Below are positions 1-64,000 of a stretch of 64,000 bases of DNA, piece after piece. Origin of the DNA: Primorskyibacter aestuariivivens (GTDB lineage Bacteria; Pseudomonadota; Alphaproteobacteria; Rhodobacterales; Rhodobacteraceae); assembly GCF_028023675.1 (NCBI RefSeq), contig NZ_JAQIOZ010000015.1:1-64000 (forward strand), given 5' to 3'. Each line of letters opens with the position of its first letter. Position 1 is the first letter of the stretch. Position numbers and translations under genes: made by a program. The notes under the pieces are model-generated. The model was not told the DNA's origin. It made no database searches and saw nothing but the letters and a program-made list of their open reading frames with translations.

Positions 1-58
1 GTATTGCAGCTCTGACGGCGTACGTGGTCGTGGCGCTCCCGTGACGAACTTGTCCCAT
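1..58 (-). CDS. IS481-type transposase, 5' end only (runs off the window)
   Basis: Read on the minus strand from an ATG at 58, the last bases before the window edge encode MGQVRHGSATTTYAVRAAI. This matches from memory the conserved N-terminus of a common IS481-family transposase group, which starts MGQVxHGSATTT and continues into a helix-turn-helix domain. Only 19 codons are visible, so intactness cannot be judged. Sequence upstream of the ATG (59-114) would be the IS end. Function inferred: DDE transposase of an insertion sequence. The call rests on a short but distinctive peptide. Confidence 0.7.
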   Translation of the reverse strand, partial: MGQVRHGSATTTYAVRAAI

Positions 59-114
59 AATGCTTCCTTCAATTCCTGAGAAAAAATCACACCATCAAAC
101 CGTGGGATCAAACA
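1..114 (-). mobile_element. Left-edge IS481-like element, terminal portion
   Basis: The transposase start at 58 is preceded (on the minus strand) by about 55 bases of AT-richer leader. A plausible element end lies near 114, where the minus strand reads TGTTTGATCCCACGG; IS481-family ends usually begin TGT. The other end is outside the window, so the inverted repeat and target duplication cannot be verified and the boundary is approximate. Confidence 0.45.
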
Positions 115-330
115 CCTAGCTGCGCACTGCCGACCTCGGCCAGTCGATATTGCTGCAGACCTACTCGGACGTCCGGTTCGGCGAAGCTGCGGCGCAGCGA
201 TGCGCCACCCCTTGAATGGCAGGACAGGGCCGAACCCGTTGCGGTCAAGTATAACCGCGAGTCGCTCGCGGTCAGCACAAGCTGAGTAAAGGTAACCCGG
301 CCCGGTGACCCCGGGCGGGATCGTCTGCTG
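115..330. other. Non-coding remnant between IS end and DUF736 gene
   Basis: No complete gene is visible. Short open stretches on the plus strand, for example one ending in the peptide AVKYNRESLAVSTS before a TGA near 284, look like broken coding sequence that I could not assign to a family. Together with the neighbouring IS end and broken integrase it fits decayed mobile-element DNA. Confidence 0.35.
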
Positions 331-669
331 TCAGTCGCCGTTGCGGCGGGTGTTGGGGCGCGACCAGATGAGGCTAAAGGTCTCTTCGCCGCCTTCGATC
401 ACCGTGTCGTCGAAGAGGTTGGCGTAGATTGGCTGGGTGAAGCTCGGGTCGTCGAGCTTGAGACTCAGGTAGTCGCGGCCCTCGGTCGAGCGCTTGGACC
501 AGGCGGCGCCGATCTCGGCACGGCCGACGAAGACTCGGTGGGAGGGGGCGTTGTAGTTCGGGGTGCTGTCCTCGGGGACGATGCGGACGGCTTTCGCCTG
601 AACGCTGAGGGTGACAATTTCTCCGACGTATTCGCTGCCGGTCTTCTTGAAGGTTCCGATGGTGGCCAT
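331..669 (-). CDS. DUF736 family protein
   Basis: A 112-residue protein starting MATIGTFKKTGSEYVGEI with the usual DUF736 pattern: a short beta-rich domain, 'YVGEIVTLSVQAKAVRIVP' near the start, and 'DDPSFTQPIYANLF' in the middle. DUF736 proteins are small and of unknown biochemical function, and they are typical cargo of alphaproteobacterial plasmids, integrative conjugative elements and genomic islands. The ATG at 669 has a strong upstream AAAGGAG. The gene is complete, lies between an IS fragment and a decayed integrase, and is best read as a leftover of the element inserted at dusA. No membrane segment or signal peptide is visible. Confidence 0.85.
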   Translation of the reverse strand: MATIGTFKKTGSEYVGEIVTLSVQAKAVRIVPEDSTPNYNAPSHRVFVGRAEIGAAWSKRSTEGRDYLSLKLDDPSFTQPIYANLFDDTVIEGGEETFSLIWSRPNTRRNGD

Positions 670-1074
670 GTCATATCTCCTTTTGGCTTGTCCGAGCCCG
701 CGCCCTTCGCGGCCTCGATGGCGATCGTCAGGACCGGGGCGATCCGCCGACGCAGCCCCTGCGGCACGCAGCGCCAGCGGAGGGCGGCAAGGCCGGTCTT
801 TCTTGCAGCGCGAGGAATGGCGGGCATCCGCCAGGGGAAGAAAGTCCGGACCGGCCGTTGCGGCCTAGGCGGTCGAGGCGTCAGCCGATCCCGGTCAGAT
901 CAGCCGCAGAGAGGCTCGCAAGGGACGCGTGGTGCCATGCCATGGAAGGGGAGATGACAGGCTACCTTTGGACCGCGCAACATCCCGGCTGCATGCGTCG
1001 TGCAAAGACAGGCTATGGCGTGCAGGCGGAAACGGCGCATGTCCTGGACGTGCCTCGCTACTCCGGAATTGCCC
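670..1074. other. 405-bp stretch with no recognised gene
   Basis: Holds the upstream region of the DUF736 gene. Short GC-rich open frames exist on both strands, but none has recognisable family features or a convincing ribosome-binding site. The string GAAAGTCCGG near 845 resembles a piece of RNase P RNA, but the surrounding fold is absent. I read this as degenerate mobile-element DNA. Confidence 0.4.
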
Positions 1075-1924
1075 TCACTCAACGTGTCCGTGTTTGTTTG
1101 CCGTGATCTTCGGTATGCCGGTTTTCCAAGTGCGCGACCGGGGCCAGGCGTCGAAGCCGGTGGCAGCGAAAAGCGGCATCCGCTGGTCGTTGCCGGTCTT
1201 GTTGCGTGGGTCTTTTCGGTCGCGGATCATGAGCATCCGGCGATCGACGTCGAGATCGGTCCATTCGACGCGGCAGATTTCGTCGAGCCGCATGGCCGTG
1301 GCCGTGGCCACCGCGAACTTCACGATGCGTGTCATCGGCAGGGTCAGGCGTTCGTTGTCATCGAAGCAACGGAAATGGCGGTTCAGCTCGTCCGTGGTAG
1401 GGCGACAGATCCCGCTCTGTGCCCTTGCCGATCAGGCCGAGACGTTTGAGCGCCACGCGCGCCAGATCGACGGGTTCCGGAGAGATTTCGAGGCCGTGCA
1501 CAGCCGCCGCATGTGTGATGATCATCTTGATCACGCCGATGTCGATCCCGAGAGTGACCGGGCCCGCACCTTGCTCCGCGCGCATTTTCCCGTAGTCGAT
1601 AAGCTTCTGCCGATCGAGGTGCCCGATCTTCTCCTTGCCGAGATCGCGCTTGAGCGTCGTGAGCGTGGCGGCCTTGGCTCGCGACGCGGCGGTTTCCCTA
1701 CCTCGTACATATCGGTTATATGAAGATCGATGAGGTCGCCAAAGGTCTGGAGGCGGGCAACGGACGACTTGTTCGGCGCCAGCCCCTGATCCACCCGGGT
1801 CTCCGCCTGGCGGGCCCAACGATGGGCGTCGTCGCGGCAGGGGAACGTCTCGCTCGCGTGAGCCACCCTTTCGTCTGATCTGGACCCGGTAGGCTCCGGA
1901 GGGGAGCTAGGTGATGGATACCAT
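1075..1924 (-). pseudogene. Tyrosine recombinase (integrase) pseudogene next to dusA
   Basis: Pieces of one phage-type integrase can be assembled across reading frames on the minus strand. From an ATG at 1924: MVSIT, then a TAG, then LPSGAYRVQIRRKG (N-terminal arm domain); a frame change gives ETFPCRDDAHRWARQAETR and QTFGDLIDLHI; a further shift gives AATLTTLKRDLGKEKIGHL (core-binding domain); after another shift comes ATAMRLDEICRVEWTDLDV, which carries the first catalytic Arg. The reading ends after MPLFAATGFDAW, so the HxxR and Tyr boxes are missing. One nonsense codon, at least three frameshifts and loss of the catalytic C-terminus make it inactive. It reads away from dusA, as integrases do at an att site. 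Confidence 0.85.
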
Positions 1925-1961
1925 TTTCGTGTGCGCTGTGTGTGCAATGAGTCGTCGTAGA

Positions 1962-2070
1962 GGGGCAAATTCGGGGATATTGGGGCGTATTCCAGCGTAG
2001 CAGAGCCCAAAGCTAACAGTTTGAAGATACACAAAAAATGCAAATAAATCAACATGCTAGATTGTCTACA
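1962..2070. other. Probable attachment site / element boundary at the 5' end of dusA
   Basis: The dusA reading frame starts with eleven AT-rich codons (ATG CAA ATA AAT CAA CAT ...), using ATA, AGA and TCT, which are rare in the surrounding GC-rich genes. At GCC CCA ATG ATG GAC TGG (about 2071 on) the sequence becomes typical conserved dusA. Just upstream are three GGGG-plus-AT blocks at 1962, 1973 and 1982, spaced 9-11 bp, which could be integrase arm sites. A family of integrases is known to insert in the 5' end of dusA and restore the gene. The exact crossover cannot be fixed from one end. Confidence 0.6.
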
Positions 2071-3033
2071 GCCCCAATGATGGACTGGACCGACCGGCAT
2101 TGCCGGTATCTGCACCGGCTCATCAGTCGTGAGACATTGCTTTATACCGAGATGGTGACCGCGCCCGCGCTGGTGCGAGGCGGGGCGCTGCATTTGCTGG
2201 ATTACTCGCCCGAGGAACATCCCGTTGCCTTGCAGCTTGGTGGCTCGGACCCGGCAGAGCTGGCCGAGGCGGCGCGGATCGGGGCGGAGGCGGGCTATGA
2301 CGAGATCAACCTCAATGTCGGCTGTCCCAGCGACCGGGTGCAATCGGGCACCTTTGGCGCGGTGCTGATGAAGGACCCGGGTCTTGTGGCGCGCTGCTGC
2401 CGGGCGATGCAGGATGCGGTCAAGACCGAGGTGACCGTGAAGTGCCGCATCGGCGTGGACGATCAGGACCCGGCAGAGGTGCTGCCCGATTTCATTGCGC
2501 AGATGCGCGATGCGGGGGTCACACGGATTGCGATCCATGCGCGAAAGGCGTGGCTTCAGGGGCTGTCGCCCAAGGAAAACCGCGATATCCCGCCGCTGGA
2601 TTATCCGCTGGTGTTGGAGATGAAGGCGCGCTTTCCCGATCTGCATCTGTCGGTCAATGGCGGCATCACCTCGCTGGATCAGGCGCGGGCCTTCCTTGAG
2701 GGCGGGCTGGACGGGGTGATGATCGGGCGGGCGGCCTATCACCAGCCCTGGGATATTCTGGGCGCGGCGGATGCGCGGATTTTCGGCAGCGACAACCCGG
2801 CGGAACATCCCGGCGACGTGGTGCGCGCCATGCGGCCCTATATCGAGACGCATCTGGACGCGGGCGGCAAGCTGCACCAGATCACGCGGCACATGCTGGG
2901 TCTCTTTGCCGGGCGTCCCGGCGCGCGGCACTGGCGGCGTATCCTGTCCGAGGGGGCCACGCGCGCCGGCGCCGATTGGGCGCTGGTGGAAGAGGCGCTT
3001 GACGCGGTGACGGCGCTGGCCGAGGCTTCCTGA
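2038..3033 (+). CDS. dusA: tRNA-dihydrouridine(20/20a) synthase DusA
   Basis: A 331-residue flavoprotein that reduces uridines in the D-loop of tRNA using NADPH. Diagnostic DusA sequence is present: APMMDWTDRHCRYLHR near residue 12, then LLYTEMVTAPAL, LNVGCPSDRVQSGTFGAVLM with the catalytic Cys of the NxGCPS motif, the phosphate-binding SVNGGIT and GLDGVMIGRAAY. The length is normal. The first eleven residues (MQINQHARLST) are encoded by AT-rich codons unlike the rest and were probably supplied by the mobile element that recombined into the gene's 5' end, so both the start codon and the upstream expression signals may be foreign. The protein core is intact and should be active. Confidence 0.96.
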   Translation: MQINQHARLSTAPMMDWTDRHCRYLHRLISRETLLYTEMVTAPALVRGGALHLLDYSPEEHPVALQLGGSDPAELAEAARIGAEAGYDEINLNVGCPSDRVQSGTFGAVLMKDPGLVARCCRAMQDAVKTEVTVKCRIGVDDQDPAEVLPDFIAQMRDAGVTRIAIHARKAWLQGLSPKENRDIPPLDYPLVLEMKARFPDLHLSVNGGITSLDQARAFLEGGLDGVMIGRAAYHQPWDILGAADARIFGSDNPAEHPGDVVRAMRPYIETHLDAGGKLHQITRHMLGLFAGRPGARHWRRILSEGATRAGADWALVEEALDAVTALAEAS

Positions 3034-3066
3034 CAGGTCGGGCCTGAAACATGTGGGAGGGCCGGT

Positions 3067-4500
3067 TTGGACATCCTGAACACCAATGCGCTGGACCTGA
3101 GCCGTGCCATTGCAACGCGTGAGTTGAGCGCAGAAGAGCTGATGCGCGCCACGCTGGCCCGGATCGGGTCGGTTAACCCTTCCGTCAATGCCATCGTGTC
3201 GCTGCGGGACGAAGAGACACTTCTGGCCGAGGCACGTGCCGCCGATGCCGCGGAACCGCGCGGCTGGATGCACGGGCTGCCGCTGGCGGTCAAGGATCTG
3301 GCCAATGCCGCCGGATTGCCCACGTCGATGGGATCGCCCGCGCTGGCGGGGACCGTGGCCAAACGCGATGACATCATGGTGGCCCGGATGCGCGCGGCAG
3401 GTGCGATTGTCATCGGCAAGACCAACACGCCGGAATTCGGCCTTGGCTCGCACAGCTATAACCCGGTCTTTGGCGTGACCCGCAACCCCTGGGACCTGAC
3501 GCGCTCTGCGGGGGGATCGTCGGGCGGGGCAGGGGCGGCGCTGGCGGCGCGCATGGTCTCCATCGCCGACGGGTCCGACATGATGGGTTCGCTGCGCAAC
3601 CCGGCGGCGTGGAACAATGTCTATGGGTTCCGCCCCACATGGGGCCGCATCCCGTCCGAGCCGGAGGGCGATGCCTTTCTGCACAGCCTGTCCACACTGG
3701 GCCCGATGGCGCGCTGTCCGCGCGATCTGGCGGCATTGCTGGATACGCAGTCGGGCCCGGATCCGAACCAGCCCTTTGCGTGCAGCGCGCCGCCAACCTT
3801 GCCGGGGCTGGAGGACGCACCAGGTCCCATGCGTATCGGTTGGCTGGGCGATTGGGGCGGGGCCTATGCCATGGAGCCGTGTTTGCGCACCGCAAGCGCG
3901 ACGGCGGTGCACCATTTCGAAGCGCTGGGATGCGATGCCGAGACTTTGGACCCGCCGTTTTCCGCCGCCGCCCTCTGGAACAGCTGGATCACCCTGCGGT
4001 CCTGGGCCGTGGCGGCCAAGCTCGAGCCGCTCTATCGCACCCGGCCCGAGATGCTCAAACCCGAGGCGATCTGGGAAATCGAACGTGGGCTGGGCCTCAG
4101 CGCCATGGAGGTCCATCGGGCAAGCGCGATCCGCTCGGACTGGTTCCGCAAGACCGTGGCGCTGTTTGAGCGGTTCGACGCGTTGGTTCTGCCCGCGACC
4201 CAGCTCTGGCCGTTCCCGGCCGAGTGGGACTGGCCGAAAGAGATCGACGGGACCACGATGGACAGCTATCACCGCTGGATGGAGGTGGTGATCCCGGTGA
4301 GCCTGATCGGGTTGCCCTGTCTCGCGCTGCCCGCCGGGTTTGGTGATGCGGGCCTGCCGCACGGGTTGCAGGTTTTCGGGCCAAAGGGCAGCGACGGGCG
4401 GCTGTTGCAGATCGGGCAGCTCTGGCACGGCGCGCAGGACTGGACGGCGCGGGTTCCGGCTGTGCCAAGAGAGGGGCCGGGCAAGGGGCCACAGGGCTGA
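3067..4500 (+). CDS. Amidase signature family protein
   Basis: A 477-residue hydrolase of the amidase signature (GatA-like) family, which cleaves C-N bonds with a Ser-cisSer-Lys triad. The Lys lies in [13 protein letters not shown] (about residue 78), the cis-Ser region is [13 protein letters not shown] (about 151), and the nucleophile region is [15 protein letters not shown]. The gene probably starts at a TTG at 3067, preceded at a good distance by GGGAGGG; no better ATG lies upstream. It follows dusA by 33 bp, possibly as one transcript. The substrate cannot be deduced: family members include aryl and aliphatic amidases and transamidosomes, but no gatB or gatC lies next to it, so a stand-alone amidase is more likely than GatA. 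Confidence 0.88.
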
Positions 4501-4642
4501 ACAGGCCCGGATGCATGCCCCGCCACACAAGGTCCACAGCACGGCACAGAGCCTCTTTCCAAGGGGGATGGCCCGTGTTATCGGGGCGCGGATCAAACAT
4601 GCAGACCGGGGCGGCCCCGGTTCTTTTAAAGGAGTGACGGCA

Positions 4643-5065
4643 ATGGCCACCGAACGCACGCTTTCCATCATCAAACCCGACGCAACCAACCGCAACCTGA
4701 CCGGCAAGATCAACGCCAAGTTCGAAGATGCGGGCCTGCGCATCGTCGCACAAAAGCGCATCCAACTGACCAAGGCGCAAGCGGGCAAGTTCTACGAAGT
4801 GCATGCCGGTCGTCCGTTCTATGACGAGCTGTGTGAATTCATGGCCTCCGCCCCGGTTGTGGTGCAGGTGCTTGAAGGTGAAGGCGCAATTGCAAAGAAC
4901 CGCGAAGTGATGGGTGCCACCAACCCCGCCGATGCGGCCCCCGGCACGATCCGCGCCGAGTTCGCTGAATCCGTTGGCGAAAACTCGGTCCACGGCTCCG
5001 ACGCACCGGACACCGCGGCGGTCGAGATCGCCTATTTCTTCTCCGGTCTGGAACTGGTCGGCTAA
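4643..5065 (+). CDS. ndk: Nucleoside diphosphate kinase
   Basis: A 140-residue cytosolic enzyme that moves the gamma phosphate between nucleoside di- and triphosphates through a phospho-histidine. It starts [14 protein letters not shown]; the active-site histidine lies in the usual NxxHGSD context, here [12 protein letters not shown]. The ATG at 4643 is chosen because it gives exactly the family length and is preceded by AAAGGAG; the frame is open further upstream, but that part is not conserved-looking. It is followed at once by a strong intrinsic terminator (5092-5122), so it is probably a single-gene transcript. Confidence 0.97.
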
Positions 5066-5091
5066 ACACCGCCGGACGGGACGAAAACATC

Positions 5092-5122
5092 AAAGCCGCT
5101 CCGCGATCCGGGGCGGCTTTTT
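5092..5122 (+). terminator. Intrinsic terminator after ndk
   Basis: A 12-bp stem AAAGCCGCTCCG / CGGGGCGGCTTT with one G-U pair and a five-base loop runs straight into a T tract. It lies 27 bp after the ndk stop codon and before the NUDIX gene. Confidence 0.9.
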
Positions 5123-5142
5123 GTCAGCAGATGCGAGGCCCC

Positions 5143-5685
5143 ATGACACGCCGCCACTGGAAAACGATTGAGGAAACCACTGTTTTCGAGGCCGCGCCTT
5201 ATCTGCGGATCGCGCGCGAAGTGGTGGAACTGCCCGGTGGCCAGGTGGTGGATGATTTCTATCAGGTGCATTTGCGTCCCTTCGTGGCCGTGGTGCCGAT
5301 GACGCCCGACGGGCGTGTGCTGATCCTTGAGCAGTACAAGCACGGCCCGCGCAAGGTCTCCATCACCTTTCCCGGTGGCTTTGTCGATCCCGACGAAGAG
5401 GCCGAGACCGCCGGTCGGCGCGAGTTGATGGAAGAAACGGGCTACCGCGCGGGGGCCATGATCCCGCTGGGGTCCTATGTCGACAACGGCAATCAGCGCG
5501 GCTGCTCGGGCAGCTATTTCCTTGCGCTGGAGTGCGAGAAAGTGGCCGAGGCCGATCCCGGCGATCTTGAAGACATGGAAGTGAGCTTTGCCAGCCCCGA
5601 GACGCTGGATGGTGCGCTGGGAACCGAGCGCTTTGCCATCACCCATATGGCGGCGGCCTGGGCCTTTGCCCGCATGAAGTTGTAA
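5143..5685 (+). CDS. NUDIX hydrolase
   Basis: About 180 residues with a complete NUDIX box: GGFVDPDEEAETAGRREL followed by MEETGY (GX5EX7REUXEEXGU), which binds the metal for cleavage of a nucleoside diphosphate linked to another moiety. The overall form (WKTIEETTVFEAAPYLRI..., then the box, then FLALECEKV) resembles ADP-ribose pyrophosphatase-type members, but the substrate is inferred only. I prefer the ATG at 5143, which has GAGG six bases upstream; an in-frame ATG at 5131 sits just past the ndk terminator and has no ribosome-binding site. Cytosolic, no signal peptide. Confidence 0.88.
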   Translation: MTRRHWKTIEETTVFEAAPYLRIAREVVELPGGQVVDDFYQVHLRPFVAVVPMTPDGRVLILEQYKHGPRKVSITFPGGFVDPDEEAETAGRRELMEETGYRAGAMIPLGSYVDNGNQRGCSGSYFLALECEKVAEADPGDLEDMEVSFASPETLDGALGTERFAITHMAAAWAFARMKL

Positions 5686-5791
5686 CGCGCGTTGCGCGGG
5701 CGCGAAGATCTAAACATACCTCTTTGATACGCTTTTTATTCTCCTTGATTTGTGCCGCTGCGGTCGGTTCCATACATGCAAGGAGATCAAT

Positions 5792-6601
5792 ATGAATACC
5801 CCATCCGAGATCGGCGCACCGCCGCTGGTGCCTGCGCGCTTTGACATGCTGACAACAGCGCTGGCCCGTGGCTGGGCCGATTTTCGCAAGGCCATGGCGC
5901 TGGATCTGGTCTTTGCCGGGTTTTACGTGGCGCTGGGCTGGATCATGGCATGGATCACCGTCGCCACGGGCCAGACCTATTGGCTGGTCTTCGCGGCGGT
6001 GGGCTTTCCGCTGCTCGGGCCGTTTGCGGCGGTGGGGTTCTACGACATTTCCCGGCGGCTGCAGCAAGGGCGACCTGTTGATGCCGGTGCGGTGATGAAT
6101 GTGATCTTCAACCAGCGTTCGCGGCAATTGCCGTCGATCTGCGCGGTGATCGTGATCATCTTTCTGTTCTGGTTCTTCATCGCGCATATGATCTTTGCGC
6201 TGTTTCTGGGCCATGCCACGATGACCAATATCTCAAGCTCGTTCGACGTCTACCTGACCGCGAATGGCCTGACGATGCTGGCGGTGGGCACGGCAATCGG
6301 CGCGGGTTTCGCGCTGCTCATTTTCAACATCACGGTGATCGGCCTGCCGATGCTGCTGGACCGCGAGGTGGATTTCGTCACCTCGATGATCGTGAGCTTT
6401 CAGGCGGTGACAGGATCACCTGTGCCAATGCTGGCCTGGGCGGTGCTGGTGGCTGGGTTGACATTTGTGGCAATGGTGCCCGCGTTTCTGGGGCTGTTCA
6501 TTGTACTGCCCTGGCTGGGGCATGCGACCTGGCATCTTTATGATCAGATGAAGGAGGGCGGTATGAAGGGCGATCCGGTCGCGGTTGCACAGCAGCTGTG
6601 A
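5792..6601 (+). CDS. DUF2189 multipass membrane protein
   Basis: A 269-residue integral membrane protein with about six hydrophobic segments (for example [68 protein letters not shown]). It matches the DUF2189 family in length, in the motif ISRRLQQGR after the second segment and in the C-terminal [11 protein letters not shown]. The function of the family is unknown; early work linked members loosely to cytochrome oxidase regions, but nothing here supports a specific role. The ATG at 5792 has AGGAG six bases upstream. It stands alone between the NUDIX gene and a convergent SDR gene. Confidence 0.83.
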
Positions 6602-6637
6602 CGGCCCGTCGACCGGTTTCCCGACGCCAAGTCAGCC

Positions 6638-7450
6638 TCAGCCACGCATCAGGTCCTTGATCCCGTTGATAAAGGTTGCATCATCCTGACGTTTCCGGTC
6701 GTCCAGAAGGCGCACCGCGTCCGCTCCGGCCCGAAATCGCAGGCGATCACCGGTTTCATGTGCGGCCTCCCAGATGACTTCGGCCACCGCTTCAGGCGCC
6801 GAAGGGTCTGATGCCAGCTTGCCAAACACACGGCCCATGCCGTCTGCGGTGGGCGCATAATCTGCAAGGCTTTCGTCCATCGCGAAATCAAACGAGCTTC
6901 CACCAAAATTGGTTTTGATCATGCCGGGTTGGACGATCCGGACCCGGATGCCAAGCGGCTCAAGCTCGTAATGCAACGCCTCTGACAGCCCTTCGACGGC
7001 GAACTTCGTGCCGTGATACAGCGTACCGAGGGGAAAGGTGATCTGGCCGCCGATGGACGAGATGTTGATGATCGTGCCAGAACGGGCCGCGCGCATATGC
7101 GGCAGTACCGCCTTGGTCACCTCCAGAAGTCCGATGACATTTGTGTCGAACTGGCGCCGGATGCGCTCCATGGAAAATGCTTCGAGCGCCCCATATGCAC
7201 CGTAACCCGCGTTGTTCATCAGCACATCGATCTGTCCGAACCGTTCCATGCCATTTTCAACGGCTGCCGGAATTGTCGCGGGATCGGTCACATCAAGCGC
7301 AACAACCGCCAGATTATCCAGCGCGGCAAGCGCGTTGCCCTTGGAAGGGTCGCGCATCGTGGCTATCACGTTCCAACCGTTTTCCTGAAAATGCCGTGCT
7401 GTTGCTGCGCCGATGCCGGAAGACGCCCCCGTGATCATTATGGTCTTCAT
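6638..7450 (-). CDS. Short-chain dehydrogenase/reductase (SDR)
   Basis: A 270-residue classical SDR: the NAD(P)-binding TGASSGIGAATARHF at the start, LMNNAGYGAYGALE (NNAG) in the middle, and the active-site Ser-Tyr-Lys in NISSIGGQITFPLGTLYHGTKFAVEG (reported here only as YHGTK). The start is set at the ATG at 7450 (MKTIMITGASSG), which has GGGAG at good spacing; a GTG at 7480 would add ten non-conserved residues. The substrate is unknown. It is transcribed away from an AraC-type regulator with 164 bp between the starts, an arrangement that usually means the regulator controls it. Confidence 0.9.
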   Translation of the reverse strand: MKTIMITGASSGIGAATARHFQENGWNVIATMRDPSKGNALAALDNLAVVALDVTDPATIPAAVENGMERFGQIDVLMNNAGYGAYGALEAFSMERIRRQFDTNVIGLLEVTKAVLPHMRAARSGTIINISSIGGQITFPLGTLYHGTKFAVEGLSEALHYELEPLGIRVRIVQPGMIKTNFGGSSFDFAMDESLADYAPTADGMGRVFGKLASDPSAPEAVAEVIWEAAHETGDRLRFRAGADAVRLLDDRKRQDDATFINGIKDLMRG

Positions 7451-7489
7451 AGGTTGCTCCCTGATCTCAGTTTCTGGCACAATATTCCG

Positions 7490-7510
7490 GATAATCTTGG
7501 AAATCTTATC
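7490..7510. promoter_or_regulatory. Possible regulator site in the SDR/AraC divergent promoter
   Basis: In the AT-rich 164-bp gap between the divergent SDR and AraC genes, AATCTT occurs twice as a direct repeat (7493 and 7502), inside a larger interrupted GATAA...TTATC. AraC-family proteins bind direct repeats, so this is a candidate operator. There is no experimental or comparative support. Confidence 0.3.
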
Positions 7511-7614
7511 GAATTGTCCAGTTTACTTGTATATTCCTCCTGAATTTGCGTATTTTGATAAATTTTGGCTCACCGGAGTGGTAGAGCTGCCTGCGATGCG
7601 CAAGGGAACAGGGC

Positions 7615-8505
7615 ATGACAACACAAACACTGCGGGACCGGGTGTCGTCGATCCTTGATCATTCGGGGGTGCGGGAGGGCGCGCTGCATCATGAGACAAG
7701 CGGAGTTCATCTTCTGCGCCACATGTCCCCGACGGGACAGGGCGCAACCGTCTATCGCCCGTTGCTGTGTCTCATACTGCAAGGGGCCAAAGAGGTCGGG
7801 ACGAGCGCCAAGACCTTGCCCGTGCGGGCAGGGCAATCGCTGATTGTCAGCCACACCTTGCCGGTGCTCTCACGGATTACCGAAGCGGCCCCTGAGGCTC
7901 CATATGTCGCTCTGGTTTTCCCGCTCGATCTGGATCTGGTTCGCTCGCTGGCACCCAAAGCGGTGCCGCCAACGGATACCCGGGCGTCGGATGCCTTCTC
8001 GATTCATTGTGCAGAGACGGATGACGGGATCACCGATGCTTTGGACCGCTATTTAGAGCAATGCGAAACAGACGCGGCGCTTCGTCTGCTGGCTCCGATC
8101 ACCGCCAGAGAAATCCACGCCCGGTTGCTGTTGGGTCCCCATGGCGACACGCTTTGCAGACTGCTGTGGCATGAAAGCACCGCAAGCCGCATTTCACAGG
8201 CCACGCAAGACATCAAAGCCCATCTTTCGAGAACGATCATTGTCAAGGAGCTTGCGCGCAGCGTCGGCATGAGCAGTTCAGCCTTTTTCGAGCAATTCAA
8301 AGCGGTGACCGGGACATCGCCGCTGCAATACCAGAAAGACCTGCGGCTCCTGCATGCGCGCGATGCGCTTCGGACGTCCGGTGCAAAAGTGTCCGAGATC
8401 GCCTTTGCCGTCGGCTACGAAAGCCCGGCCCAGTTTTCCCGGGAGTATTCCCGGAAATTCGGGCACTCGCCCCGACATGAGCGCAAGGCACTGGCGGTTG
8501 GGTAA
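7615..8505 (+). CDS. AraC family transcriptional regulator
   Basis: A 296-residue activator or repressor. The N-terminal half is a cupin-like sensor of the AraC_N type (VYRPLLCLILQGAKEV, then AGQSLIVSHTLPVLSRI). The C-terminal half (about residues 195-290) has two helix-turn-helix motifs: IIVKELARSVGMSSSAFFE and KVSEIAFAVGYESPAQFSRE, the latter being the AraC signature. It is divergent to an SDR gene at 6638-7450 and probably controls it. The effector is unknown; AraC_N sensors typically respond to small molecules. Confidence 0.93.
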   Translation: MTTQTLRDRVSSILDHSGVREGALHHETSGVHLLRHMSPTGQGATVYRPLLCLILQGAKEVGTSAKTLPVRAGQSLIVSHTLPVLSRITEAAPEAPYVALVFPLDLDLVRSLAPKAVPPTDTRASDAFSIHCAETDDGITDALDRYLEQCETDAALRLLAPITAREIHARLLLGPHGDTLCRLLWHESTASRISQATQDIKAHLSRTIIVKELARSVGMSSSAFFEQFKAVTGTSPLQYQKDLRLLHARDALRTSGAKVSEIAFAVGYESPAQFSREYSRKFGHSPRHERKALAVG

Positions 8506-8609
8506 TCCGTTAGGGCGTCCCGACCGGGCAGAGCTTGCCGCCAACCGAGAGCCAAGCAGATCTGCGCCACGACCCTGTCACTGAGACTGACAGCAACAAG
8601 GTTCGGCAA

Positions 8610-10121
8610 TCAGCCGTTCCGGCCCCCGGCAAAACGCCCTGCTTCCTCAGCCGCGGCGCGGATGGCGCGGGATTTGCTGACGGTTTCCTGATACTCGGAT
8701 TCCGGGTCACTGTCATAGACGATGCCCGCGCCCGCCTGAATATAGAGCTTCTCGTCCTTGACCACCGCCGTGCGCAGCGCGATGCACATGTCCATATCGC
8801 CGCCGGCGCTGAAATAGCCGACGCCGCCCGCGTAAAGCCCGCGTTTCTCCGGTTCCAGCTCGTCGATGATCTCCATGGCACGCACCTTGGGCGCGCCGGA
8901 CACGGTGCCCGCGGGCATCCCGGCAAGGAAGGCGGACAGCGCGTCGTGATCCTCGCTCAGCTCGCCCACCACGTTGGACACGATATGCATGACATGAGAA
9001 TAGCGCTCGACAATGAATTCCTCGGTCGGGCGCACGGTGCCGATCTTGGACACGCGGCCCGTATCGTTGCGCCCCAGATCGAGCAGCATCAGATGTTCCG
9101 CCAGTTCCTTCTTATCGGCCAGCAGGTCTGCCTCATAGGCGTCATCCTGTTCCGGCGTGGCGCCGCGCGGGCGGGTACCCGCGACCGGGCGGATTGTCAC
9201 CTCGCGGCCAAAGACGCGAACGAGGATCTCGGGCGAGGCGCCCACAACCTGAAAGCCGCCGAAATTGAAATAGAACATGAAAGGCGACGGGTTGGTGCGC
9301 CGCAGTGAGCGATAGAGCGCAAAGGGCGGCAGCGGGAAATCCTGTGTCCAGCGCTGCGAGGGCACCACCTGAAAGATGTCGCCCGCGCGGATGTAATCCT
9401 TGGCCTTTTCCACCGCGTCCATGAATCCGGTCTTGGTAAAGTTCGACACCGGCGCGCCGATCTGCGCCACATCGCCCAGATCGCGGCTTTCCGTGGGCAG
9501 CGCGCGTTCCAGATCGCGCACCGCGTCCATCACGCGCTCGGCGGCCTGGGCATAGGCGGCCTTGGCCGATTGCCCGTCGCTCACCCAGGCGGGGGAGACC
9601 ACGGTCACCTCGCCCTTGACCCCGTCCAGAACCGCCACCACCGAAGGCCGCAACATCACCGCATCGGGCAGGCCCAGCGGATCGGGGTTCACATCGGGCA
9701 GATGCTCGACCAGCCGGATCATGTCATAGCCCAGATAGCCGAACAGCCCCGCCGCCGCCTGCGGCAGATCAGCGGGCAGGTCGATATGGCTTTCCTCGAT
9801 CACCGCGCGGAGCGAGCTCAGCGGATCGGCGTCCTGCAGCTCAAACGCCTCGCCATCAAATCGCGCCTCGCGGTTCAGCCGCGCCTCGGTGCCGTGGCAT
9901 TTCCAGATCAGATCGGGCTTCATGCCGACGATGGAGTAGCGCCCGCGCACCTCGCCGCCGGTGACCGATTCAAGCATGAAGGCATCGCGCGCCGCGCCGG
10001 TCAGCTTGAGCATGAGCGACACAGGCGTGTCCAGATCGGCGGCCAGCCGCATATACACGACCTGGTTCTTGCCTTCGGCATAGCCCTTGGCAAAATCCTC
10101 AAAACCGGGGGTCAGGGCCAT
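8610..10121 (-). CDS. trpE: Anthranilate synthase component I
   Basis: A 503-residue subunit that turns chorismate and ammonia (or glutamine with TrpG) into anthranilate, the first step of tryptophan synthesis. Characteristic parts are the N-terminal feedback region with MLESVTGGEVRGRYS, the chorismate-binding core PVAGTRPRGATPEQDD, LLDLGRNDTGRVSKIG, ERYSHVMHIVSNV, PAGTVSGAPKVRAME and the C-terminal QAGAGIVYDSDPESEYQE. It follows ppiD by 12 bp on the same strand and is probably co-transcribed with it. The glutaminase trpG and the later trp genes are not within reach downstream, where an AraC gene converges instead. No trp leader peptide is evident. Confidence 0.96.
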   Translation of the reverse strand: MALTPGFEDFAKGYAEGKNQVVYMRLAADLDTPVSLMLKLTGAARDAFMLESVTGGEVRGRYSIVGMKPDLIWKCHGTEARLNREARFDGEAFELQDADPLSSLRAVIEESHIDLPADLPQAAAGLFGYLGYDMIRLVEHLPDVNPDPLGLPDAVMLRPSVVAVLDGVKGEVTVVSPAWVSDGQSAKAAYAQAAERVMDAVRDLERALPTESRDLGDVAQIGAPVSNFTKTGFMDAVEKAKDYIRAGDIFQVVPSQRWTQDFPLPPFALYRSLRRTNPSPFMFYFNFGGFQVVGASPEILVRVFGREVTIRPVAGTRPRGATPEQDDAYEADLLADKKELAEHLMLLDLGRNDTGRVSKIGTVRPTEEFIVERYSHVMHIVSNVVGELSEDHDALSAFLAGMPAGTVSGAPKVRAMEIIDELEPEKRGLYAGGVGYFSAGGDMDMCIALRTAVVKDEKLYIQAGAGIVYDSDPESEYQETVSKSRAIRAAAEEAGRFAGGRNG

Positions 10122-10133
10122 CTTGCGCTGTCC

Positions 10134-11978
10134 TTACTGAAAATTCGCGTGCACGGCGTTGAGCGCCTGCTGGTCGATGCCGATGCCGACGCGGGACTGG
10201 ATATCGCGCGCCAGCGCCTGGAACATGTCGGTGGACAAGCCGCCCGACACCTGTTGCTCCACGGCGGTCAGGACCGCCTTGCTTTCCTCGCTGTCGAAAT
10301 CGGGCTCTTCGATCTGCTCCAGCCGGATCACCACCGCCGCGCCGTCATGGGGCAGGGTGATGACGCCGGGGGCGTCCATCGCAAAGATGCGTCGCAGCGC
10401 ATCGGCGGGCAGGCCGGGCAGAAAGCCGTTGCGGGTCTGGCCGCGCTGCACGTTCGGGCGCAGGCCCAGACCCTCGAAGGTCTTGCCTTCGCCCAGCTCT
10501 GCGGCGATCTCTTCAGCCTTGGCGACCAGCCGGGTTTCGGTCTTGGCCCGAAGCCAGTCGGCCTCGACCTGCACGCGTACCTCGTCCAGTGTTTGAGGGC
10601 GCGGGGCGTTCACTCCGTTCAGGCGGATGGCAAAGATGCCGCCATCGCCCAGTTCCTCGACCTCGGGGTAGTCGTCTTCGCTGACCGCTGCCGCCGCATC
10701 GCGGAACGCGTCATAGCCCGCGATGCCATCGTCATTGTCACGGGACCAGTTGATCTGACCAAGTTCCATTTCCGTTTCGGCGGCCAGTTCCTCCAGCGTC
10801 GCGCCCCCGGCCAGAAGGTCATCCACATCGCCCAGCATCGCGTCGATCACGCGGCGCGCACGGTCCTGTGCCAGTTGCTCGCGCAGCACCGGCTCGGCCT
10901 CTTCAAAGGGTGTTTCCAACGCGGGCAGGATGCCGTTCACACGGAACAGCGCCGGGCCCAGATCGGTGGGGAAGGGGCCAACTACCTGGTTGACCTCTGC
11001 GGCAAAGACCGCATCGGCGGCTTCACCCAAATCGGCGCGGGACACATCGCCCATGTCGATGTCGGCCAGCTCCAGCCCACGCTCGGCGACCACCTCCTCA
11101 AAGCTGCGGGTGCCGGTTTCGATATCGGCTTTCGCGGCCTCGGCGGCGGCACTGTCGGGCATCACCAGACGCTCGACAAGACGGCGCTCGGGCTGGTTGA
11201 AACGGTCGGATTGTTCTTCATAAGCTTCGCGCATCGCCGCCTCGTCCACCTCGACCGTGTCGATCAGCATTTCGGGCGTGACCCAGGCATAGGTGATGTC
11301 GCGCTGCTCGGGCAGGGTGTAGTCGGCGATATTGGCCTCGTGGAATTCAGCAAGCTGTGCCTCGGTGGCGGCGGGGATCTGGTCCTCCAGCATATCCGCG
11401 CCCAGCTGCGCCCAGGTGAAATCACGGGTTTCGCCAATGTAGTTCAGCAGCGTTTCGCCGTAGACATCCGGCATGGGGTTGCCCGAAACGATCGCCGCCT
11501 GCAACAGCGTGCGGGCGCTTTCCTGGCGCAGGTCTTCTTCGAACTCCGCCTCGCTCAGACCTGCATTCTGGAGAGCAAAACGGTACGCCTCGCGGTCGAA
11601 ATCGCCGTTGATGCCCTGAAAGGCGGAGATCTCGCGCAGTTGTTCCGCCACGGTGGCGTCGCCCACGGAAATGCCCAGGTTGGCGGCCTCGCCATTCAGC
11701 GCGGCGGTGGTGATCAAGCGGCTGATCACCTGCTGCGGAATACCAAGGGTCTGTGCCTGCTGAAAGGTCAGCGGCTGGCCGGACTGCGCCTCGAACGCGC
11801 GGATTTCCTGCTGCAACTCGCGGGCATAGTCATCCACGCTGATCTGTTCATCGCCGACATTGCCCACGACACGCACCGTGCCAGAGAGGTTCGTCGCCCC
11901 GAACCCGGCAAGCCCGATGAACAAAAGCCCCATGAGAATCCAGACCAGCGTCTTGGAAATTTTGTTGGATTTGGCCAT
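10134..11978 (-). CDS. ppiD: Periplasmic folding factor, PpiD-like peptidyl-prolyl isomerase (SurA_N/rotamase)
   Basis: A 614-residue membrane-anchored chaperone. An N-terminal signal anchor (about residues 9-28, TLVWILMGLLFIGLAGFGA) is followed by the SurA-type chaperone domain (VGDEQISVDDYARELQQEI, then ISRLITTAALNGEA) and a parvulin-like rotamase region near residues 225-355 (ERRLVERLVMPDSAAAEAAK, GPALFRVNGI). In this family it sits at the Sec exit side of the inner membrane and helps secreted proteins fold. It lies upstream of trpE with a 12-bp gap, an arrangement often seen in Rhodobacterales. The parvulin domain is degenerate, so isomerase activity is uncertain. Confidence 0.9.
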   Translation of the reverse strand: MAKSNKISKTLVWILMGLLFIGLAGFGATNLSGTVRVVGNVGDEQISVDDYARELQQEIRAFEAQSGQPLTFQQAQTLGIPQQVISRLITTAALNGEAANLGISVGDATVAEQLREISAFQGINGDFDREAYRFALQNAGLSEAEFEEDLRQESARTLLQAAIVSGNPMPDVYGETLLNYIGETRDFTWAQLGADMLEDQIPAATEAQLAEFHEANIADYTLPEQRDITYAWVTPEMLIDTVEVDEAAMREAYEEQSDRFNQPERRLVERLVMPDSAAAEAAKADIETGTRSFEEVVAERGLELADIDMGDVSRADLGEAADAVFAAEVNQVVGPFPTDLGPALFRVNGILPALETPFEEAEPVLREQLAQDRARRVIDAMLGDVDDLLAGGATLEELAAETEMELGQINWSRDNDDGIAGYDAFRDAAAAVSEDDYPEVEELGDGGIFAIRLNGVNAPRPQTLDEVRVQVEADWLRAKTETRLVAKAEEIAAELGEGKTFEGLGLRPNVQRGQTRNGFLPGLPADALRRIFAMDAPGVITLPHDGAAVVIRLEQIEEPDFDSEESKAVLTAVEQQVSGGLSTDMFQALARDIQSRVGIGIDQQALNAVHANFQ

Positions 11979-12026
11979 GCCTGCCTCTCGCGGTCCACCC
12001 TTTACGTCGGCACGTGTCTACGCGGC

Positions 12027-13220
12027 TCAGCGGGCAGGGGCAAGGGGCAGGGAGAGCGCGGCAAGCCGTTTGTAAAGCGCCCCGATTCCAGCGCGGTCGA
12101 CATTGGCAAAAGCGATGCGCAAACCGCGGGCTCCGGCGGCGTCGCCCTCGGGGGTGAACATGGTGCCGGGCAGGGCCAGAACGCCCGCCTCGCGCACCAG
12201 AAGCGGCGCGAGATCGGCCGAGGACATGTCAAACGGATGCTCCATCCAGGCGAAATAGGCCCCGGCCCCCAACAGCCGCCAGCCCTTTTCCGCCAGAGCC
12301 GGGACACCCTCTTCGATGGCGGCGCGGCGGTCGAGGATTTCGTCGCGTTCGCCGGCCAGCCATTGGCCCAGGTGGCGCATGCCCCAAAGCGCCGCGCGCT
12401 GGCCCAGCTGCGGCGGACAGATCGCCACGGTATCAAGGAATTTCTCCGCCTCGGCCAGCCGCGCCGCAGACGCCACCATGGCCCCCACGCGGTGCCCGGT
12501 CAGCCGGTATGCCTTGGAAAAGCTGTAGAGATGGATCAGCGTGTCGGACCAGTCCGGATCGGTGAAGAGATCATGCGGCGCGCCGCTCTGGCTGTGAAAA
12601 TCGCGATAGGTTTCATCGACGATCAGCGCCAGATCGTTGTCGCGCGCCAGATCGAACATCGCACGCACCAGCTCCGCGGGGTATTCCACGCCGCCGGGGT
12701 TGTTGGGCGTGACCAAAACGATGGCGCGGGTCCGCTCAGAGATCAGCGCGCGCGCCGCATCCGGGTGGGGCATCAGGCCCTCGCCCGTGGGCAGGGGAAC
12801 GGTGGTCACGCCGGACATGTCCAGCCACATCTTGTGGTTGAAATACCACGGCACCGGCAAGATGACCTCGTCGCCCTCGCTGCAAAGCGCGGCAATGGTG
12901 GCTGCAAAGGCCTGATTACAGCCCGAGGTGATCGCCACATGTGACGGTGAAATCGCCCCCCCATAAGCGCCGCGCCACTGCGCGGCCACTTCCTCGCGCA
13001 GATCGGGCAGGCCCAGCACCGGGCCGTAAAGATGCGTCTCGGGACGTTCCAACGCCTCGGCCATGGCCGCGCGCATGCCTTCGGTCGGCGGATCGACGGG
13101 CGCAGCCTGGGACACGTTGATCAGCGGGCTGTCCGAGGGGAATTCCACCCCCTCCAGCCAGCGCCGCGCTTCCATCACTGGAGGGGCAAATGTTCCAGCA
13201 GTGCGGCTAAGGTGATCCAT
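12027..13220 (-). CDS. Class I/II pyridoxal-phosphate aminotransferase
   Basis: A 397-residue fold-type I aminotransferase. It shows the cofactor-site residues in order: HVAITSGCNQAFAA, LVTPNNPGGVEYP with the carboxylate-contacting Asn, LIVDETYRDF with the PLP-pyridine Asp, and SFSKAYRLTGHRVGAM with the Schiff-base Lys; RIAFANVD near the end supplies the substrate Arg region. The specific amino acid is not deducible. It is on the same strand as ppiD-trpE with 48 bp between, so a role near aromatic amino acids is possible but unproven. The start at 13220 gives normal length. Confidence 0.9.
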   Translation of the reverse strand: MDHLSRTAGTFAPPVMEARRWLEGVEFPSDSPLINVSQAAPVDPPTEGMRAAMAEALERPETHLYGPVLGLPDLREEVAAQWRGAYGGAISPSHVAITSGCNQAFAATIAALCSEGDEVILPVPWYFNHKMWLDMSGVTTVPLPTGEGLMPHPDAARALISERTRAIVLVTPNNPGGVEYPAELVRAMFDLARDNDLALIVDETYRDFHSQSGAPHDLFTDPDWSDTLIHLYSFSKAYRLTGHRVGAMVASAARLAEAEKFLDTVAICPPQLGQRAALWGMRHLGQWLAGERDEILDRRAAIEEGVPALAEKGWRLLGAGAYFAWMEHPFDMSSADLAPLLVREAGVLALPGTMFTPEGDAAGARGLRIAFANVDRAGIGALYKRLAALSLPLAPAR

Positions 13221-13232
13221 GTCCCAATCCAG

Positions 13233-13284
13233 TTCTTCTTCTGTTTGAAAATACCTCGGGGAGTGTGAGGGGCTGGCCCCTCAC
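13233..13284. repeat. Dispersed intergenic repeat, copy A
   Basis: Contains CTTCTTCTGTTTGAAAATAC followed by CTCGGGG and then a hairpin with arms GTGAGGGGC / GCCCCTCAC (13265-13273 and 13276-13284). The first 20-base block recurs exactly at 49984 and with changes at 47735 (reverse) and 42041. It sits between gpt and the aminotransferase gene. Confidence 0.75.
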
Positions 13285-13311
13285 TCCCTCACTCAAAACC
13301 CGCGCCGCCGG

Positions 13312-13836
13312 TCAATCTTCCCCGCGATAGGGTTTCACATATTGCAGCGCCATATCCCACGGGAAGAAAATCCAGGTGTCCTGGCTCACTTCGGTAATAA
13401 ACGTCTCGACCTGCGGACGTCCCTGCGGCTTGGCATAGACCGTGGCCACATGCGCCTTGGGATAGAGCGAACGCACCAGTTCCAGCGTTTTGCCGCTGTC
13501 CACCAGATCGTCGATGATCAGGATACCCTCGCCATCTGCGCCCATCAGCCCGGCATCGGGGGATTTCAGCACTTCCGCCTCGCGGCGCTGATCAGCCTTG
13601 CCGCCGCCGGAATGGTAGGATTTGACGCTGATCGTGTCGACGGTGCGGATATCCAGTTCGCGCGCGACGATCATCGCGGGGGCCATACCGCCGCGGGTGA
13701 TCGCCACAACCGCGCGCCATGCGCCGCCATCCGGCCCTTGCCCCTGCAGCCGCCAGGCCAGCGCCCGCGCATCGCGGTGCAACTGGTCCCAGCTTACGTG
13801 AAAGCCCTTTTCATGCGGCAGTCGATTATCAACCAT
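13312..13836 (-). CDS. gpt: Xanthine phosphoribosyltransferase
   Basis: A 174-residue purine salvage enzyme that joins PRPP with xanthine or guanine. The PRPP-binding loop is [18 protein letters not shown], the family hallmark; [18 protein letters not shown] near the start and [17 protein letters not shown] at the end match Gpt rather than other phosphoribosyltransferases. Cytosolic or weakly membrane-associated. It lies between a LysE-type gene and an aminotransferase, all on the minus strand. Confidence 0.93.
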
Positions 13837-13864
13837 GGCGTTTCATCCCCTTGTTATTCTTGTC

Positions 13865-14470
13865 TTATCGGCTGACCAGGAGCCGCAAACCCAAAAGCCC
13901 CAGCACCCCGGCGGCCACCCGGTCCAGGACCGGTTTGAGCCGCAGATAGCTGTCGCGCGCCGGGCGCGTGGCCAGAGCGACGGCGAACAGCGTATAGGCG
14001 ATCCATTCCACGATCAGGTGATTGCCGACGATCAGCGCCTTTTCGGCAAGGCTCAGGTCGGGCGGGAAGATCACCAGCAGCACCGCCGAGGCAAAGAGCA
14101 CCGATTTCGGATTGCCCAGATTGACCAGAAACCCGGTGCGAAAGGCTTTCCCGCGCGGCACCTGCGTGCTTTCCGTCAGCGGGCGATGGGCGTCGCGCCA
14201 CATGCCCCATGCAATCCAGAGCAGGTACAGCGCCCCTGCGATCTTGATCACCATATAGGCCCAGGGCACCAGCGCGAACACCGCGTCCAGCCCCAAAAGC
14301 GCCAGCGCGGTCCAGATCGCCGCCATGAGACCCAGCCCAAGCCCGGTGGCAATCCCCGCCGCCGAACCCGCCACGAGCGAGGTGCGCAAGGCAAGAAGCA
14401 GCGCAGGCCCCGGAGAGGCCAACGCCGCCAGAAGCGTCAGGTTAAAGGCAAGGATATGCTCCCAGCCCAT
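13865..14470 (-). CDS. LysE/RhtB family exporter
   Basis: A 201-residue inner-membrane protein with about six hydrophobic helices and the LysE signature ASPGPALLLALRTSLVAG at the N-terminus; FRTGFLVNLGNPKSVLFASA is the second conserved block. Family members export amino acids such as lysine, homoserine or threonine. The substrate here cannot be told. It lies between fabI (4 bp downstream of that gene) and gpt on the same strand, probably one transcript with fabI. A second member of the family is encoded at 46565-47170. Confidence 0.9.
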   Translation of the reverse strand: MGWEHILAFNLTLLAALASPGPALLLALRTSLVAGSAAGIATGLGLGLMAAIWTALALLGLDAVFALVPWAYMVIKIAGALYLLWIAWGMWRDAHRPLTESTQVPRGKAFRTGFLVNLGNPKSVLFASAVLLVIFPPDLSLAEKALIVGNHLIVEWIAYTLFAVALATRPARDSYLRLKPVLDRVAAGVLGLLGLRLLVSR

Positions 14471-14474
14471 GTGA

Positions 14475-15281
14475 TCAGCCTTTGGTGATGTCGGGCGCGT
14501 CCACCGCCTTCATGCCCACCACGTGATAGCCCGCATCCACATGCAGGTTCTCGCCGGTGACGCCGGAGCCGAGGTCAGACAGCAGGTACAGCGCCGATTT
14601 GCCCACATCGTCGATGGTCACGTTGCGGCGGAGCGGCGAGTTGTATTCGTTCCACTTCATGATGTAGCGGAAATCGCCGATGCCCGACGCGGCCAGTGTC
14701 TTGATGGGGCCTGCGGAAATCGCGTTGACGCGAATGCCGTCCTTGCCTAGATCTTCAGCAAGATACTTCACACTTGCCTCCAGCGCCGCCTTGGCCACGC
14801 CCATGACGTTGTAATGCGGCATGACCTGTTCGGCACCGTAATAGGTCAGCGTCAGGGCGGACCCGCCGTCTTTCATCAGCTTTTCCGCGCGTTGCATGAC
14901 AGCGGTGAAGGAATAGACCGAGATGTCCATGGTCATCGCGAAATTGCCGCGCGTGGTGTCCACGTAGCGACCGCGCAGCTCGTTTTTATCCGAAAAACCA
15001 ATCGCATGCACGACAAAGTCAATCTCGCCCCAGCGCTCCGTGATCGCGGCGAAGAGCGCGTCGATGCTGGATTCGTCATTCACATCACAGGGCAGGACGA
15101 AATCACTGCCCAGCCGTTCGGCCAGCGGACCCACCCGCTTCATCAGCGCTTCACCCTGATAAGAGAACGCCAGTTCAGCGCCAGCATCGGCACAGGCCCT
15201 GGCAATGCCCCAGGCGATGCTCTTGTCATTGGCAAGGCCCATGATAAGGCCCCGTTTTCCGGCCATAAGTGTATTTGACAT
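14475..15281 (-). CDS. fabI: Enoyl-[acyl-carrier-protein] reductase (NADH)
   Basis: A 268-residue enzyme that reduces the enoyl-ACP double bond in the last step of each fatty-acid elongation cycle. Typical FabI features are GLANDKSIAWGIARAC (modified nucleotide loop), FVVHAIGFSDKNEL, and the catalytic Tyr-x6-Lys in MPHYNVMGVAKAALE, followed by AISAGPIKTLAASGI. The start is taken at the ATG at 15281 (MSNTLMAGKRGLIMG), preceded by AGAGG; a further in-frame start at 15299 adds six residues. It is divergent to pdxH. A CtrA-like sequence lies in the shared upstream region. Confidence 0.95.
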   Translation of the reverse strand: MSNTLMAGKRGLIMGLANDKSIAWGIARACADAGAELAFSYQGEALMKRVGPLAERLGSDFVLPCDVNDESSIDALFAAITERWGEIDFVVHAIGFSDKNELRGRYVDTTRGNFAMTMDISVYSFTAVMQRAEKLMKDGGSALTLTYYGAEQVMPHYNVMGVAKAALEASVKYLAEDLGKDGIRVNAISAGPIKTLAASGIGDFRYIMKWNEYNSPLRRNVTIDDVGKSALYLLSDLGSGVTGENLHVDAGYHVVGMKAVDAPDITKG

Positions 15282-15306
15282 CCAGCAACCTCTGCCCATC
15301 TGTAAG

Positions 15307-15321
15307 TTAACATGGCTTTAT
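15307..15321. promoter_or_regulatory. CtrA-like site, one mismatch, between fabI and pdxH
   Basis: TTAACATGGCTTTAT matches TTAA-N7-TTAA except for the last base. It lies 26 bp upstream of fabI on one side and about 97 bp upstream of pdxH on the other. It is weaker than the perfect copies at 31630 and 52180 and could be chance. Confidence 0.35.
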
Positions 15322-15417
15322 GGCATCCGTTCCCCCGCATCAAGGGCGCGGTCACCTGAGGTCAGTGTTGCGCCACGCGCGGCAATTCGGCAAATTTGAT
15401 CAAAAAAGGAAGCCACC

Positions 15418-16023
15418 ATGTCGGACCGCACAGGAATTTTTGCCGGGGACGATCCCTTTGCCATCGCGCGTGCCTGGCTGAAAGAGGCGGAAGCCAGTGA
15501 AATCAACGATCCCAACGCGATTGCGCTCTCGACGGTGGATGCCGATGGTATGCCCAATACCCGCATGGTGCTGCTCAAGGAGATCGAGGACAATGCCTTT
15601 GTCTTCTACACCAATTACGACAGTGCCAAGAGCCAGGAAATCGAAGCCACAGGCAAGGCGTCCTTTGTTATGCATTGGAAAAGCCTGCGCCGCCAGATCC
15701 GGGTGCGGGGCCATGTGACCCGCGAAGACGGGCCTCTGGCCGATGCCTATTACAAGTCCCGCTCGCTCAAGAGCAGGCTGGGGGCATGGGCGTCAAAGCA
15801 GTCACAGCCACTGTCGTCGCGTGCGGCGCTGATGGCCGAGGTGGCCAAGGTCACCGCGCTCAAAGGGACCGAGCCCGAGCGCCCGCCTTTCTGGGGCGGG
15901 TGGCGCATTACACCTATCGAGATTGAGTTCTGGGCCGATGGCGCGTTTCGGTTGCATGACCGGTTTGTCTGGCGGCGGTCAAGTTCTGACGCGGGTTGGA
16001 GTCAAACACGGTTGAACCCCTGA
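15418..16023 (+). CDS. pdxH: Pyridoxamine 5'-phosphate oxidase
   Basis: A 201-residue FMN enzyme that oxidises pyridoxine or pyridoxamine phosphate to pyridoxal phosphate. It shows the family blocks [52 protein letters not shown] (FMN and substrate contacts), LGAWASKQS and the C-terminal [17 protein letters not shown] with FRLHDRF. The Arg-rich tail that normally ends in RLxP is present as TRLNP. Length and ends are normal. The start at 15418 has AAGGAAG upstream. Confidence 0.95.
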
Positions 16024-16133
16024 ATTTCCCGTAACGTGAAATGCAAAAAGGCATAAAAACTGGGTTTGCCGGGTTGCGTTCCCCCCCGTCTTGATTGCAA
16101 GTGAAAGCGGGATGAGAAAGAGCAGAGTTTGCT

Positions 16134-16664
16134 TTGGAACAACAGACAGACAATCAAAGACGCATCCGCGGGCGGGTGAAATGGTTTGATCCGCTCAAGG
16201 GCTTTGGCTTTGTGATCGCGGATGAGGGCGGGCCGGATATTCTTTTGCATTCGAACGTGCTGCGCAACTTCGGGCAAAGCTCGATTGCCGATGGCGCGCA
16301 GGTTGTGATCGATGTGCAGGAAACCGCGCGTGGCATTCAGGCGGTGGCCGTCGTGGAGGTGGTGCCGCCCGAGGGCGATGGCAGCCCGCCGCTGGCCGAT
16401 TTCGAGGAAGTGGCCCCTGAGGTCATTGCCGCCGCGCCGCTGGAACCGGCACGGGTAAAATGGTTCGACAAGGCAAAAGGTTTTGGTTTCGCCAATGTCT
16501 TTGGTAAGCCGGAAGACGTGTTCCTGCATGTCGAGGTGCTGCGCCGTTCCGGCCTGGCCGATGTGCAATCCGGTGAAGCGCTGGCCCTGCGCTCGATCGA
16601 GGGCAAGCGCGGCCGGATGGCGGTAGAGGTGGCTCCATGGGAAAGCGCGCTGCGCTCCAGTTGA
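16134..16664 (+). CDS. Cold-shock protein with two CSD domains
   Basis: A 176-residue nucleic-acid binding protein with two cold-shock domains: the first at about residues 11-75 (VKWFDPLKGFGFVIADEG, then DILLHSNVL) and the second at about 106-170 (VKWFDKAKGFGFANVFG, then DVFLHVEVL). Both keep the RNP1 motif KGFGF and an RNP2-like (I/V)(L/F)LH, so both should bind single-stranded RNA or DNA. Tandem-CSD proteins are common in alphaproteobacteria, unlike the single-domain Csp of enterics. The start is a TTG at 16134 with AGAGC upstream; no ATG fits. The 3' end overlaps the DUF192 gene by 28 bp, which suggests coupled translation. Confidence 0.9.
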   Translation: MEQQTDNQRRIRGRVKWFDPLKGFGFVIADEGGPDILLHSNVLRNFGQSSIADGAQVVIDVQETARGIQAVAVVEVVPPEGDGSPPLADFEEVAPEVIAAAPLEPARVKWFDKAKGFGFANVFGKPEDVFLHVEVLRRSGLADVQSGEALALRSIEGKRGRMAVEVAPWESALRSS

Positions 16665-17131
16665 TTCTGTGCCTGACGCTTGCCGTGTCTGCGGCGGGCG
16701 TGTGGGGGTCTGCGGCGCGGGCGTCCGACTGCAGGGCAGACCGGATTGACCTGCGTGCTCCGTTTGGCACTGTCAGCTTCACAGTCGAGATTGCCGACAC
16801 CATGCAGAGCCGGGCGCGTGGGCTCATGCACCGGACGGAGCTGGCCGAGGATGCGGGCATGCTCTTCATCTATGCCGTCACGCGCGAGGCGGGGTTCTGG
16901 ATGAAGAACACCCTCATCCCGCTCGACATGATTTTCATCAATGCGCGCGGCATCGTTCACAAGGTCCATTCCAACGCCCAGCCCCATGATCTGACCGGGA
17001 TCAACAGCGACGGGCCGATCCGCGCGGTGCTGGAGATCAACGGCGGTCTGGCGCGGAAACTGGGCATTCGTCCCGGCACCGTGGTGCGCCATCCCGGTCT
17101 GCCGCAAGCGCGCGCGGCCTGGCCCTGCTAG
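16637..17131 (+). CDS. Secreted DUF192 protein
   Basis: A 164-residue protein with an N-terminal signal peptide (about residues 1-30, LILCLTLAVSAAGVWGSAAR) and a DUF192 domain: TMQSRARGLMHRTELAEDAG, then FWMKNTLIPLDMIFI and the C-terminal VLEINGGLARKLGIRPG. DUF192 is a small periplasmic beta-fold domain of unknown function. It overlaps the 3' end of the cold-shock gene by 28 bp in another frame, so it is probably translated from the same message. The next feature is a tRNA gene. Confidence 0.88.
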   Translation: MGKRAALQLILCLTLAVSAAGVWGSAARASDCRADRIDLRAPFGTVSFTVEIADTMQSRARGLMHRTELAEDAGMLFIYAVTREAGFWMKNTLIPLDMIFINARGIVHKVHSNAQPHDLTGINSDGPIRAVLEINGGLARKLGIRPGTVVRHPGLPQARAAWPC

Positions 17132-17224
17132 GCCGGGGCGGGGCGGCGGACAGGGAAATTTATCCCGAGCATAAATTTGGGCTTTCACACCGGCGCGGAG
17201 ATCAGTATGACCTGCGCTCACGGT

Positions 17225-17301
17225 CGGGGCGTAGCGCAGTCTGGTAGCGCACCTGTTTTGGGTACAGGGGGTCGTGAGTTCGAATCTCGCCGCCCCGACC
17301 A
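17225..17301 (+). tRNA. tRNA-Pro (anticodon TGG)
   Basis: A 77-nt cloverleaf with encoded CCA. The acceptor stem CGGGGCG pairs with CGCCCCG, the D arm is AGCGCAGTCTGGTAGCGC, the anticodon stem CCTGT/ACAGG encloses TTTGGGT with anticodon TGG, and the T arm contains GTTCGAATC. The discriminator base is A. Confidence 0.97.
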
Positions 17302-17653
17302 CTTTCCTCACATACCTATATCTGGCCTATATCTGGTGGCGCGCAGGTGGTCCCGCGCGTGCTTTCCCCTACGTCGCAGAATCGCTTTGCGTGGGGCACA
17401 GGTCGATAGCCGTGGGGAAATGGCCACAACATGTAGTTTGGCGCATGCTGCGCTGCACGATTTATGCTGCAAATGCAGCATGTGGATAAGTTCACGCAAA
17501 TCTTCAAATCCCGGGGCTAAACTGGCCGGAATACATCGAAAATTCGCGATATCGCCATGTGAGCAAAATCGGGGATATTAACGAATGAATCACCGTCTCC
17601 TTACCGGGACCCCGGTCAAGTCCTTGGTGTTCAAATAATCCTAAAAAAAGCCG
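17302..17653. other. Non-coding region between tRNA-Pro and the nrdJ promoter
   Basis: About 350 bp without a believable gene. It holds a hairpin with arms ATGCTGC / GCAGCAT around AAAT (17464-17481) immediately followed by a perfect DnaA box. Short open frames on both strands lack family features or ribosome-binding sites. Confidence 0.5.
17481..17489 (-). promoter_or_regulatory. DnaA box upstream of nrdJ
   Basis: The minus strand reads TTATCCACA, the exact consensus 9-mer bound by the initiator DnaA. It lies about 420 bp before the nrdJ start and next to a 7-bp hairpin. DnaA control of ribonucleotide reductase genes is established in E. coli; a link here is inference from one box. Confidence 0.5.
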
Positions 17654-17719
17654 TTGACCCTGTAGGTGTGTATACGCCAGATTGTGGGGGCGCTGTAGAA
17701 CGCACACAAGATGTAGTGG
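17654..17719 (+). promoter_or_regulatory. Putative nrdJ promoter with two NrdR-like boxes
   Basis: ACACAAGATGTAGTGG (17704-17719) resembles the NrdR consensus ACACWATATATWGTGT, and a weaker copy ATACGCCAGATTGTGG starts at 17672, 32 bp upstream; NrdR boxes come in pairs about three helical turns apart. A -35-like TTGACC at 17654 with an imperfect -10 near 17678 would place the promoter over the first box. NrdR is the general repressor of ribonucleotide reductase genes. Confidence 0.6.
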
Positions 17720-17910
17720 AAAGCAGCGCAAGGGGACGGACAAGAACCTAATTCAACAGATGGGCTATCTGCGGCCCGAAAACGCAACCGGAACCTGTCC
17801 GGTGCTGCCCTGTCTTTGGCGGTGTCCAAGGGCGGCTGGGGATAGGTTCGTGTTGAACATTTTTATGGCGCAGGACGCGCCGCGGCATATCGGTCAAAGA
17901 GGCTAGGCAC

Positions 17911-20900
17911 ATGAAAATCGAAAGACGCTTCACGAAGACAGGGCAGGACGCATACGCAGAGATCGACTTCGTGACCACTGCATCGGAGATCCGCAATCCC
18001 GATGGCACCATCGTGTTCCGTCTTGACGACGTCGAGGTTCCGGCCTCGTGGAGCCAGGTCGCCAGCGACGTGATCGCGCAGAAATATTTCCGCAAGGCGG
18101 GTGTGCCGGTGGAAATGAAAAAGGTCCGCGAAAAGGACGTGCCGGAATTCCTGTGGCGCTCGGTCCCTGCCAACGACAATACCGAAAAGACCGGTGAAAC
18201 CTCGTCCAAGCAGGTGTTTGACCGTCTTGCCGGGGCCTGGACCTATTGGGGCTGGAAAGGCGGCTACTTCTCGACCGAGGAAGATGCCCGTGCCTATTTC
18301 GACGAAATGCGCTACATGCTGGCCACGCAGAAGGCCGCGCCGAATTCTCCGCAATGGTTCAACACCGGTCTGCACTGGGCCTATGGCATCGATGGGCCGT
18401 CTCAGGGCCACTATTACGTGGACTACAAGACCGGCAAGCTGACCCGCTCCAAATCCGCCTATGAGCACCCCCAGCCGCATGCCTGCTTCATCCAGTCCGT
18501 GGCGGACGATCTGGTCGGCGATGGCGGCATCATGGATCTCTGGGTGCGCGAGGCGCGCCTGTTCAAATACGGCTCCGGCACCGGCACCAACTTCTCCTCG
18601 CTGCGGGCCGAGGGCGAAGCGCTGTCGGGCGGCGGCAAATCCTCGGGCCTGATGGGCTTCCTCAAGATCGGCGACCGCGCGGCAGGTGCGATCAAATCGG
18701 GCGGCACTACGCGCCGCGCGGCCAAGATGGTGATCTGTGACGCGGACCACCCGGATATCGAAGAATTCATCAACTGGAAGGTCAAGGAAGAGCAGAAGGT
18801 TGCCTCCATCGTGGCCGGGTCCAAGATGCATGAGAAGATGCTCAACGGCATTTTCGCGGCGATTGCCAAATGGGACGGGGCAGCGGAAGACGCCTATGAC
18901 CCCAAGACCAACGAGGCGCTCAAGGGCGCGATCCGCACCGCCAAGACCGCGATGATCCCCGAGACCTATATCAAGCGCGTGCTGGACTATGCGCGTCAGG
19001 GCTATGACAGCATCGAATTCCCGACTTATGACACCGACTGGGACAGCGAGGCCTATGCTTCGGTCTCCGGTCAGAACTCCAACAACTCGATCCGCGTCAC
19101 CAACGCCTTCCTGCAGGCAGTCAAGGATGATGCGGACTGGGCACTGCTGAACCGCACCGACGGCAAGGTGGCCAAGACCATCAAGGCACGCGATCTCTGG
19201 GAACAGGTGGGCCACGCGGCCTGGGCCTGTGCCGATCCGGGCATCCAGTACCATGATACCGTCAATGAATGGCATACCTGCCCCGAAGATGGTGCGATCC
19301 GTGGCTCGAACCCGTGCTCGGAATACATGTTCCTCGACGACACGGCCTGTAACCTGGCCTCGATGAACCTCCTGACCTTCTACAAGGACGGGCAGTTCCA
19401 GGCCGAGGATTACATGCATGCGACGCGGCTCTGGACGCTGACGCTGGAAATCTCGGTCACCATGGCGCAATTCCCCTCCAAGGAAATCGCGCAGCTCAGC
19501 TATGACTTCCGCACGCTGGGTCTGGGTTACGCCAATATCGGTGGCCTGCTGATGAATATGGGCTACGGCTATGACAGTGCCGAAGGTCGCGCGATGTGCG
19601 GTGCGCTGACCGCCGTCATGACCGGCGTGGCTTATGCCACATCGGCCGAGATTGCCGGTGAGTTGGGCGCATTTGACGGCTACAAGCGCAACGCCGAGCA
19701 CATGCTGCGCGTCATCCGCAACCACCGCAACGCGGCCTATGGCAAGACCAACGGCTATGAGAAGCTCTCGGTGACGCCGGTGCCGCTTGATCACGGCAAC
19801 TGCCCTGATCAAGCCCTTGTTACCCTTGCGAAATCCGCCTGGGACGAGGCGTTGGAACTGGGCGAGAAACACGGCTACCGCAACGCGCAGACATCGGTGA
19901 TTGCGCCCACCGGCACCATCGGTCTGGTGATGGATTGCGACACAACCGGGATCGAGCCGGACTTTGCTCTGGTCAAGTTCAAGAAGCTTGCGGGCGGCGG
20001 GTATTTCAAGATCATCAACCGCTCGGTGCCTGCGGCTCTGGAAAACCTTGGCTACTCTTCTTCGCAGATCGAAGAGATCGTCTCTTATGCGGTCGGGCAC
20101 GGCACGCTGGGCAATGCGCCGGGCATCAACCACACCTCGCTGATCGGTCATGGCTTTGGCACGAACGAGATCGAAAAGGTCGAAAGCGCGCTTGGCGCGG
20201 CGTTCGACATCCGCTTTGTCTTTAACCAGTGGACGCTGGGCGAAGAGTTCTGCCAGAACGTGCTGGGCATCCCGGCGGAGAAGCTGAACGATCCCACCTT
20301 CGACCTGCTGCGGCATCTGGGCTATGCCCGCGCCGATATCGACGCGGCCAATGACCATGTTTGCGGGACCATGACGCTGGAAGGTGCGCCGCACCTGAAA
20401 GAGGCGCATTACCACATCTTCGATTGCGCCAATCCCTGCGGGAAAAAGGGCAAGCGCTTCCTGTCGGTGAACAGCCATATCGACATGATGGCGGCGGCAC
20501 AGAGCTTCATCTCGGGCGCGATCTCCAAGACGATCAACATGCCCAATGATGCGACGATCGAGGATTGTCAGGCCGCTTACGAGCGCTCTTGGGAAATGGG
20601 GGTCAAGGCCAACGCGCTTTACCGTGACGGCTCGAAACTCTCGCAGCCCCTGGCCGCCGCGCTGGTCGAGGATGATGACGAGGCCGCAGAGGTGCTCGAA
20701 TCCGGTTCGACCCACGAAAAAGCCGCCGTGCTGGCCGAGAAAATCGTCGAAAAGATCGTGGTCAAGGAGATCGTCAAATCCCACCGCGAAAAGATGCCGG
20801 AGCGCCGCAAGGGCTATACGCAAAAGGCCATCGTTGGCGGGCACAAGGTGTACCTGCGCACCGGTGAATATGCCGACGGCTCGCTGGGCGAGATCTTTAT

Positions 20901-21570
20901 CGACATGCACAAGGAAGGCGCTGGCTTCCGCGCGATGATGAACAACTTCGCCATCGCCGTCTCGGTGGGCCTGCAATACGGCGTGCCGCTGGAGGAATTC
21001 GTCGATGCCTTCACCTTCACCAAGTTCGAGCCTGCGGGCATGGTGCAGGGCAACGACTCGATCAAGAATGCCACCTCGATCCTCGACTATATCTTCCGGG
21101 AACTGGCGGTGTCCTATCTGGACCGCACCGACCTTGCCCATGTGAAGCCCGAAGGCGCCAGCTTTGATGATCTGGGCCGCGGTGTCGAAGAGGGGCTCTC
21201 GAACGTCACCGAGGTGAGCGAATCCGCCGCCACGAAATCGCTGGCAGTGCTGAAACAGATCAGCTCGACCGGTTATCTCCGTAAACGTCTGCCGCAGGAG
21301 CTTGTTGTGCTGCGCGGCGGTCAGGGCTCGGATCCGGTCAGCGCGCTCCAGACGCTGGTCCCGGAAACGGCCACCGGCGGAGCGGCCGCCGCCACGGTGA
21401 CGACGACCACAGCCGTGGCCAGCGGGACGGTGTCCATGGACGCCCGCACCAAGGCCAAGATGCAGGGCTACGAGGGCGATCCCTGTGGCGATTGCGGTAA
21501 CTACACGCTGGTGCGCAACGGCACCTGCATGAAGTGCAACACCTGTGGGGCGACCAGCGGGTGTAGCTAA
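17911..21570 (+). CDS. nrdJ: Vitamin B12-dependent (class II) ribonucleotide reductase
   Basis: A 1219-residue enzyme that makes deoxyribonucleotides using an adenosylcobalamin radical, so it works with or without oxygen. Recognisable parts: [17 protein letters not shown] near residue 145, [20 protein letters not shown] near 220, the catalytic [20 protein letters not shown] near 466, [20 protein letters not shown] near 668, [16 protein letters not shown], and the C-terminal [20 protein letters not shown] with the Cys pairs that re-reduce the active site. Full length for the alphaproteobacterial form. It stands alone with its own regulatory region; B12 would have to be made or imported elsewhere. 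Confidence 0.97.
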
Positions 21571-21576
21571 GCGCAA

Positions 21577-21620
21577 CAAATTCCTTCCAAGGAATTTGCA
21601 AATCTCTTCGAAGAGATTTG
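21577..21620. repeat. Two adjacent 22-bp palindromes after nrdJ
   Basis: The first (21577-21598) has 10-bp arms CAAATTCCTT / AAGGAATTTG around CC. The second (21599-21620) is a perfect palindrome with 11-bp arms CAAATCTCTTC / GAAGAGATTTG. GCGC flanks both sides. A similar pair of hairpins lies at 61239-61285. They may stabilise the 3' end of the message or be remnants of a mobile repeat. Confidence 0.7.
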
Positions 21621-21641
21621 GCGCTGAACAGACCGAGCTCC

Positions 21642-21757
21642 GGGGCGGGTGCGCTCGCCCCTGACATAAATCAGGCCGCAGGCAGAAAATATTCCGAGCG
21701 GTGTAACGATGAGCCTGATTTGTGAGACCTGGGGCGCCTCTGCGGCGCCCCTTTTTC
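21642..21757 (+). ncRNA. Possible small RNA or structured 3' region between nrdJ and acr3
   Basis: Three structures follow each other: GGGGCG/CGCCCC (21642-21661), a 9-bp inverted repeat AAATCAGGC / GCCTGATTT (21668-21676 and 21713-21721) and a strong terminator (21731-21757). No clear promoter or reading frame is seen. It could be a processed 3' end of nrdJ mRNA or a separate RNA. Confidence 0.3.
21731..21757 (+). terminator. Intrinsic terminator downstream of nrdJ
   Basis: A perfect 8-bp stem GGGGCGCC / GGCGCCCC with a five-base loop is followed by TTTTT. It separates nrdJ from the arsenite pump gene. Confidence 0.88.
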
Positions 21758-21819
21758 TTTGACCTTGCGCGATGGCTCTGGCAAGCCTCGCCGCGATTGA
21801 AAGCCAAGGGTAGCCAAAA

Positions 21820-22857
21820 ATGACTGACGCCAGCCAAGCCGCCGCGCCGATGGGCCTGTTTGCCCGCTATCTCACGCTCTGGGTGGCGTTGGCGATGATC
21901 GCCGGGATTGTCATTGGGCAATTCGCGCCGGGGCTGGTGCAGGCGATTGCCGGGGCCGAGGTGGCGTCGATCAACCTTGTGGTGGCGGTGCTGATCTGGG
22001 CCATGGTCTATCCGATGATGGTCAATGTGGATTTCAAGGCGGTCGCGGGTGTGGCGCGCCAGCCCAAGGGGCTGTTGATCACGCTGGCGGTCAACTGGTT
22101 GATCAAGCCCTTCACCATGGCCTTTCTGGCGGTGCTGTTCTTTGATGTGATCTTTGCGCCCTGGATCATGCCGCAGGATGCGGGGCAATATATTGCCGGG
22201 CTGATACTGCTCGGGGCCGCGCCCTGCACGGCGATGGTCTTTGTCTGGTCACAGCTCACGCGTGGGGACGCGACCTATACGCTGGTGCAGGTCTCGGTGA
22301 ATGACCTGATCATGGTGGTGGCTTTCGCGCCCATCGTGGCGTTGCTTCTGGGCGTGACGAATATTTCCGTGCCGTGGGAGACGCTGGTGCTGGCCACGGT
22401 GCTTTACGTGGTTTTGCCGCTTATTGCGGGGTTGATCACGCGGCGGGTGCTGGGGTCAGAGGACGCGATCAAGGCGTTCTCGGACCGGATCAACCCGCTT
22501 TCCATGGGCGGTCTGATCGTGACGGTGATGATCCTCTTTGGTCTGCAAGGCTCTGTGATCCTTGAAAAACCCATGGTGATCGCGCTGATCGCCGTGCCGA
22601 TCCTGATCCAGAGCTATGGCATCTTCGCCCTGGCCTATGGCGCGGCCTATCTGGCCCGCGTGCCGCATCGCGTCGCCGCGCCGTGCGCCATGATCGGCAC
22701 GTCGAATTTCTTTGAACTGGCCGTCGCCGTGGCGATCAGCTTGTTCGGTTTGAATTCCGGCGCGGCGCTGGCCACCGTGGTGGGCGTGCTGGTCGAGGTG
22801 CCGGTGATGCTGTCGCTCGTGGCTTTTGCCAACCGCACACGGGCGCGGTTCTCCTAA
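21820..22857 (+). CDS. acr3: ACR3-family arsenite efflux transporter
   Basis: A 345-residue inner-membrane pump with about ten hydrophobic segments. It carries the ACR3 hallmark [19 protein letters not shown] with the conserved Cys of transmembrane segment 4, YPMMVNVDF in segment 2-3, and [20 protein letters not shown] near the end. It exports arsenite (As(III)) driven by the proton gradient. There is no arsR, arsC or arsH beside it, so it is an orphan; regulation is not apparent from the upstream DNA, which holds the nrdJ terminator. A convergent carnitine gene overlaps its last four bases. Confidence 0.92.
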
Positions 22858-24296
22858 CCTCTCTGGCCAATGGCCCGGCCCAGACCTTCCGGCGTAGGCA
22901 GGGCGGCATGGGCCTCGGCAAACCTCACCAGTTTTGCCTCTACCTCCGCCGTGGGCGGTGCGCTGGCGCGGGTGGTCAGGTCCACATGCAGGAGGAATGT
23001 TTCCACCGTCGCCGCCAGACGCCCATCCGCGCCACCGTAGAGCAAGTGGAAAAGATGCAGCTTTTTTCCCTTCCCAGCAATAACTTGCGTCTCGACCTTC
23101 ATGCGTTCCCCAGCTTTGACCTCGTCCAGATGCCGGATATGGGTTTCCACCGTGAAATAGCTCAGCCCGCCCGCGATATAGTCCGCATCCGCGCCGATCA
23201 GTTCCATGAACCGGTCCGTGGCCTGTGCGCCAACCTCAAGGTAATGGGTCTCGTTCATATGGCCGTTATAGTCGGTCCATGTGGGCGGCACGACCCGGTC
23301 CACGGTCACGGGCAGGTCCGCAACCTCTTCTTTCACAAGCGTTTTTTCATGCGCGGTCACGGTGCCCCCGGCGGCCGATCCGGTCTTTTTCAGCGCGCGG
23401 ATCATGCCGACAAGGTTCTGATCGCGCAGCCGCTCCAACTCGCGGATCGACATATGCCCAGATTGCGCGTCGGATTGCCCGGCGATCAGGTCCACGAGTT
23501 CGTCATTATATTCCGGCACATCCATCAGCTTGGTCCAAGGCCATTCCAGACAGGGGCCGAATTGGGCCAAGAAATGCTTCATGCCCGCTTCACCGCCCGC
23601 GATGCGGTAGGTCTCGAACAGCCCCATCTGTCCCCAACGCAGGCCAAAGCCATAGCGGATCGCGTCATCGATCTCTTCGGTTGTGGCGATCCCGTCCTTG
23701 ACCAGCCACAGCGCCTCGCGCCAGACGGCTTCAAGGAACCGGTCGGCGACATGGGCGTCGATTTCCTTACGGATAATCAAAGGCTTCATGCCAATCCCGG
23801 TGAGCGTGTCACGGGCCCTTTCGATGACGCCGGGGGCGGTCTCTGGCGAAGGGACCAACTCGATCAGCGGCAGGAGGTAAACCGGGTTGAACGGATGCGC
23901 GACAAAGATCTGTTCTGGCCGCGCGGCACCTTGTTGCAACTCGGAGGGTTTGAAGCCTGACGTAGAGGAGCCCACAAGGGCATCCACATCTGCATGGGTC
24001 TGTATCTCTTTGTAAACGCTGTGTTTCGCGTCCAGACGTTCCGGAACGCTTTCCTGTATCCACAGCGCATCTTTGACCGCCTCTGCAATCGTCGGGACAA
24101 AGCGCAATGTCCCCTCGGCGGGCAGCGCCACATCATAAAGCGCGGGCAGCGAGGCGCGCGCATTGTCCAGCACCGCGCCGATCTTGCGCTCGGCCTCGGG
24201 GTCGGGGTCGAACACGTCCACATCCCAGCCATTGAGCAGGAACCGCGCGGCCCAGCCGCCGCCGATCACGCCACCGCCGATAATTGCTGCTTTCAT
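22854..24296 (-). CDS. lcdH: L-carnitine dehydrogenase fused to a hot-dog thioesterase
   Basis: A 480-residue fusion. Residues 1-320 form a 3-hydroxyacyl-CoA-dehydrogenase-like enzyme: Rossmann loop [31 protein letters not shown], and [19 protein letters not shown] with the catalytic His. Residues about 330-480 form a 4-hydroxybenzoyl-CoA-type hot-dog thioesterase ([19 protein letters not shown]). In rhizobia the same two activities, L-carnitine dehydrogenase and betainyl-CoA thioesterase, serve the pathway from carnitine through 3-dehydrocarnitine to glycine betaine and are separate or fused proteins. The neighbouring BKACE gene upstream, whose stop is one base away, supplies the step between. 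The ATG is at 24296. Confidence 0.9.
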
Positions 24297-24297
24297 G

Positions 24298-25392
24298 TCA
24301 ACTAGGCTTTCCTGGATACTGGTTGTTCTTTAGGAGAGGCCAAGCCTCTTCGTAGGGCATGATTTCTTCATGCTTGGAGCGCCAATGTGCGTCGATCCCA
24401 TCCCACCCATTGCCTTGGAACTCGTGACCGCACACCGGGCAAACCTTCTTCGAATTGGATGAGGAGAATTGCATAGTTCCGGCACCCGGCGCGCGTTTGG
24501 TTAGGCCCAGTTTCTCGCGTACGGCCTCGGGTCCGATCACACGCGCGCCCATGCCCTCAACTACGCCCACGGCGCGCTCCACCAATTGCGCATTGGTGGC
24601 CAGCACGCCCTTGTCGAGCCACAGGTTGTCCTCAAGCCCGACGCGCACATTGCCGCCCGCCAGCACCGCGGCGGCGGCATAGGCCATCTGGTTGCGGCCC
24701 AGCGAAAAGGCCGAAAAGGTCCACGACTCTGGCACGTTATTGACCATCGCCATGAAGGTGTTGAGATCATCTGGCGCGCCCCAGGGCACGCCCATGCAGA
24801 GCTGCACCAGCGCCGGATCGTCCAGCACGCCCTCCGCCACCAGTTGCTTGGCAAACCACAGATGGCCGGTGTCAAAGGCCTCGATCTCGGCCTTGACGCC
24901 CAATTCGGTCATCATCGTGCCCATTGCGCGCAACATGCCGGGCGTGTTGGTCATCACGTAATCGGCCTCGGCAAAATTCATCGTACCGCAATCCAGCGTG
25001 CAGATCTCCGGCAGGCAGTCTGCCACATGCGCCACGCGCTCCGCCGCGCCGATCATGTCGGTTCCGGCGGCGTTGACGGGCAGGGGGGCCTCGGTCGAGC
25101 CAAAGGTGATGTCGCCGCCCATCCCGGCGGTGAGGTTCAGCACCACGTCCACTTCTGCGTCGCGGATGCGGTCGGTCACCTCGCGGTAATAATCCAGCCT
25201 GCGCGAGGGCGCGCCGGTCTCGGGATCGCGCACATGGCAATGCACGATGGCGGCCCCGGCCTTGGCCGCGTCAATGGCGCTGTCGGCGATCTCCTTGGGA
25301 GAGCGCGGCACATGCGGGCTTCGGTCCTGCGTGCCGCCAGATCCGGTCACGGCACAGGTGATGAAAACCTCGCGGTTCATGGCAAGTGGCAT
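24298..25392 (-). CDS. BKACE (DUF849) 3-dehydrocarnitine cleavage enzyme with zinc-finger-like tail
   Basis: A 364-residue beta-keto acid cleavage enzyme (Kce family). Residues 1-305 hold the fold, with the metal-binding IVHCHVRDPETGAPSRR, VLNLTAGMGGD and TLDCGTMNFAEADYV. The family transfers acetyl-CoA onto a beta-keto acid; with L-carnitine dehydrogenase next door, the likely reaction is 3-dehydrocarnitine plus acetyl-CoA giving betainyl-CoA and acetoacetate. The odd part is the last 55 residues: KKVCPVCGHEF ... DAHWRSKHEE has the spacing C318-X2-C321-X14-H336-X4-H341 of a C2H2-type zinc site. The ATG at 25392 has GGAG upstream. Confidence 0.88.
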   Translation of the reverse strand: MPLAMNREVFITCAVTGSGGTQDRSPHVPRSPKEIADSAIDAAKAGAAIVHCHVRDPETGAPSRRLDYYREVTDRIRDAEVDVVLNLTAGMGGDITFGSTEAPLPVNAAGTDMIGAAERVAHVADCLPEICTLDCGTMNFAEADYVMTNTPGMLRAMGTMMTELGVKAEIEAFDTGHLWFAKQLVAEGVLDDPALVQLCMGVPWGAPDDLNTFMAMVNNVPESWTFSAFSLGRNQMAYAAAAVLAGGNVRVGLEDNLWLDKGVLATNAQLVERAVGVVEGMGARVIGPEAVREKLGLTKRAPGAGTMQFSSSNSKKVCPVCGHEFQGNGWDGIDAHWRSKHEEIMPYEEAWPLLKNNQYPGKPS

Positions 25393-25473
25393 GGTTGTCT
25401 CCCTCGTATCTGCCGGGAGAGTGACCAAAGCCGGGGCGCATGGCTATGCAGAATGCGACGGGTATGTGCGGTT

Positions 25474-26421
25474 TTAGCCGCCGGGTGCAGGCTGGCCCAT
25501 GGCGCGGACCTCGGCCTGCACCGATGCGAAATAGGCGCGGGCGAGACCGGCAAAGGGCTGGTTGTCGGCGCACCAGCGTTCCAGCCGCGCCATGGCATCC
25601 AGCGCGCGTTGCCGGTGCGCCTGCGCGGCGGCGTCATTCGGGGCCTGAACCCAGTCGTTCATCGCTTCGATGATGGTATTGCGCTCAATCTTCATCTCGC
25701 TCAGGCGGATGCGCCGATCTTCTGCCAGCCAGCGGCGGTTCAGCCCCAGAATGCGGATCGTTGCCTCGCCCTCCGGGCTTCCGGCACGCGGGCGCAGGGT
25801 CGAGGCATCGCCGTCGATGACCCAGTCGAGGTGATCGCGCGGGTCGACGCGCGTGGGATCGAGCAGCAGCGGCTTTTCCCCGGCGATCCCGCGATTGTCG
25901 TCGGGTGAGGTGATCCATGTGTTATCAGCGGTCGGGAAGAAATTATGCTTGCCTGTCCGGGTCTTGTTCCTGGACCGCTCGGCTTTGACCTTGTCGACGA
26001 ATGCCTGGATGTCGTCGATATTCTCAAGATCCTCGGGCAGCACGATAAGCTTGGTGCGCGGCTGGTTGCAGTGCTGGCAGGACAGAAGCAGATTGGTCCA
26101 GTCCACGCCCAGCCACCAGTAGCCGGGGTGGTCAATATTGGCCTCGCGGGCCTCGGTCACGCCCAGCTTGGGGCGGTAATGTTCCACATCGCTGTCTTGT
26201 GTGGCGCGGATATGGGCCTCGCAATAGGCGCATTTGCCGTGATGCATCTCTTCCAGAAGATCGCGCACGGGCTGTTTCTTGTAGACCTTGAAATCGCCCC
26301 CGGACAGTTTCTCGCCACGGTCGTTCTTGCGGCGCAGGTCCTTCAGTTCCTGCGATGCGTCGCTGTCCGGGTCGGTCAGGTCCAGTTCGGGGGGCGGAGC
26401 GGGACGGGTGATGGGGATCAT
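25474..26421 (-). CDS. HNH-type nuclease (TIGR02646/PtuB-like), partner of the ATPase
   Basis: A 315-residue protein whose N-terminal 130 residues form an HNH-like nuclease with a structural zinc site: C64-A-Y-C67, then the catalytic-looking DVEHYRPK at 78-85, then LLLSCQHCN with C115 and C118. GEKPLLLDPTRVDPRDHLDW (181-200) is a conserved block of the TIGR02646 family, which includes PtuB of Septu and of retron effector modules. The rest is helical and unassigned. Its ATG overlaps the ATPase stop codon (ATGA), so translation is coupled and a complex is likely. Inferred role: DNA- or RNA-cutting effector of an anti-phage system gated by the ATPase. No signal peptide or membrane segment. Confidence 0.85.
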   Translation of the reverse strand: MIPITRPAPPPELDLTDPDSDASQELKDLRRKNDRGEKLSGGDFKVYKKQPVRDLLEEMHHGKCAYCEAHIRATQDSDVEHYRPKLGVTEAREANIDHPGYWWLGVDWTNLLLSCQHCNQPRTKLIVLPEDLENIDDIQAFVDKVKAERSRNKTRTGKHNFFPTADNTWITSPDDNRGIAGEKPLLLDPTRVDPRDHLDWVIDGDASTLRPRAGSPEGEATIRILGLNRRWLAEDRRIRLSEMKIERNTIIEAMNDWVQAPNDAAAQAHRQRALDAMARLERWCADNQPFAGLARAYFASVQAEVRAMGQPAPGG

Positions 26422-28832
26422 GCGTCGAAATCCTTCGACAGAAAGGCGGAAAACGCCTGTTCCACATCCTGACGGCGGGGCGAGGGGGCCTTGGTCGGGG
26501 TAACCTCGCGCGCGGCTTCGCGTTTCAGCGCTTTGGCATAGGCCTGTTCCGCCAGGGTCGAGCCGATCACCATATTGTCGCCCAGCCAGTCGCGCAGCTC
26601 CCTGAGCTTGGCTTCCTCTTCCGGGCTGAGGTTTTCGACACGCGAGGCCAGCGCATTGTAAAGCTCCAGCCGGATATCGGTGTCGGGATCGGTAGAGCCG
26701 AGGCCGAAGAATTCCGAGGTCAGGATCTGGTCCGCGCGCATGCCCCGGATCGACGGCAGGTCTGGCACTTTTTCCACCTGCGCATCAGGGCCCGCGCGTT
26801 GCAGCACGAACACCTCGCCATCATGCATGCCGCGCAGACAGAGCGGGTCATGGGTGGTCACGATGAACTGCACATTCGGGAAGGCTTCGCGCAAAAGCTG
26901 CATGATCCGCATCTTCCAGCGCGGGTGCAGATGGGTTTCGATCTCATCCACAAAGACGATGGCGTGGGCCTTTTCGATATTGTCGAAATGGTAGCTCAGT
27001 TCGCGGATGATGTCACAGGCCATGGCGATGACGGATTTGTAGCCCACCGACAGGTCCTTGAGCGCGGTGCGCTGGCCGTTCTGGCGGACAAAGATCGCGC
27101 CGGGCGTTTTGGGGTCGTCATCGCGTTCGAAATCATCCTCGTTGTCGAGCATCAGGATCACGCGCAGCACGCGGGCGGCGGCAAAGAACGCCTTGCCCTC
27201 CAGCCCGCTCAGCCAGTGGATCGGATTGGCGATCATGTCCATCGGGTCAAACAGCGACCGGATGCGATGGGCGGGGGCACGGAACCGCGTGGTGCGGCGG
27301 TTGGTGAAATAGCGCCGTGGGCCATAGCCCAGCACAACCTTGGCGCAGCTGTCATGGCCGCGAAACCGCGTGTCCCCGGGGCGCGCGTCCAGCCCGATGG
27401 GCGCGCTGTGATCGCGGAATGTCAGCCGCACCGCCATGCCCGGCGCGGGCTGGTCCCATTTCGACGGGTCCGGGCGGTGGATCAGGTCGCGGGGCGCAAG
27501 CGCTTCATCCTTGAGCAGCCCGTCCAGCGCCTTTGCCTCGTTTGCCCCCGCGATGGCCAGCGCCATGGCTTCCAGTACCGAGGATTTGCCAGTGGCGTTT
27601 TCCCCCAGAAGGATCATGCAGGGGCTTTGCCCGGACTCTGTGCCGGATGTTGACGGGACGGTTTCAGGAAGATCAAAGGAGATATCGCGCAACGCTTTGA
27701 AATTGCTTATTTCCACGCGGGTTACCGGGGTCCGCGCGGTGGACAGGCGGTGAATGTCGGGGATGCGGTTTGGTGTCTTCTTGCGCGGTGCGGCTGGCGG
27801 CGGCGACAGCTCCACCTCGAAATGGCGCGCGCTGCGCTCGGTTTCGGCCTTTTGCTTGTCCTCGGCATCGGTGATGGCGCGCGTGGTGGTATCGAGCGCA
27901 TCCTCCAGAAACCCGTCGCGGCTGTCGGGCGCGAGATCGAGGATCAGGTCGCGCAACTCAAGCGCATCGCGCACCGCCATGCCACGCATGCGCGCAAAGC
28001 CGAGAAGCGCCATGGTGCTGGCGCCGGCATGGCGGTATTGGGGCCACGAGGGATTGCGGCTGCTGCTCTTATCCGGGGCCAGCGATTTCAGGTTGCTGTC
28101 TTTGTCATCCGGAACAACCGCGCGAAGCACATAGCGGCTGTCGTCCGAGCCTGCGCCGGTCAAATGGGCTTCGACATTCAGTGGGTTTTCGCGCATGGCC
28201 CGCAGCACAGCGCGCAACGCCTTGGCCCGCGCGGCGACAAGCTCGGGGCGGTTCAGCTCCAGGACAAAGACCGTGGCATCGCCCGGGGCCGTCTTCCAGG
28301 TCACCGATCCATCCATCTGGAAGGCCAGATGCTCCGCCGGGTCGTGGAAGCTGGGGTCGAGCATCAGCTCCGCCTCGGACGCGCGTAGCTCAGAGATCGA
28401 CATGAAGGGGGTGCCGCGCGTGTTCTCGATGAAAAAGCGGTTGTCCTTGCGCCGTGCACAATCGGTGCAAATCCAAAGCAGGTTGTCCCAGTCATAGATG
28501 AGCCAGGAATAGGCTAGAAAATCGGTCTCGCCCTTGTCATCCTCGGCCAGCCCCTCGGGACGGTGATGCCCGATCAGCCCCTGCGCCTGGCGCTTATCGC
28601 CCAGATAGGTGGTGGGCGTTTCGCAATAGGCGCAGGTGCCGCCGAATTGCGCATGCATATGGGCGCGGGCCTCGGGCGCATCGGTCAGCCACGCATGGGA
28701 TGGGACACGCCGGGTTGCGCCTTTTTCGCTCGAGCGGGCAATAAAGGCTTCAAGCTCGGCGCGGGCTGCTTCGGCGCGCACCGAAGACAGCAAACTTGGC
28801 GGGCGCATCTTAGCCCGGTTCAGGAAACGCAT
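26418..28832 (-). CDS. AAA ATPase with N-terminal HNH-like nuclease domain (Septu-like defence)
   Basis: An 804-residue two-part protein. Residues about 1-340 resemble the companion HNH protein: C67-A-Y-C70-E, HHRPEG at 89-94, then DWDNLLWICTDCARRKDNR with C122 and C125, and ELMLDPSFHDPAEHLAF at 155-171. Residues about 371-710 are an ABC/RecF-like AAA ATPase: Walker A LGENATGKSS (409-418), signature LSVGYKS, Walker B AIVFVDEIETHLHP (624-637) and the H-loop TTHDPL (659-664). The tail MRADQILTSEFFGLGS resembles PtuA-type ATPases. Septu PtuA lacks the N-terminal nuclease, so this is a variant architecture. It is divergent to guaB with 152 bp between. The anti-phage role is inferred. Confidence 0.85.
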   Translation of the reverse strand: MRFLNRAKMRPPSLLSSVRAEAARAELEAFIARSSEKGATRRVPSHAWLTDAPEARAHMHAQFGGTCAYCETPTTYLGDKRQAQGLIGHHRPEGLAEDDKGETDFLAYSWLIYDWDNLLWICTDCARRKDNRFFIENTRGTPFMSISELRASEAELMLDPSFHDPAEHLAFQMDGSVTWKTAPGDATVFVLELNRPELVAARAKALRAVLRAMRENPLNVEAHLTGAGSDDSRYVLRAVVPDDKDSNLKSLAPDKSSSRNPSWPQYRHAGASTMALLGFARMRGMAVRDALELRDLILDLAPDSRDGFLEDALDTTTRAITDAEDKQKAETERSARHFEVELSPPPAAPRKKTPNRIPDIHRLSTARTPVTRVEISNFKALRDISFDLPETVPSTSGTESGQSPCMILLGENATGKSSVLEAMALAIAGANEAKALDGLLKDEALAPRDLIHRPDPSKWDQPAPGMAVRLTFRDHSAPIGLDARPGDTRFRGHDSCAKVVLGYGPRRYFTNRRTTRFRAPAHRIRSLFDPMDMIANPIHWLSGLEGKAFFAAARVLRVILMLDNEDDFERDDDPKTPGAIFVRQNGQRTALKDLSVGYKSVIAMACDIIRELSYHFDNIEKAHAIVFVDEIETHLHPRWKMRIMQLLREAFPNVQFIVTTHDPLCLRGMHDGEVFVLQRAGPDAQVEKVPDLPSIRGMRADQILTSEFFGLGSTDPDTDIRLELYNALASRVENLSPEEEAKLRELRDWLGDNMVIGSTLAEQAYAKALKREAAREVTPTKAPSPRRQDVEQAFSAFLSKDFDA

Positions 28833-28948
28833 GGCAGTCTCACCTCATGATTGCAGAGCCTACCGCGCCTCTCCCTGCACACAAAGCCCGGATTTCCTGA
28901 CCCTGTCGTGCCATGGCCTCTTTCCTTTCCGACCGACCCGTGAAATAG

Positions 28949-30433
<1,485 letters not shown>

Positions 30434-30436
30434 TCT

Positions 30437-31588
30437 TTGACCCCCGCCGCCCGCATCCAAAGCGCCGCCGAGCTGCTTGATGAGATCCTCGCAGGCCGCC
30501 CGGCGGAACAGGCGCTGACCCGTTGGGCGCGGGGCAATCGCTATGCCGGGTCCAAGGACCGTGCGGCGGTGCGCGATCATGTCTTTGACGCGCTGCGCTG
30601 CAAACGGTCCTATGCGGCCTATGGTGGCGCGATGACGGGCCGCGGGCTGATGATCGGGGCGTTGCGCGCGGGCGGGCAGGACCCCGATACGCTGTTCACC
30701 GGCGCGCGTCATGCGCCCGCGCCGGTCAACGATGCGGAACGCGCAGGGTTTGGCACGCCGGATGCGGCCGAGGCGCGCGATCTGCCGGACTGGCTCTGGC
30801 CGCATTTCGAGACCTCCCTGCGTCATCATGCGGAAGAGGAGGCCGGGCTGCTGCGCCAGCGCGCGGATGTGTTTCTGCGCGTCAACCTTTTGAAATCAAA
30901 TGTCGAGGCCGCCATCTCTGCGCTCGCGCATGACGGGGTTGTGGCCGAGCCGCATCCGCTGTCGCCCACCGCGCTCCGCGTGACCGAAGGCGCGCGGCGC
31001 ATACACCTCTGCGACGCGTTTACCAATGGGCTGGTGGAATTGCAGGACGCCGCGTCGCAGGCCGTGGTCGACATGCTGCCGCTGGAGCCGGGGATGCGGG
31101 TGCTGGAATATTGCGCGGGCGGCGGTGGCAAATCGCTGGCCATGGCTGCCCGCACCAGCGGCGAGATCGTCGCGCATGACATTTCCCCGGAGCGGATGAA
31201 GGACATCCCGCAACGCGCCGCGCGGGCGGGCGCGCGCGTGACCTGCACGGATCACCCCGAAGGCGTCTTTGATCTGGTGCTCTGTGACGCGCCCTGTTCC
31301 GGCTCGGGGAGCTGGCGGCGCGCGCCCGAGGCCAAATGGCGGTTGACGCCTGAGCGGCTGGAGGAATTGACGGCGATTCAGGACGGCATTCTGGACCGTG
31401 CACAGGCGCTGGTCGCGCCCGGCGGGACATTGGCCTATGCCACATGTTCGGTGCTGCAACAGGAGAACGAGGCACGGTCCGCCGCCTTCCTCAACCGGAC
31501 ATTGGGGTGGCATGCAACCACCGTCCGGCGTTTCCGGTTGTCCGAGGGGGGCGATGGCTTCTTTTGTGCTGTATTTCAGCGCGATTGA
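30437..31588 (+). CDS. RsmB/NOP-family RNA (cytosine-5) methyltransferase
   Basis: A 383-residue S-adenosylmethionine-dependent methyltransferase. The N-terminus resembles the NusB-like region of RsmB; the catalytic domain has MRVLEYCAGGGGKSLAMAA (SAM-binding motif I), DLVLCDAPCSGSGSWRRAPE (motif IV with a Cys) and LAYATCSVLQQENE (motif VI with the catalytic Cys). It probably makes m5C in 16S rRNA, though the target is not proven. It starts at a TTG at 30437, three bases after the guaB stop; an ATG is not available nearby, and the TTG gives the natural N-terminus. Confidence 0.87.
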   Translation: MTPAARIQSAAELLDEILAGRPAEQALTRWARGNRYAGSKDRAAVRDHVFDALRCKRSYAAYGGAMTGRGLMIGALRAGGQDPDTLFTGARHAPAPVNDAERAGFGTPDAAEARDLPDWLWPHFETSLRHHAEEEAGLLRQRADVFLRVNLLKSNVEAAISALAHDGVVAEPHPLSPTALRVTEGARRIHLCDAFTNGLVELQDAASQAVVDMLPLEPGMRVLEYCAGGGGKSLAMAARTSGEIVAHDISPERMKDIPQRAARAGARVTCTDHPEGVFDLVLCDAPCSGSGSWRRAPEAKWRLTPERLEELTAIQDGILDRAQALVAPGGTLAYATCSVLQQENEARSAAFLNRTLGWHATTVRRFRLSEGGDGFFCAVFQRD

Positions 31589-31629
31589 CGGGCAAGGATT
31601 TGCAATCCTAGGGTGTATTTCCATAGCCG

Positions 31630-31644
31630 TTAACCGGGCGTTAA
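31630..31644 (+). promoter_or_regulatory. Perfect CtrA site upstream of cckA
   Basis: TTAACCGGGCGTTAA is an exact match to the CtrA consensus TTAA-N7-TTAA. It lies 47 bp before the cckA start codon, between the rsmB-type gene and cckA. It suggests that the CckA kinase gene is a target of the response regulator it controls. Confidence 0.75.
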
Positions 31645-31691
31645 GCCCCGGCAGGTGAAATGCAGCGAACCGATCGGGCGGAGGCCAATTC

Positions 31692-34025
31692 GTGTCTGAC
31701 ATCACCCATGGCGATGAACCTGCGTCGCACGCGCAAAGCATTTCCGGTTTGCCCCGGGGGCGCATGCTCCTTGTGCTGGCTTTGGGGCTGGTCTGTGTGG
31801 TTGGGTCCGGCTTCGTCCCGCTGCGCATGGCCGGGCTTGGGCTTCTGGCGCTTGGCATCGGCGTGTCGGCGGCGGCGATTGTGTTGATCGTGATGGGGTT
31901 TGTCCGGACCCGGGGGCTGCGCGCGCGGGTGGGGCAACTTAATCAACTGGTGGCCCATGATCCGGCCGCAACGGTCGTTGCCGATGCGGAGGGGCTGGCC
32001 TTTACGCTGAACACTGCCGCGCGGGCACGGTTTCTGGCGGAAGACACGGACACGCCGGGTGAGCCTCCTTCGGTTCTGGGGATCACTGATCTCTTGACCT
32101 CCTGTTTCGCCAATCCGGGCAGCATCACCTATCGTCTTCAGAAAAAAGCCGAAAAAGACGGGAATGCAAGCGACTTGGTGGCGACGCGCAACGGACATGT
32201 GAATGTGTCGGTTCACCGGGTGGGCACCGGTTTGTACCTCTGGCGGGTCGAGGACCTGCGTCAACCGTCTGCGGAGCATGGAGAATCGACGCTCTTGCCG
32301 CGGCTCTCGGTCGGGCGTGGCGGGACGATCCTGTTCATGAACGCGGCCGCGCGCAAGTTGTTCGGCAAACGCGTCACATCGCTGGAGCGGCTGACCTCGA
32401 CGCCGCTCAGCCACGGGCAGGTTACCGTGCTGGACGGGGCGAATGGCAAGGTCACCTGCATGATCTGTGAAATCGCGGCCAGCGGCGGGCGGCGCGAGAT
32501 TTTCTTTCTGCCCCCGCCGGGAGACACCGCGCCGGCTGCACCGACCTCCGGGTTCGACGGGCTGCCCGTGCCCTTGCTGAAAGTGTCTCAGGATGGCGTG
32601 ATCAGCCGCGCCAATACCGAGGCGCTCAAACTGCTGGGGCGCGACGATGCGCATGGCGTGCGGCTCTCCGATCTCATGGAAGGGCTGGGGCGCCCGGTTG
32701 GGGACTGGCTGGCGGATGCGGTGGCCGGGCGCGAACAGAACAGTTCCGAGTTCCTGCGCATTTCGCGGCGGGACAAGGAGGTTTTTGTTCAGGTCGTGCT
32801 CAAGCGCGTGTTTGAGGATGGCGCGCCCGCGTTGGTCGCGGTTCTGAATGATGCGACCGAGCTGAAGACGCTTGAGGCGCAATTCGTGCAAAGCCAGAAA
32901 ATGCAGGCGATCGGGCAGCTTGCGGGCGGGGTGGCGCATGATTTCAACAACCTGCTGACGGCGATTTCCGGCCATTGCGATCTTTTGCTGTTGCGCCATG
33001 ATCAGGGGGATCCCGATTACAGTGATCTGGTCCAGATCAACCAGAACACCAACCGCGCCGCGGCATTGGTGAGCCAGCTCCTGGCGTTTTCGCGCAAGCA
33101 AACCCTGCGTCCCGAGGTGCTGGACCTGCGCGAAACGCTGTCTGACCTGACCCATCTGCTCAACCGGCTGGTGGGGGAAAAGGTCAAGCTGACGTTGGAA
33201 CATGACCCGGTCTTGCGCACCGTGCGCGCCGACAAGCGACAGCTTGAGCAGGTGATGATGAACCTTGTGGTGAACGCGCGGGATGCCATGCCGGAGGGCG
33301 GCGAGATTCGGGTGAAAACCGAAGGCCTGACGCTCAAATCCCCGCTCAAACGCGACCGGGCCGTTGTGGCACCGGGGGACTATGTTTTGATCAAGGTGCA
33401 GGATCAGGGTTGTGGCATCGCGCCGGACAAGCTGCAAAAGGTGTTCGAGCCGTTCTATACCACCAAGCGCACCGGTGAGGGCACGGGGCTGGGCCTGTCA
33501 ACGGTCTATGGCATCATCAAACAGACGGGCGGGTTCATCTTCGTGGATTCGGTGGTCGGGCAGGGCGCGTGTTTCTCGGTCCTGCTGCCTGTGCACATGC
33601 CCGAGGTCGAAGCCGCACCCGAGCCGCAACCGGTTGCGGCGGACCCGGTCAGCGTCCGGCCCGATGCGGTGATCCTTCTGGTCGAGGACGAGGCGCCGGT
33701 CCGGGCTTTTGCCTCGCGCGCGCTTCGGTTGCGCGGGTTTACTGTGCTGGAGGCCGACAGCGCCGAAGCGGCATTGCAATTGCTGGAAGATCCGGAAGTC
33801 GAGGTGAATGTCTTTGTCACGGACGTGGTCATGCCCGGTATGGACGGGCCAAGCTGGGTCCGGCAGGCGTTGACGGATCGCCCGGATGTGAAGGTTGTCT
33901 TTGTTTCGGGCTATGCCGAGGAAAGCTTTCACGATGACCAGTCGGATATTCCGAACTCAACCTTCCTGCCGAAACCGTTTTCGCTTACCGAACTCACCGA
34001 AACCGTCTCGCGCCAACTGCATTGA
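31692..34025 (+). CDS. cckA: Hybrid histidine kinase CckA (CtrA phosphorelay)
   Basis: A 777-residue membrane kinase starting at a GTG. Two N-terminal transmembrane segments (about 25-42 and 46-70) are followed by PAS-like sensor regions, a HisKA domain with the phospho-acceptor His416 in GGVAHDFNNLLTAISGH, an ATPase domain (NLVVNARDAMPEGG, GTGLGLSTVYG) and a receiver domain with Asp711 in VFVTDVVMPGMDG. This order and the sequence around the H-box are those of CckA, which passes phosphate through ChpT to CtrA. In Rhodobacterales this relay controls motility and gene-transfer-agent expression and release; chpT and a GTA cluster are both in this window. Confidence 0.93.
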   Translation: MSDITHGDEPASHAQSISGLPRGRMLLVLALGLVCVVGSGFVPLRMAGLGLLALGIGVSAAAIVLIVMGFVRTRGLRARVGQLNQLVAHDPAATVVADAEGLAFTLNTAARARFLAEDTDTPGEPPSVLGITDLLTSCFANPGSITYRLQKKAEKDGNASDLVATRNGHVNVSVHRVGTGLYLWRVEDLRQPSAEHGESTLLPRLSVGRGGTILFMNAAARKLFGKRVTSLERLTSTPLSHGQVTVLDGANGKVTCMICEIAASGGRREIFFLPPPGDTAPAAPTSGFDGLPVPLLKVSQDGVISRANTEALKLLGRDDAHGVRLSDLMEGLGRPVGDWLADAVAGREQNSSEFLRISRRDKEVFVQVVLKRVFEDGAPALVAVLNDATELKTLEAQFVQSQKMQAIGQLAGGVAHDFNNLLTAISGHCDLLLLRHDQGDPDYSDLVQINQNTNRAAALVSQLLAFSRKQTLRPEVLDLRETLSDLTHLLNRLVGEKVKLTLEHDPVLRTVRADKRQLEQVMMNLVVNARDAMPEGGEIRVKTEGLTLKSPLKRDRAVVAPGDYVLIKVQDQGCGIAPDKLQKVFEPFYTTKRTGEGTGLGLSTVYGIIKQTGGFIFVDSVVGQGACFSVLLPVHMPEVEAAPEPQPVAADPVSVRPDAVILLVEDEAPVRAFASRALRLRGFTVLEADSAEAALQLLEDPEVEVNVFVTDVVMPGMDGPSWVRQALTDRPDVKVVFVSGYAEESFHDDQSDIPNSTFLPKPFSLTELTETVSRQLH

Positions 34026-34082
34026 AAGCGCGCACCGGACAGGCGGACATGCTCAGCCGTCCACTCGCATTTGTCGCGTCCG

Positions 34083-34685
34083 TCAGGTCCGTGGGGCTAT
34101 GGACTCGTAGAGTTCGAATTCCCCGGCGCATTTACGCCTGAGCTTGGCTTCGACCCTGGGGGACAGGTCCAACGCTGCACTGGGTGAGACATTCACGCGA
34201 TCAAGGGACAGGGACACCTCCAGCCGCTCTTCCAGAAAGGCAATCAGGGCGGGTTGATCCTCGTAGCGGAACATGTGCGTCACCCGGGTACCATTGGGCC
34301 GCGGTTCCAGGAACTTGGCCTGCGAGCCCACATTGGCAAAGCCGGGCCGGTTGCCCCGGCAATAGGCTTCGACGAAATCGTCAAAGCTGATTCCCTCGGT
34401 CGAGTTGGGCTTGCCCGCCATGAAGGGGCGTTGCCGATAGCGATACCAGCTGCCCAGCCAGCTTATCGGTTCGCGCATCACCGCCGCCGTCTCCATGTCT
34501 TCGGCCCCCATCTTGTCAAACATCGGGCGAAAGAAGCGATTGTAGCGATAGACCGGCGCGTGTTTCAGCTCGGGCGGGTCACGCACGACCATGTCGGCGC
34601 GTGGCGCCAGGGCTTCTTCAAAGGCGGAGGTTCCGGTTTTCGGCACCGCAAGAAAGGTCAGCCGCTCTTTCCAGAAAACCAGCAT
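34083..34685 (-). CDS. Sulfotransferase family protein
   Basis: About 200 residues with the PAPS-binding loop near the N-terminus, LTFLAVPKTGTSAFEEAL, the sulfotransferase 5'-phosphosulfate motif, and MREPISWLGSWYRYR, which matches the 3'-phosphate-binding region with an Arg and Ser. Such proteins move sulfate from PAPS to a hydroxyl or amine. Roseobacters carry several copies of this family; the acceptor is unknown. The start is set at the ATG at 34685 with AGGGA upstream; the frame is open farther out but without conserved sequence. It converges on cckA. Confidence 0.83.
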   Translation of the reverse strand: MLVFWKERLTFLAVPKTGTSAFEEALAPRADMVVRDPPELKHAPVYRYNRFFRPMFDKMGAEDMETAAVMREPISWLGSWYRYRQRPFMAGKPNSTEGISFDDFVEAYCRGNRPGFANVGSQAKFLEPRPNGTRVTHMFRYEDQPALIAFLEERLEVSLSLDRVNVSPSAALDLSPRVEAKLRRKCAGEFELYESIAPRT

Positions 34686-34829
34686 TTTCAATCCCTTCGC
34701 GCACAAATCCAGCTGCTGATCGATACAGTAGGATGTCGCCGTGCAACCGTAAACCACTCTTTAAGACTTCTGCGGAAAACTCGGTGCATGGAGAATTCTC
34801 TTGAAATGTTCTCGTTTTGATCGCACAAG

Positions 34830-34844
34830 GAACAAGGCAAGAAC
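34830..34844 (+). promoter_or_regulatory. LexA (SOS) box upstream of recA
   Basis: GAACAAGGCAAGAAC matches the alphaproteobacterial LexA site, a direct repeat GAAC-N7-GAAC (GTTC-N7-GTTC on the other strand). It lies 54 bp before the recA start codon. Confidence 0.8.
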
Positions 34845-34897
34845 ATTTCAGCAGCGATTGTCGCCCCGGCGGCAGTGTGAAATAAGGGCGCAAACAA

Positions 34898-35977
34898 ATG
34901 GCAACGGCAGATCTTCTTTCCATGAGCAACAAACGCACGGCGGATAAACAAAAGGCGCTCGACAGCGCATTGGCCCAGATCGAACGCCAGTTCGGCAAGG
35001 GTTCGATCATGAAACTGGGCGATGAAAACGCGGTGCAGGAGATCGAGGCGACCTCGACCGGCTCACTCGGGCTCGACATCGCGCTGGGTATCGGGGGCCT
35101 GCCCAAGGGCCGGATCGTGGAAATCTATGGCCCCGAATCTTCGGGCAAGACCACGCTCACGCTGCATTGTGTGGCCGAAGAGCAGAAAAAGGGCGGGGTC
35201 TGTGCCTTTGTCGATGCAGAACACGCGCTGGATCCGCAATATGCCCGCAAGCTGGGGGTGGATATTGACGAGCTTCTGATCTCGCAGCCGGACACTGGTG
35301 AACAGGCGCTGGAAATCACCGATACGCTGGTGCGCTCGGGCGCGGTCAGCATGGTGATCGTCGACTCGGTCGCGGCGCTGACCCCGAAATCCGAGCTCGA
35401 AGGCGACATGGGCGACAGTTCCGTGGGTGTGCATGCACGGCTGATGAGCCAGGCGATGCGCAAGCTGACCGGCTCTATCTCGCGGTCGAACTGCATGGTG
35501 ATCTTCATCAACCAGATCCGCATGAAGATCGGCGTGATGTTCGGCTCACCAGAGACCACGACGGGCGGCAATGCGCTGAAATTCTATTCCTCCGTCCGGC
35601 TCGATATCCGCCGCATCGGATCAATCAAGGATCGTGACGAGGTGGTCGGCAATGCCACCCGTGTCAAAGTGGTCAAGAACAAGGTCGCGCCGCCCTTCAA
35701 GCAGGTGGAGTTTGACATCATGTATGGCGAAGGCATCTCGAAAATGGGCGAATTGATCGATCTGGGGGTCAAGGCCGGCGTGGTCGAGAAATCCGGGTCA
35801 TGGTATTCCTATGGTGATGAACGCATTGGCCAGGGACGTGAAAACGCAAAGAATTTCCTGCGGGAGAATACGCGTGTCGCGCTGGAGATCGAGGACAAGA
35901 TCCGCGCTGCTCACGGGCTCGATTTTCATATGCCGGAAACGGATGAAAGCGATGATGGCGACGTGATGGAAGCCTGA
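34898..35977 (+). CDS. recA: Recombinase RecA
   Basis: A 359-residue strand-exchange protein and SOS coprotease. The Walker A motif is GPESSGKTT (78-86), followed by [40 protein letters not shown] (Walker B), the DNA-binding loop region [13 protein letters not shown], and [20 protein letters not shown]. The acidic C-terminal tail ends [11 protein letters not shown]. An SOS box lies upstream. In gene-transfer-agent producers RecA is needed in recipients to recombine the transferred DNA. Confidence 0.98.
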
Positions 35978-36045
35978 CACCGAGCGCAGATGGGGACTGC
36001 AGAAACCCCCCGGTCGCGGACGCGCGGCTGAGAATACTCGGGAAC

Positions 36046-36076
36046 GGGGGGCGGCGACGGCGGCCCCCTGTTTCCG
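36046..36076 (+). terminator. Possible terminator after recA
   Basis: A GC-rich hairpin with arms GGGGGC / GCCCCC and further pairing of GGAA with TTTCC outside it lies about 70 bp after recA. A U tract is poor, so this is a moderate call. It lies before the alaS promoter region. Confidence 0.45.
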
Positions 36077-36167
36077 TTTGGCTATTCGCCCTGTGGACAG
36101 CGACGGAGCACGGGTTTAAACCTGCCTCGATTGCGGCCCGGCCGCCCGAGATAAGAAGACCGCCACC

Positions 36168-38828
36168 ATGCCCACGCTGAACGATATCCGCTCGACTTTC
36201 CTCGATTATTTTGCGCGCAACGGCCACGAGGTCGTGGCCTCCAGTCCGCTGGTGCCCCGCAATGACCCGACGCTGATGTTCGCCAATTCCGGCATGGTGC
36301 AGTTCAAGAACCTGTTCACCGGGGTTGAGACCCGCGACTACAAGCGCGCCACGACCTCGCAAAAATGCGTGCGCGCTGGCGGCAAGCACAACGATCTGGA
36401 CAATGTGGGCTATACCGCGCGGCACCATACCTTCTTTGAAATGCTGGGGAATTTCAGCTTTGGCGACTATTTCAAGGAAGAGGCAATCCCCTTTGCCTAT
36501 GAGCTGATCACCCGCGATTTCGACATTGATCGCAACCGGCTTTATGCCACGGTCTACCACACCGATGACGAGGCGTTCGAGATCTGGAAAAAGGTCGGCA
36601 TTCCCGAGGACCGGATCATCCGCATCGCCACATCCGACAATTTCTGGCAGATGGGACCGACCGGCCCCTGCGGCCCCTGCACCGAGATTTTCTATGATCA
36701 TGGTGATCACATCTGGGGTGGCCCTCCGGGCAGCCCGGAGGAGGATGGCGACCGGTTCATCGAGATCTGGAACATCGTTTTCATGCAGAACGAGCAGTTC
36801 GAAGACGGGTCGATGAAGGCGCTGGACATGCAGAGCATCGACACCGGCATGGGGCTGGAACGGATCGGCGCGCTGTTGCAGGGCAAGCATGACAACTACG
36901 ATACCGACCTGATGCGCTCGTTGATCGAGGCCAGTGCCGATGTGACATCGAGCGACCCGGACGGGCCGGGCAATGTGCATCACCGGGTGATCGCGGACCA
37001 TTTGCGCTCGACCTCGTTCCTCTTGGCTGATGGGGTGATGCCGTCAAATGAGGGGCGCGGTTACGTGCTGCGCCGCATCATGCGCCGGGCCATGCGTCAT
37101 GCGCATCTTCTGGGGGCGAAGGACCCGGTCATGCACCGTCTGGTCCCGGCGCTGGTGCGCCAGATGGGGGCAGCCTATCCGGAACTGGGCCGCGCGCAGG
37201 CGCTCATTGAAGAGACGCTGAACCTTGAGGAAACGCGTTTCAAGACAACGCTGGATCGTGGTCTGAAGCTGCTGGATGATGAGCTGTCCGGGCTGGACGA
37301 GGGCGCGCCGCTTTCGGGTGAGGCGGCATTCAAGCTCTATGATACCTATGGCTTCCCGCTGGACCTGACGCAGGATGCGCTGCGCGAGAAGGGCCGTTCC
37401 GTGGACACGGACGGGTTCGACGCCGCGATGGCCGAGCAAAAGGCCAAGGCGCGCGCGGCATGGGCCGGGACGGGCGAGACCAAGGATGCGGAGATCTGGT
37501 TCGATCTGGCCGATACCCATGGTGCGACCGATTTCCTGGGCTACGACACCGAGGTGGCCGAAGGGCAGGTGCTGGCACTGGTCAAGGACGGCGCGGCGGT
37601 GGATGCGCTGCAGCCCGGCGAAGAGGGCTGGATGATCGTCAACCAGACGCCGTTTTATGCCGAAAGCGGCGGGCAGGTGGGTGACAGCGGGACCTATCTC
37701 AAGCCCGAGGGCAATGGGGTTATCGCCGATACGCAGAAGATGGCGGGCGGGCTTTTTGCCCACAAGGTCACGCCGGAAAAGACGGCGCTGGCCAAGGGCG
37801 ATCCGCTGGAACTGCGCGTCGACCATGCGCGCCGCACCAATATCCGCGCCAACCATTCCGCGACGCACCTGCTGCACGAGGCGCTGCGCGAGGCGCTTGG
37901 CGATCACGTGGCGCAGCGCGGCTCGCTCAACGCGGCGGACCGGCTGCGGTTCGACTTCAGCCATGCCAAGGCGCTGACGCTGGAAGAGTTGAAACAGGTC
38001 GAGCGGGATGTAAACGCCTTTATCCGCCAGAACGCGCCGGTCACGACACGGATCATGACGCCCGATGATGCACGCGAAATGGGGGCGCAGGCGCTTTTCG
38101 GTGAGAAATACGGCGACGAGGTGCGCGTGGTCTCCATGGGCCGCAAATCCGGCTCCGGCAAGGGCAGTGATGGCGAGACCTATTCGATTGAGCTTTGCGG
38201 CGGCACCCATGTGCGCCAGACCGGGGATATCGGCGTTTTCGTAACGCTGGGCGACAGCGCATCCTCGGCCGGTGTGCGCCGGATCGAGGCGCTGACCGGG
38301 CAGGCGGCGTTTGATTATCTCAGCGGTCAGGACCATCGCCTTGCACAGGTGGCGACAGAGCTCAAGTCGCAGCCTGCCGATGTGCCCGAGCGCGTCAAGG
38401 CCCTGCTGGACGAGCGCAAGGCGCTTCAGAACGAAGTGGCTGAACTGCGCCGCGAACTGGCCATGTCGGGCGGCTCTGCCGGTCCCGGAGCCGAGGCCGA
38501 GGTCGTGGCGGGTGTGCCCTTTGTGGCGCAGGTGCTCAGCGGTGTGACGGGCAAGGATCTTCCGCCGCTCATTGACGCGCAAAAGGACAAGCTGGGCACC
38601 GCCGTGATCCTGTTGATCGCTGATACGGGCGGCAAGGCGGCGGTGGCCGCCGGCGTCACCCCGGACATGACCGACAAGGTGTCCGCCGTCGATCTGGTCC
38701 GGGCCGCGGTGGCCGAACTGGGCGGCAAGGGCGGCGGTGGCCGTCCCGACATGGCGCAAGGCGGCGGCGCGGATGCCTCCAATGCCGAGGCCGCAATTGC
38801 CGCCGCGCGCAGAATTCTGGAGGGATAA
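36168..38828 (+). CDS. alaS: Alanyl-tRNA synthetase
   Basis: An 886-residue class II synthetase. In order: the catalytic domain ([51 protein letters not shown]), the tRNA-binding helical part, the editing domain with [19 protein letters not shown] and the zinc-site [13 protein letters not shown] near residue 680, and a C-terminal Gly-rich domain ending in [10 protein letters not shown]. All parts are present. The ATG at 36168 lies after AGAAGACCGCC, a weak ribosome-binding site. A DUF1330 gene follows by 3 bp. Confidence 0.98.
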
Positions 38829-38831
38829 GAG

Positions 38832-39116
38832 ATGGCCGCCTATTGGATTGCCCATGTAACAGTAACGGACGAAGAGTCCTATGGCCGCTATGCCAAGCTT
38901 GCCGGGCCGGCCATTGCCGCCCATGGCGGTGAATTCCTGGCCCGCGGCGGGGCCTATATCCAGCTGGAAGGGCCGGAGCGCGCGCGCCATGTGGTGACAC
39001 GTTTCCCGTCGCTTGAAGCGGCCAAGGCCTGCTACGATTCAGACGCCTATCAGGAAGCGCTGAGCCATGCGCGCGACGCATCTGTGCGCGAAGTGGTCAT
39101 TGTCGAAGGCGTGTGA
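38832..39116 (+). CDS. DUF1330 family protein
   Basis: A 94-residue protein with the ferredoxin-like alpha/beta pattern of DUF1330: AAYWIAHVTVTDEESYGRYA at the start, GGEFLARGG in the middle, and VVTRFPSLEAAKACYDSDAY near the end. Small members of the family have unknown functions and form dimers of dimeric alpha-beta barrel type. The start follows alaS by three bases and is probably on its message. Confidence 0.88.
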   Translation: MAAYWIAHVTVTDEESYGRYAKLAGPAIAAHGGEFLARGGAYIQLEGPERARHVVTRFPSLEAAKACYDSDAYQEALSHARDASVREVVIVEGV

Positions 39117-39168
39117 CGTCCACGCCGATCGCGGCATCACAGCCCGCGTTTCTACAAAGACAAAAGCA

Positions 39169-39194
39169 CATCGCCCCGGAAATTCGGGGCGATG
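39169..39194. terminator. Hairpin between the DUF1330 gene and a convergent gene
   Basis: A perfect 10-bp stem CATCGCCCCG / CGGGGCGATG with a six-base loop lies between two converging genes (DUF1330 ending 39116, small secreted protein ending 39211). A U-rich run is weak on both sides, but the position fits a shared terminator. Confidence 0.65.
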
Positions 39195-39210
39195 GCGCGT
39201 TTGGGCGTGA

Positions 39211-39564
39211 TTACCAGCGGTGGTGGCCGCACATCACGAAAACCGTGGCGTTGGCTTCCTGTGCGCCGGTCGGACGACCGCTGGTGTTGGTGAATTCAAC
39301 CGCCCAGGTCTTGGTGCTTTTCGGATAGCTTGCGGTCACTTCAAGCGGGCCAAGCGCGCCGCGCAGCTGGTCGTTATTCGCGTAGCCGCCGGAAATGGCG
39401 TAGTGATGACCGTGGCAGGAAACGGTCACTTCCGCCGATCCGCCAGCGGGGATCACGGGCAGTGTGGAGGTTTCGCTTTTCACGTTGTGAGCGCCAGCTT
39501 GGGTGGCAAAAGACGTGGCAGCAGCAATAATCGACATTTTGAAGGTTTTGCTAAGATTGAGCAT
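39211..39564 (-). CDS. Small secreted protein of unknown function
   Basis: A 117-residue protein with an N-terminal signal peptide (to about residue 25, cleavage after ATQAGA). The mature part is about 92 residues, beta-rich, with two cysteines (C50 in VTVSCHGHHYAISGGYAN and C112 in FVMCGHHRW), each near His residues, so a disulfide and possibly a metal site are plausible. I do not recognise the family. It is transcribed alone and its start is followed upstream by an AT-rich region. Seven-residue repeats or membrane anchors are absent. Confidence 0.75.
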   Translation of the reverse strand: MLNLSKTFKMSIIAAATSFATQAGAHNVKSETSTLPVIPAGGSAEVTVSCHGHHYAISGGYANNDQLRGALGPLEVTASYPKSTKTWAVEFTNTSGRPTGAQEANATVFVMCGHHRW

Positions 39565-39716
39565 GGTAATATAGAACCCCTTGTTAATTCATTGGTTTCT
39601 GGCGGTGCGATCCGTCTTCAAATGTTTTGGCAGTCTTAAAACCGCGACCGCTGGAAGTAGTGTAGGCGGGGTATCACTTTTTGTAAATAATGAGTGCCAA
39701 CCGGGCATTGGGCAGC

Positions 39717-39755
39717 AAAAAGGGCACCGTGCGAAAAATCACGCACGGTGCCTTT
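39717..39755 (-). terminator. Intrinsic terminator after typA
   Basis: A perfect 11-bp stem CGCACGGTGCC / GGCACCGTGCG, separated by eight bases, runs into a U tract on the minus strand (AAAAA at 39717-39721 on the plus strand). It lies 30 bp after the typA stop codon. Confidence 0.9.
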
Positions 39756-39784
39756 CAACTCTGGCTGGTATTCGCGTGTTCGGC

Positions 39785-41605
39785 TCAGCCCGACGCCTTG
39801 GCCATCCGCTTGCGTTCATGCGGATCGAGATAGCGCTTGCGCAGACGGATCGTGTTGGGCGTCACCTCGACCAGCTCGTCATCGTTGATATAGGCAATCG
39901 CCTCTTCCAGGCTCAGCTTCATGGGCGTGGTCAGACGCACGGCTTCGTCCGTTCCCGACGCGCGCACGTTGGTCAGCTTCTTGCCCTTGAGCGGGTTCAC
40001 TTCCAGATCGTTCTCGCGGCTATGCTCGCCAATGATCATGCCGGTATAGACCTGCTCCTGCGCGCCGATCATCATCTTGCCACGCTCTTCGAGGTTCCAC
40101 AGCGCATAGGCCACGGAGACGCCGTTCTCCATCGAGATCAGAACGCCCGCGCGACGGCCCGGAATGGACCCTTTATGCGGGGTCCAGCCGTGGAACACGC
40201 GGTTCAGAACGCCGGTGCCGCGCGTGTCGGTGAGAAACTCGCCGTGATAGCCAATAAGGCCCCGCGACGGCACATGGGCGATGATCCGGGTCTTGCCCGC
40301 GCCTGCGGGGCGCATCTCGACCAGCTCGCCCTTGCGCGTGCCGGTCAGTTTCTCGATCACCGCGCCGGAATAGTCGTCATCCACGTCAATCGTGGCTTCT
40401 TCGACCGGCTCCATGGTGACGCCGTCCACCTCTTTCATGATCACCTGCGGACGCGAAATCGACAGCTCGAAGCCTTCGCGGCGCATGTTCTCGATCAGCA
40501 CGCCCATCTGCAATTCGCCCCGGCCCGAGACTTCGAACGCCTCGCCACCCGGCGTGTCGGCGATCTTGATCGCCACATTGCTTTCCGCCTCTTTATAGAG
40601 CCGGTCGCGGATCACGCGGGACTGCACCTTCTTGCCGTCCCGGCCCGCCAGCGGGCTGTCGTTGATGCCAAAGGTCACGGTGATGGTGGGCGGGTCGATG
40701 GGCTGGGCATCGAGCGGTTCATCCACCGCAAGGGCACAGATCGTGTCGGCCACGGTCGCCTTGGACATGCCGGCGATGGAGACGATGTCACCGGCCTGCG
40801 CCTCTTCGATGTCCTGTTGCGACAGACCCCGGAAGGCCTGAATCTTTGTCACACGGAATTGCTCGATCTTCTGACCGATGCGGCTGAGCGCCTGCACCGT
40901 CGCGCCGACCTTGAGCTTGCCCGATTCCACGCGGCCCGTGAGGATACGGCCCACGAACGGGTCCGCGCCCAGCGTCGTGGCCAGCATGCGGAAATCCTCG
41001 TCCTGACGCTTGATCTGGCGCGGGGCAGGCACGTGGTTGATGATCAGGTCAAACAGCGCCGTCAGGTCCTTGCGCGGCCCGTCCAGTTCGTGATCGGCCC
41101 AGCCGGACCGACCGCTCGCGTACATATGCGGGAAATCGAGCTGATCGTCATCGGCATCGAGCGAGGCAAAGAGATCAAAGCATTCGTCCAGCGCGCGGTC
41201 GGGTTCCGCGTCGGGCTTGTCCACCTTGTTCAGCACCACGATGGGGCGCAGGCCCAGCGCCAGCGCCTTGGAGGTCACGAACTTGGTCTGGGGCATTGGG
41301 CCTTCGGCCGCGTCCACCAGCAGCACAACGCCATCCACCATCGACAGGATGCGCTCCACCTCGCCGCCGAAATCGGCGTGGCCGGGCGTGTCGACGATAT
41401 TGATGCGGTGGCCTTTCCACTCAACGCTGGTGGGCTTGGCAAAGATGGTGATGCCGCGTTCACGCTCCAGATCGTTGCTGTCCATGGCGCGCTCTTCCAC
41501 GGCCTGGTTGGCGCGGAAAGCGCCGGATTGCTTGAGAAGCTCATCCACCAGCGTGGTCTTGCCATGGTCAACGTGAGCGATAATCGCGATATTGCGAAGG
41601 TCCAT
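39785..41605 (-). CDS. typA: Translational GTPase TypA/BipA
   Basis: A 606-residue ribosome-binding GTPase of the EF-G type. G1 is [13 protein letters not shown] near the start, G3 [12 protein letters not shown]4 [10 protein letters not shown]; the C-terminal part carries the TypA-specific [14 protein letters not shown] and the unique C-terminal domain with [11 protein letters not shown] and [17 protein letters not shown]. It helps ribosome assembly and stress responses. The start [14 protein letters not shown] at 41605 gives the family length; an extension to 41650 has no conserved residues. Confidence 0.96.
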
Positions 41606-41670
41606 TACGGGCGCACCTTTTGTCTGAAGTTGCGCGCCACCTATCCCCACTGGGCGGGAATGGCCAGACC

Positions 41671-42003
41671 CTAATGTGTCACGGTCTGCGAGAAGAGCTG
41701 CATCACCGCTATTCCGGCCACAATCATGCCCATACCAAGGATCGCGGGCCAGTCGAGCCTTTGGTCAAAGACCACGAATCCGATCACCGCAATGAAGAGA
41801 ATACCCAGCCCCGACCAAAGCGCATAGGCCACGCCCACCGGGATGACGCGCAGCGACAGTGCCAGCAGGTAGAACGCCACCCCGTAGGCCAGCACGACGA
41901 TGATCGACGGCACCAGTTTTGAAAACTGCTGGCTGGCCTGCAAAGCGGTGGTGCCGATGGTTTCGGCCGCCACCGCAAGGATCAGGGCAAGATAGGCTGG
42001 CAT
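41671..42003 (-). CDS. Small multidrug resistance (SMR) efflux protein
   Basis: A 110-residue inner-membrane protein with four transmembrane helices. The conserved membrane Glu lies in ILAVAAETIGTTAL in helix 1, and the helix-3 signature VAYALWSGLGILFI is present, as in EmrE. It would pump cationic drugs or biocides in exchange for protons. The ATG at 42003 has GGAG upstream; a GTG at 42015 would only add four residues. Confidence 0.92.
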   Translation of the reverse strand: MPAYLALILAVAAETIGTTALQASQQFSKLVPSIIVVLAYGVAFYLLALSLRVIPVGVAYALWSGLGILFIAVIGFVVFDQRLDWPAILGMGMIVAGIAVMQLFSQTVTH

Positions 42004-42040
42004 GCTGTACTCCACCGTCAGAAACTATGCCCGGTCCAGA

Positions 42041-42092
42041 GCTTCTTTGGCTCGAAAATATCCCGGGGTCCGGGGCAGAGCCCCGGTCCGAC
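42041..42092. repeat. Dispersed intergenic repeat, divergent copy D
   Basis: Reads GCTTCTTTGGCTCGAAAATA followed by TCCCGGGG and a CCGGGGC / GCCCCGG hairpin, the same layout as the copies at 13233 and 49984 (TTCTT, GAAAATA, then a G/C-rich hairpin). It lies between the SMR gene and the mttB-like gene. Confidence 0.5.
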
Positions 42093-42106
42093 ATCTCACA
42101 GAAGCG

Positions 42107-43657
42107 TCACGCTGGCAAATGAATGGTGAACCGTTTGCGGATCGCGGCATCCGTCACCGGATCAAACCGCGCCGCCGCGCGCTCGGACAGGATCTCTTGC
42201 TTGCGCGCGGTGGCGCGTTCAATGAGATCCGGCTTGCCCTTTTCCGCCCATTCCTTGGGCGAGGTGCGGTCGCCCAACGTGGGATAGACGTGATCGCTCT
42301 GCATCCGGCCCAGCGTCTGTTCGGTACCAAGGTAATGGCCCGGGCCGCCGATGCAGACCTCGCGGATCTGCTCGACCGCGACGGTCTCGTCATCCACCTC
42401 GATGCCGCGCACACAGCGCTGCGCCTGTCCGATGATGTCATCGCCCAGGATCAGGCTTTCATGACAGAACCCCAGAAGCGAGGCATGCATCCCCGCCGCC
42501 TCATAGACCATGTTCAGCCCCGACAGCCCGGCCATGACGTTCGAACACATCTGCTCCCATCCCGCCTGCATGTCGGGCAGTTTGCTGTCACAGGCCCCGC
42601 CCGCCGCGCCGCCGGGCAGGTCGTAGAAGCGGTGCATCTGCGCGCAGCCCGCGCTGAGCAGCGCCTGTTCCCCCGAGCCCACGGTCATCGCCCCGGTGCG
42701 CAGATCCAGCCCAAAGGGCCATGTCCCCACTACCGCCGGATGGCCCGGAGACACGGCGTTGACATAGACCAGCCCGGCCAGGCATTCCGCCAGCCCCTGC
42801 ACGATGGCGCCCGCCACGGTCGAGGGCGCGGTGGCCCCCGCCATGCCCGCGCTGAGCAAGAGGATCGGCATGCCGCCCTTGATACAGGCCTCCATCACCT
42901 GACAGCTTTCCGTGGCGAATTTCATCGGCGGCACGACGAAGCAGTTGGAATTGCTGACAAAAGGCCGCGCGCGCCAGGCCTCTTCGCTGCCCGCCACCAT
43001 GTGCAGCATCTCCAGCGCGTCGGCCACATAGGACGGATCGGTAAAGGAGGTGCCGACATGTTTCTTGGTGCCCGCGACACAGGCATAAACCGTGTTCAGG
43101 TCCATCTCGCGGTTGTCGGTGATGTCCCGCGCCACCATGGGGCGCTGCACGAAGTGGATGTTGTCCAGTTGGTCGGCGATCCGGGCCGCGTCATGCAGGT
43201 CTTGCACGGTGCTGTCGCGATATTCGCGCCCATGTACATCGACCAGATGCACCGCCGCGCCCGCGGTGCCGTAATGCACATTGGTGCCCGAGAGCTGCAT
43301 GTCATGGGCCGGGTCGCGCCCATGCAAAGTGATCGCGCGGTTGGCCTTGGCAATCGTGTCCTCGACCAGCGCGCGGGGAAAGCGCAGCCGGCCATCCTCG
43401 CCCAGCACCGCGCCCGCGCCGGTCATATAGGCGATGCCGCTTTCGGGTGCGTCGGCCAGCCCGATTTCCTCAAGCGCCTGCAGCACGGCCTCGTGAATGC
43501 GCGCCATGCCCGCCTGTGTCAGCGGTGACAGGGTGCCGCCCGCCATACCGGGGCGGATGGGGCGCAGATGGACGGCCAGTTTCGAGGACCGCGCGGCACG
43601 GCGCGCGGAGCGGCCACCGCTGCGGGCGGGTTTGGGGGTGTTTGACAGGTCGGTCAT
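42107..43657 (-). CDS. MttB-family (trimethylamine methyltransferase-like) protein without pyrrolysine
   Basis: A 516-residue protein of the MttB superfamily: VHYGTAGAAVHLVDVHGRE, MVARDITDNREMDLNTVYAC, then CFVVPPMKFATESCQVMEAC and a long conserved C-terminal region with GFCHESLILGDDIIGQ. Pyrrolysine members have an in-frame UAG; here the frame is open throughout, so it is of the non-Pyl type that includes glycine-betaine methyltransferase MtgB. It would move a methyl group from a quaternary amine to a corrinoid protein. The start is set at MTDLSNTPKP (43657), which is preceded by a G-rich stretch. No corrinoid protein lies beside it. Confidence 0.83.
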   Translation of the reverse strand: MTDLSNTPKPARSGGRSARRAARSSKLAVHLRPIRPGMAGGTLSPLTQAGMARIHEAVLQALEEIGLADAPESGIAYMTGAGAVLGEDGRLRFPRALVEDTIAKANRAITLHGRDPAHDMQLSGTNVHYGTAGAAVHLVDVHGREYRDSTVQDLHDAARIADQLDNIHFVQRPMVARDITDNREMDLNTVYACVAGTKKHVGTSFTDPSYVADALEMLHMVAGSEEAWRARPFVSNSNCFVVPPMKFATESCQVMEACIKGGMPILLLSAGMAGATAPSTVAGAIVQGLAECLAGLVYVNAVSPGHPAVVGTWPFGLDLRTGAMTVGSGEQALLSAGCAQMHRFYDLPGGAAGGACDSKLPDMQAGWEQMCSNVMAGLSGLNMVYEAAGMHASLLGFCHESLILGDDIIGQAQRCVRGIEVDDETVAVEQIREVCIGGPGHYLGTEQTLGRMQSDHVYPTLGDRTSPKEWAEKGKPDLIERATARKQEILSERAAARFDPVTDAAIRKRFTIHLPA

Positions 43658-43918
43658 GGGAACGCTCGGATCAGGGGGAAGGGGATGGGCAAAAGCGGAA
43701 TTTACATTTGCCCCGGCCGCCCCCGCGCGGCGCGTCCGCGGCTCGCCCCGATGGTGCGCTCCACGATCAGATATCTGCACAGATGCTGCGCCATGCGCGT
43801 CTCCCCTCGCAACATGTGCCCAGATTGAACGGTTAAAGGGGGTGGTCTGTCCCAATTGCGACAGGATGTCGCTTTCGGACCGGGTGCTTCGTTTTGTTGA
43901 GAACACACAAGGGGAAAG

Positions 43919-44008
43919 TGGCGGAGAGACAGGGATTCGAACCCTGGGTCCCCGTGAAGGGACAACGGTTTTCGAGACCGCCCCGTTCGACCACTCCGGC
44001 ACCTCTCC
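43919..44008 (-). tRNA. tRNA-Ser (anticodon CGA)
   Basis: A 90-nt class II tRNA on the minus strand with encoded CCA. The acceptor stem GGAGAGG pairs with TCTCTCC, the anticodon loop CTCGAAA carries CGA, a long variable arm TGTCCCTTCACGGGGAC follows, and the T arm has GGTTCGAATCC. The discriminator base is G. Confidence 0.96.
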
Positions 44009-44195
44009 GCGGGGGTCTGGGTAGGGGGCGTTTAAAACCCTTTGGGCCGGGGTGCAAGCGCCTTTCGCAACTTTTCTCTGGCTTGCTTTCATCGCGCGTA
44101 TTTGTGCGTGGCTCTCTTGGAAATGCCCGCCCGGGTCGCTAGGTTCGATCCAAGCCATCTAGGGGACCCGGAGCGGGTCAAGCACGGGGTCAGCC

Positions 44196-45035
44196 ATGTT
44201 CCAACGTCATTTCTTTGCCAGCTGTGTTGCCCTGGGCATCAGTGCCACCGGGCTTTGGGCCGAGGACCGGCCCACCGATGCGATCCTTGATCTGCTGTCC
44301 TTGCCCCAGACCATCGAGGTGATGCGCAAGGAAGGGTTGTCCTATGGCGCGGAACTGGGCGCGGACATGCTGATGAGCGGTCCCAACAGCGGCTGGTCGG
44401 CGACGGTCGAGCGGATCTATGACACCGAACGTATGGAAGAGACCGTGCGCGCAGGCGTTGCCGCCGCATGGGAGGAGGGCCAGGGCGATCTTGAGACGCT
44501 GACGGCGTTTTTCGCGGATGACGCGGGCCAGCGTGTCGTGCAGCTAGAGATTTCGGCGCGCGACGCGATGTCGGAAACCGGCATCGAGGAGGCCGCGCGG
44601 CTGGCCTGGCGGGTGGAGGCGGACAAACCCGAGGATGAACAGGATCCACGGCTTGAGCTGATCGCGGAATTCGTTGAGAGCAATGACCTGATCGAGGCCA
44701 ATGTGGTGGGGGCGATGAATTCGTCCTACGCGTTTTATCTGGGCCTTGTCGAAGGCGGGGCCTTTGAGATGACCGAAGAGGACATCCTGCGCGAGGTCTG
44801 GTCCACCGAGGCCGAAAACCGTGAGGATACGCGCGAATGGCTCTTTGGCTACATGATGATGTCCTACCGGCCGCTGGAGGTCGAGGCGCTTGCGGCCTAT
44901 GTGGACATGGCCAAGAGCGAGGACGGACGCGCGCTGAACCGGGCGCTTTTTGCCGGGTTTGACCGGATGTATTCGGATATCTCCTATGCGCTGGGTCTTG
45001 CGCTGGCGCAGCAGATGACGGCGCAGGATCTTTGA
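44196..45035 (+). CDS. DUF2059 family exported protein
   Basis: A 279-residue protein with a signal peptide of about 22 residues (FASCVALGISATGLWA), followed by a helical domain with the DUF2059 pattern (LETLTAFFADDAGQRVVQLE; RPLEVEALAAYVDMAKSEDGR). The family is widespread in proteobacteria and periplasmic, with unknown function. The start at 44196 with a short AGG upstream is the only ATG that retains the signal peptide. It follows the tRNA-Ser gene on the other strand. Confidence 0.8.
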   Translation: MFQRHFFASCVALGISATGLWAEDRPTDAILDLLSLPQTIEVMRKEGLSYGAELGADMLMSGPNSGWSATVERIYDTERMEETVRAGVAAAWEEGQGDLETLTAFFADDAGQRVVQLEISARDAMSETGIEEAARLAWRVEADKPEDEQDPRLELIAEFVESNDLIEANVVGAMNSSYAFYLGLVEGGAFEMTEEDILREVWSTEAENREDTREWLFGYMMMSYRPLEVEALAAYVDMAKSEDGRALNRALFAGFDRMYSDISYALGLALAQQMTAQDL

Positions 45036-45587
45036 CGCAAGGGCCTGTGGTTATCGGGCTAAGGTGAGGCGATTGGAGCGGAAGGGCGGGAAAGAGCCCG
45101 GAGCGGACATTGCCCCGCGCGGAATCAAGGCCGAAGGCCGCCGCGCATCGCGTCGCCATTGTCGCTCGGACCAATGGCGCTCCAATGGCGACCGCCCCCC
45201 GGCACGGCGATTTGGCTGCTGCAAGCGCATTTATCTGACCTTTTTCGGATCTTGCAGGCATAAAGCTCTGCCCCACAAACGCTTGATCGCCGCACCGCGG
45301 CCCGTCAATGAGCGGCTCACGCACTGGCGATTCCGTCCGCGTTGCCCCCATTCGCCTAACACCATCTGATCCACAGATGTGTCTGCACATCGTTGCGTCC
45401 GGTGTCCCAATAAGGGGTTGACTCCGTCGCCCAGTCGCTGAATAAGGCGCGCACCCCGCCGTGGCATCCGCCCCAGCGGGATTTGGTTTTTAATGACGCC
45501 CCTGACCGGGCGCGCAGTTCGAGGCGGCAAAAGCCGGAAACGCCGGGGAACCGGGGCCACAGGACGCGGTAGACAAGGAAGAACGAG
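45036..45587. other. 550-bp region upstream of rplU: promoter and leader
   Basis: No believable gene is visible on either strand. Near the ribosomal genes there is a promoter-like TTGACT-N17-AATAAG (45418-45446), and then about 140 bp of leader containing several GC-rich inverted repeats and a run GGTTTTTAATG near 45485. The left half of the region is probably degenerate; short frames have no family features. Confidence 0.5.
45418..45446 (+). promoter_or_regulatory. Putative promoter of rplU-rpmA
   Basis: TTGACT is followed after 17 bases by AATAAG, an acceptable sigma-70 pair in this lineage. It lies about 140 bp before rplU, leaving a long leader that could hold regulatory RNA structure. 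Confidence 0.5.
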
Positions 45588-46199
45588 ATGTTCGCAGTCC
45601 TCAAGACGGGCGGCAAGCAATACAAGGTTTCGTCGGGCGATACGCTCCGGGTCGAGAAACTGGCTGCCGACGCAGGTGAAAAAGTTCAATTCAACGACGT
45701 GCTGATGCTGGGCGGTGACACAACCGTCGTGGGCAGCCCGCTGGTTGATGGCGCCGCCGTTCAGGCCGAAGTGATCGACCAGATCAAGGGTGACAAGGTC
45801 ATCCACTTCGTCAAGCGCCGCCGTAAGCATTCGTCCAAGCGCACCAAGGGCCATCGTCAGCAACTGACCCTGATCCGCGTGACCGACATCCTCGCCGAAG
45901 GCGCGGACAAGTCCGGCGTGAAAGCCGCAATTGGCGCAGGTTCCGTGGCCGGTGTTGCCGCAGCGCCGAAGCCTGCCAAAGCCGCCGAGAAAAAAGCCGA
46001 CGCGCCCAAAGCCGCTGCTCCGGCAGCGAGCGCAGACGATCTCACAGCCATCACCGGCATTGGTCCGGCGGCTGCCAAGAAACTGGCAGACGCAGGCATC
46101 ACCAGCTACGCGCAGCTTGCCGGCATCGATGCCGACAGCTTTGACGCGGTCAAGGTGAAGCCGGAATGGATCGAGCAAGCCAAAGAACTCGCGAAATAA
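45588..46199 (+). CDS. rplU: 50S ribosomal protein L21 with helix-hairpin-helix C-terminal extension
   Basis: A 203-residue protein. Residues 1-103 are normal L21 (MFAVLKTGGKQYKVSSGDTL, then DKVIHFVKRRRKHSSKRTKG and HRQQLTLIRVTDI). A flexible Ala-, Lys- and Pro-rich linker (about 104-148) leads to a helix-hairpin-helix domain at about 150-203 (DDLTAITGIGPAAAKKLADA, then GITSYAQLAGI). Ordinary L21 stops at about 103 residues; such extensions occur in Rhodobacterales. HhH domains bind nucleic acid, so a ribosomal or DNA contact is possible. rpmA follows by 12 bp. Confidence 0.94.
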   Translation: MFAVLKTGGKQYKVSSGDTLRVEKLAADAGEKVQFNDVLMLGGDTTVVGSPLVDGAAVQAEVIDQIKGDKVIHFVKRRRKHSSKRTKGHRQQLTLIRVTDILAEGADKSGVKAAIGAGSVAGVAAAPKPAKAAEKKADAPKAAAPAASADDLTAITGIGPAAAKKLADAGITSYAQLAGIDADSFDAVKVKPEWIEQAKELAK

Positions 46200-46211
46200 G
46201 GAGACCCACCC

Positions 46212-46481
46212 ATGGCACATAAAAAAGCAGGCGGTTCCTCCCGCAACGGTCGCGACTCAGCCGGTCGCCGTCTTGGCGTCAAACTCTACGGCGGTCAGCA
46301 CGCGATCCCCGGCAACATCATCGTGCGTCAGCGCGGCAACAAGTGGTGGCCGGGTGAAGGCGTAGGCGAAGGCAAGGATCACACCATCTTTGCAACCGCC
46401 GAAGGCAAAGTGACCTTCCGCAAAGGCTTCAAGGGCCGCACCTTTATTTCCGTGCTTCCAGTGGCGGAGGCCGCCGAGTAA
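46212..46481 (+). CDS. rpmA: 50S ribosomal protein L27
   Basis: An 89-residue basic protein of the large subunit starting [20 protein letters not shown]; the N-terminal tail reaches the peptidyl-transferase centre, and the [16 protein letters not shown] region ends the fold. AAGGAG sits upstream of the ATG, 12 bp after rplU. A terminator follows at 46511. Confidence 0.97.
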
Positions 46482-46510
46482 GCCGACCTTAAAGGTTTTG
46501 AGAAAAACAG

Positions 46511-46540
46511 GGGGATCGGCAAACGCCGGTCCCCTTTCTC
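46511..46540 (+). terminator. Intrinsic terminator after rpmA
   Basis: A 10-bp stem GGGGATCGGC / GCCGGTCCCC (one G-U pair) with loop AAAC is followed by TTTCTC. It lies 30 bp after the rpmA stop and before the next exporter gene. Confidence 0.8.
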
Positions 46541-46564
46541 GTTCCAGTTGTGAAAGGCCCAGAT

Positions 46565-47170
46565 ATGTCCGTGGCCGTTGCATCCTACCTGACCTTTGCC
46601 GCCAGCCAGATCGGAACCCCCGGTCCGGCCAATATGGCGTTGATGGCGACGGGTGCGCGCTATGGGCTGCGCGCGGCGCTGCCCTTTGTGGCGGGCGTGG
46701 CATTGGGCAAGCAACTGGTGATCTGGCCGGTGGGCTTTGGCCTGATGGGGCTGGCGACAGAGGTCCCTTGGCTCTTTGAGGCGCTGAAATGGGCCTGTAT
46801 CGCCTATATCTGCTGGCTGGCGTGGAAGATCGCGAATCTGCGGCTGCAACCGGGGGAGGAGGCCGCTGCGGCACCCGGATTTGCGGCGGGTTTGCTGGTC
46901 CATCCGCTCAATCCCAAGGCCTGGGCGATGATCGTCACGGGGTTTACAACTTTCGTCGAGCCCGGCACGCCCACCTTGCAAGCCACGGCGACAATCGCCA
47001 TCTGTCTGTTATCCTTGCAGATTATTCTGCACCCGATGTGGACATTTGCCGGTGACCGGATCGCGCGCCTTGTGGCCGGAAAAAGACAAGAAAAATACCT
47101 GATGTGGACACTTGCGGCGCTTACCGTCGCCTCCGTCTTCATCGTGCTGTTCAGAGGAGGAACCGCATGA
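46565..47170 (+). CDS. LysE/RhtB family exporter
   Basis: A 201-residue membrane protein with about six hydrophobic helices. The family start SQIGTPGPANMALMATGARYG and HPLNPKAWAMIVTGFT are present. Exports an amino acid or derivative in relatives; substrate unknown. I choose the ATG at 46565 with AAAGG upstream rather than a GTG at 46550. Its stop overlaps the ATG of the acetyltransferase gene (ATGA), suggesting that the two act together. Confidence 0.87.
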   Translation: MSVAVASYLTFAASQIGTPGPANMALMATGARYGLRAALPFVAGVALGKQLVIWPVGFGLMGLATEVPWLFEALKWACIAYICWLAWKIANLRLQPGEEAAAAPGFAAGLLVHPLNPKAWAMIVTGFTTFVEPGTPTLQATATIAICLLSLQIILHPMWTFAGDRIARLVAGKRQEKYLMWTLAALTVASVFIVLFRGGTA

Positions 47171-47709
47171 CCGCCCAGGAGCATGTCGTTGTGCAACCAT
47201 TGATCGAAACCCCGCGTGTTGACCTGCGCCCGCTGCGCCGGTCCGATATGGGGCTGATCGAGATGTATGCCTCGGACGAGCGGGTGGCGCGCATGACCAC
47301 GTCGATCCCGCATCCGGTGCCGCCGGGTCTGACCGAAGCTTTTGTGAACCGCGCCATGTCAGAGGACCGTAACGAAGATGTCTGGGCCATGGACGGCACC
47401 AAGCAGGGCGCGTCCGAGGTCATGGGGTTGATCGCGCTGGAGCGCATGGACCGCAATCAAAGCGAAGTCGGGTTCTGGGTGGCGCCGCCATATTGGAATA
47501 CCGGGCTTGCCTCGGACGCGGTGCGCGCATTGATCGAAGCCAACCCGATGGACAATGACACGATCTTTGCCTCCGTGTTTCAGGATAACCCGGCCTCGGC
47601 GCGGGTGCTGACCAATTGTGGGTTTTCCTATGTGGGCGATGCCGAAAGCTATTCGGTGGCGCGCGCGGCGCAGGTGCCGACCTGGACCTATATCTGCAAG
47701 ATGCGCTAG
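47167..47709 (+). CDS. GNAT family N-acetyltransferase
   Basis: A 180-residue acetyltransferase of the RimJ/RimL type: RVDLRPLRRSDMGLIEMYAS at the start, EVGFWVAPPYWNTGLASDAV with the acetyl-CoA region, and DNPASARVLTNCGFSYVG near the end. It is coupled by an ATGA overlap to a LysE-type exporter, so one may modify and the other export a related compound. The exact substrate is unknown. Confidence 0.88.
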   Translation: MTAQEHVVVQPLIETPRVDLRPLRRSDMGLIEMYASDERVARMTTSIPHPVPPGLTEAFVNRAMSEDRNEDVWAMDGTKQGASEVMGLIALERMDRNQSEVGFWVAPPYWNTGLASDAVRALIEANPMDNDTIFASVFQDNPASARVLTNCGFSYVGDAESYSVARAAQVPTWTYICKMR

Positions 47710-47733
47710 GGCCTTCGGGCCGGGGCGCTTTTG

Positions 47734-47757
47734 CGTATTTTCAAAGAGAAGAAGAGC
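47734..47757 (-). repeat. Dispersed intergenic repeat, copy B (reverse orientation)
   Basis: Reading the minus strand gives CTTCTTCTCTTTGAAAATAC, differing by one base from the block at 13237 and 49984. It lies between the acetyltransferase gene and obgE. Confidence 0.65.
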
Positions 47758-47820
47758 AGGGTGCGTCCCGCCCGACCCCATGGGGGGCTTGAGAGCCGGG
47801 CGCGCTTTGTCTATCGCTGA

Positions 47821-49976
<2,156 letters not shown>

Positions 49977-49983
49977 TCCGCAT

Positions 49984-50016
49984 CTTCTTCTGTTTGAAAA
50001 TACCTCCGCCGGAGGC
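49984..50016 (+). repeat. Dispersed intergenic repeat, copy C
   Basis: CTTCTTCTGTTTGAAAATAC is identical for at least 20 bases to copy A at 13237, and is followed by a CCTCCGCCGGAGG hairpin. It lies between proB and proA. Confidence 0.75.
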
Positions 50017-50055
50017 ATAAAACCTCTGGCACAACGCAAACCAAAGGCCAAAGCG

Positions 50056-51321
50056 ATGAAAGATATCACCGACATCCCCGCTCTCATGACCGATATCGGC
50101 GCGCGCGCCAAAGCGGCAGCAAGCGAGTTGGCCTTTGCTCCAGCGGCGCAGAAGCAACAGGCGCTTGAGGCGGCGGCAGACGCGGTCTGGGCCGCGCGCG
50201 CGGCGATCATCGAGGCCAATGCCAAGGATATGGCGTTCGGGCGTGGCAAGGGGCTGTCGGATGCGATGATGGACCGGCTGATGCTGGACGAGGCGCGCAT
50301 TCAGGGCATCGTCGAGGGCTTGCGCGCTGTGGCGGCACAGGATGATCCTGTTGGCGAAGTGATGGCCGAATGGGACCGGCCCACGGGGCTGCATATCAAA
50401 CGCGTGCGCACGCCGCTGGGCGTTGTGGGCGTGATTTACGAGTCCCGCCCCAATGTGACGGCGGATGCGGGCGCGCTGTGCCTCAAGGCGGGCAATGCGG
50501 TGATCCTGCGCGGCGGGTCGGAGAGCTTTCATTCCTCGGGCGCGATTCATGCCGCGCTGGTCGAAGGGCTGAAAGCCGCCGGGCTGCCCGAGGATGCCAT
50601 TCAACTGGTGCCCACGCGCGATCGGGCGGCGGTGAGCGAAATGCTGACCATGACAGACTATATCGACGTGATCGTGCCGCGCGGTGGCAAGGGGCTTGTG
50701 GGGCTGGTGCAGCGCGAGGCGCGGGTGCCGGTCTTTGCCCATCTCGAAGGCATCGTTCATATCTATCTCGATGCGGCGGCCGATCCGGTCAAGGCGCTGG
50801 ACGTGGTGATGAACGCCAAGACCCGGCGGACGGGGATTTGCGGCGCGGCGGAATGCTTGCTGATCCATCGTGATATCGTCGACACGGTCGGTCAGGGGGT
50901 GATCCGGGCGCTGATTGATGCGGGGGTCGAGGTGCGCGCCGACGCGGCGTTGCAAAAGATCCCTGGCACCGTTCCGGCGGGGGACGAGGACTGGGGCTGC
51001 GAATATCTCGACAGCATCATTGCCGCCAAGGTGGTGGAGGACGTGGACGGGGCGATTGCCCATATCCGCGATTACAGCTCCAACCACACCGACTGTATCA
51101 TCACCGAGGATGACGCCGCCGCGGACCGCTTTTTCCAGCGCATCGACAGCGCCATCCTGATGCGCAATGCCTCGACCCAGTTCGCCGATGGCGGTGAGTT
51201 CGGTATGGGCGCGGAGATCGGCATTGCCACGGGCAAGATGCATGCGCGCGGGCCGGTCGGCGCGGCGCAGCTGACCAGCTTCAAATACCTCGTGACCGGG
51301 GATGGCACGACGCGGGGCTAA
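50056..51321 (+). CDS. proA: Gamma-glutamyl phosphate reductase
   Basis: A 421-residue aldehyde-dehydrogenase-type enzyme that reduces glutamyl-5-phosphate to the semialdehyde in proline synthesis. It has the ADH-like [35 protein letters not shown], and the active-site region [18 protein letters not shown] with the catalytic Cys. It is complete; proB lies upstream on the same strand with a short repeat between. It converges on chpT. Confidence 0.96.
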
Positions 51322-51329
51322 AGCGGCGA

Positions 51330-51956
51330 TCAGACCGTCAGGACGATCTCCTCTGCGCTCAGGTGGACAGCCGGGGCGCGGTTCATCGGACTGGCCAGAA
51401 GTGGCAACATCGCGAATTGTACTTCGGCGGGGCTGAAATTCAGCTCCGTCGCATCGTTTGGCAGGGCGCGGGTCAGAGCGGCCATTTCATTCCAGACCGC
51501 ATTAAGGGAATTGGTCATGCGATGACCGGTGGCCGTCAGTCGCCATCTGTCCTCGTCACGGGCGCAGGTGATCTGACCGCCATGGGGGATCGTCGTTTCA
51601 AGGCATTGCAAGGCAAGGAAGGCAAGCTGCACCTCCTGCCGGGGCTGGTCACCCGAGACTTTCCAATGCACGTTGATCCGGCCGCCGATATAGGTGCCGT
51701 CAAGGATCGTGCGGCATTCGGTTTCCGACACGCGGGATGCGTTATTGGCAAAGCCAAAGGCGATACGGAACAGGCGGATACGGGCATTGGCGTTGCTGCA
51801 GCTTTCCGAGATCAGCGACAGTTCAGGACTCGTATCGCTGGCCCCGCCAAGGCTCATCAGTTCCAACCCGTTCGAAATGGCGCCCACGGGGCTGATCAGG
51901 TCGTGGCAGATGCGCGAGGCTATCAGCGCGGCCAGTTTTGGCGTATGCAGGGTCAT
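51330..51956 (-). CDS. chpT: Histidine phosphotransferase ChpT
   Basis: A 208-residue protein that carries phosphate from CckA to CtrA (and CpdR). It lacks catalytic ATPase motifs but has the DHp-like helix LAALIASRICHDLISPVGAI with the phospho-accepting His18, followed by a degenerate Bergerat-fold domain. The start is at the ATG at 51956 (MTLHTPKLAAL), with GGGAG seven bases upstream. It is transcribed divergently from the DUF3553 gene with only 24 bp between the starts. Together with CckA (31692-34025) this gives two of the three relay components; ctrA itself is not in the window. Confidence 0.92.
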   Translation of the reverse strand: MTLHTPKLAALIASRICHDLISPVGAISNGLELMSLGGASDTSPELSLISESCSNANARIRLFRIAFGFANNASRVSETECRTILDGTYIGGRINVHWKVSGDQPRQEVQLAFLALQCLETTIPHGGQITCARDEDRWRLTATGHRMTNSLNAVWNEMAALTRALPNDATELNFSPAEVQFAMLPLLASPMNRAPAVHLSAEEIVLTV

Positions 51957-51980
51957 GACAAGCTCCCGGAGGCGTGACGG

Positions 51981-52163
51981 ATGAATGATTTCAATGCTTT
52001 GCTGGAGCCCGGCAACCTCGTGCGGCATCCCGGCCAGCCGGATTGGGGGGTGGGGCAGGTCCAGTCGAATATCGGTGGCAAGATCACTGTCAATTTCCGC
52101 GAAGCTGGCAAAGTTGTGGTTGATGGCAGCCAGATCGCGCTGGAACTGGTCTATGACGACTAG
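51981..52163 (+). CDS. DUF3553 protein
   Basis: A 60-residue protein with the DUF3553 sequence: EPGNLVRHPGQPDWGVGQVQ, GGKITVNFREAGKVVV. It looks like a small beta barrel (Tudor/KOW-like), as found at the C-terminus of UvrD/CarD-type proteins; the function of stand-alone copies is unknown. It is read away from chpT and shares its promoter region. A perfect CtrA site lies right after its stop codon. Confidence 0.85.
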   Translation: MNDFNALLEPGNLVRHPGQPDWGVGQVQSNIGGKITVNFREAGKVVVDGSQIALELVYDD

Positions 52164-52179
52164 GCTAGCCGCAAAGTGG

Positions 52180-52194
52180 TTAACACAACTTTAA
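52180..52194 (+). promoter_or_regulatory. Perfect CtrA site upstream of olsB-olsA
   Basis: TTAACACAACTTTAA is an exact match to TTAA-N7-TTAA. It sits 16 bp after the DUF3553 stop and 101 bp before the olsB start. It could act on the ols genes; control of the DUF3553/chpT side is less likely because their starts lie upstream. Confidence 0.65.
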
Positions 52195-52295
52195 GTCGTG
52201 CCTTGGGGTAGCATGGGACCGAGGCGCAAATTGTCCGGCTTGTTGTCAAGCGCGGCTTCAACGCCTAAGACACGCGCAGCTTGGAAAGGCGCGCG

Positions 52296-53069
52296 ATGAT
52301 CCGCAATACACCAGACTTTTCGGTCCGCCTGGCACAGGATGACGCCGACCTGCGCGCGGCGCAGGCGCTGCGGTATCGCGTCTTTGTGCAGGAGCTGGGT
52401 GGCGGCGGCGCGATGGTGGATCACGAGGCCGGGCTGGAGCGCGACCGGTTCGATCCGTTTTTCGATCACCTGCTGCTGTTTGATCATGCCCGCGACACGG
52501 ACCCGGTGGTGGGCGTTTACCGCGTATTGCGCGATGATCAGGCGGAGCGGGCCGGGCAATTCTATTCCGACGATGAATATGACCTGAGCGCGCTGCGGGC
52601 CACTGGCCGGAGGTTGATGGAACTGGGGCGGTCCTGCCTGCATGAAGACTATCGCGGCGGCACGGCGATGATGCATCTGTGGCAGGGGCTGGTCGAGTAT
52701 GTGCAGGCGCACGGGATCGAGGTTCTGTTTGGCGTGGCCAGCTTTCACGGTACCGACGCAACGGCCTTGGCGCAGCCGCTGTCGCTGCTCTATCACAAGC
52801 ATCTGGCGCCCGATGAGCTGCGCGTGCGGGCGCGCGACGCGCATCGGCAGGAAATGAACCTGTTGCCGCCCGATCAGATCGACCGCAAGGCGGCGATGTT
52901 GCAGACCCCGGCGCTGATCAAGGCCTATCTGCGGTTGGGGGGCTGTGTCGGCGATGGGGCGTGGATTGATCACGCGTTCAACACCACCGATGTCTGTCTG
53001 GTGATGGATACCGACCGCATGAACGCGCGGCAGCGGCAGATTTATACCGGCGAAAGGGCGGCGACATGA
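52296..53069 (+). CDS. olsB: L-ornithine N-alpha-acyltransferase OlsB
   Basis: A 257-residue acyltransferase that attaches a 3-hydroxy fatty acid to ornithine, the first step to phosphorus-free ornithine lipids. Features: ALRYRVFVQELGGGGAMVDH, VVGVYRVLRDDQAERAGQF, LMELGRSCLHEDYRGGTAMM and GIEVLFGVASFHGTDATALA, as in the OlsB/hemolysin-type GNAT family. The ATG at 52296 is preceded by GGAAAGG; the olsA start overlaps the stop by 4 bp (ATGA). A CtrA site lies upstream. Confidence 0.92.
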   Translation: MIRNTPDFSVRLAQDDADLRAAQALRYRVFVQELGGGGAMVDHEAGLERDRFDPFFDHLLLFDHARDTDPVVGVYRVLRDDQAERAGQFYSDDEYDLSALRATGRRLMELGRSCLHEDYRGGTAMMHLWQGLVEYVQAHGIEVLFGVASFHGTDATALAQPLSLLYHKHLAPDELRVRARDAHRQEMNLLPPDQIDRKAAMLQTPALIKAYLRLGGCVGDGAWIDHAFNTTDVCLVMDTDRMNARQRQIYTGERAAT

Positions 53070-53911
53070 GCCCGACGTGGAGAGGGGATGACCCGCCGCC
53101 GCTACCCCTGCCGAAAGCTGTGGGCGACTGGCTTCGGGTGCTGCGGCGGGGTGTGCCGATGATCCTGCTTATCATGCTGGGACTGCTGGTGAAATTCCTG
53201 CTGCGGATCGTGGAATACCCGCTTTTTGGCCTGCGCCGCCCGGTGACGCCGGTGATTACCACATGGGTCTGCCGCGGGGCGCTGCGGCTCATGGGAGTGC
53301 GGTTGGTTGTGCGTGGGCGGCCGATGACGCATCGCGGCGCGACGGTGGCCAATCATGCGTCGTGGCTGGATATTTTCGTATTGAACGCGACGCGGCAACT
53401 GTATTTCGTGTCCAAGTCCGAGGTGGCGCAATGGCCCGGCATTGGCTGGCTGGCGCGGGCGACCGGGACGCTGTTTATTTCGCGCGATCCAAGGCAGGCC
53501 AAGGCGCAGGCCGAACAGTTCCGCGAACGGCTGTTGGCGGGGCATCAGCTGTTGTTTTTCCCCGAAGGCACGTCGACCGATACGCTGCGCGTGCTGCCGT
53601 TCAAGCCGACGCTGTTCGCGGCGTTCTTTGATGAGGAACTGCGCCATGCGATGCATATTCAGCCGGTGAGCGTGGCCTATCACCCGCCCGAGGGGGAGAG
53701 CGCGCGCTATTACGGCTGGTGGGGGGATATGGATTTCGGGCCGCATCTTCTGGCGATGCTGGCCACGCCGCGGCACGGGTCCGTGGAGGTGGTGTTCCAT
53801 CCGCCGGTGCGGGTGGATGACAGCCCGAACCGCAAGACATTGGCGCGCGAGGTGGAAGAGACCGTGCGCGCCGGGTTGCAGGCGGCGCGCCATGGGGTCG
53901 TGGCGGAGTAG
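53066..53911 (+). CDS. olsA: Lyso-ornithine lipid acyltransferase OlsA (PlsC family)
   Basis: A 281-residue membrane-bound acyltransferase that adds the second fatty acid to lyso-ornithine lipid. N-terminal hydrophobic helix (VPMILLIMLGLLVKFLLRI), then the PlsC motifs: VANHASWLDIFVLNA (NHxxxxD; here NHASWLD), LFFPEGTSTDTLRVLPFKPT (FPEGTxS) and a final hydrophobic block. Its start overlaps olsB (ATGA). The pair makes ornithine lipids, which in R. capsulatus need both genes. A palindromic repeat lies right behind it. Confidence 0.93.
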   Translation: MSPTWRGDDPPPLPLPKAVGDWLRVLRRGVPMILLIMLGLLVKFLLRIVEYPLFGLRRPVTPVITTWVCRGALRLMGVRLVVRGRPMTHRGATVANHASWLDIFVLNATRQLYFVSKSEVAQWPGIGWLARATGTLFISRDPRQAKAQAEQFRERLLAGHQLLFFPEGTSTDTLRVLPFKPTLFAAFFDEELRHAMHIQPVSVAYHPPEGESARYYGWWGDMDFGPHLLAMLATPRHGSVEVVFHPPVRVDDSPNRKTLAREVEETVRAGLQAARHGVVAE

Positions 53912-53916
53912 TGGCT

Positions 53917-54022
53917 TAGAGCGTGCCGCGTTCATTCGCATTCACGCGCCCCGCTCCAAGCTGTTGATAACGCATGTCCGAGGAGCGCAAAACCGGTGCC
54001 CACTTTTGCGCGACATGCTCTA
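53917..54022. repeat. 106-bp palindromic repeat between olsA and a ThiE-like gene
   Basis: The ends are an imperfect inverted repeat, TAGAGCGTGCCGCG on the left and CGCGACATGCTCTA on the right (12 of 14 positions pair). Inside is an 8-bp hairpin GCGCAAAA / TTTTGCGC around CCGGTGCCCAC. From memory it resembles a palindromic element family common in rhizobia and other alphaproteobacteria. The right end CTA is the stop codon TAG of the ThiE-like gene. Confidence 0.8.
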
Positions 54023-54646
54023 GCCGCCGGTCATGGCGGCGTGAAATGCCTTGAGCGTCGCGGCGGGGTCTTCGCTGTCCCAGATCTCGTCACCGATGCC
54101 GAAGAAATCACTCACCGGGGCCAGTGCGCGGATGGTGTCGGCGTCCAGCGCGCCTTCGGCCACCACGGGGACCTCGATCATCTCGGACCACCACTGGAAC
54201 AACTCGGCTTCGGCGCGGCTGCCATCGCCAAGGGCATTGTCGCCCACGGGGCCGAAACAGACGTAGTCCGCCCCCGCTTCGCCCGCGTTCATGCCGTCAT
54301 GGCGCGAGGTGCCGGAGAACACGCCGACAATCGCATCTTCGCCAAGTGTCTTGCGCGCAGCGCGCACGCCGTGGGACCCGCCGGGCAGGTGCACCCCGTC
54401 CAGACCCAGCCGTTCGGCCAGCACCACATGGGTGTCGATCACCAGCGCGATGTCGCGGGCATGGGTGATCTCGCGCATCATGTCGGCGGCGCGGGAAATC
54501 GTGTCCTCGTCATGGCTGGCCAGAGCAAGCCGGACACAGGCCACCGGCGCCGCATCAAGAACGGCGGACAAGCTTTTGCCAAAGCTCGACAATTCAAAGG
54601 CGGGCGGTGTGATCAGGTAAATCTGGGGATGCTCGATCTCGGCCAT
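54020..54646 (-). CDS. Thiamine-phosphate synthase-like protein
   Basis: A 208-residue TIM-barrel protein of the ThiE/TenI family: QIYLITPPAF at the start, LVIDTHVVLAERLGLDGVHL (phosphate contact), VGVFSGTSRHDGMNAGEAGA and DYVCFGPVGD. ThiE joins the thiazole and pyrimidine to give thiamine phosphate; without thiazole genes beside it the function could differ (TenI-like). The stop codon TAG lies in the end of a palindromic repeat, so the last codons may have changed by the insertion of that element. Confidence 0.8.
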   Translation of the reverse strand: MAEIEHPQIYLITPPAFELSSFGKSLSAVLDAAPVACVRLALASHDEDTISRAADMMREITHARDIALVIDTHVVLAERLGLDGVHLPGGSHGVRAARKTLGEDAIVGVFSGTSRHDGMNAGEAGADYVCFGPVGDNALGDGSRAEAELFQWWSEMIEVPVVAEGALDADTIRALAPVSDFFGIGDEIWDSEDPAATLKAFHAAMTGG

Positions 54647-54702
54647 GTCGCGCTCCGCTTGAGGGGTGTTTGCCGTGCTATAGCCGGGAATGACCGGCTT
54701 GG

Positions 54703-55047
54703 CTACTTCGGGGCAAGCGTATCCACGAATTCCACCGCCAAGGCAAGCAGGCCCTTGCGGGTGTCATCGCGGCCCAGATCGTCTTCGTACAGCTCGATCA
54801 TGCCGCCCATGGGCCGCCCGGTAAAGGCCATGGGCTGGGCACCGGGGATGGCCAGCGCGGCCTCGGCCCGGTCCTTGCCCACGCGGTACATCAGCCCGCG
54901 TTTGTGCACACCGCAGAGCATGTTGCCCGCCATCATGAAACACAGCCCGCCGAACATGCGGCGTTCGTCCAACTCGTCGGCGCGGGGGCCAAGGGCGGCA
55001 CCGAGGTCTTCGCGCAACAGCGTTTCATGTCCGGGATCATAGGCCAT
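54703..55047 (-). CDS. TfoX/Sxy N-terminal domain protein
   Basis: A 114-residue protein with the TfoX N-terminal domain: GPRADELDERRMFGGLCFMM, then MAGNMLCGVHKRGLMYRVG and MGGMIELYEDDL. The domain alone is common in alphaproteobacteria; Haemophilus Sxy controls competence, but single-domain members are not known to do so. It is transcribed away from the trmJ-like gene. Confidence 0.85.
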   Translation of the reverse strand: MAYDPGHETLLREDLGAALGPRADELDERRMFGGLCFMMAGNMLCGVHKRGLMYRVGKDRAEAALAIPGAQPMAFTGRPMGGMIELYEDDLGRDDTRKGLLALAVEFVDTLAPK

Positions 55048-55118
55048 GGCGAGAGTTTAGCCGTTGCGGCGGTCCGAGGGAATTGTCTTGTGCCTCCGCG
55101 CATCGTAAAGGGCGGGCC

Positions 55119-55895
55119 ATGAGCAAAACGCAGACATACCGCCCGCAACCCGCCATGATCCTCGTCCGCCCGCAGATGGGCGAGAATATCGGGGGGGCGG
55201 CGCGTGCCATGTGGAATTTCGGTTTGGACCGGATGCGGGTGGTGGCCCCGCGCGATGGTTGGCCGAATGAAAAAGCCGTGGCCATGGCGTCGGGAGCGGG
55301 GCGGCTCCTGGATGAGGCGGGGCATTTTGCCAGCACGGCCGAGGCGGTGGGCGATTGCCACTATGTCTTTGCCACCACGGCGCGGCAGCGCGGGCTGACC
55401 AAACCGGTGGTGAGCCCGGAACGCGCCATGCAGATGGCGGCGGAAAAGATCGCTGCGGGCGAAAAGGTGGCGGTGCTTTTCGGGCCGGAACGCGCGGGGT
55501 TGGAAAATGACGATATTGCACTGGCCAATGCGATCATCTCGGTGCCGGTGAACCCGGATTTCCCATCGCTCAACCTGGCGCAGTGCGTGCTGCTGACGAG
55601 CTATGAATGGCGGCGGGCCAGCGAAGAGATCACCCATGAAGTGGTGGAAATGGCCCGCCGGGTTGATTGGGCCAATGGGGTTGAGATGGAAAAGCTGGCT
55701 GCGCATTACGAGGAGCGGCTGGATGAGGCAGGGTTTTTCTTTCCTCCGGCCAAGGCCGAGGGCATGAAGATCAACCTGCGCAACCTTTGGAGCCGGATGC
55801 AGCTCACCCGGGCGGATGTGCAGATGCTGCACGGGATCATGCGGCAGATGGTGCGCTGGAAGGAAAAAGCGGCCCCCAAAGATAAGGCGGACTGA
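55119..55895 (+). CDS. TrmJ-like tRNA 2'-O-methyltransferase
   Basis: A 258-residue SPOUT-class methyltransferase: MILVRPQMGENIGGAARAM at the start, FGPERAGLENDDIALANAII and VPVNPDFPSLNLAQCVLLTS, which form the SAM-binding trefoil knot. The closest match is TrmJ, which methylates cytidine or uridine 32 of tRNA. The start at 55119 gives the family N-terminus. Confidence 0.88.
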   Translation: MSKTQTYRPQPAMILVRPQMGENIGGAARAMWNFGLDRMRVVAPRDGWPNEKAVAMASGAGRLLDEAGHFASTAEAVGDCHYVFATTARQRGLTKPVVSPERAMQMAAEKIAAGEKVAVLFGPERAGLENDDIALANAIISVPVNPDFPSLNLAQCVLLTSYEWRRASEEITHEVVEMARRVDWANGVEMEKLAAHYEERLDEAGFFFPPAKAEGMKINLRNLWSRMQLTRADVQMLHGIMRQMVRWKEKAAPKDKAD

Positions 55896-55952
55896 CCTTT
55901 CGGTCAGCCCGCCCGGGTGATCCGGTCCGACGGGGAGGGTGCGGGACCCGGA

Positions 55953-56261
55953 TCAGTAGCTGTAATGCTTCTTTTTGTACTTCTTCTTGGGCTGGTAGTG
56001 GCATTCGTGGTTCTGCAGGTACTTGGCAGAGACCCAGTAGTAATGGCCCTTGTACTTGATTTTCGCCCAGCCGTGCTTGTAGCCGACCACGTGCACTTTG
56101 GTGCAGGAGCGCAGCACGCCATAGACATCGTAATGGGTGCCGGGGCCGGAGCGGGCATTGAGCGTGATGCCATATTCGACCCAATAGGCGGTGGCCGATG
56201 CGGCGGTTGCGGTGACAGTGGTGCCTGCGGCGAGAATAGCGGCAATAAGCAGTTTCTTCAT
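55953..56261 (-). CDS. Secreted SH3-domain protein
   Basis: A 102-residue protein with a signal peptide (residues 1-24, MKKLLIAAILAAGTTVTATA), then an SH3-type domain (YGITLNARSGPGTHYDVYGV; GWAKIKYKGHYYWVSAKYLQ) and a basic, Tyr-rich tail KKKYKKKHYSY. Bacterial SH3 domains of this kind bind cell-wall peptides. The two cysteines (about C53 and C87) could form a disulfide. It stands alone. Confidence 0.85.
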   Translation of the reverse strand: MKKLLIAAILAAGTTVTATAASATAYWVEYGITLNARSGPGTHYDVYGVLRSCTKVHVVGYKHGWAKIKYKGHYYWVSAKYLQNHECHYQPKKKYKKKHYSY

Positions 56262-56478
56262 GACTTGGTCCTCCAAGATGTGCAGCTGAAATCCTTGGGT
56301 GCTGCTGTTCGTGATGTGACCCAAATTAACCTTTTCGGGCTGAACCGCGTAGTCTGGAAAACCGGACGGAGGTATTCCTTACCCTTCGCTACGCTGCATC
56401 GGTGGTTTGCCAAACCGTCGCAGGGCGCTTGAAGCCCCTGAGGTGCGGCACTACTGTCCCGGCGAAACGGAGGGCAGG

Positions 56479-57627
56479 ATGGCCGAGAAACGTAAGCTTT
56501 TCGAAGAGGTGGGCGCCGAGCGGCGTGACGAGACCCAGCGCCAGACCGGCATGATCGATCAGGGCCGCAAGGGTGCGCGCCGGGCGATCCGTGTGTGGCT
56601 CATGGTGTTGTTTGCGCTGGTGGTGGCGATGATCGCGGTGGGCGGGTTGACCCGGCTCACCGATAGCGGGCTGTCGATCACCGAATGGCGGCCGGTGACC
56701 GGGGCGCTGCCGCCGATGTCAGCCGAGGAATGGCAGGTCGAATTCGACAAGTATCGCGAAATTCCAGAGTACCAGTTGCAGAACAAGGGTATGTCGCTGG
56801 ACGAATTCAAGGTCATCTATTGGTGGGAATGGGGGCATCGTCAGCTGGGCCGTTTCGTGGGGCTGGTCTGGGCGATCGGCTTCTTTGGTTTCCTTGCGCT
56901 GCGGAAAATTCCGCCGGGCTGGACCGGCAAGCTGCTGATCCCCGGCGTTCTGGGCGGGGTGCAGGGGGCTGTGGGCTGGTGGATGGTGTCCTCGGGGCTG
57001 ACCGGGACCATGCTGGATGTGGCGTCCTACCGGCTGGCCACGCATCTGGGGCTGGCTTTCGTGATCCTTGGCATACTGGCCTGGTACATATTCCAATTGG
57101 GCTGTGAAGAGCGGGAATTGATGCAATGCCGCCGAAACCGCGAGAAAAAGCTGTTCTCCATGGGCACCGGGTTGATGCATTTTGCGTTTCTGCAAATCCT
57201 GATCGGTGCCTTGGTGGCCGGGATTGATGCCGGGCGGAACTATACCGATTGGCCGTTGATGGCGGGCGGGTTCTTTCCGCCGTTCCCGTTCGAGATCGAG
57301 CCGGTCTGGCGCAACTTCTTTGAAAATGACGGGTTGGTGCAGTTCATGCACCGGATTGCGGGGTATCTGCTGTTGATCTATGCCGTTGTTGTCTGGAATC
57401 GGGCGCGACGGTCGCCCAATGGGCAGACGCGCTTTGCCTTCAACGCGGTGCTGGCGGTGACACTGTTGCAGGTGGTGCTGGGGATCGTCACGGTGATCTA
57501 TTCCGCGCCGCTGCATATCGCGATTGTGCATCAGCTTGGCGCGGTGCTCTTGTGGGTGCTGATCCTGCGGGCGCGGTTTATTGCGGGCTATCCGCGGGCG
57601 GATTCGATCCGGGGGAGCATCCGATGA
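56479..57627 (+). CDS. ctaA: Heme A synthase (CtaA/Cox15)
   Basis: A 382-residue membrane enzyme that converts heme O to heme A for cytochrome oxidase. It has about eight transmembrane helices with the heme-ligand histidines: VGGLTRLTDSGLSITEWRPV, YWWEWGHRQLGRFVGLVW, YRLATHLGLAFVIL, GLVQFMHRIAGYLL, and APLHIAIVHQLGAVLLWVL. The ATG at 56479 has GGAGG upstream. The M32 carboxypeptidase gene overlaps its stop by 4 bp. Confidence 0.95.
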   Translation: MAEKRKLFEEVGAERRDETQRQTGMIDQGRKGARRAIRVWLMVLFALVVAMIAVGGLTRLTDSGLSITEWRPVTGALPPMSAEEWQVEFDKYREIPEYQLQNKGMSLDEFKVIYWWEWGHRQLGRFVGLVWAIGFFGFLALRKIPPGWTGKLLIPGVLGGVQGAVGWWMVSSGLTGTMLDVASYRLATHLGLAFVILGILAWYIFQLGCEERELMQCRRNREKKLFSMGTGLMHFAFLQILIGALVAGIDAGRNYTDWPLMAGGFFPPFPFEIEPVWRNFFENDGLVQFMHRIAGYLLLIYAVVVWNRARRSPNGQTRFAFNAVLAVTLLQVVLGIVTVIYSAPLHIAIVHQLGAVLLWVLILRARFIAGYPRADSIRGSIR

Positions 57628-59099
57628 GCGCTTATGATGATCTGATGGCCTATCAGCGCCAGACCGAGGCTTTGGCACAGGTGGCCGGGCGGCTGGGCTG
57701 GGACCAGGAAACGATGATGCCGCGCGGCGCGGCGGAGCAGCGGTCGGAAGAAATCGGGGCGTTGGAAAGCGTGCTACATGCGCGTCGCACGTCTCCTGAG
57801 GTCGGGGACTGGCTGGCGGCGATTGATGATGCATCGCTGGACGCGGTGGCGCGGGCTAATCTGCGCCACATCCGCAAGGATTTTGAACGGGCCAGCAAAG
57901 TGCCCGCAGCCTTGGCGTCCAGGATTGCGCAGGTGACCTCGGTGGCCTTTGGCAAATGGGCCGAGGCGCGCGAGAACGAGGATTTCGAAGCCTTCGCGCC
58001 GGTGCTTGAAGAGATCGTGGCGCTGCGCCGCGAGGAAGGCGCGCATGTGGCGGGTGGCGGCAATGTCTATGACGCGCTGTTGTCGGAATATGAATTCGGC
58101 GCCACGGGCGACGAGGTGGCGGCGCTGTTCGATGCGCTGCGTCCGGGGCTGGTGGCTTTGCGCGCGGCGGTGCTGGAGCAACCGGAGCCTGCCGGGCTGA
58201 CCGGGCATTTCGAGGAAGAGGCGCAACTGGTTCTGGCACGGTCAATCGCCGAGATCTTCGGCTATGACATGACCCATGGGCGGCTCGACAAGTCCGTGCA
58301 CCCGTTCAGCTCGGGCGGCGGGGCGGATGTGCGGATCACCACGCGCACGGCGGAGGATGATCCCCTCAATTGTCTGTATTCGACGATCCATGAGGTCGGG
58401 CATGCCACCTATGAGCAGAGGATCGACCCGGACTATCGCCTGACGCCGCTGGGGCAGGGTGTGTCGCTGGGGGTGCATGAGAGCCAGAGCCGGATTTATG
58501 AGAACCAGCTGGGCCGCAGCCGGGCGTTCTGTCACTATCTTTATGGCCGGATGCGCGATGCCTTTGGCGACATTGGCGTGACCAGCGAAGAGGCGTTTTA
58601 CCGCGCGGTGAACCGGGTGCATCGTGGCTATATCCGCACCGAGGCGGATGAGGTGCAGTATAACCTGCATATCATGCTGCGCTTTGATCTGGAGCGCGCG
58701 ATGATGGGCGGGACGCTGGAGGTGCGCGACCTTGAGGATGCGTGGAACGCGCGGTTCGAAGCGGATTTCGGCTATGCGGTGAACAAGCCCTCAAACGGTG
58801 TGTTGCAGGATGTGCATTGGGCCGCCGGGCTGCTCGGGTATTTCCCGACCTATGCCTTGGGCAATGTCTATGCCGGGTGCCTTTACGAGGCGCTGCGCGC
58901 GGCGGTGCCGGAACTGGATGAACAGCTTGCGCAAGGTGAGTTGGGCGCGGCGACGGGATGGCTGCGCGACAACGTGCAGCGCCATGGCGGGCTCTACCTG
59001 CCGCGCGAGGTTATAGAGCGGGCCAGCGGACAAGCGCCCAGCGAGGGGCCGCTCCTGCGCTATCTGGAGGCCAAATTCGGCGATCTCTACGGCATCTGA
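57624..59099 (+). CDS. M32 family carboxypeptidase
   Basis: A 491-residue zinc metallocarboxypeptidase of the thermostable carboxypeptidase 1 type. The HEXXH motif is STIHEVGHATYEQRI (about residue 258), the third ligand lies in GVHESQSRIYEN, and GYIRTEADEVQYNLHIMLRF is the typical substrate block; ANRVHRGY-like features are present. It releases C-terminal amino acids from peptides in the cytoplasm. It overlaps ctaA by 4 bp (ATGA). Confidence 0.93.
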   Translation: MSAYDDLMAYQRQTEALAQVAGRLGWDQETMMPRGAAEQRSEEIGALESVLHARRTSPEVGDWLAAIDDASLDAVARANLRHIRKDFERASKVPAALASRIAQVTSVAFGKWAEARENEDFEAFAPVLEEIVALRREEGAHVAGGGNVYDALLSEYEFGATGDEVAALFDALRPGLVALRAAVLEQPEPAGLTGHFEEEAQLVLARSIAEIFGYDMTHGRLDKSVHPFSSGGGADVRITTRTAEDDPLNCLYSTIHEVGHATYEQRIDPDYRLTPLGQGVSLGVHESQSRIYENQLGRSRAFCHYLYGRMRDAFGDIGVTSEEAFYRAVNRVHRGYIRTEADEVQYNLHIMLRFDLERAMMGGTLEVRDLEDAWNARFEADFGYAVNKPSNGVLQDVHWAAGLLGYFPTYALGNVYAGCLYEALRAAVPELDEQLAQGELGAATGWLRDNVQRHGGLYLPREVIERASGQAPSEGPLLRYLEAKFGDLYGI

Positions 59100-59111
59100 A
59101 CGCAACAGAGA

Positions 59112-59137
59112 CGCGCCTTGATCCCGGTCAAGGCGCA
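59112..59137 (+). promoter_or_regulatory. FNR/FnrL-like site, part of a 24-bp palindrome
   Basis: TTGATCCCGGTCAA (59118-59131) is close to the FNR/FnrL consensus TTGAT-N4-ATCAA, differing in one base; it is extended by a perfect GCGCC/GGCGC on the outside (arms GCGCCTTGA / TCAAGGCGC). It lies 55 bp before the SnoaL-like gene. It could be an oxygen-response site or a hairpin after the M32 gene. Confidence 0.55.
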
Positions 59138-59185
59138 GAAATACGCGCCATGCCATGCTGACCCTCAAAGAGAGGGAGGATTGGT

Positions 59186-59572
59186 ATGGATGATCTCATC
59201 AAACTCGGGCGCGACTTCGTTCAGGCAATGCGGGAGCGACGAGGCATCGGGCATGTGGACGAGATTTACGCGGAGAATGCGCAATCGGTCGAGGCGGTGG
59301 TGCCGCCGGGACGCGATGTGCGCATCGCCAAGGGGCGGGGGCCCATTGCCGCCAAGCGCGAGGATTGGGCGGCCACGCATGAGATCCATTCGTTGGAGGC
59401 GGACGGGCCTTATGTGCATCCGCCCAACCGCTTTGCCGTGCGTTTTGAGGCGGAGGTGACGCAGAAGGCCACGGGTCGCAAGATGACCCTGCGCGAGATT
59501 GCCGTGTATTCCGTGGAAGACGGCAAGATCGCCCGGGAAGAATTCTTTATGCTGCCGAAAGAGGAAGGCTAG
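59186..59572 (+). CDS. SnoaL-like / NTF2-fold protein
   Basis: A 128-residue protein of the cone-shaped NTF2/SnoaL fold: MDDLIKLGRDFVQAMRERR, then VDEIYAENAQSVEAVV, KREDWAATHEIHSL and IAVYSVEDGKIAREEFFMLP. Family members are isomerases, hydrolases or of unknown function; no catalytic set can be named. An FNR-like site lies upstream. It stands between the M32 gene and the gene transfer agent cluster. Confidence 0.8.
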   Translation: MDDLIKLGRDFVQAMRERRGIGHVDEIYAENAQSVEAVVPPGRDVRIAKGRGPIAAKREDWAATHEIHSLEADGPYVHPPNRFAVRFEAEVTQKATGRKMTLREIAVYSVEDGKIAREEFFMLPKEEG

Positions 59573-59621
59573 AAGTTGCCGCATAAAACGGTGCCTTTAC
59601 AATGTGTTAACTTCTTCAGTC

Positions 59622-59650
59622 TTGACTCTGCGCGCGGTTTCGCGTATCGA
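59622..59650 (+). promoter_or_regulatory. Promoter of the gene transfer agent cluster (candidate)
   Basis: TTGACT is followed after exactly 17 bases by TATCGA, a good sigma-70-type pair. Transcription would begin near 59657, about 107 bp before the first GTA gene. A half-site GTTAAC lies just before it (59606). Confidence 0.6.
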
Positions 59651-59675
59651 TTGTGACATGCTAGGAGATGTGGGC

Positions 59676-59711
59676 GAACAGTCCCCGGGGTGACCCGGTG
59701 GGCTGTTTTTT
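59676..59711 (+). terminator. Intrinsic terminator in the leader of the GTA cluster
   Basis: Arms AACAGTCCCCGGG and CCCGGTGGGCTGTT pair (one G-U, one bulged base) around GTGA and run straight into TTTTTT. It begins only about 20 bases after the probable start of transcription and 53 bp before terS, so it would end most transcripts unless overcome. Confidence 0.8.
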
Positions 59712-59763
59712 CGTGTCTGTCGTGCGGGGGAACCACCCTTTGCATGAGAGGTATACGAGCAGA

Positions 59764-60105
59764 ATGGTTCTTATTACCCCGGAGCAGGAAATCGCGCGGC
59801 TTGAAGGCGATCTTGAAGACGTGCGCGACATCCTCGGCGAGTTCGAGGAGACATTGAGAGACCTGAGAAAACGGGTCCGGGCCGGGGAAGTCGATAATCT
59901 GAAGGATGCCAGCAAGACGCTGACCGAGTTGCGGTCATGGCTCAGGCTGGCCAAGGAAACGGAGGCGCAGCTTGCGGAATATGCACGAAAGGAAGCAGGA
60001 ATCGTCGGGTCCTGGGGGCTTGACCTCGACCGGGCGCGATCTGAGGTCGGGTGCCGTCTGGCTCGGGTCCGCGCCTGTTGCGGCGCAAGAGGCGTTTCTG
60101 GCTGA
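59764..60105 (+). CDS. Gene transfer agent small terminase subunit TerS (g1)
   Basis: A 113-residue, strongly helical protein (IARLEGDLEDVRDILGEFE; LRDLRKRVRAGEVDNLKDAS; ELRSWLRLAKETEAQLAEYA). It matches in size, charge pattern and position the g1 gene of the Rhodobacter capsulatus gene transfer agent, identified as the small terminase that recruits DNA for packaging. The end, RVRACCGARGVSG, overlaps the start of terL. The ATG at 59764 has GAGAGG within reach. Confidence 0.85.
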   Translation: MVLITPEQEIARLEGDLEDVRDILGEFEETLRDLRKRVRAGEVDNLKDASKTLTELRSWLRLAKETEAQLAEYARKEAGIVGSWGLDLDRARSEVGCRLARVRACCGARGVSG

Positions 60106-61234
60106 TCTGGAGGAGGGAGAGCTTATGGCTCTCCCTTTTTTGTTCGAGTTCTGGGCGCATCCGCATCAATTGCCGCCCGACGGCGATTGGCGGGCTTGGG
60201 TGATCCTGGGTGGGCGTGGCGCGGGCAAGACGCGGGCGGGGGCGGAATGGGTGCGCGCGCAGGTGGAAGGCGCGCGGCCGCTGGACCGGGGCCGGGCGCG
60301 GCGGGTGGCGCTGGTGGGGGAAACCTATGACCAGGTGCGCGATGTGATGGTGTTTGGCGACAGTGGCATTCTCGCCTGTTCGCCGCCCGACCGGGTGCCG
60401 AAATGGGAGGCGACGCGGCGGCGGCTGGTCTGGCCCAATGGCGCGGTGGCGCAGTGTTTTTCGGCCAATGACCCGGAGGCTTTGAGGGGGCCGCAATTTG
60501 ATGCGGCCTGGGCGGATGAACTGGCGAAATGGCCCAAAGGGCAGGAGACCTGGGACATGCTGGCCTTTGGTTTGCGGCTGGGTGATGACCCGCGGGTTTG
60601 CGTGACGACAACGCCGCGCAATGTGGAGGTATTGAAGGATTTGCTGGAGGTGCCGTCCACGGTGGTGACGCGCGCGCCGACCGAGGCGAATGCGGCGTAT
60701 CTGGCGTCCTCGTTTCTTGATGAAGTGCGGGCGCGCTATGCCAATACGCGGCTGGGGCGTCAGGAACTGGATGGCGAGCTGCTCACCGATGTGGAGGGGG
60801 CGCTCTGGACCCATGCGATGCTGGATCAGGCGCGGGTGGAGCGTTCCGGGCGGCTGGACCGGATTGTCGTGGCGGTCGATCCGCCGGTCTCGGGCCATGC
60901 GGGGTCGGATGACTGCGGGATCATTGTCGCCGGCGTGCGGATGCGCGGGCCGGTGAGCGATTGGGAGGCGGTGGTCTTGGAGGATGCGTCGATTGCGGGC
61001 GCGTCCCCGGCGGAATGGGCGGCGCGGGCGGAGCCGGTGGCGGCGCTGTATGAGCAGGGGCGGGTCAGGCACCTGCCGGGGTTGGGTGATCTGGAAGACC
61101 AGATGTGCCGCATGGCGCTGCGTGGGTATCAGGGCAAGGGGAGCCCGGACCGGGTGGATGCCTTGGTCTGGGCCTTGACCGAGTTGGTCACGGCGCATGT
61201 GGGGCATGTGCAGGCGCGGGTGCGGGTGTTGTGA
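59981..61234 (+). CDS. Gene transfer agent large terminase TerL (g2)
   Basis: A 417-residue packaging motor and nuclease. Walker A GGRGAGKTRAGAEWVRAQ lies near residue 75, a Walker B-type region follows (DAAWADELAKWP), and the nuclease domain carries acidic residues (VVAVDPPVSGHAGSDDCGII; SPDRVDALVWALTEL). In GTAs it cuts and packages random host DNA. The start ATG at 59981 overlaps terS; an in-frame TTG lies three codons upstream. A noncoding stretch of 241 bp with hairpins follows. Confidence 0.93.
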   Translation: MHERKQESSGPGGLTSTGRDLRSGAVWLGSAPVAAQEAFLADLEEGELMALPFLFEFWAHPHQLPPDGDWRAWVILGGRGAGKTRAGAEWVRAQVEGARPLDRGRARRVALVGETYDQVRDVMVFGDSGILACSPPDRVPKWEATRRRLVWPNGAVAQCFSANDPEALRGPQFDAAWADELAKWPKGQETWDMLAFGLRLGDDPRVCVTTTPRNVEVLKDLLEVPSTVVTRAPTEANAAYLASSFLDEVRARYANTRLGRQELDGELLTDVEGALWTHAMLDQARVERSGRLDRIVVAVDPPVSGHAGSDDCGIIVAGVRMRGPVSDWEAVVLEDASIAGASPAEWAARAEPVAALYEQGRVRHLPGLGDLEDQMCRMALRGYQGKGSPDRVDALVWALTELVTAHVGHVQARVRVL

Positions 61235-61238
61235 GTGG

Positions 61239-61285
61239 CGATTTCTTTTGAAGAAATCGGACCGAAATCTTTTGAAGATTTCGGT
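61239..61285. repeat. Paired hairpins between GTA terL and portal
   Basis: The first has 9-bp arms CGATTTCTT / AAGAAATCG (61239-61259) around TTG; the second has 11-bp arms ACCGAAATCTT / AAGATTTCGGT (61261-61285) around TTG. It is the same layout as the double palindrome after nrdJ (21577-21620), with a shared AAATCTT / AAGATTT type core. Confidence 0.7.
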
Positions 61286-61317
61286 TTGGGGGCAGCGCGC
61301 GGTGTGATCGGGGGATG

Positions 61318-61332
61318 TTAACCCTTTTTTAG
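61318..61332. promoter_or_regulatory. CtrA-like site between GTA genes g2 and g3
   Basis: TTAACCCTTTTTTAG matches TTAA-N7-TTAA except the last base. It lies about 145 bp before the portal gene. As a single near match it could be chance, and the T run could also be part of a terminator. Confidence 0.3.
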
Positions 61333-61409
61333 CAGAATGATCGGGACAGAGCCGAGGGGCGGTTGGCCCATCGGAGCGGGTTTCAGAAGTGGCGTCGGCG
61401 TCGTGGAGT

Positions 61410-61430
61410 GGTGGGCAGGATTGCCCACCC
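61410..61430. repeat. GGTGGGCA hairpin repeat, copy 1
   Basis: 8-bp arms GGTGGGCA / TGCCCACC around GGAT. A second copy lies at 62881-62900 in the same GTA cluster. This type of sequence recurs in many proteobacterial genomes between genes. Confidence 0.7.
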
Positions 61431-61475
61431 TTTGGGAAAAGGCGTGCCGCGAAAGAGATGAAGGAGCAGGACGCG

Positions 61476-62651
61476 ATGTTCGATTTTTTGCGGCGGGACA
61501 AGGCGGGCGACGCGCCGGAGGCCAAGGCCAGCGCCACGGGGCCGGTGGTGGCGCATATGAGCGCGGGGCGCGTGGCCTGGAGCCCGCGCGACGCGGTGTC
61601 GCTGACCAAGACGGGATTTGCGGGCAATCCGGTGGCGCATCGGGTGGTCAAGCTGATCGCGGAGGCCGCCAGCGCCATCCCGTTGATGGTGCAGGACGAT
61701 ACGCAGCGTTACGAGATGCATCCGCTGGTGTCGCTTTTGGCGCGGCCCAATGCGGGTCAGGGGCGCGCGGAACTGCTTGAGGCGCTTTATGGGCATCTGC
61801 TCTTGTCGGGTAATGGTTATGTGGAGGCTGTTGCGGCGGAGGATGGCTTGCCGGTGGAACTGCATGTGCTGCGTTCTGACCGGATGGCGGTGGTGCCGGG
61901 GCGCGATGGTTGGCCGGTGGCCTATGAATATCGCGTGGGCGGGGCGAAGCACCGATTTGATGTGACCGGGCCGATCTCGCCCATTTGCCATGTGAAGAAT
62001 TTCCATCCGCAGGATGATCATTACGGGTTCTCGCCCCTGCAGGCGGCGGCGCAGGCGCTGGATGTGCATAATGCGGCCTCGCGCTGGTCGAAGGCGCTCT
62101 TGGACAATGCGGCCCGGCCCTCGGGGGCGATTGTTTATCGCGGCGCGGATGGGCAGGGCGCGATGTCGACGGAGCAATATGAGCGCTTGGCGGGGGAGAT
62201 CGAGGCCAACCATCAGGGCGCGCGCAATGCGGGGCGGCCGATGCTGCTGGAAGGCGGGTTGGACTGGAAACCGATGGGGTTCTCGCCGTCCGACATGGAG
62301 TTTCACAAGACCAAGGATGCGGCGGCGCGGGAGATTGCGCTGGCTTACGGCGTGCCGCCGATGCTGTTGGGCATCCCCGGCGATGCGACCTATGCCAATT
62401 ATGCCGAGGCGAACCGGGCGTTTTACCGGCTGACCGTGTTGCCGCTGGTGGGGCGGGTCACGGGAGCCTTGTCGGCCTGGTTGGCCGGGTTTGCGGGGGA
62501 GGATCTGGCGATCAAGCCGGATCTGGACCAGGTGCCCGCGCTGGCGGTTGAGCGCGACCAGCTTTGGGCGCGGGTGAGTGCGGCGGAGTTCCTGAGCGAG
62601 GCGGAGAAGCGGCGGTTGTTGGGGTTGCCGGTGGAGCGGGTTGATGGGTGA
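61476..62651 (+). CDS. Gene transfer agent portal protein (g3)
   Basis: A 391-residue HK97-type portal: VVKLIAEAASAIPLMVQDD near the start, PISPICHVKNFHPQDDHYGF, LQAAAQALDVHNAASRWSKA, then ALAYGVPPMLLGIPGDATYA and YANYAEANRAFYRLTVLPLV. Portals form the 12-subunit ring through which DNA is packed. I choose the ATG at 61476 (MFDFLRRDK) with AAGGAG upstream; the frame is open farther left (61389) without conserved residues. Confidence 0.93.
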   Translation: MFDFLRRDKAGDAPEAKASATGPVVAHMSAGRVAWSPRDAVSLTKTGFAGNPVAHRVVKLIAEAASAIPLMVQDDTQRYEMHPLVSLLARPNAGQGRAELLEALYGHLLLSGNGYVEAVAAEDGLPVELHVLRSDRMAVVPGRDGWPVAYEYRVGGAKHRFDVTGPISPICHVKNFHPQDDHYGFSPLQAAAQALDVHNAASRWSKALLDNAARPSGAIVYRGADGQGAMSTEQYERLAGEIEANHQGARNAGRPMLLEGGLDWKPMGFSPSDMEFHKTKDAAAREIALAYGVPPMLLGIPGDATYANYAEANRAFYRLTVLPLVGRVTGALSAWLAGFAGEDLAIKPDLDQVPALAVERDQLWARVSAAEFLSEAEKRRLLGLPVERVDG

Positions 62652-62868
62652 AAGACCGGGTTTTGAGCCTTTTGACTGTGCGCCTGCGCTGAGGCTGGAA
62701 GCGCATGAGCGGGTGGCGGCATTGCAGTTCGACGCGATGAACAAACGGCTGGATCGGTTGGAAGAGCTGCTGGAGCGGTTGGAAAAACGGTTGTGGCTGG
62801 CGGTGTACGGGGTTGTCGCGGCGATTTTGGGTCAGGCGTTTCAGGGGTTGCTGAGCGCGGTGCCTTGA
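62644..62868 (+). CDS. GTA small membrane-associated protein (g3.5-like)
   Basis: A 74-residue protein with an acidic-to-basic N-terminal helix (RLEAHERVAALQFDAMNKRL; DRLEELLERLEKRLWL) and a hydrophobic C-terminus (AVYGVVAAILGQAFQGLLSA). It lies in the place of g3.5 between portal and protease in the R. capsulatus gene transfer agent. It overlaps the end of the portal gene by a few bases (start ATG at 62644). Function unknown. Confidence 0.75.
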   Translation: MGERPGFEPFDCAPALRLEAHERVAALQFDAMNKRLDRLEELLERLEKRLWLAVYGVVAAILGQAFQGLLSAVP

Positions 62869-62880
62869 GGGGGACGGATC

Positions 62881-62900
62881 GGTGGGCAGATTGCCCACCC
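62881..62900. repeat. GGTGGGCA hairpin repeat, copy 2
   Basis: 8-bp arms GGTGGGCA / TGCCCACC around GAT, then CTACGGGG. Same element as at 61410. It sits between g3.5 and the protease gene, where it supplies part of the upstream region of that gene. Confidence 0.7.
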
Positions 62901-62921
62901 TACGGGGCGATGGAGAGAATG

Positions 62922-63476
62922 ATGGTACTTGAGACGAAATTTGCGCGGTTTGAAGACGGGCTGAGCGTCACAGACGGGCATCAGATCGAAGGCTATGCGA
63001 GCCTGTTTGGCGCGGCGGATCAGGGTGGCGACGTGGTGCAAAAGGGCGCTTATGCGGAATCGCTCAAGGCGCTGGCTGCGGAAAAGCGGCAGGTGCGGAT
63101 GCTCTGGCAGCATGACCCGGCCCAGCCCATCGGGATCTGGGATGAAGTACGTGAGGATGGCAAGGGTCTTTATGTGAAGGGCCGCATTCTGGAGAGTGTG
63201 GAAAAGGGGCGCGAGGCGGTGGCGCTTCTGGCTGCGGGCGCGATTGATGGCTTGTCGATTGGCTATCGCACCAAACGCGCCAGCAAGACCGACAAGGGCC
63301 AGCGGCTCTTGATGGAACTGGAGCTTTGGGAAGTATCGCTTGTCACTTTTCCGATGCTGCCCAGTGCTCGTGTCGGGGCGCGGGTCGCGGCCAAGGGGGA
63401 AACCCCGGTGACCGAGACCATGCGGGAATTGGCGGCGGTGTTTGACGCGGCGCGCCGGGAGATCGCGCGGGGCTAA
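62922..63476 (+). CDS. GTA prohead protease (g4), HK97-type
   Basis: A 184-residue serine protease that trims the capsid. Features: IEGYASLFGAADQGGDVVQK, VRMLWQHDPAQPIGIWDEVR with the catalytic His, AIDGLSIGYRTKRASKTDKG with the active Ser, and LELWEVSLVTFPMLPSARVG. The start could be 62910, 62919 or 62922; the last has GGAGAG at good spacing. Ends 27 bp before the capsid gene. Confidence 0.9.
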   Translation: MVLETKFARFEDGLSVTDGHQIEGYASLFGAADQGGDVVQKGAYAESLKALAAEKRQVRMLWQHDPAQPIGIWDEVREDGKGLYVKGRILESVEKGREAVALLAAGAIDGLSIGYRTKRASKTDKGQRLLMELELWEVSLVTFPMLPSARVGARVAAKGETPVTETMRELAAVFDAARREIARG

Positions 63477-63503
63477 GCCCGCCGAATTCAGGAGAGAGAG
63501 CGA

Positions 63504-64000
63504 ATGGACATGACCCATGCAGAGGCATGGGACGGGGAAGATCTGTCTTCTCCGGCCCAGGAGGTGAAGCGCGCGATGGGCGGCTTTTTGTCCGAGCTGA
63601 AGGCCTTTCAGGCCGAGATCACCGAGAAAGTGGAAAAGCAGGAAGAGAAAATGACCAAGATGGAACGTAAATCCCTGACCGCGGCGCGCCCGGTTCTGGC
63701 CGCCACCGATTACGATGCGCCGCATCAGAAGGCGTTTGATGCCTATCTGCGCTCGGGCGATGACGATGGTCTGCGCGGGCTTGAGCTTGAGGGCAAATCC
63801 ATGTCCACGGCTGTGAACAGTGATGGTGGTTACCTGGTGGACCCGGCGACCGCCGAGAAGATCAAATCGGTGCTGCATTCGGGCGCGTCGATCCGGGCGA
63901 TTGCCACGGTCGTGAATGTCGAGGCGACGTCCTATGACGTGCTGGTGGACACCACCGATCTGGGCGCAGGCTGGGCGGATGAGACAACGGCGACCAGCGA
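63504..64000 (+). CDS. GTA major capsid protein (g5), HK97-type, partial
   Basis: The first 165 residues of the main shell protein, cut by the window end. A helical scaffold-like N-terminus (about residues 1-60, rich in Glu and Lys: FQAEITEKVEKQEEKMTKME) precedes the HK97 fold (AFDAYLRSGDDDGLRGLELE; MSTAVNSDGGYLVDPATAEK; SGASIRAIATVVNVEATSYD). In R. capsulatus the same protein makes the GTA head. The ATG at 63504 has GGAGAG upstream. Confidence 0.92.
   Translation, partial: MDMTHAEAWDGEDLSSPAQEVKRAMGGFLSELKAFQAEITEKVEKQEEKMTKMERKSLTAARPVLAATDYDAPHQKAFDAYLRSGDDDGLRGLELEGKSMSTAVNSDGGYLVDPATAEKIKSVLHSGASIRAIATVVNVEATSYDVLVDTTDLGAGWADETTATS

Follow-up and report, generated by a model that had tools for sequence, protein, structure and literature searches.

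Production of a gene transfer agent (GTA) kills the producing cell and is limited to few cells. In Primorskyibacter aestuariivivens, the promoter of the GTA cluster is followed almost at once by an apparent intrinsic terminator, ahead of any gene. A promoter with a terminator close behind it is familiar above all from phage late genes. What does such a stop do at the head of a GTA cluster? To address this question, we analyzed the window, that is, the whole stretch of 64,000 nucleotides that contains the locus. The genes downstream of the leader encode TerS, TerL, portal, prohead protease and HK97-type capsid, in that order, and the capsid resembles the GTA capsid Rcc01687 of Rhodobacter capsulatus. 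These genes are a Rhodobacterales GTA cluster, with g1 (terS) at its head. The coordinates of the leader and its surroundings are collected in Table 1.

Table 1. Features of the GTA leader and adjoining genes in the window.
Feature	Position	Strand	Basis or remark
-35 element of the GTA promoter, TTGACT	59622..59627	+	Read in the sequence; TTGAC near-invariant across aligned leaders
17-nt spacer, CTGCGCGCGGTTTCGCG	59628..59644	+	Carries conserved CGNNCGGT at 59631-59638; candidate GafA/GafZ-type binding element
-10 element, TATCGA	59645..59650	+	Sequence and aligned leaders
Conserved transcript start, ACATGCTAGGAGATGTGGGC (consensus CATGCTRGAAGAAGTGGGC)	59656..59675	+	DNA conservation among aligned leaders
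Intrinsic terminator	59676..59711	+	Hairpin GAACAGTCCCCGGGGTGACCCGGTGGGCTGTTT (59676-59708) and T6 (59706-59711); covariation and conserved position
Second leader hairpin	59721..59751	+	3' arm reaches the g1 Shine-Dalgarno sequence GAGAGG
g1, GTA small terminase (TerS)	59764..60105	+	Homologues in 277 of 397 Rhodobacteraceae genomes
Hairpin AGGGAGAGC-TTAT-GGCTCTCCCT and T6 inside the start of terL	60114..60141	+	Just past the g1 stop; covarying

The initial annotation had read the promoter as TTGACT-N17-TATCGA, which proved exact to the base (59622-59650), and had placed a strong hairpin with six Ts between it and g1, which both reading and folding of the sequence confirmed. The predicted RNA start lies near 59657, at A59656 or A59658. 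The hairpin, which is rich in GC, by itself folds to about -24 kcal/mol, and the 59 nt from 59655 to 59713 fold to -28.3 kcal/mol (z -3.45), an energy as low as which was reached by none of 200 dinucleotide shuffles. The terminated RNA is predicted to be about 50-55 nt long, and 52 nt separate the end of the terminator from the ATG of g1. Among the 11 promoter-like sites found on both strands of the 64 kb, only the one at 59622-59650 has a strong terminator within 90 nt. A generic promoter and terminator scan of the window reported neither the GTA promoter nor the leader terminator; it was too strict for both, because the -10 element lacks the required T at position 6 and the stem is bulged. 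The second leader hairpin has no statistical support alone, as shuffles folded almost equally well. At the same position, relatives carry a differently lettered hairpin (CTCGTGCG..CGCATGAG, or GCCTG..CAGGC). The second leader hairpin may control translation of g1.

Next, the regions upstream of g1 were compared at 90 loci of the family; a 91st (L031) was the same locus as L025. TerS evolves fast, and its use as a query for related loci returned one locus. Most loci share one design, namely TTGAC, a 17-nt spacer and a TA-containing -10 element, with the start motif 8-9 nt and the T tract 53-58 nt past the -10 element, and the leader consensus is TTGACTnTGCGCACGGTCTnnCGTATAGGTTGTGnCATGCTAGAAGAAGTGGGCAAACGGCC-hairpin-GGCCGTTTTTT. 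The promoter–terminator unit was detected upstream of 69 of the 90 g1 loci, about three quarters, at E<=1e-4 (66 of these 69 had trained the model). At least five Ts within 10 nt were kept in 78 of 79 leaders. In all 70 genomes for which the places of both were listed, the model match lay immediately 5' of g1 on the same strand, including 33/33 genomes from outside the batch fetched for training. The unit is essentially single-copy in its own genome, scoring 97.3 bits at the leader and 21.7 bits at the runner-up. At E<=0.01, matches were found in 320 of 397 Rhodobacteraceae genomes, the weak ones being uncertain and perhaps chance terminators. Across the class, 2 of 289 genomes matched at 1e-5, both of them Rhodobacteraceae, and none of 285 genomes of other alphaproteobacterial families yielded the unit. 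Comparison with other Rhodobacterales GTA clusters had been proposed in the initial annotation, with absence of the hairpin there as evidence against its reading. The hairpin and T tract occupy the same place in most Rhodobacteraceae clusters, though a minority has no terminator.

TTGAC and the start motif had in part guided the choice of the aligned leaders, whereas the hairpin had not. A search of IMG/VR with the letters of the promoter and start motif alone returned 32 loci, 31 of them distinct. A terminator followed in 31/31 distinct loci, compared with 19/310 mononucleotide shuffles. All 32 contigs (L158-L189), although filed as viruses, are GTA clusters with GTA-type TerL and portal. The promoter–terminator unit is real, conserved and restricted to the GTA cluster. 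Beyond the core promoter, conservation peaks at two places, the spacer (CGNNCGGT, with an information peak at C9 G10 C13 G14 T16) and the first 20 transcribed bases. CATGCTRGA at the RNA start is conserved, and it resembles a -10 element only in part (TAGAAG); these first bases may serve as a pause or as a loading signal for an anti-terminator. AT-rich conserved patches (TTAA, TTT) were also seen 40-60 nt upstream of the -35 element in the aligned leaders, a potential IHF site of the kind present in Caulobacter.

The letters of the hairpin vary, but its pairing is preserved. The RNAalifold consensus on a MAFFT alignment was poor, with misaligned loops, and 79 leaders were instead realigned with a covariance model (R1) carrying the projected stem. 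In this alignment 93.8% of cells pair, and compensatory changes were found in 14 of 14 stem pairs. Changes on both sides of a pair occupied 138 cells; shuffles gave 32 such cells, and structures with a slid partner gave 23-33 (0/500). As the R1 alignment is fitted to the structure, we put weight on the size of this difference. Covariation in every stem pair lends further support to the reading of this hairpin as a terminator.

We then examined R. capsulatus, for which the GTA promoter has been mapped. The capsid of one genome (G684) is identical to Rcc01687 over 150 residues, and we took this genome as R. capsulatus on that ground. The leader was present in 17/17 loci tested, 16 of the R. capsulatus genus and one of its neighbour G115. 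In the G684 leader (L133), the distance to g1 is 106 bp from the start of the -10 element and 51 bp from the T tract. In R. capsulatus, the -10 element, the RNA-seq start and GafA binding were placed 76-125 bp upstream of g1 (Fogg, 2019, PMC6363796; Sherlock and Fogg, 2022, PMC9638019). Because the G684 distances fit this interval, the R. capsulatus transcript appears to start upstream of the hairpin and GafA to bind at this promoter; a start downstream of the hairpin, which would have spoken against the initial annotation, is not what was published. The C-terminal domain of GafA binds the fragment that contains the -10 element and start (PMC6363796), and GafA has been described as an activator that contacts the polymerase through its omega subunit (PMC9638019). 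The promoter, start region and regulator are the same in these studies and in our analysis, and the genome with the Rcc01687-identical capsid has the leader terminator; the two papers, in contrast, mention no terminator and ascribe activation to recruitment (PMC6363796; PMC9638019). Two further features were seen in L133-L149: in most loci of the R. capsulatus genus a further strong terminator precedes the GTA promoter by 35-60 nt, and immediately upstream of the -35 element lies a conserved CAACCnTGnATTTAG, a candidate regulator or IHF site.

A candidate for overcoming the terminator is encoded in the P. aestuariivivens genome. This GafA homologue with DUF6456 (E 2e-59) is 392 aa long and has an N-terminal HTH (47-95) and a C-terminal DUF6456 domain (248-383), and DUF6456 is present in 363 of 397 Rhodobacteraceae genomes. 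Caulobacter crescentus controls its GTA through GafY, GafZ and IHF. GafZ, which is homologous to the C-terminal half of GafA, binds a palindrome (ZBE) between the -35 and -10 elements, the place of the conserved spacer element here, and travels with polymerase and NusA/G/E past terminators, rrnB T1 included (Tran and Le, 2024, PMC11150451). These authors speculated that GafA could also anti-terminate (PMC11150451). Because GafZ anti-terminates in Caulobacter and the P. aestuariivivens genome encodes an HTH/DUF6456 GafA, the leader is a fitting target for GafA. Both systems combine a GTA operon, a regulator of the DUF6456/GafA family and an early terminator in the transcription unit. However, the Caulobacter terminator consists of three 150-bp GC-rich repeats after the first gene, gtaT, with a leader of about 250 nt (PMC11150451), whereas here a compact hairpin and T tract precede all genes at about 50 nt from the start, and a single fused protein serves as regulator.

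Taken together, we consider it probable, at roughly 70%, that the GTA promoter and its promoter-proximal intrinsic terminator form a default-off gate of the pR'-tR' type that is opened by GafA. Unaided RNA polymerase would start near 59657, stop near 59709 and release an RNA of about 50 nt. GafA would bind the promoter, probably at CGNNCGGT between the -35 and -10 elements and perhaps also at the first 20 transcribed bases, and aid initiation. The GafZ-like DUF6456 half would then keep GafA on the polymerase, so that transcription would continue past the hairpin through g1 and the remaining cluster genes. We infer termination in vivo, read-through with GafA and loading at the spacer and start elements; the arrangement suggests that GafA must carry RNA polymerase past the stop before particles form. 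As in promoter-loaded anti-termination, the promoter is followed by a conserved intrinsic terminator before the operon's first gene begins. Lambda-type late control (pR'-tR'-Q; also AlpA) likewise combines a promoter, a candidate spacer element, conserved first transcribed bases, an intrinsic terminator before the late genes and a dedicated activator. It differs in that its regulator is unrelated in sequence, and anti-termination in the GTA leader is predicted from the parallels above. Lambda tR' lies about 194 nt from the start, compared with about 50 nt here. Several points count against the gate: the demonstrated terminator of Caulobacter stands after the first gene rather than in the leader, part of the g1 loci have no leader terminator, and activation by GafA through omega could suffice.

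The initial annotation's proposal of a default-off terminator that has to be overcome fits these data, with GafA, a homologue of the anti-terminator GafZ, as the candidate, but does not extend to every cluster. About one quarter of the g1 loci have no leader terminator despite the presence of gafA (e.g. L004, L005, L008, L011, L016-L019, L023, L025-L028). Where the leader is absent, the DUF6456 match tends to be weaker (median -log10 E of 54.5 versus 61.5, p 8e-7); this correlation is confounded by phylogeny and was therefore not used as proof. Several of the loci that lack the leader T tract (among L004, L005, L008, L011, L016, L017, L019, L025, L026 and L028) have an N-terminally longer TerS. 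GTA loci of this kind, with gafA present, are a natural comparison group.

A further hairpin was found inside the start of terL, its stem and loop spanning 60114-60136 ahead of the T run, and it is conserved in most of the family. It was strong in 12 of the 13 loci without a leader terminator for which terL data were available (among L001-L030), and R. capsulatus-genus loci mostly do not have it. Of 190 terL windows, none exceeded this site in its gain over synonymous recoding (-7.2 kcal/mol here, compared with a mean of -0.47, sd 1.08). An alanine codon in the hairpin tracks the opposite arm: GEL always goes with GCT, though GCT makes up about 6% of alanine codons elsewhere, GGL with GCC, GER or GGR with GCG, and GEC with GCA. 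This codon pattern is RNA-level selection within a coding region. Only some lineages have a good T run, and the protein sequence (FLF) could account for it. The position of the hairpin after the first gene recalls the Caulobacter terGTA, and our guess from the sequence is that it might be a second terminator or some other RNA element. We give even odds to an extended reading, in which GafA-loaded polymerase would have to pass the leader terminator and, in most lineages, the terL hairpin, GafA being both activator and anti-terminator and a phage-type late switch having been kept. Within this two-barrier reading, at least one barrier is retained in most lineages. Farther downstream, the gap between terL and the portal gene (61238-61287) contains two adjacent inverted repeats, TTTCTTTTGAAGAAA and CCGAAATCTTTTGAAGATTTCGG, the latter unique within the window.

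Other explanations of the leader hairpin were weighed against the GafA-opened gate. A SnoaL-like gene (59186-59572) lies upstream, co-directional with g1, and ends 104 nt short of the hairpin, which might serve as its terminator or as an insulator against outside transcription, its place after the GTA promoter being incidental. We consider this highly improbable. The distance between hairpin and GTA promoter is fixed across the family, the upstream gene is divergent in about half of the loci (by a rough longest-ORF call), and an insulator at this place, past the promoter, would block the GTA promoter too; moreover, the separate pre-promoter terminator of most R. capsulatus-genus loci indicates that the leader hairpin is not the terminator of the upstream gene. 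A classical attenuator or riboswitch, in which a leader peptide or ligand would toggle between terminator and anti-terminator folds, also appears very unlikely, even though an ATG at 59658 in the window opens an 11-codon frame ending within the hairpin loop. The leader peptide was rejected, as the triplet is ATG in just 49 of 77 leaders, with AAG, ACG or another triplet in the rest. Within the ensemble, the terminator stem is the dominant structure (median pairing probability 0.997), and a search of the window against Rfam 15 gave no match to the leader, two tRNAs being the sole matches above the gathering score. The leader-peptide, insulator and RNA-switch readings fit worse than the GafA-opened gate.

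A separate small RNA was the alternative named in the initial annotation: the unit could encode a regulatory RNA about 50 nt long, with the GTA operon expressed by leak-through or from another promoter. Such a discrete RNA would have its own promoter and terminator, and its 5' part before the hairpin is strongly conserved; yet the unit always adjoins g1 in the genomes compared, its copy number in its own genome is essentially one, the published R. capsulatus GTA start is at this promoter, and our literature search, with subscription journals mostly outside its reach, found no GTA-leader small RNA. We regard this explanation as improbable, and a small RNA may be a by-product of the gate. It is likewise unlikely that GafA acts at initiation only, with the hairpin as a weak, leaky terminator that sets the expression level or shields the 5' end of the mRNA. 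GafA does interact with polymerase through omega (PMC9638019) and hairpins can stabilise mRNA, but the T tract, which stability does not need, is as conserved as described above, and GafA has, in its C-terminal half, homology to a protein with demonstrated anti-termination.

The same search, again with most subscription journals outside it, found no paper that describes a terminator in the leader of a Rhodobacterales GTA, and no gate of this kind, with a late-promoter-like terminator ahead of domesticated phage genes, is described in the literature searched. For R. capsulatus, the leader terminator offers the anti-termination proposal of Tran and Le for GafA a concrete, base-level target. The leader is also a family-wide sequence mark by which GTA promoters can be located, as can contigs that are filed as viruses but carry GTAs. 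If true, a GafA-dependent terminator gate would help to explain the tight off state and the all-or-none expression of GTAs.
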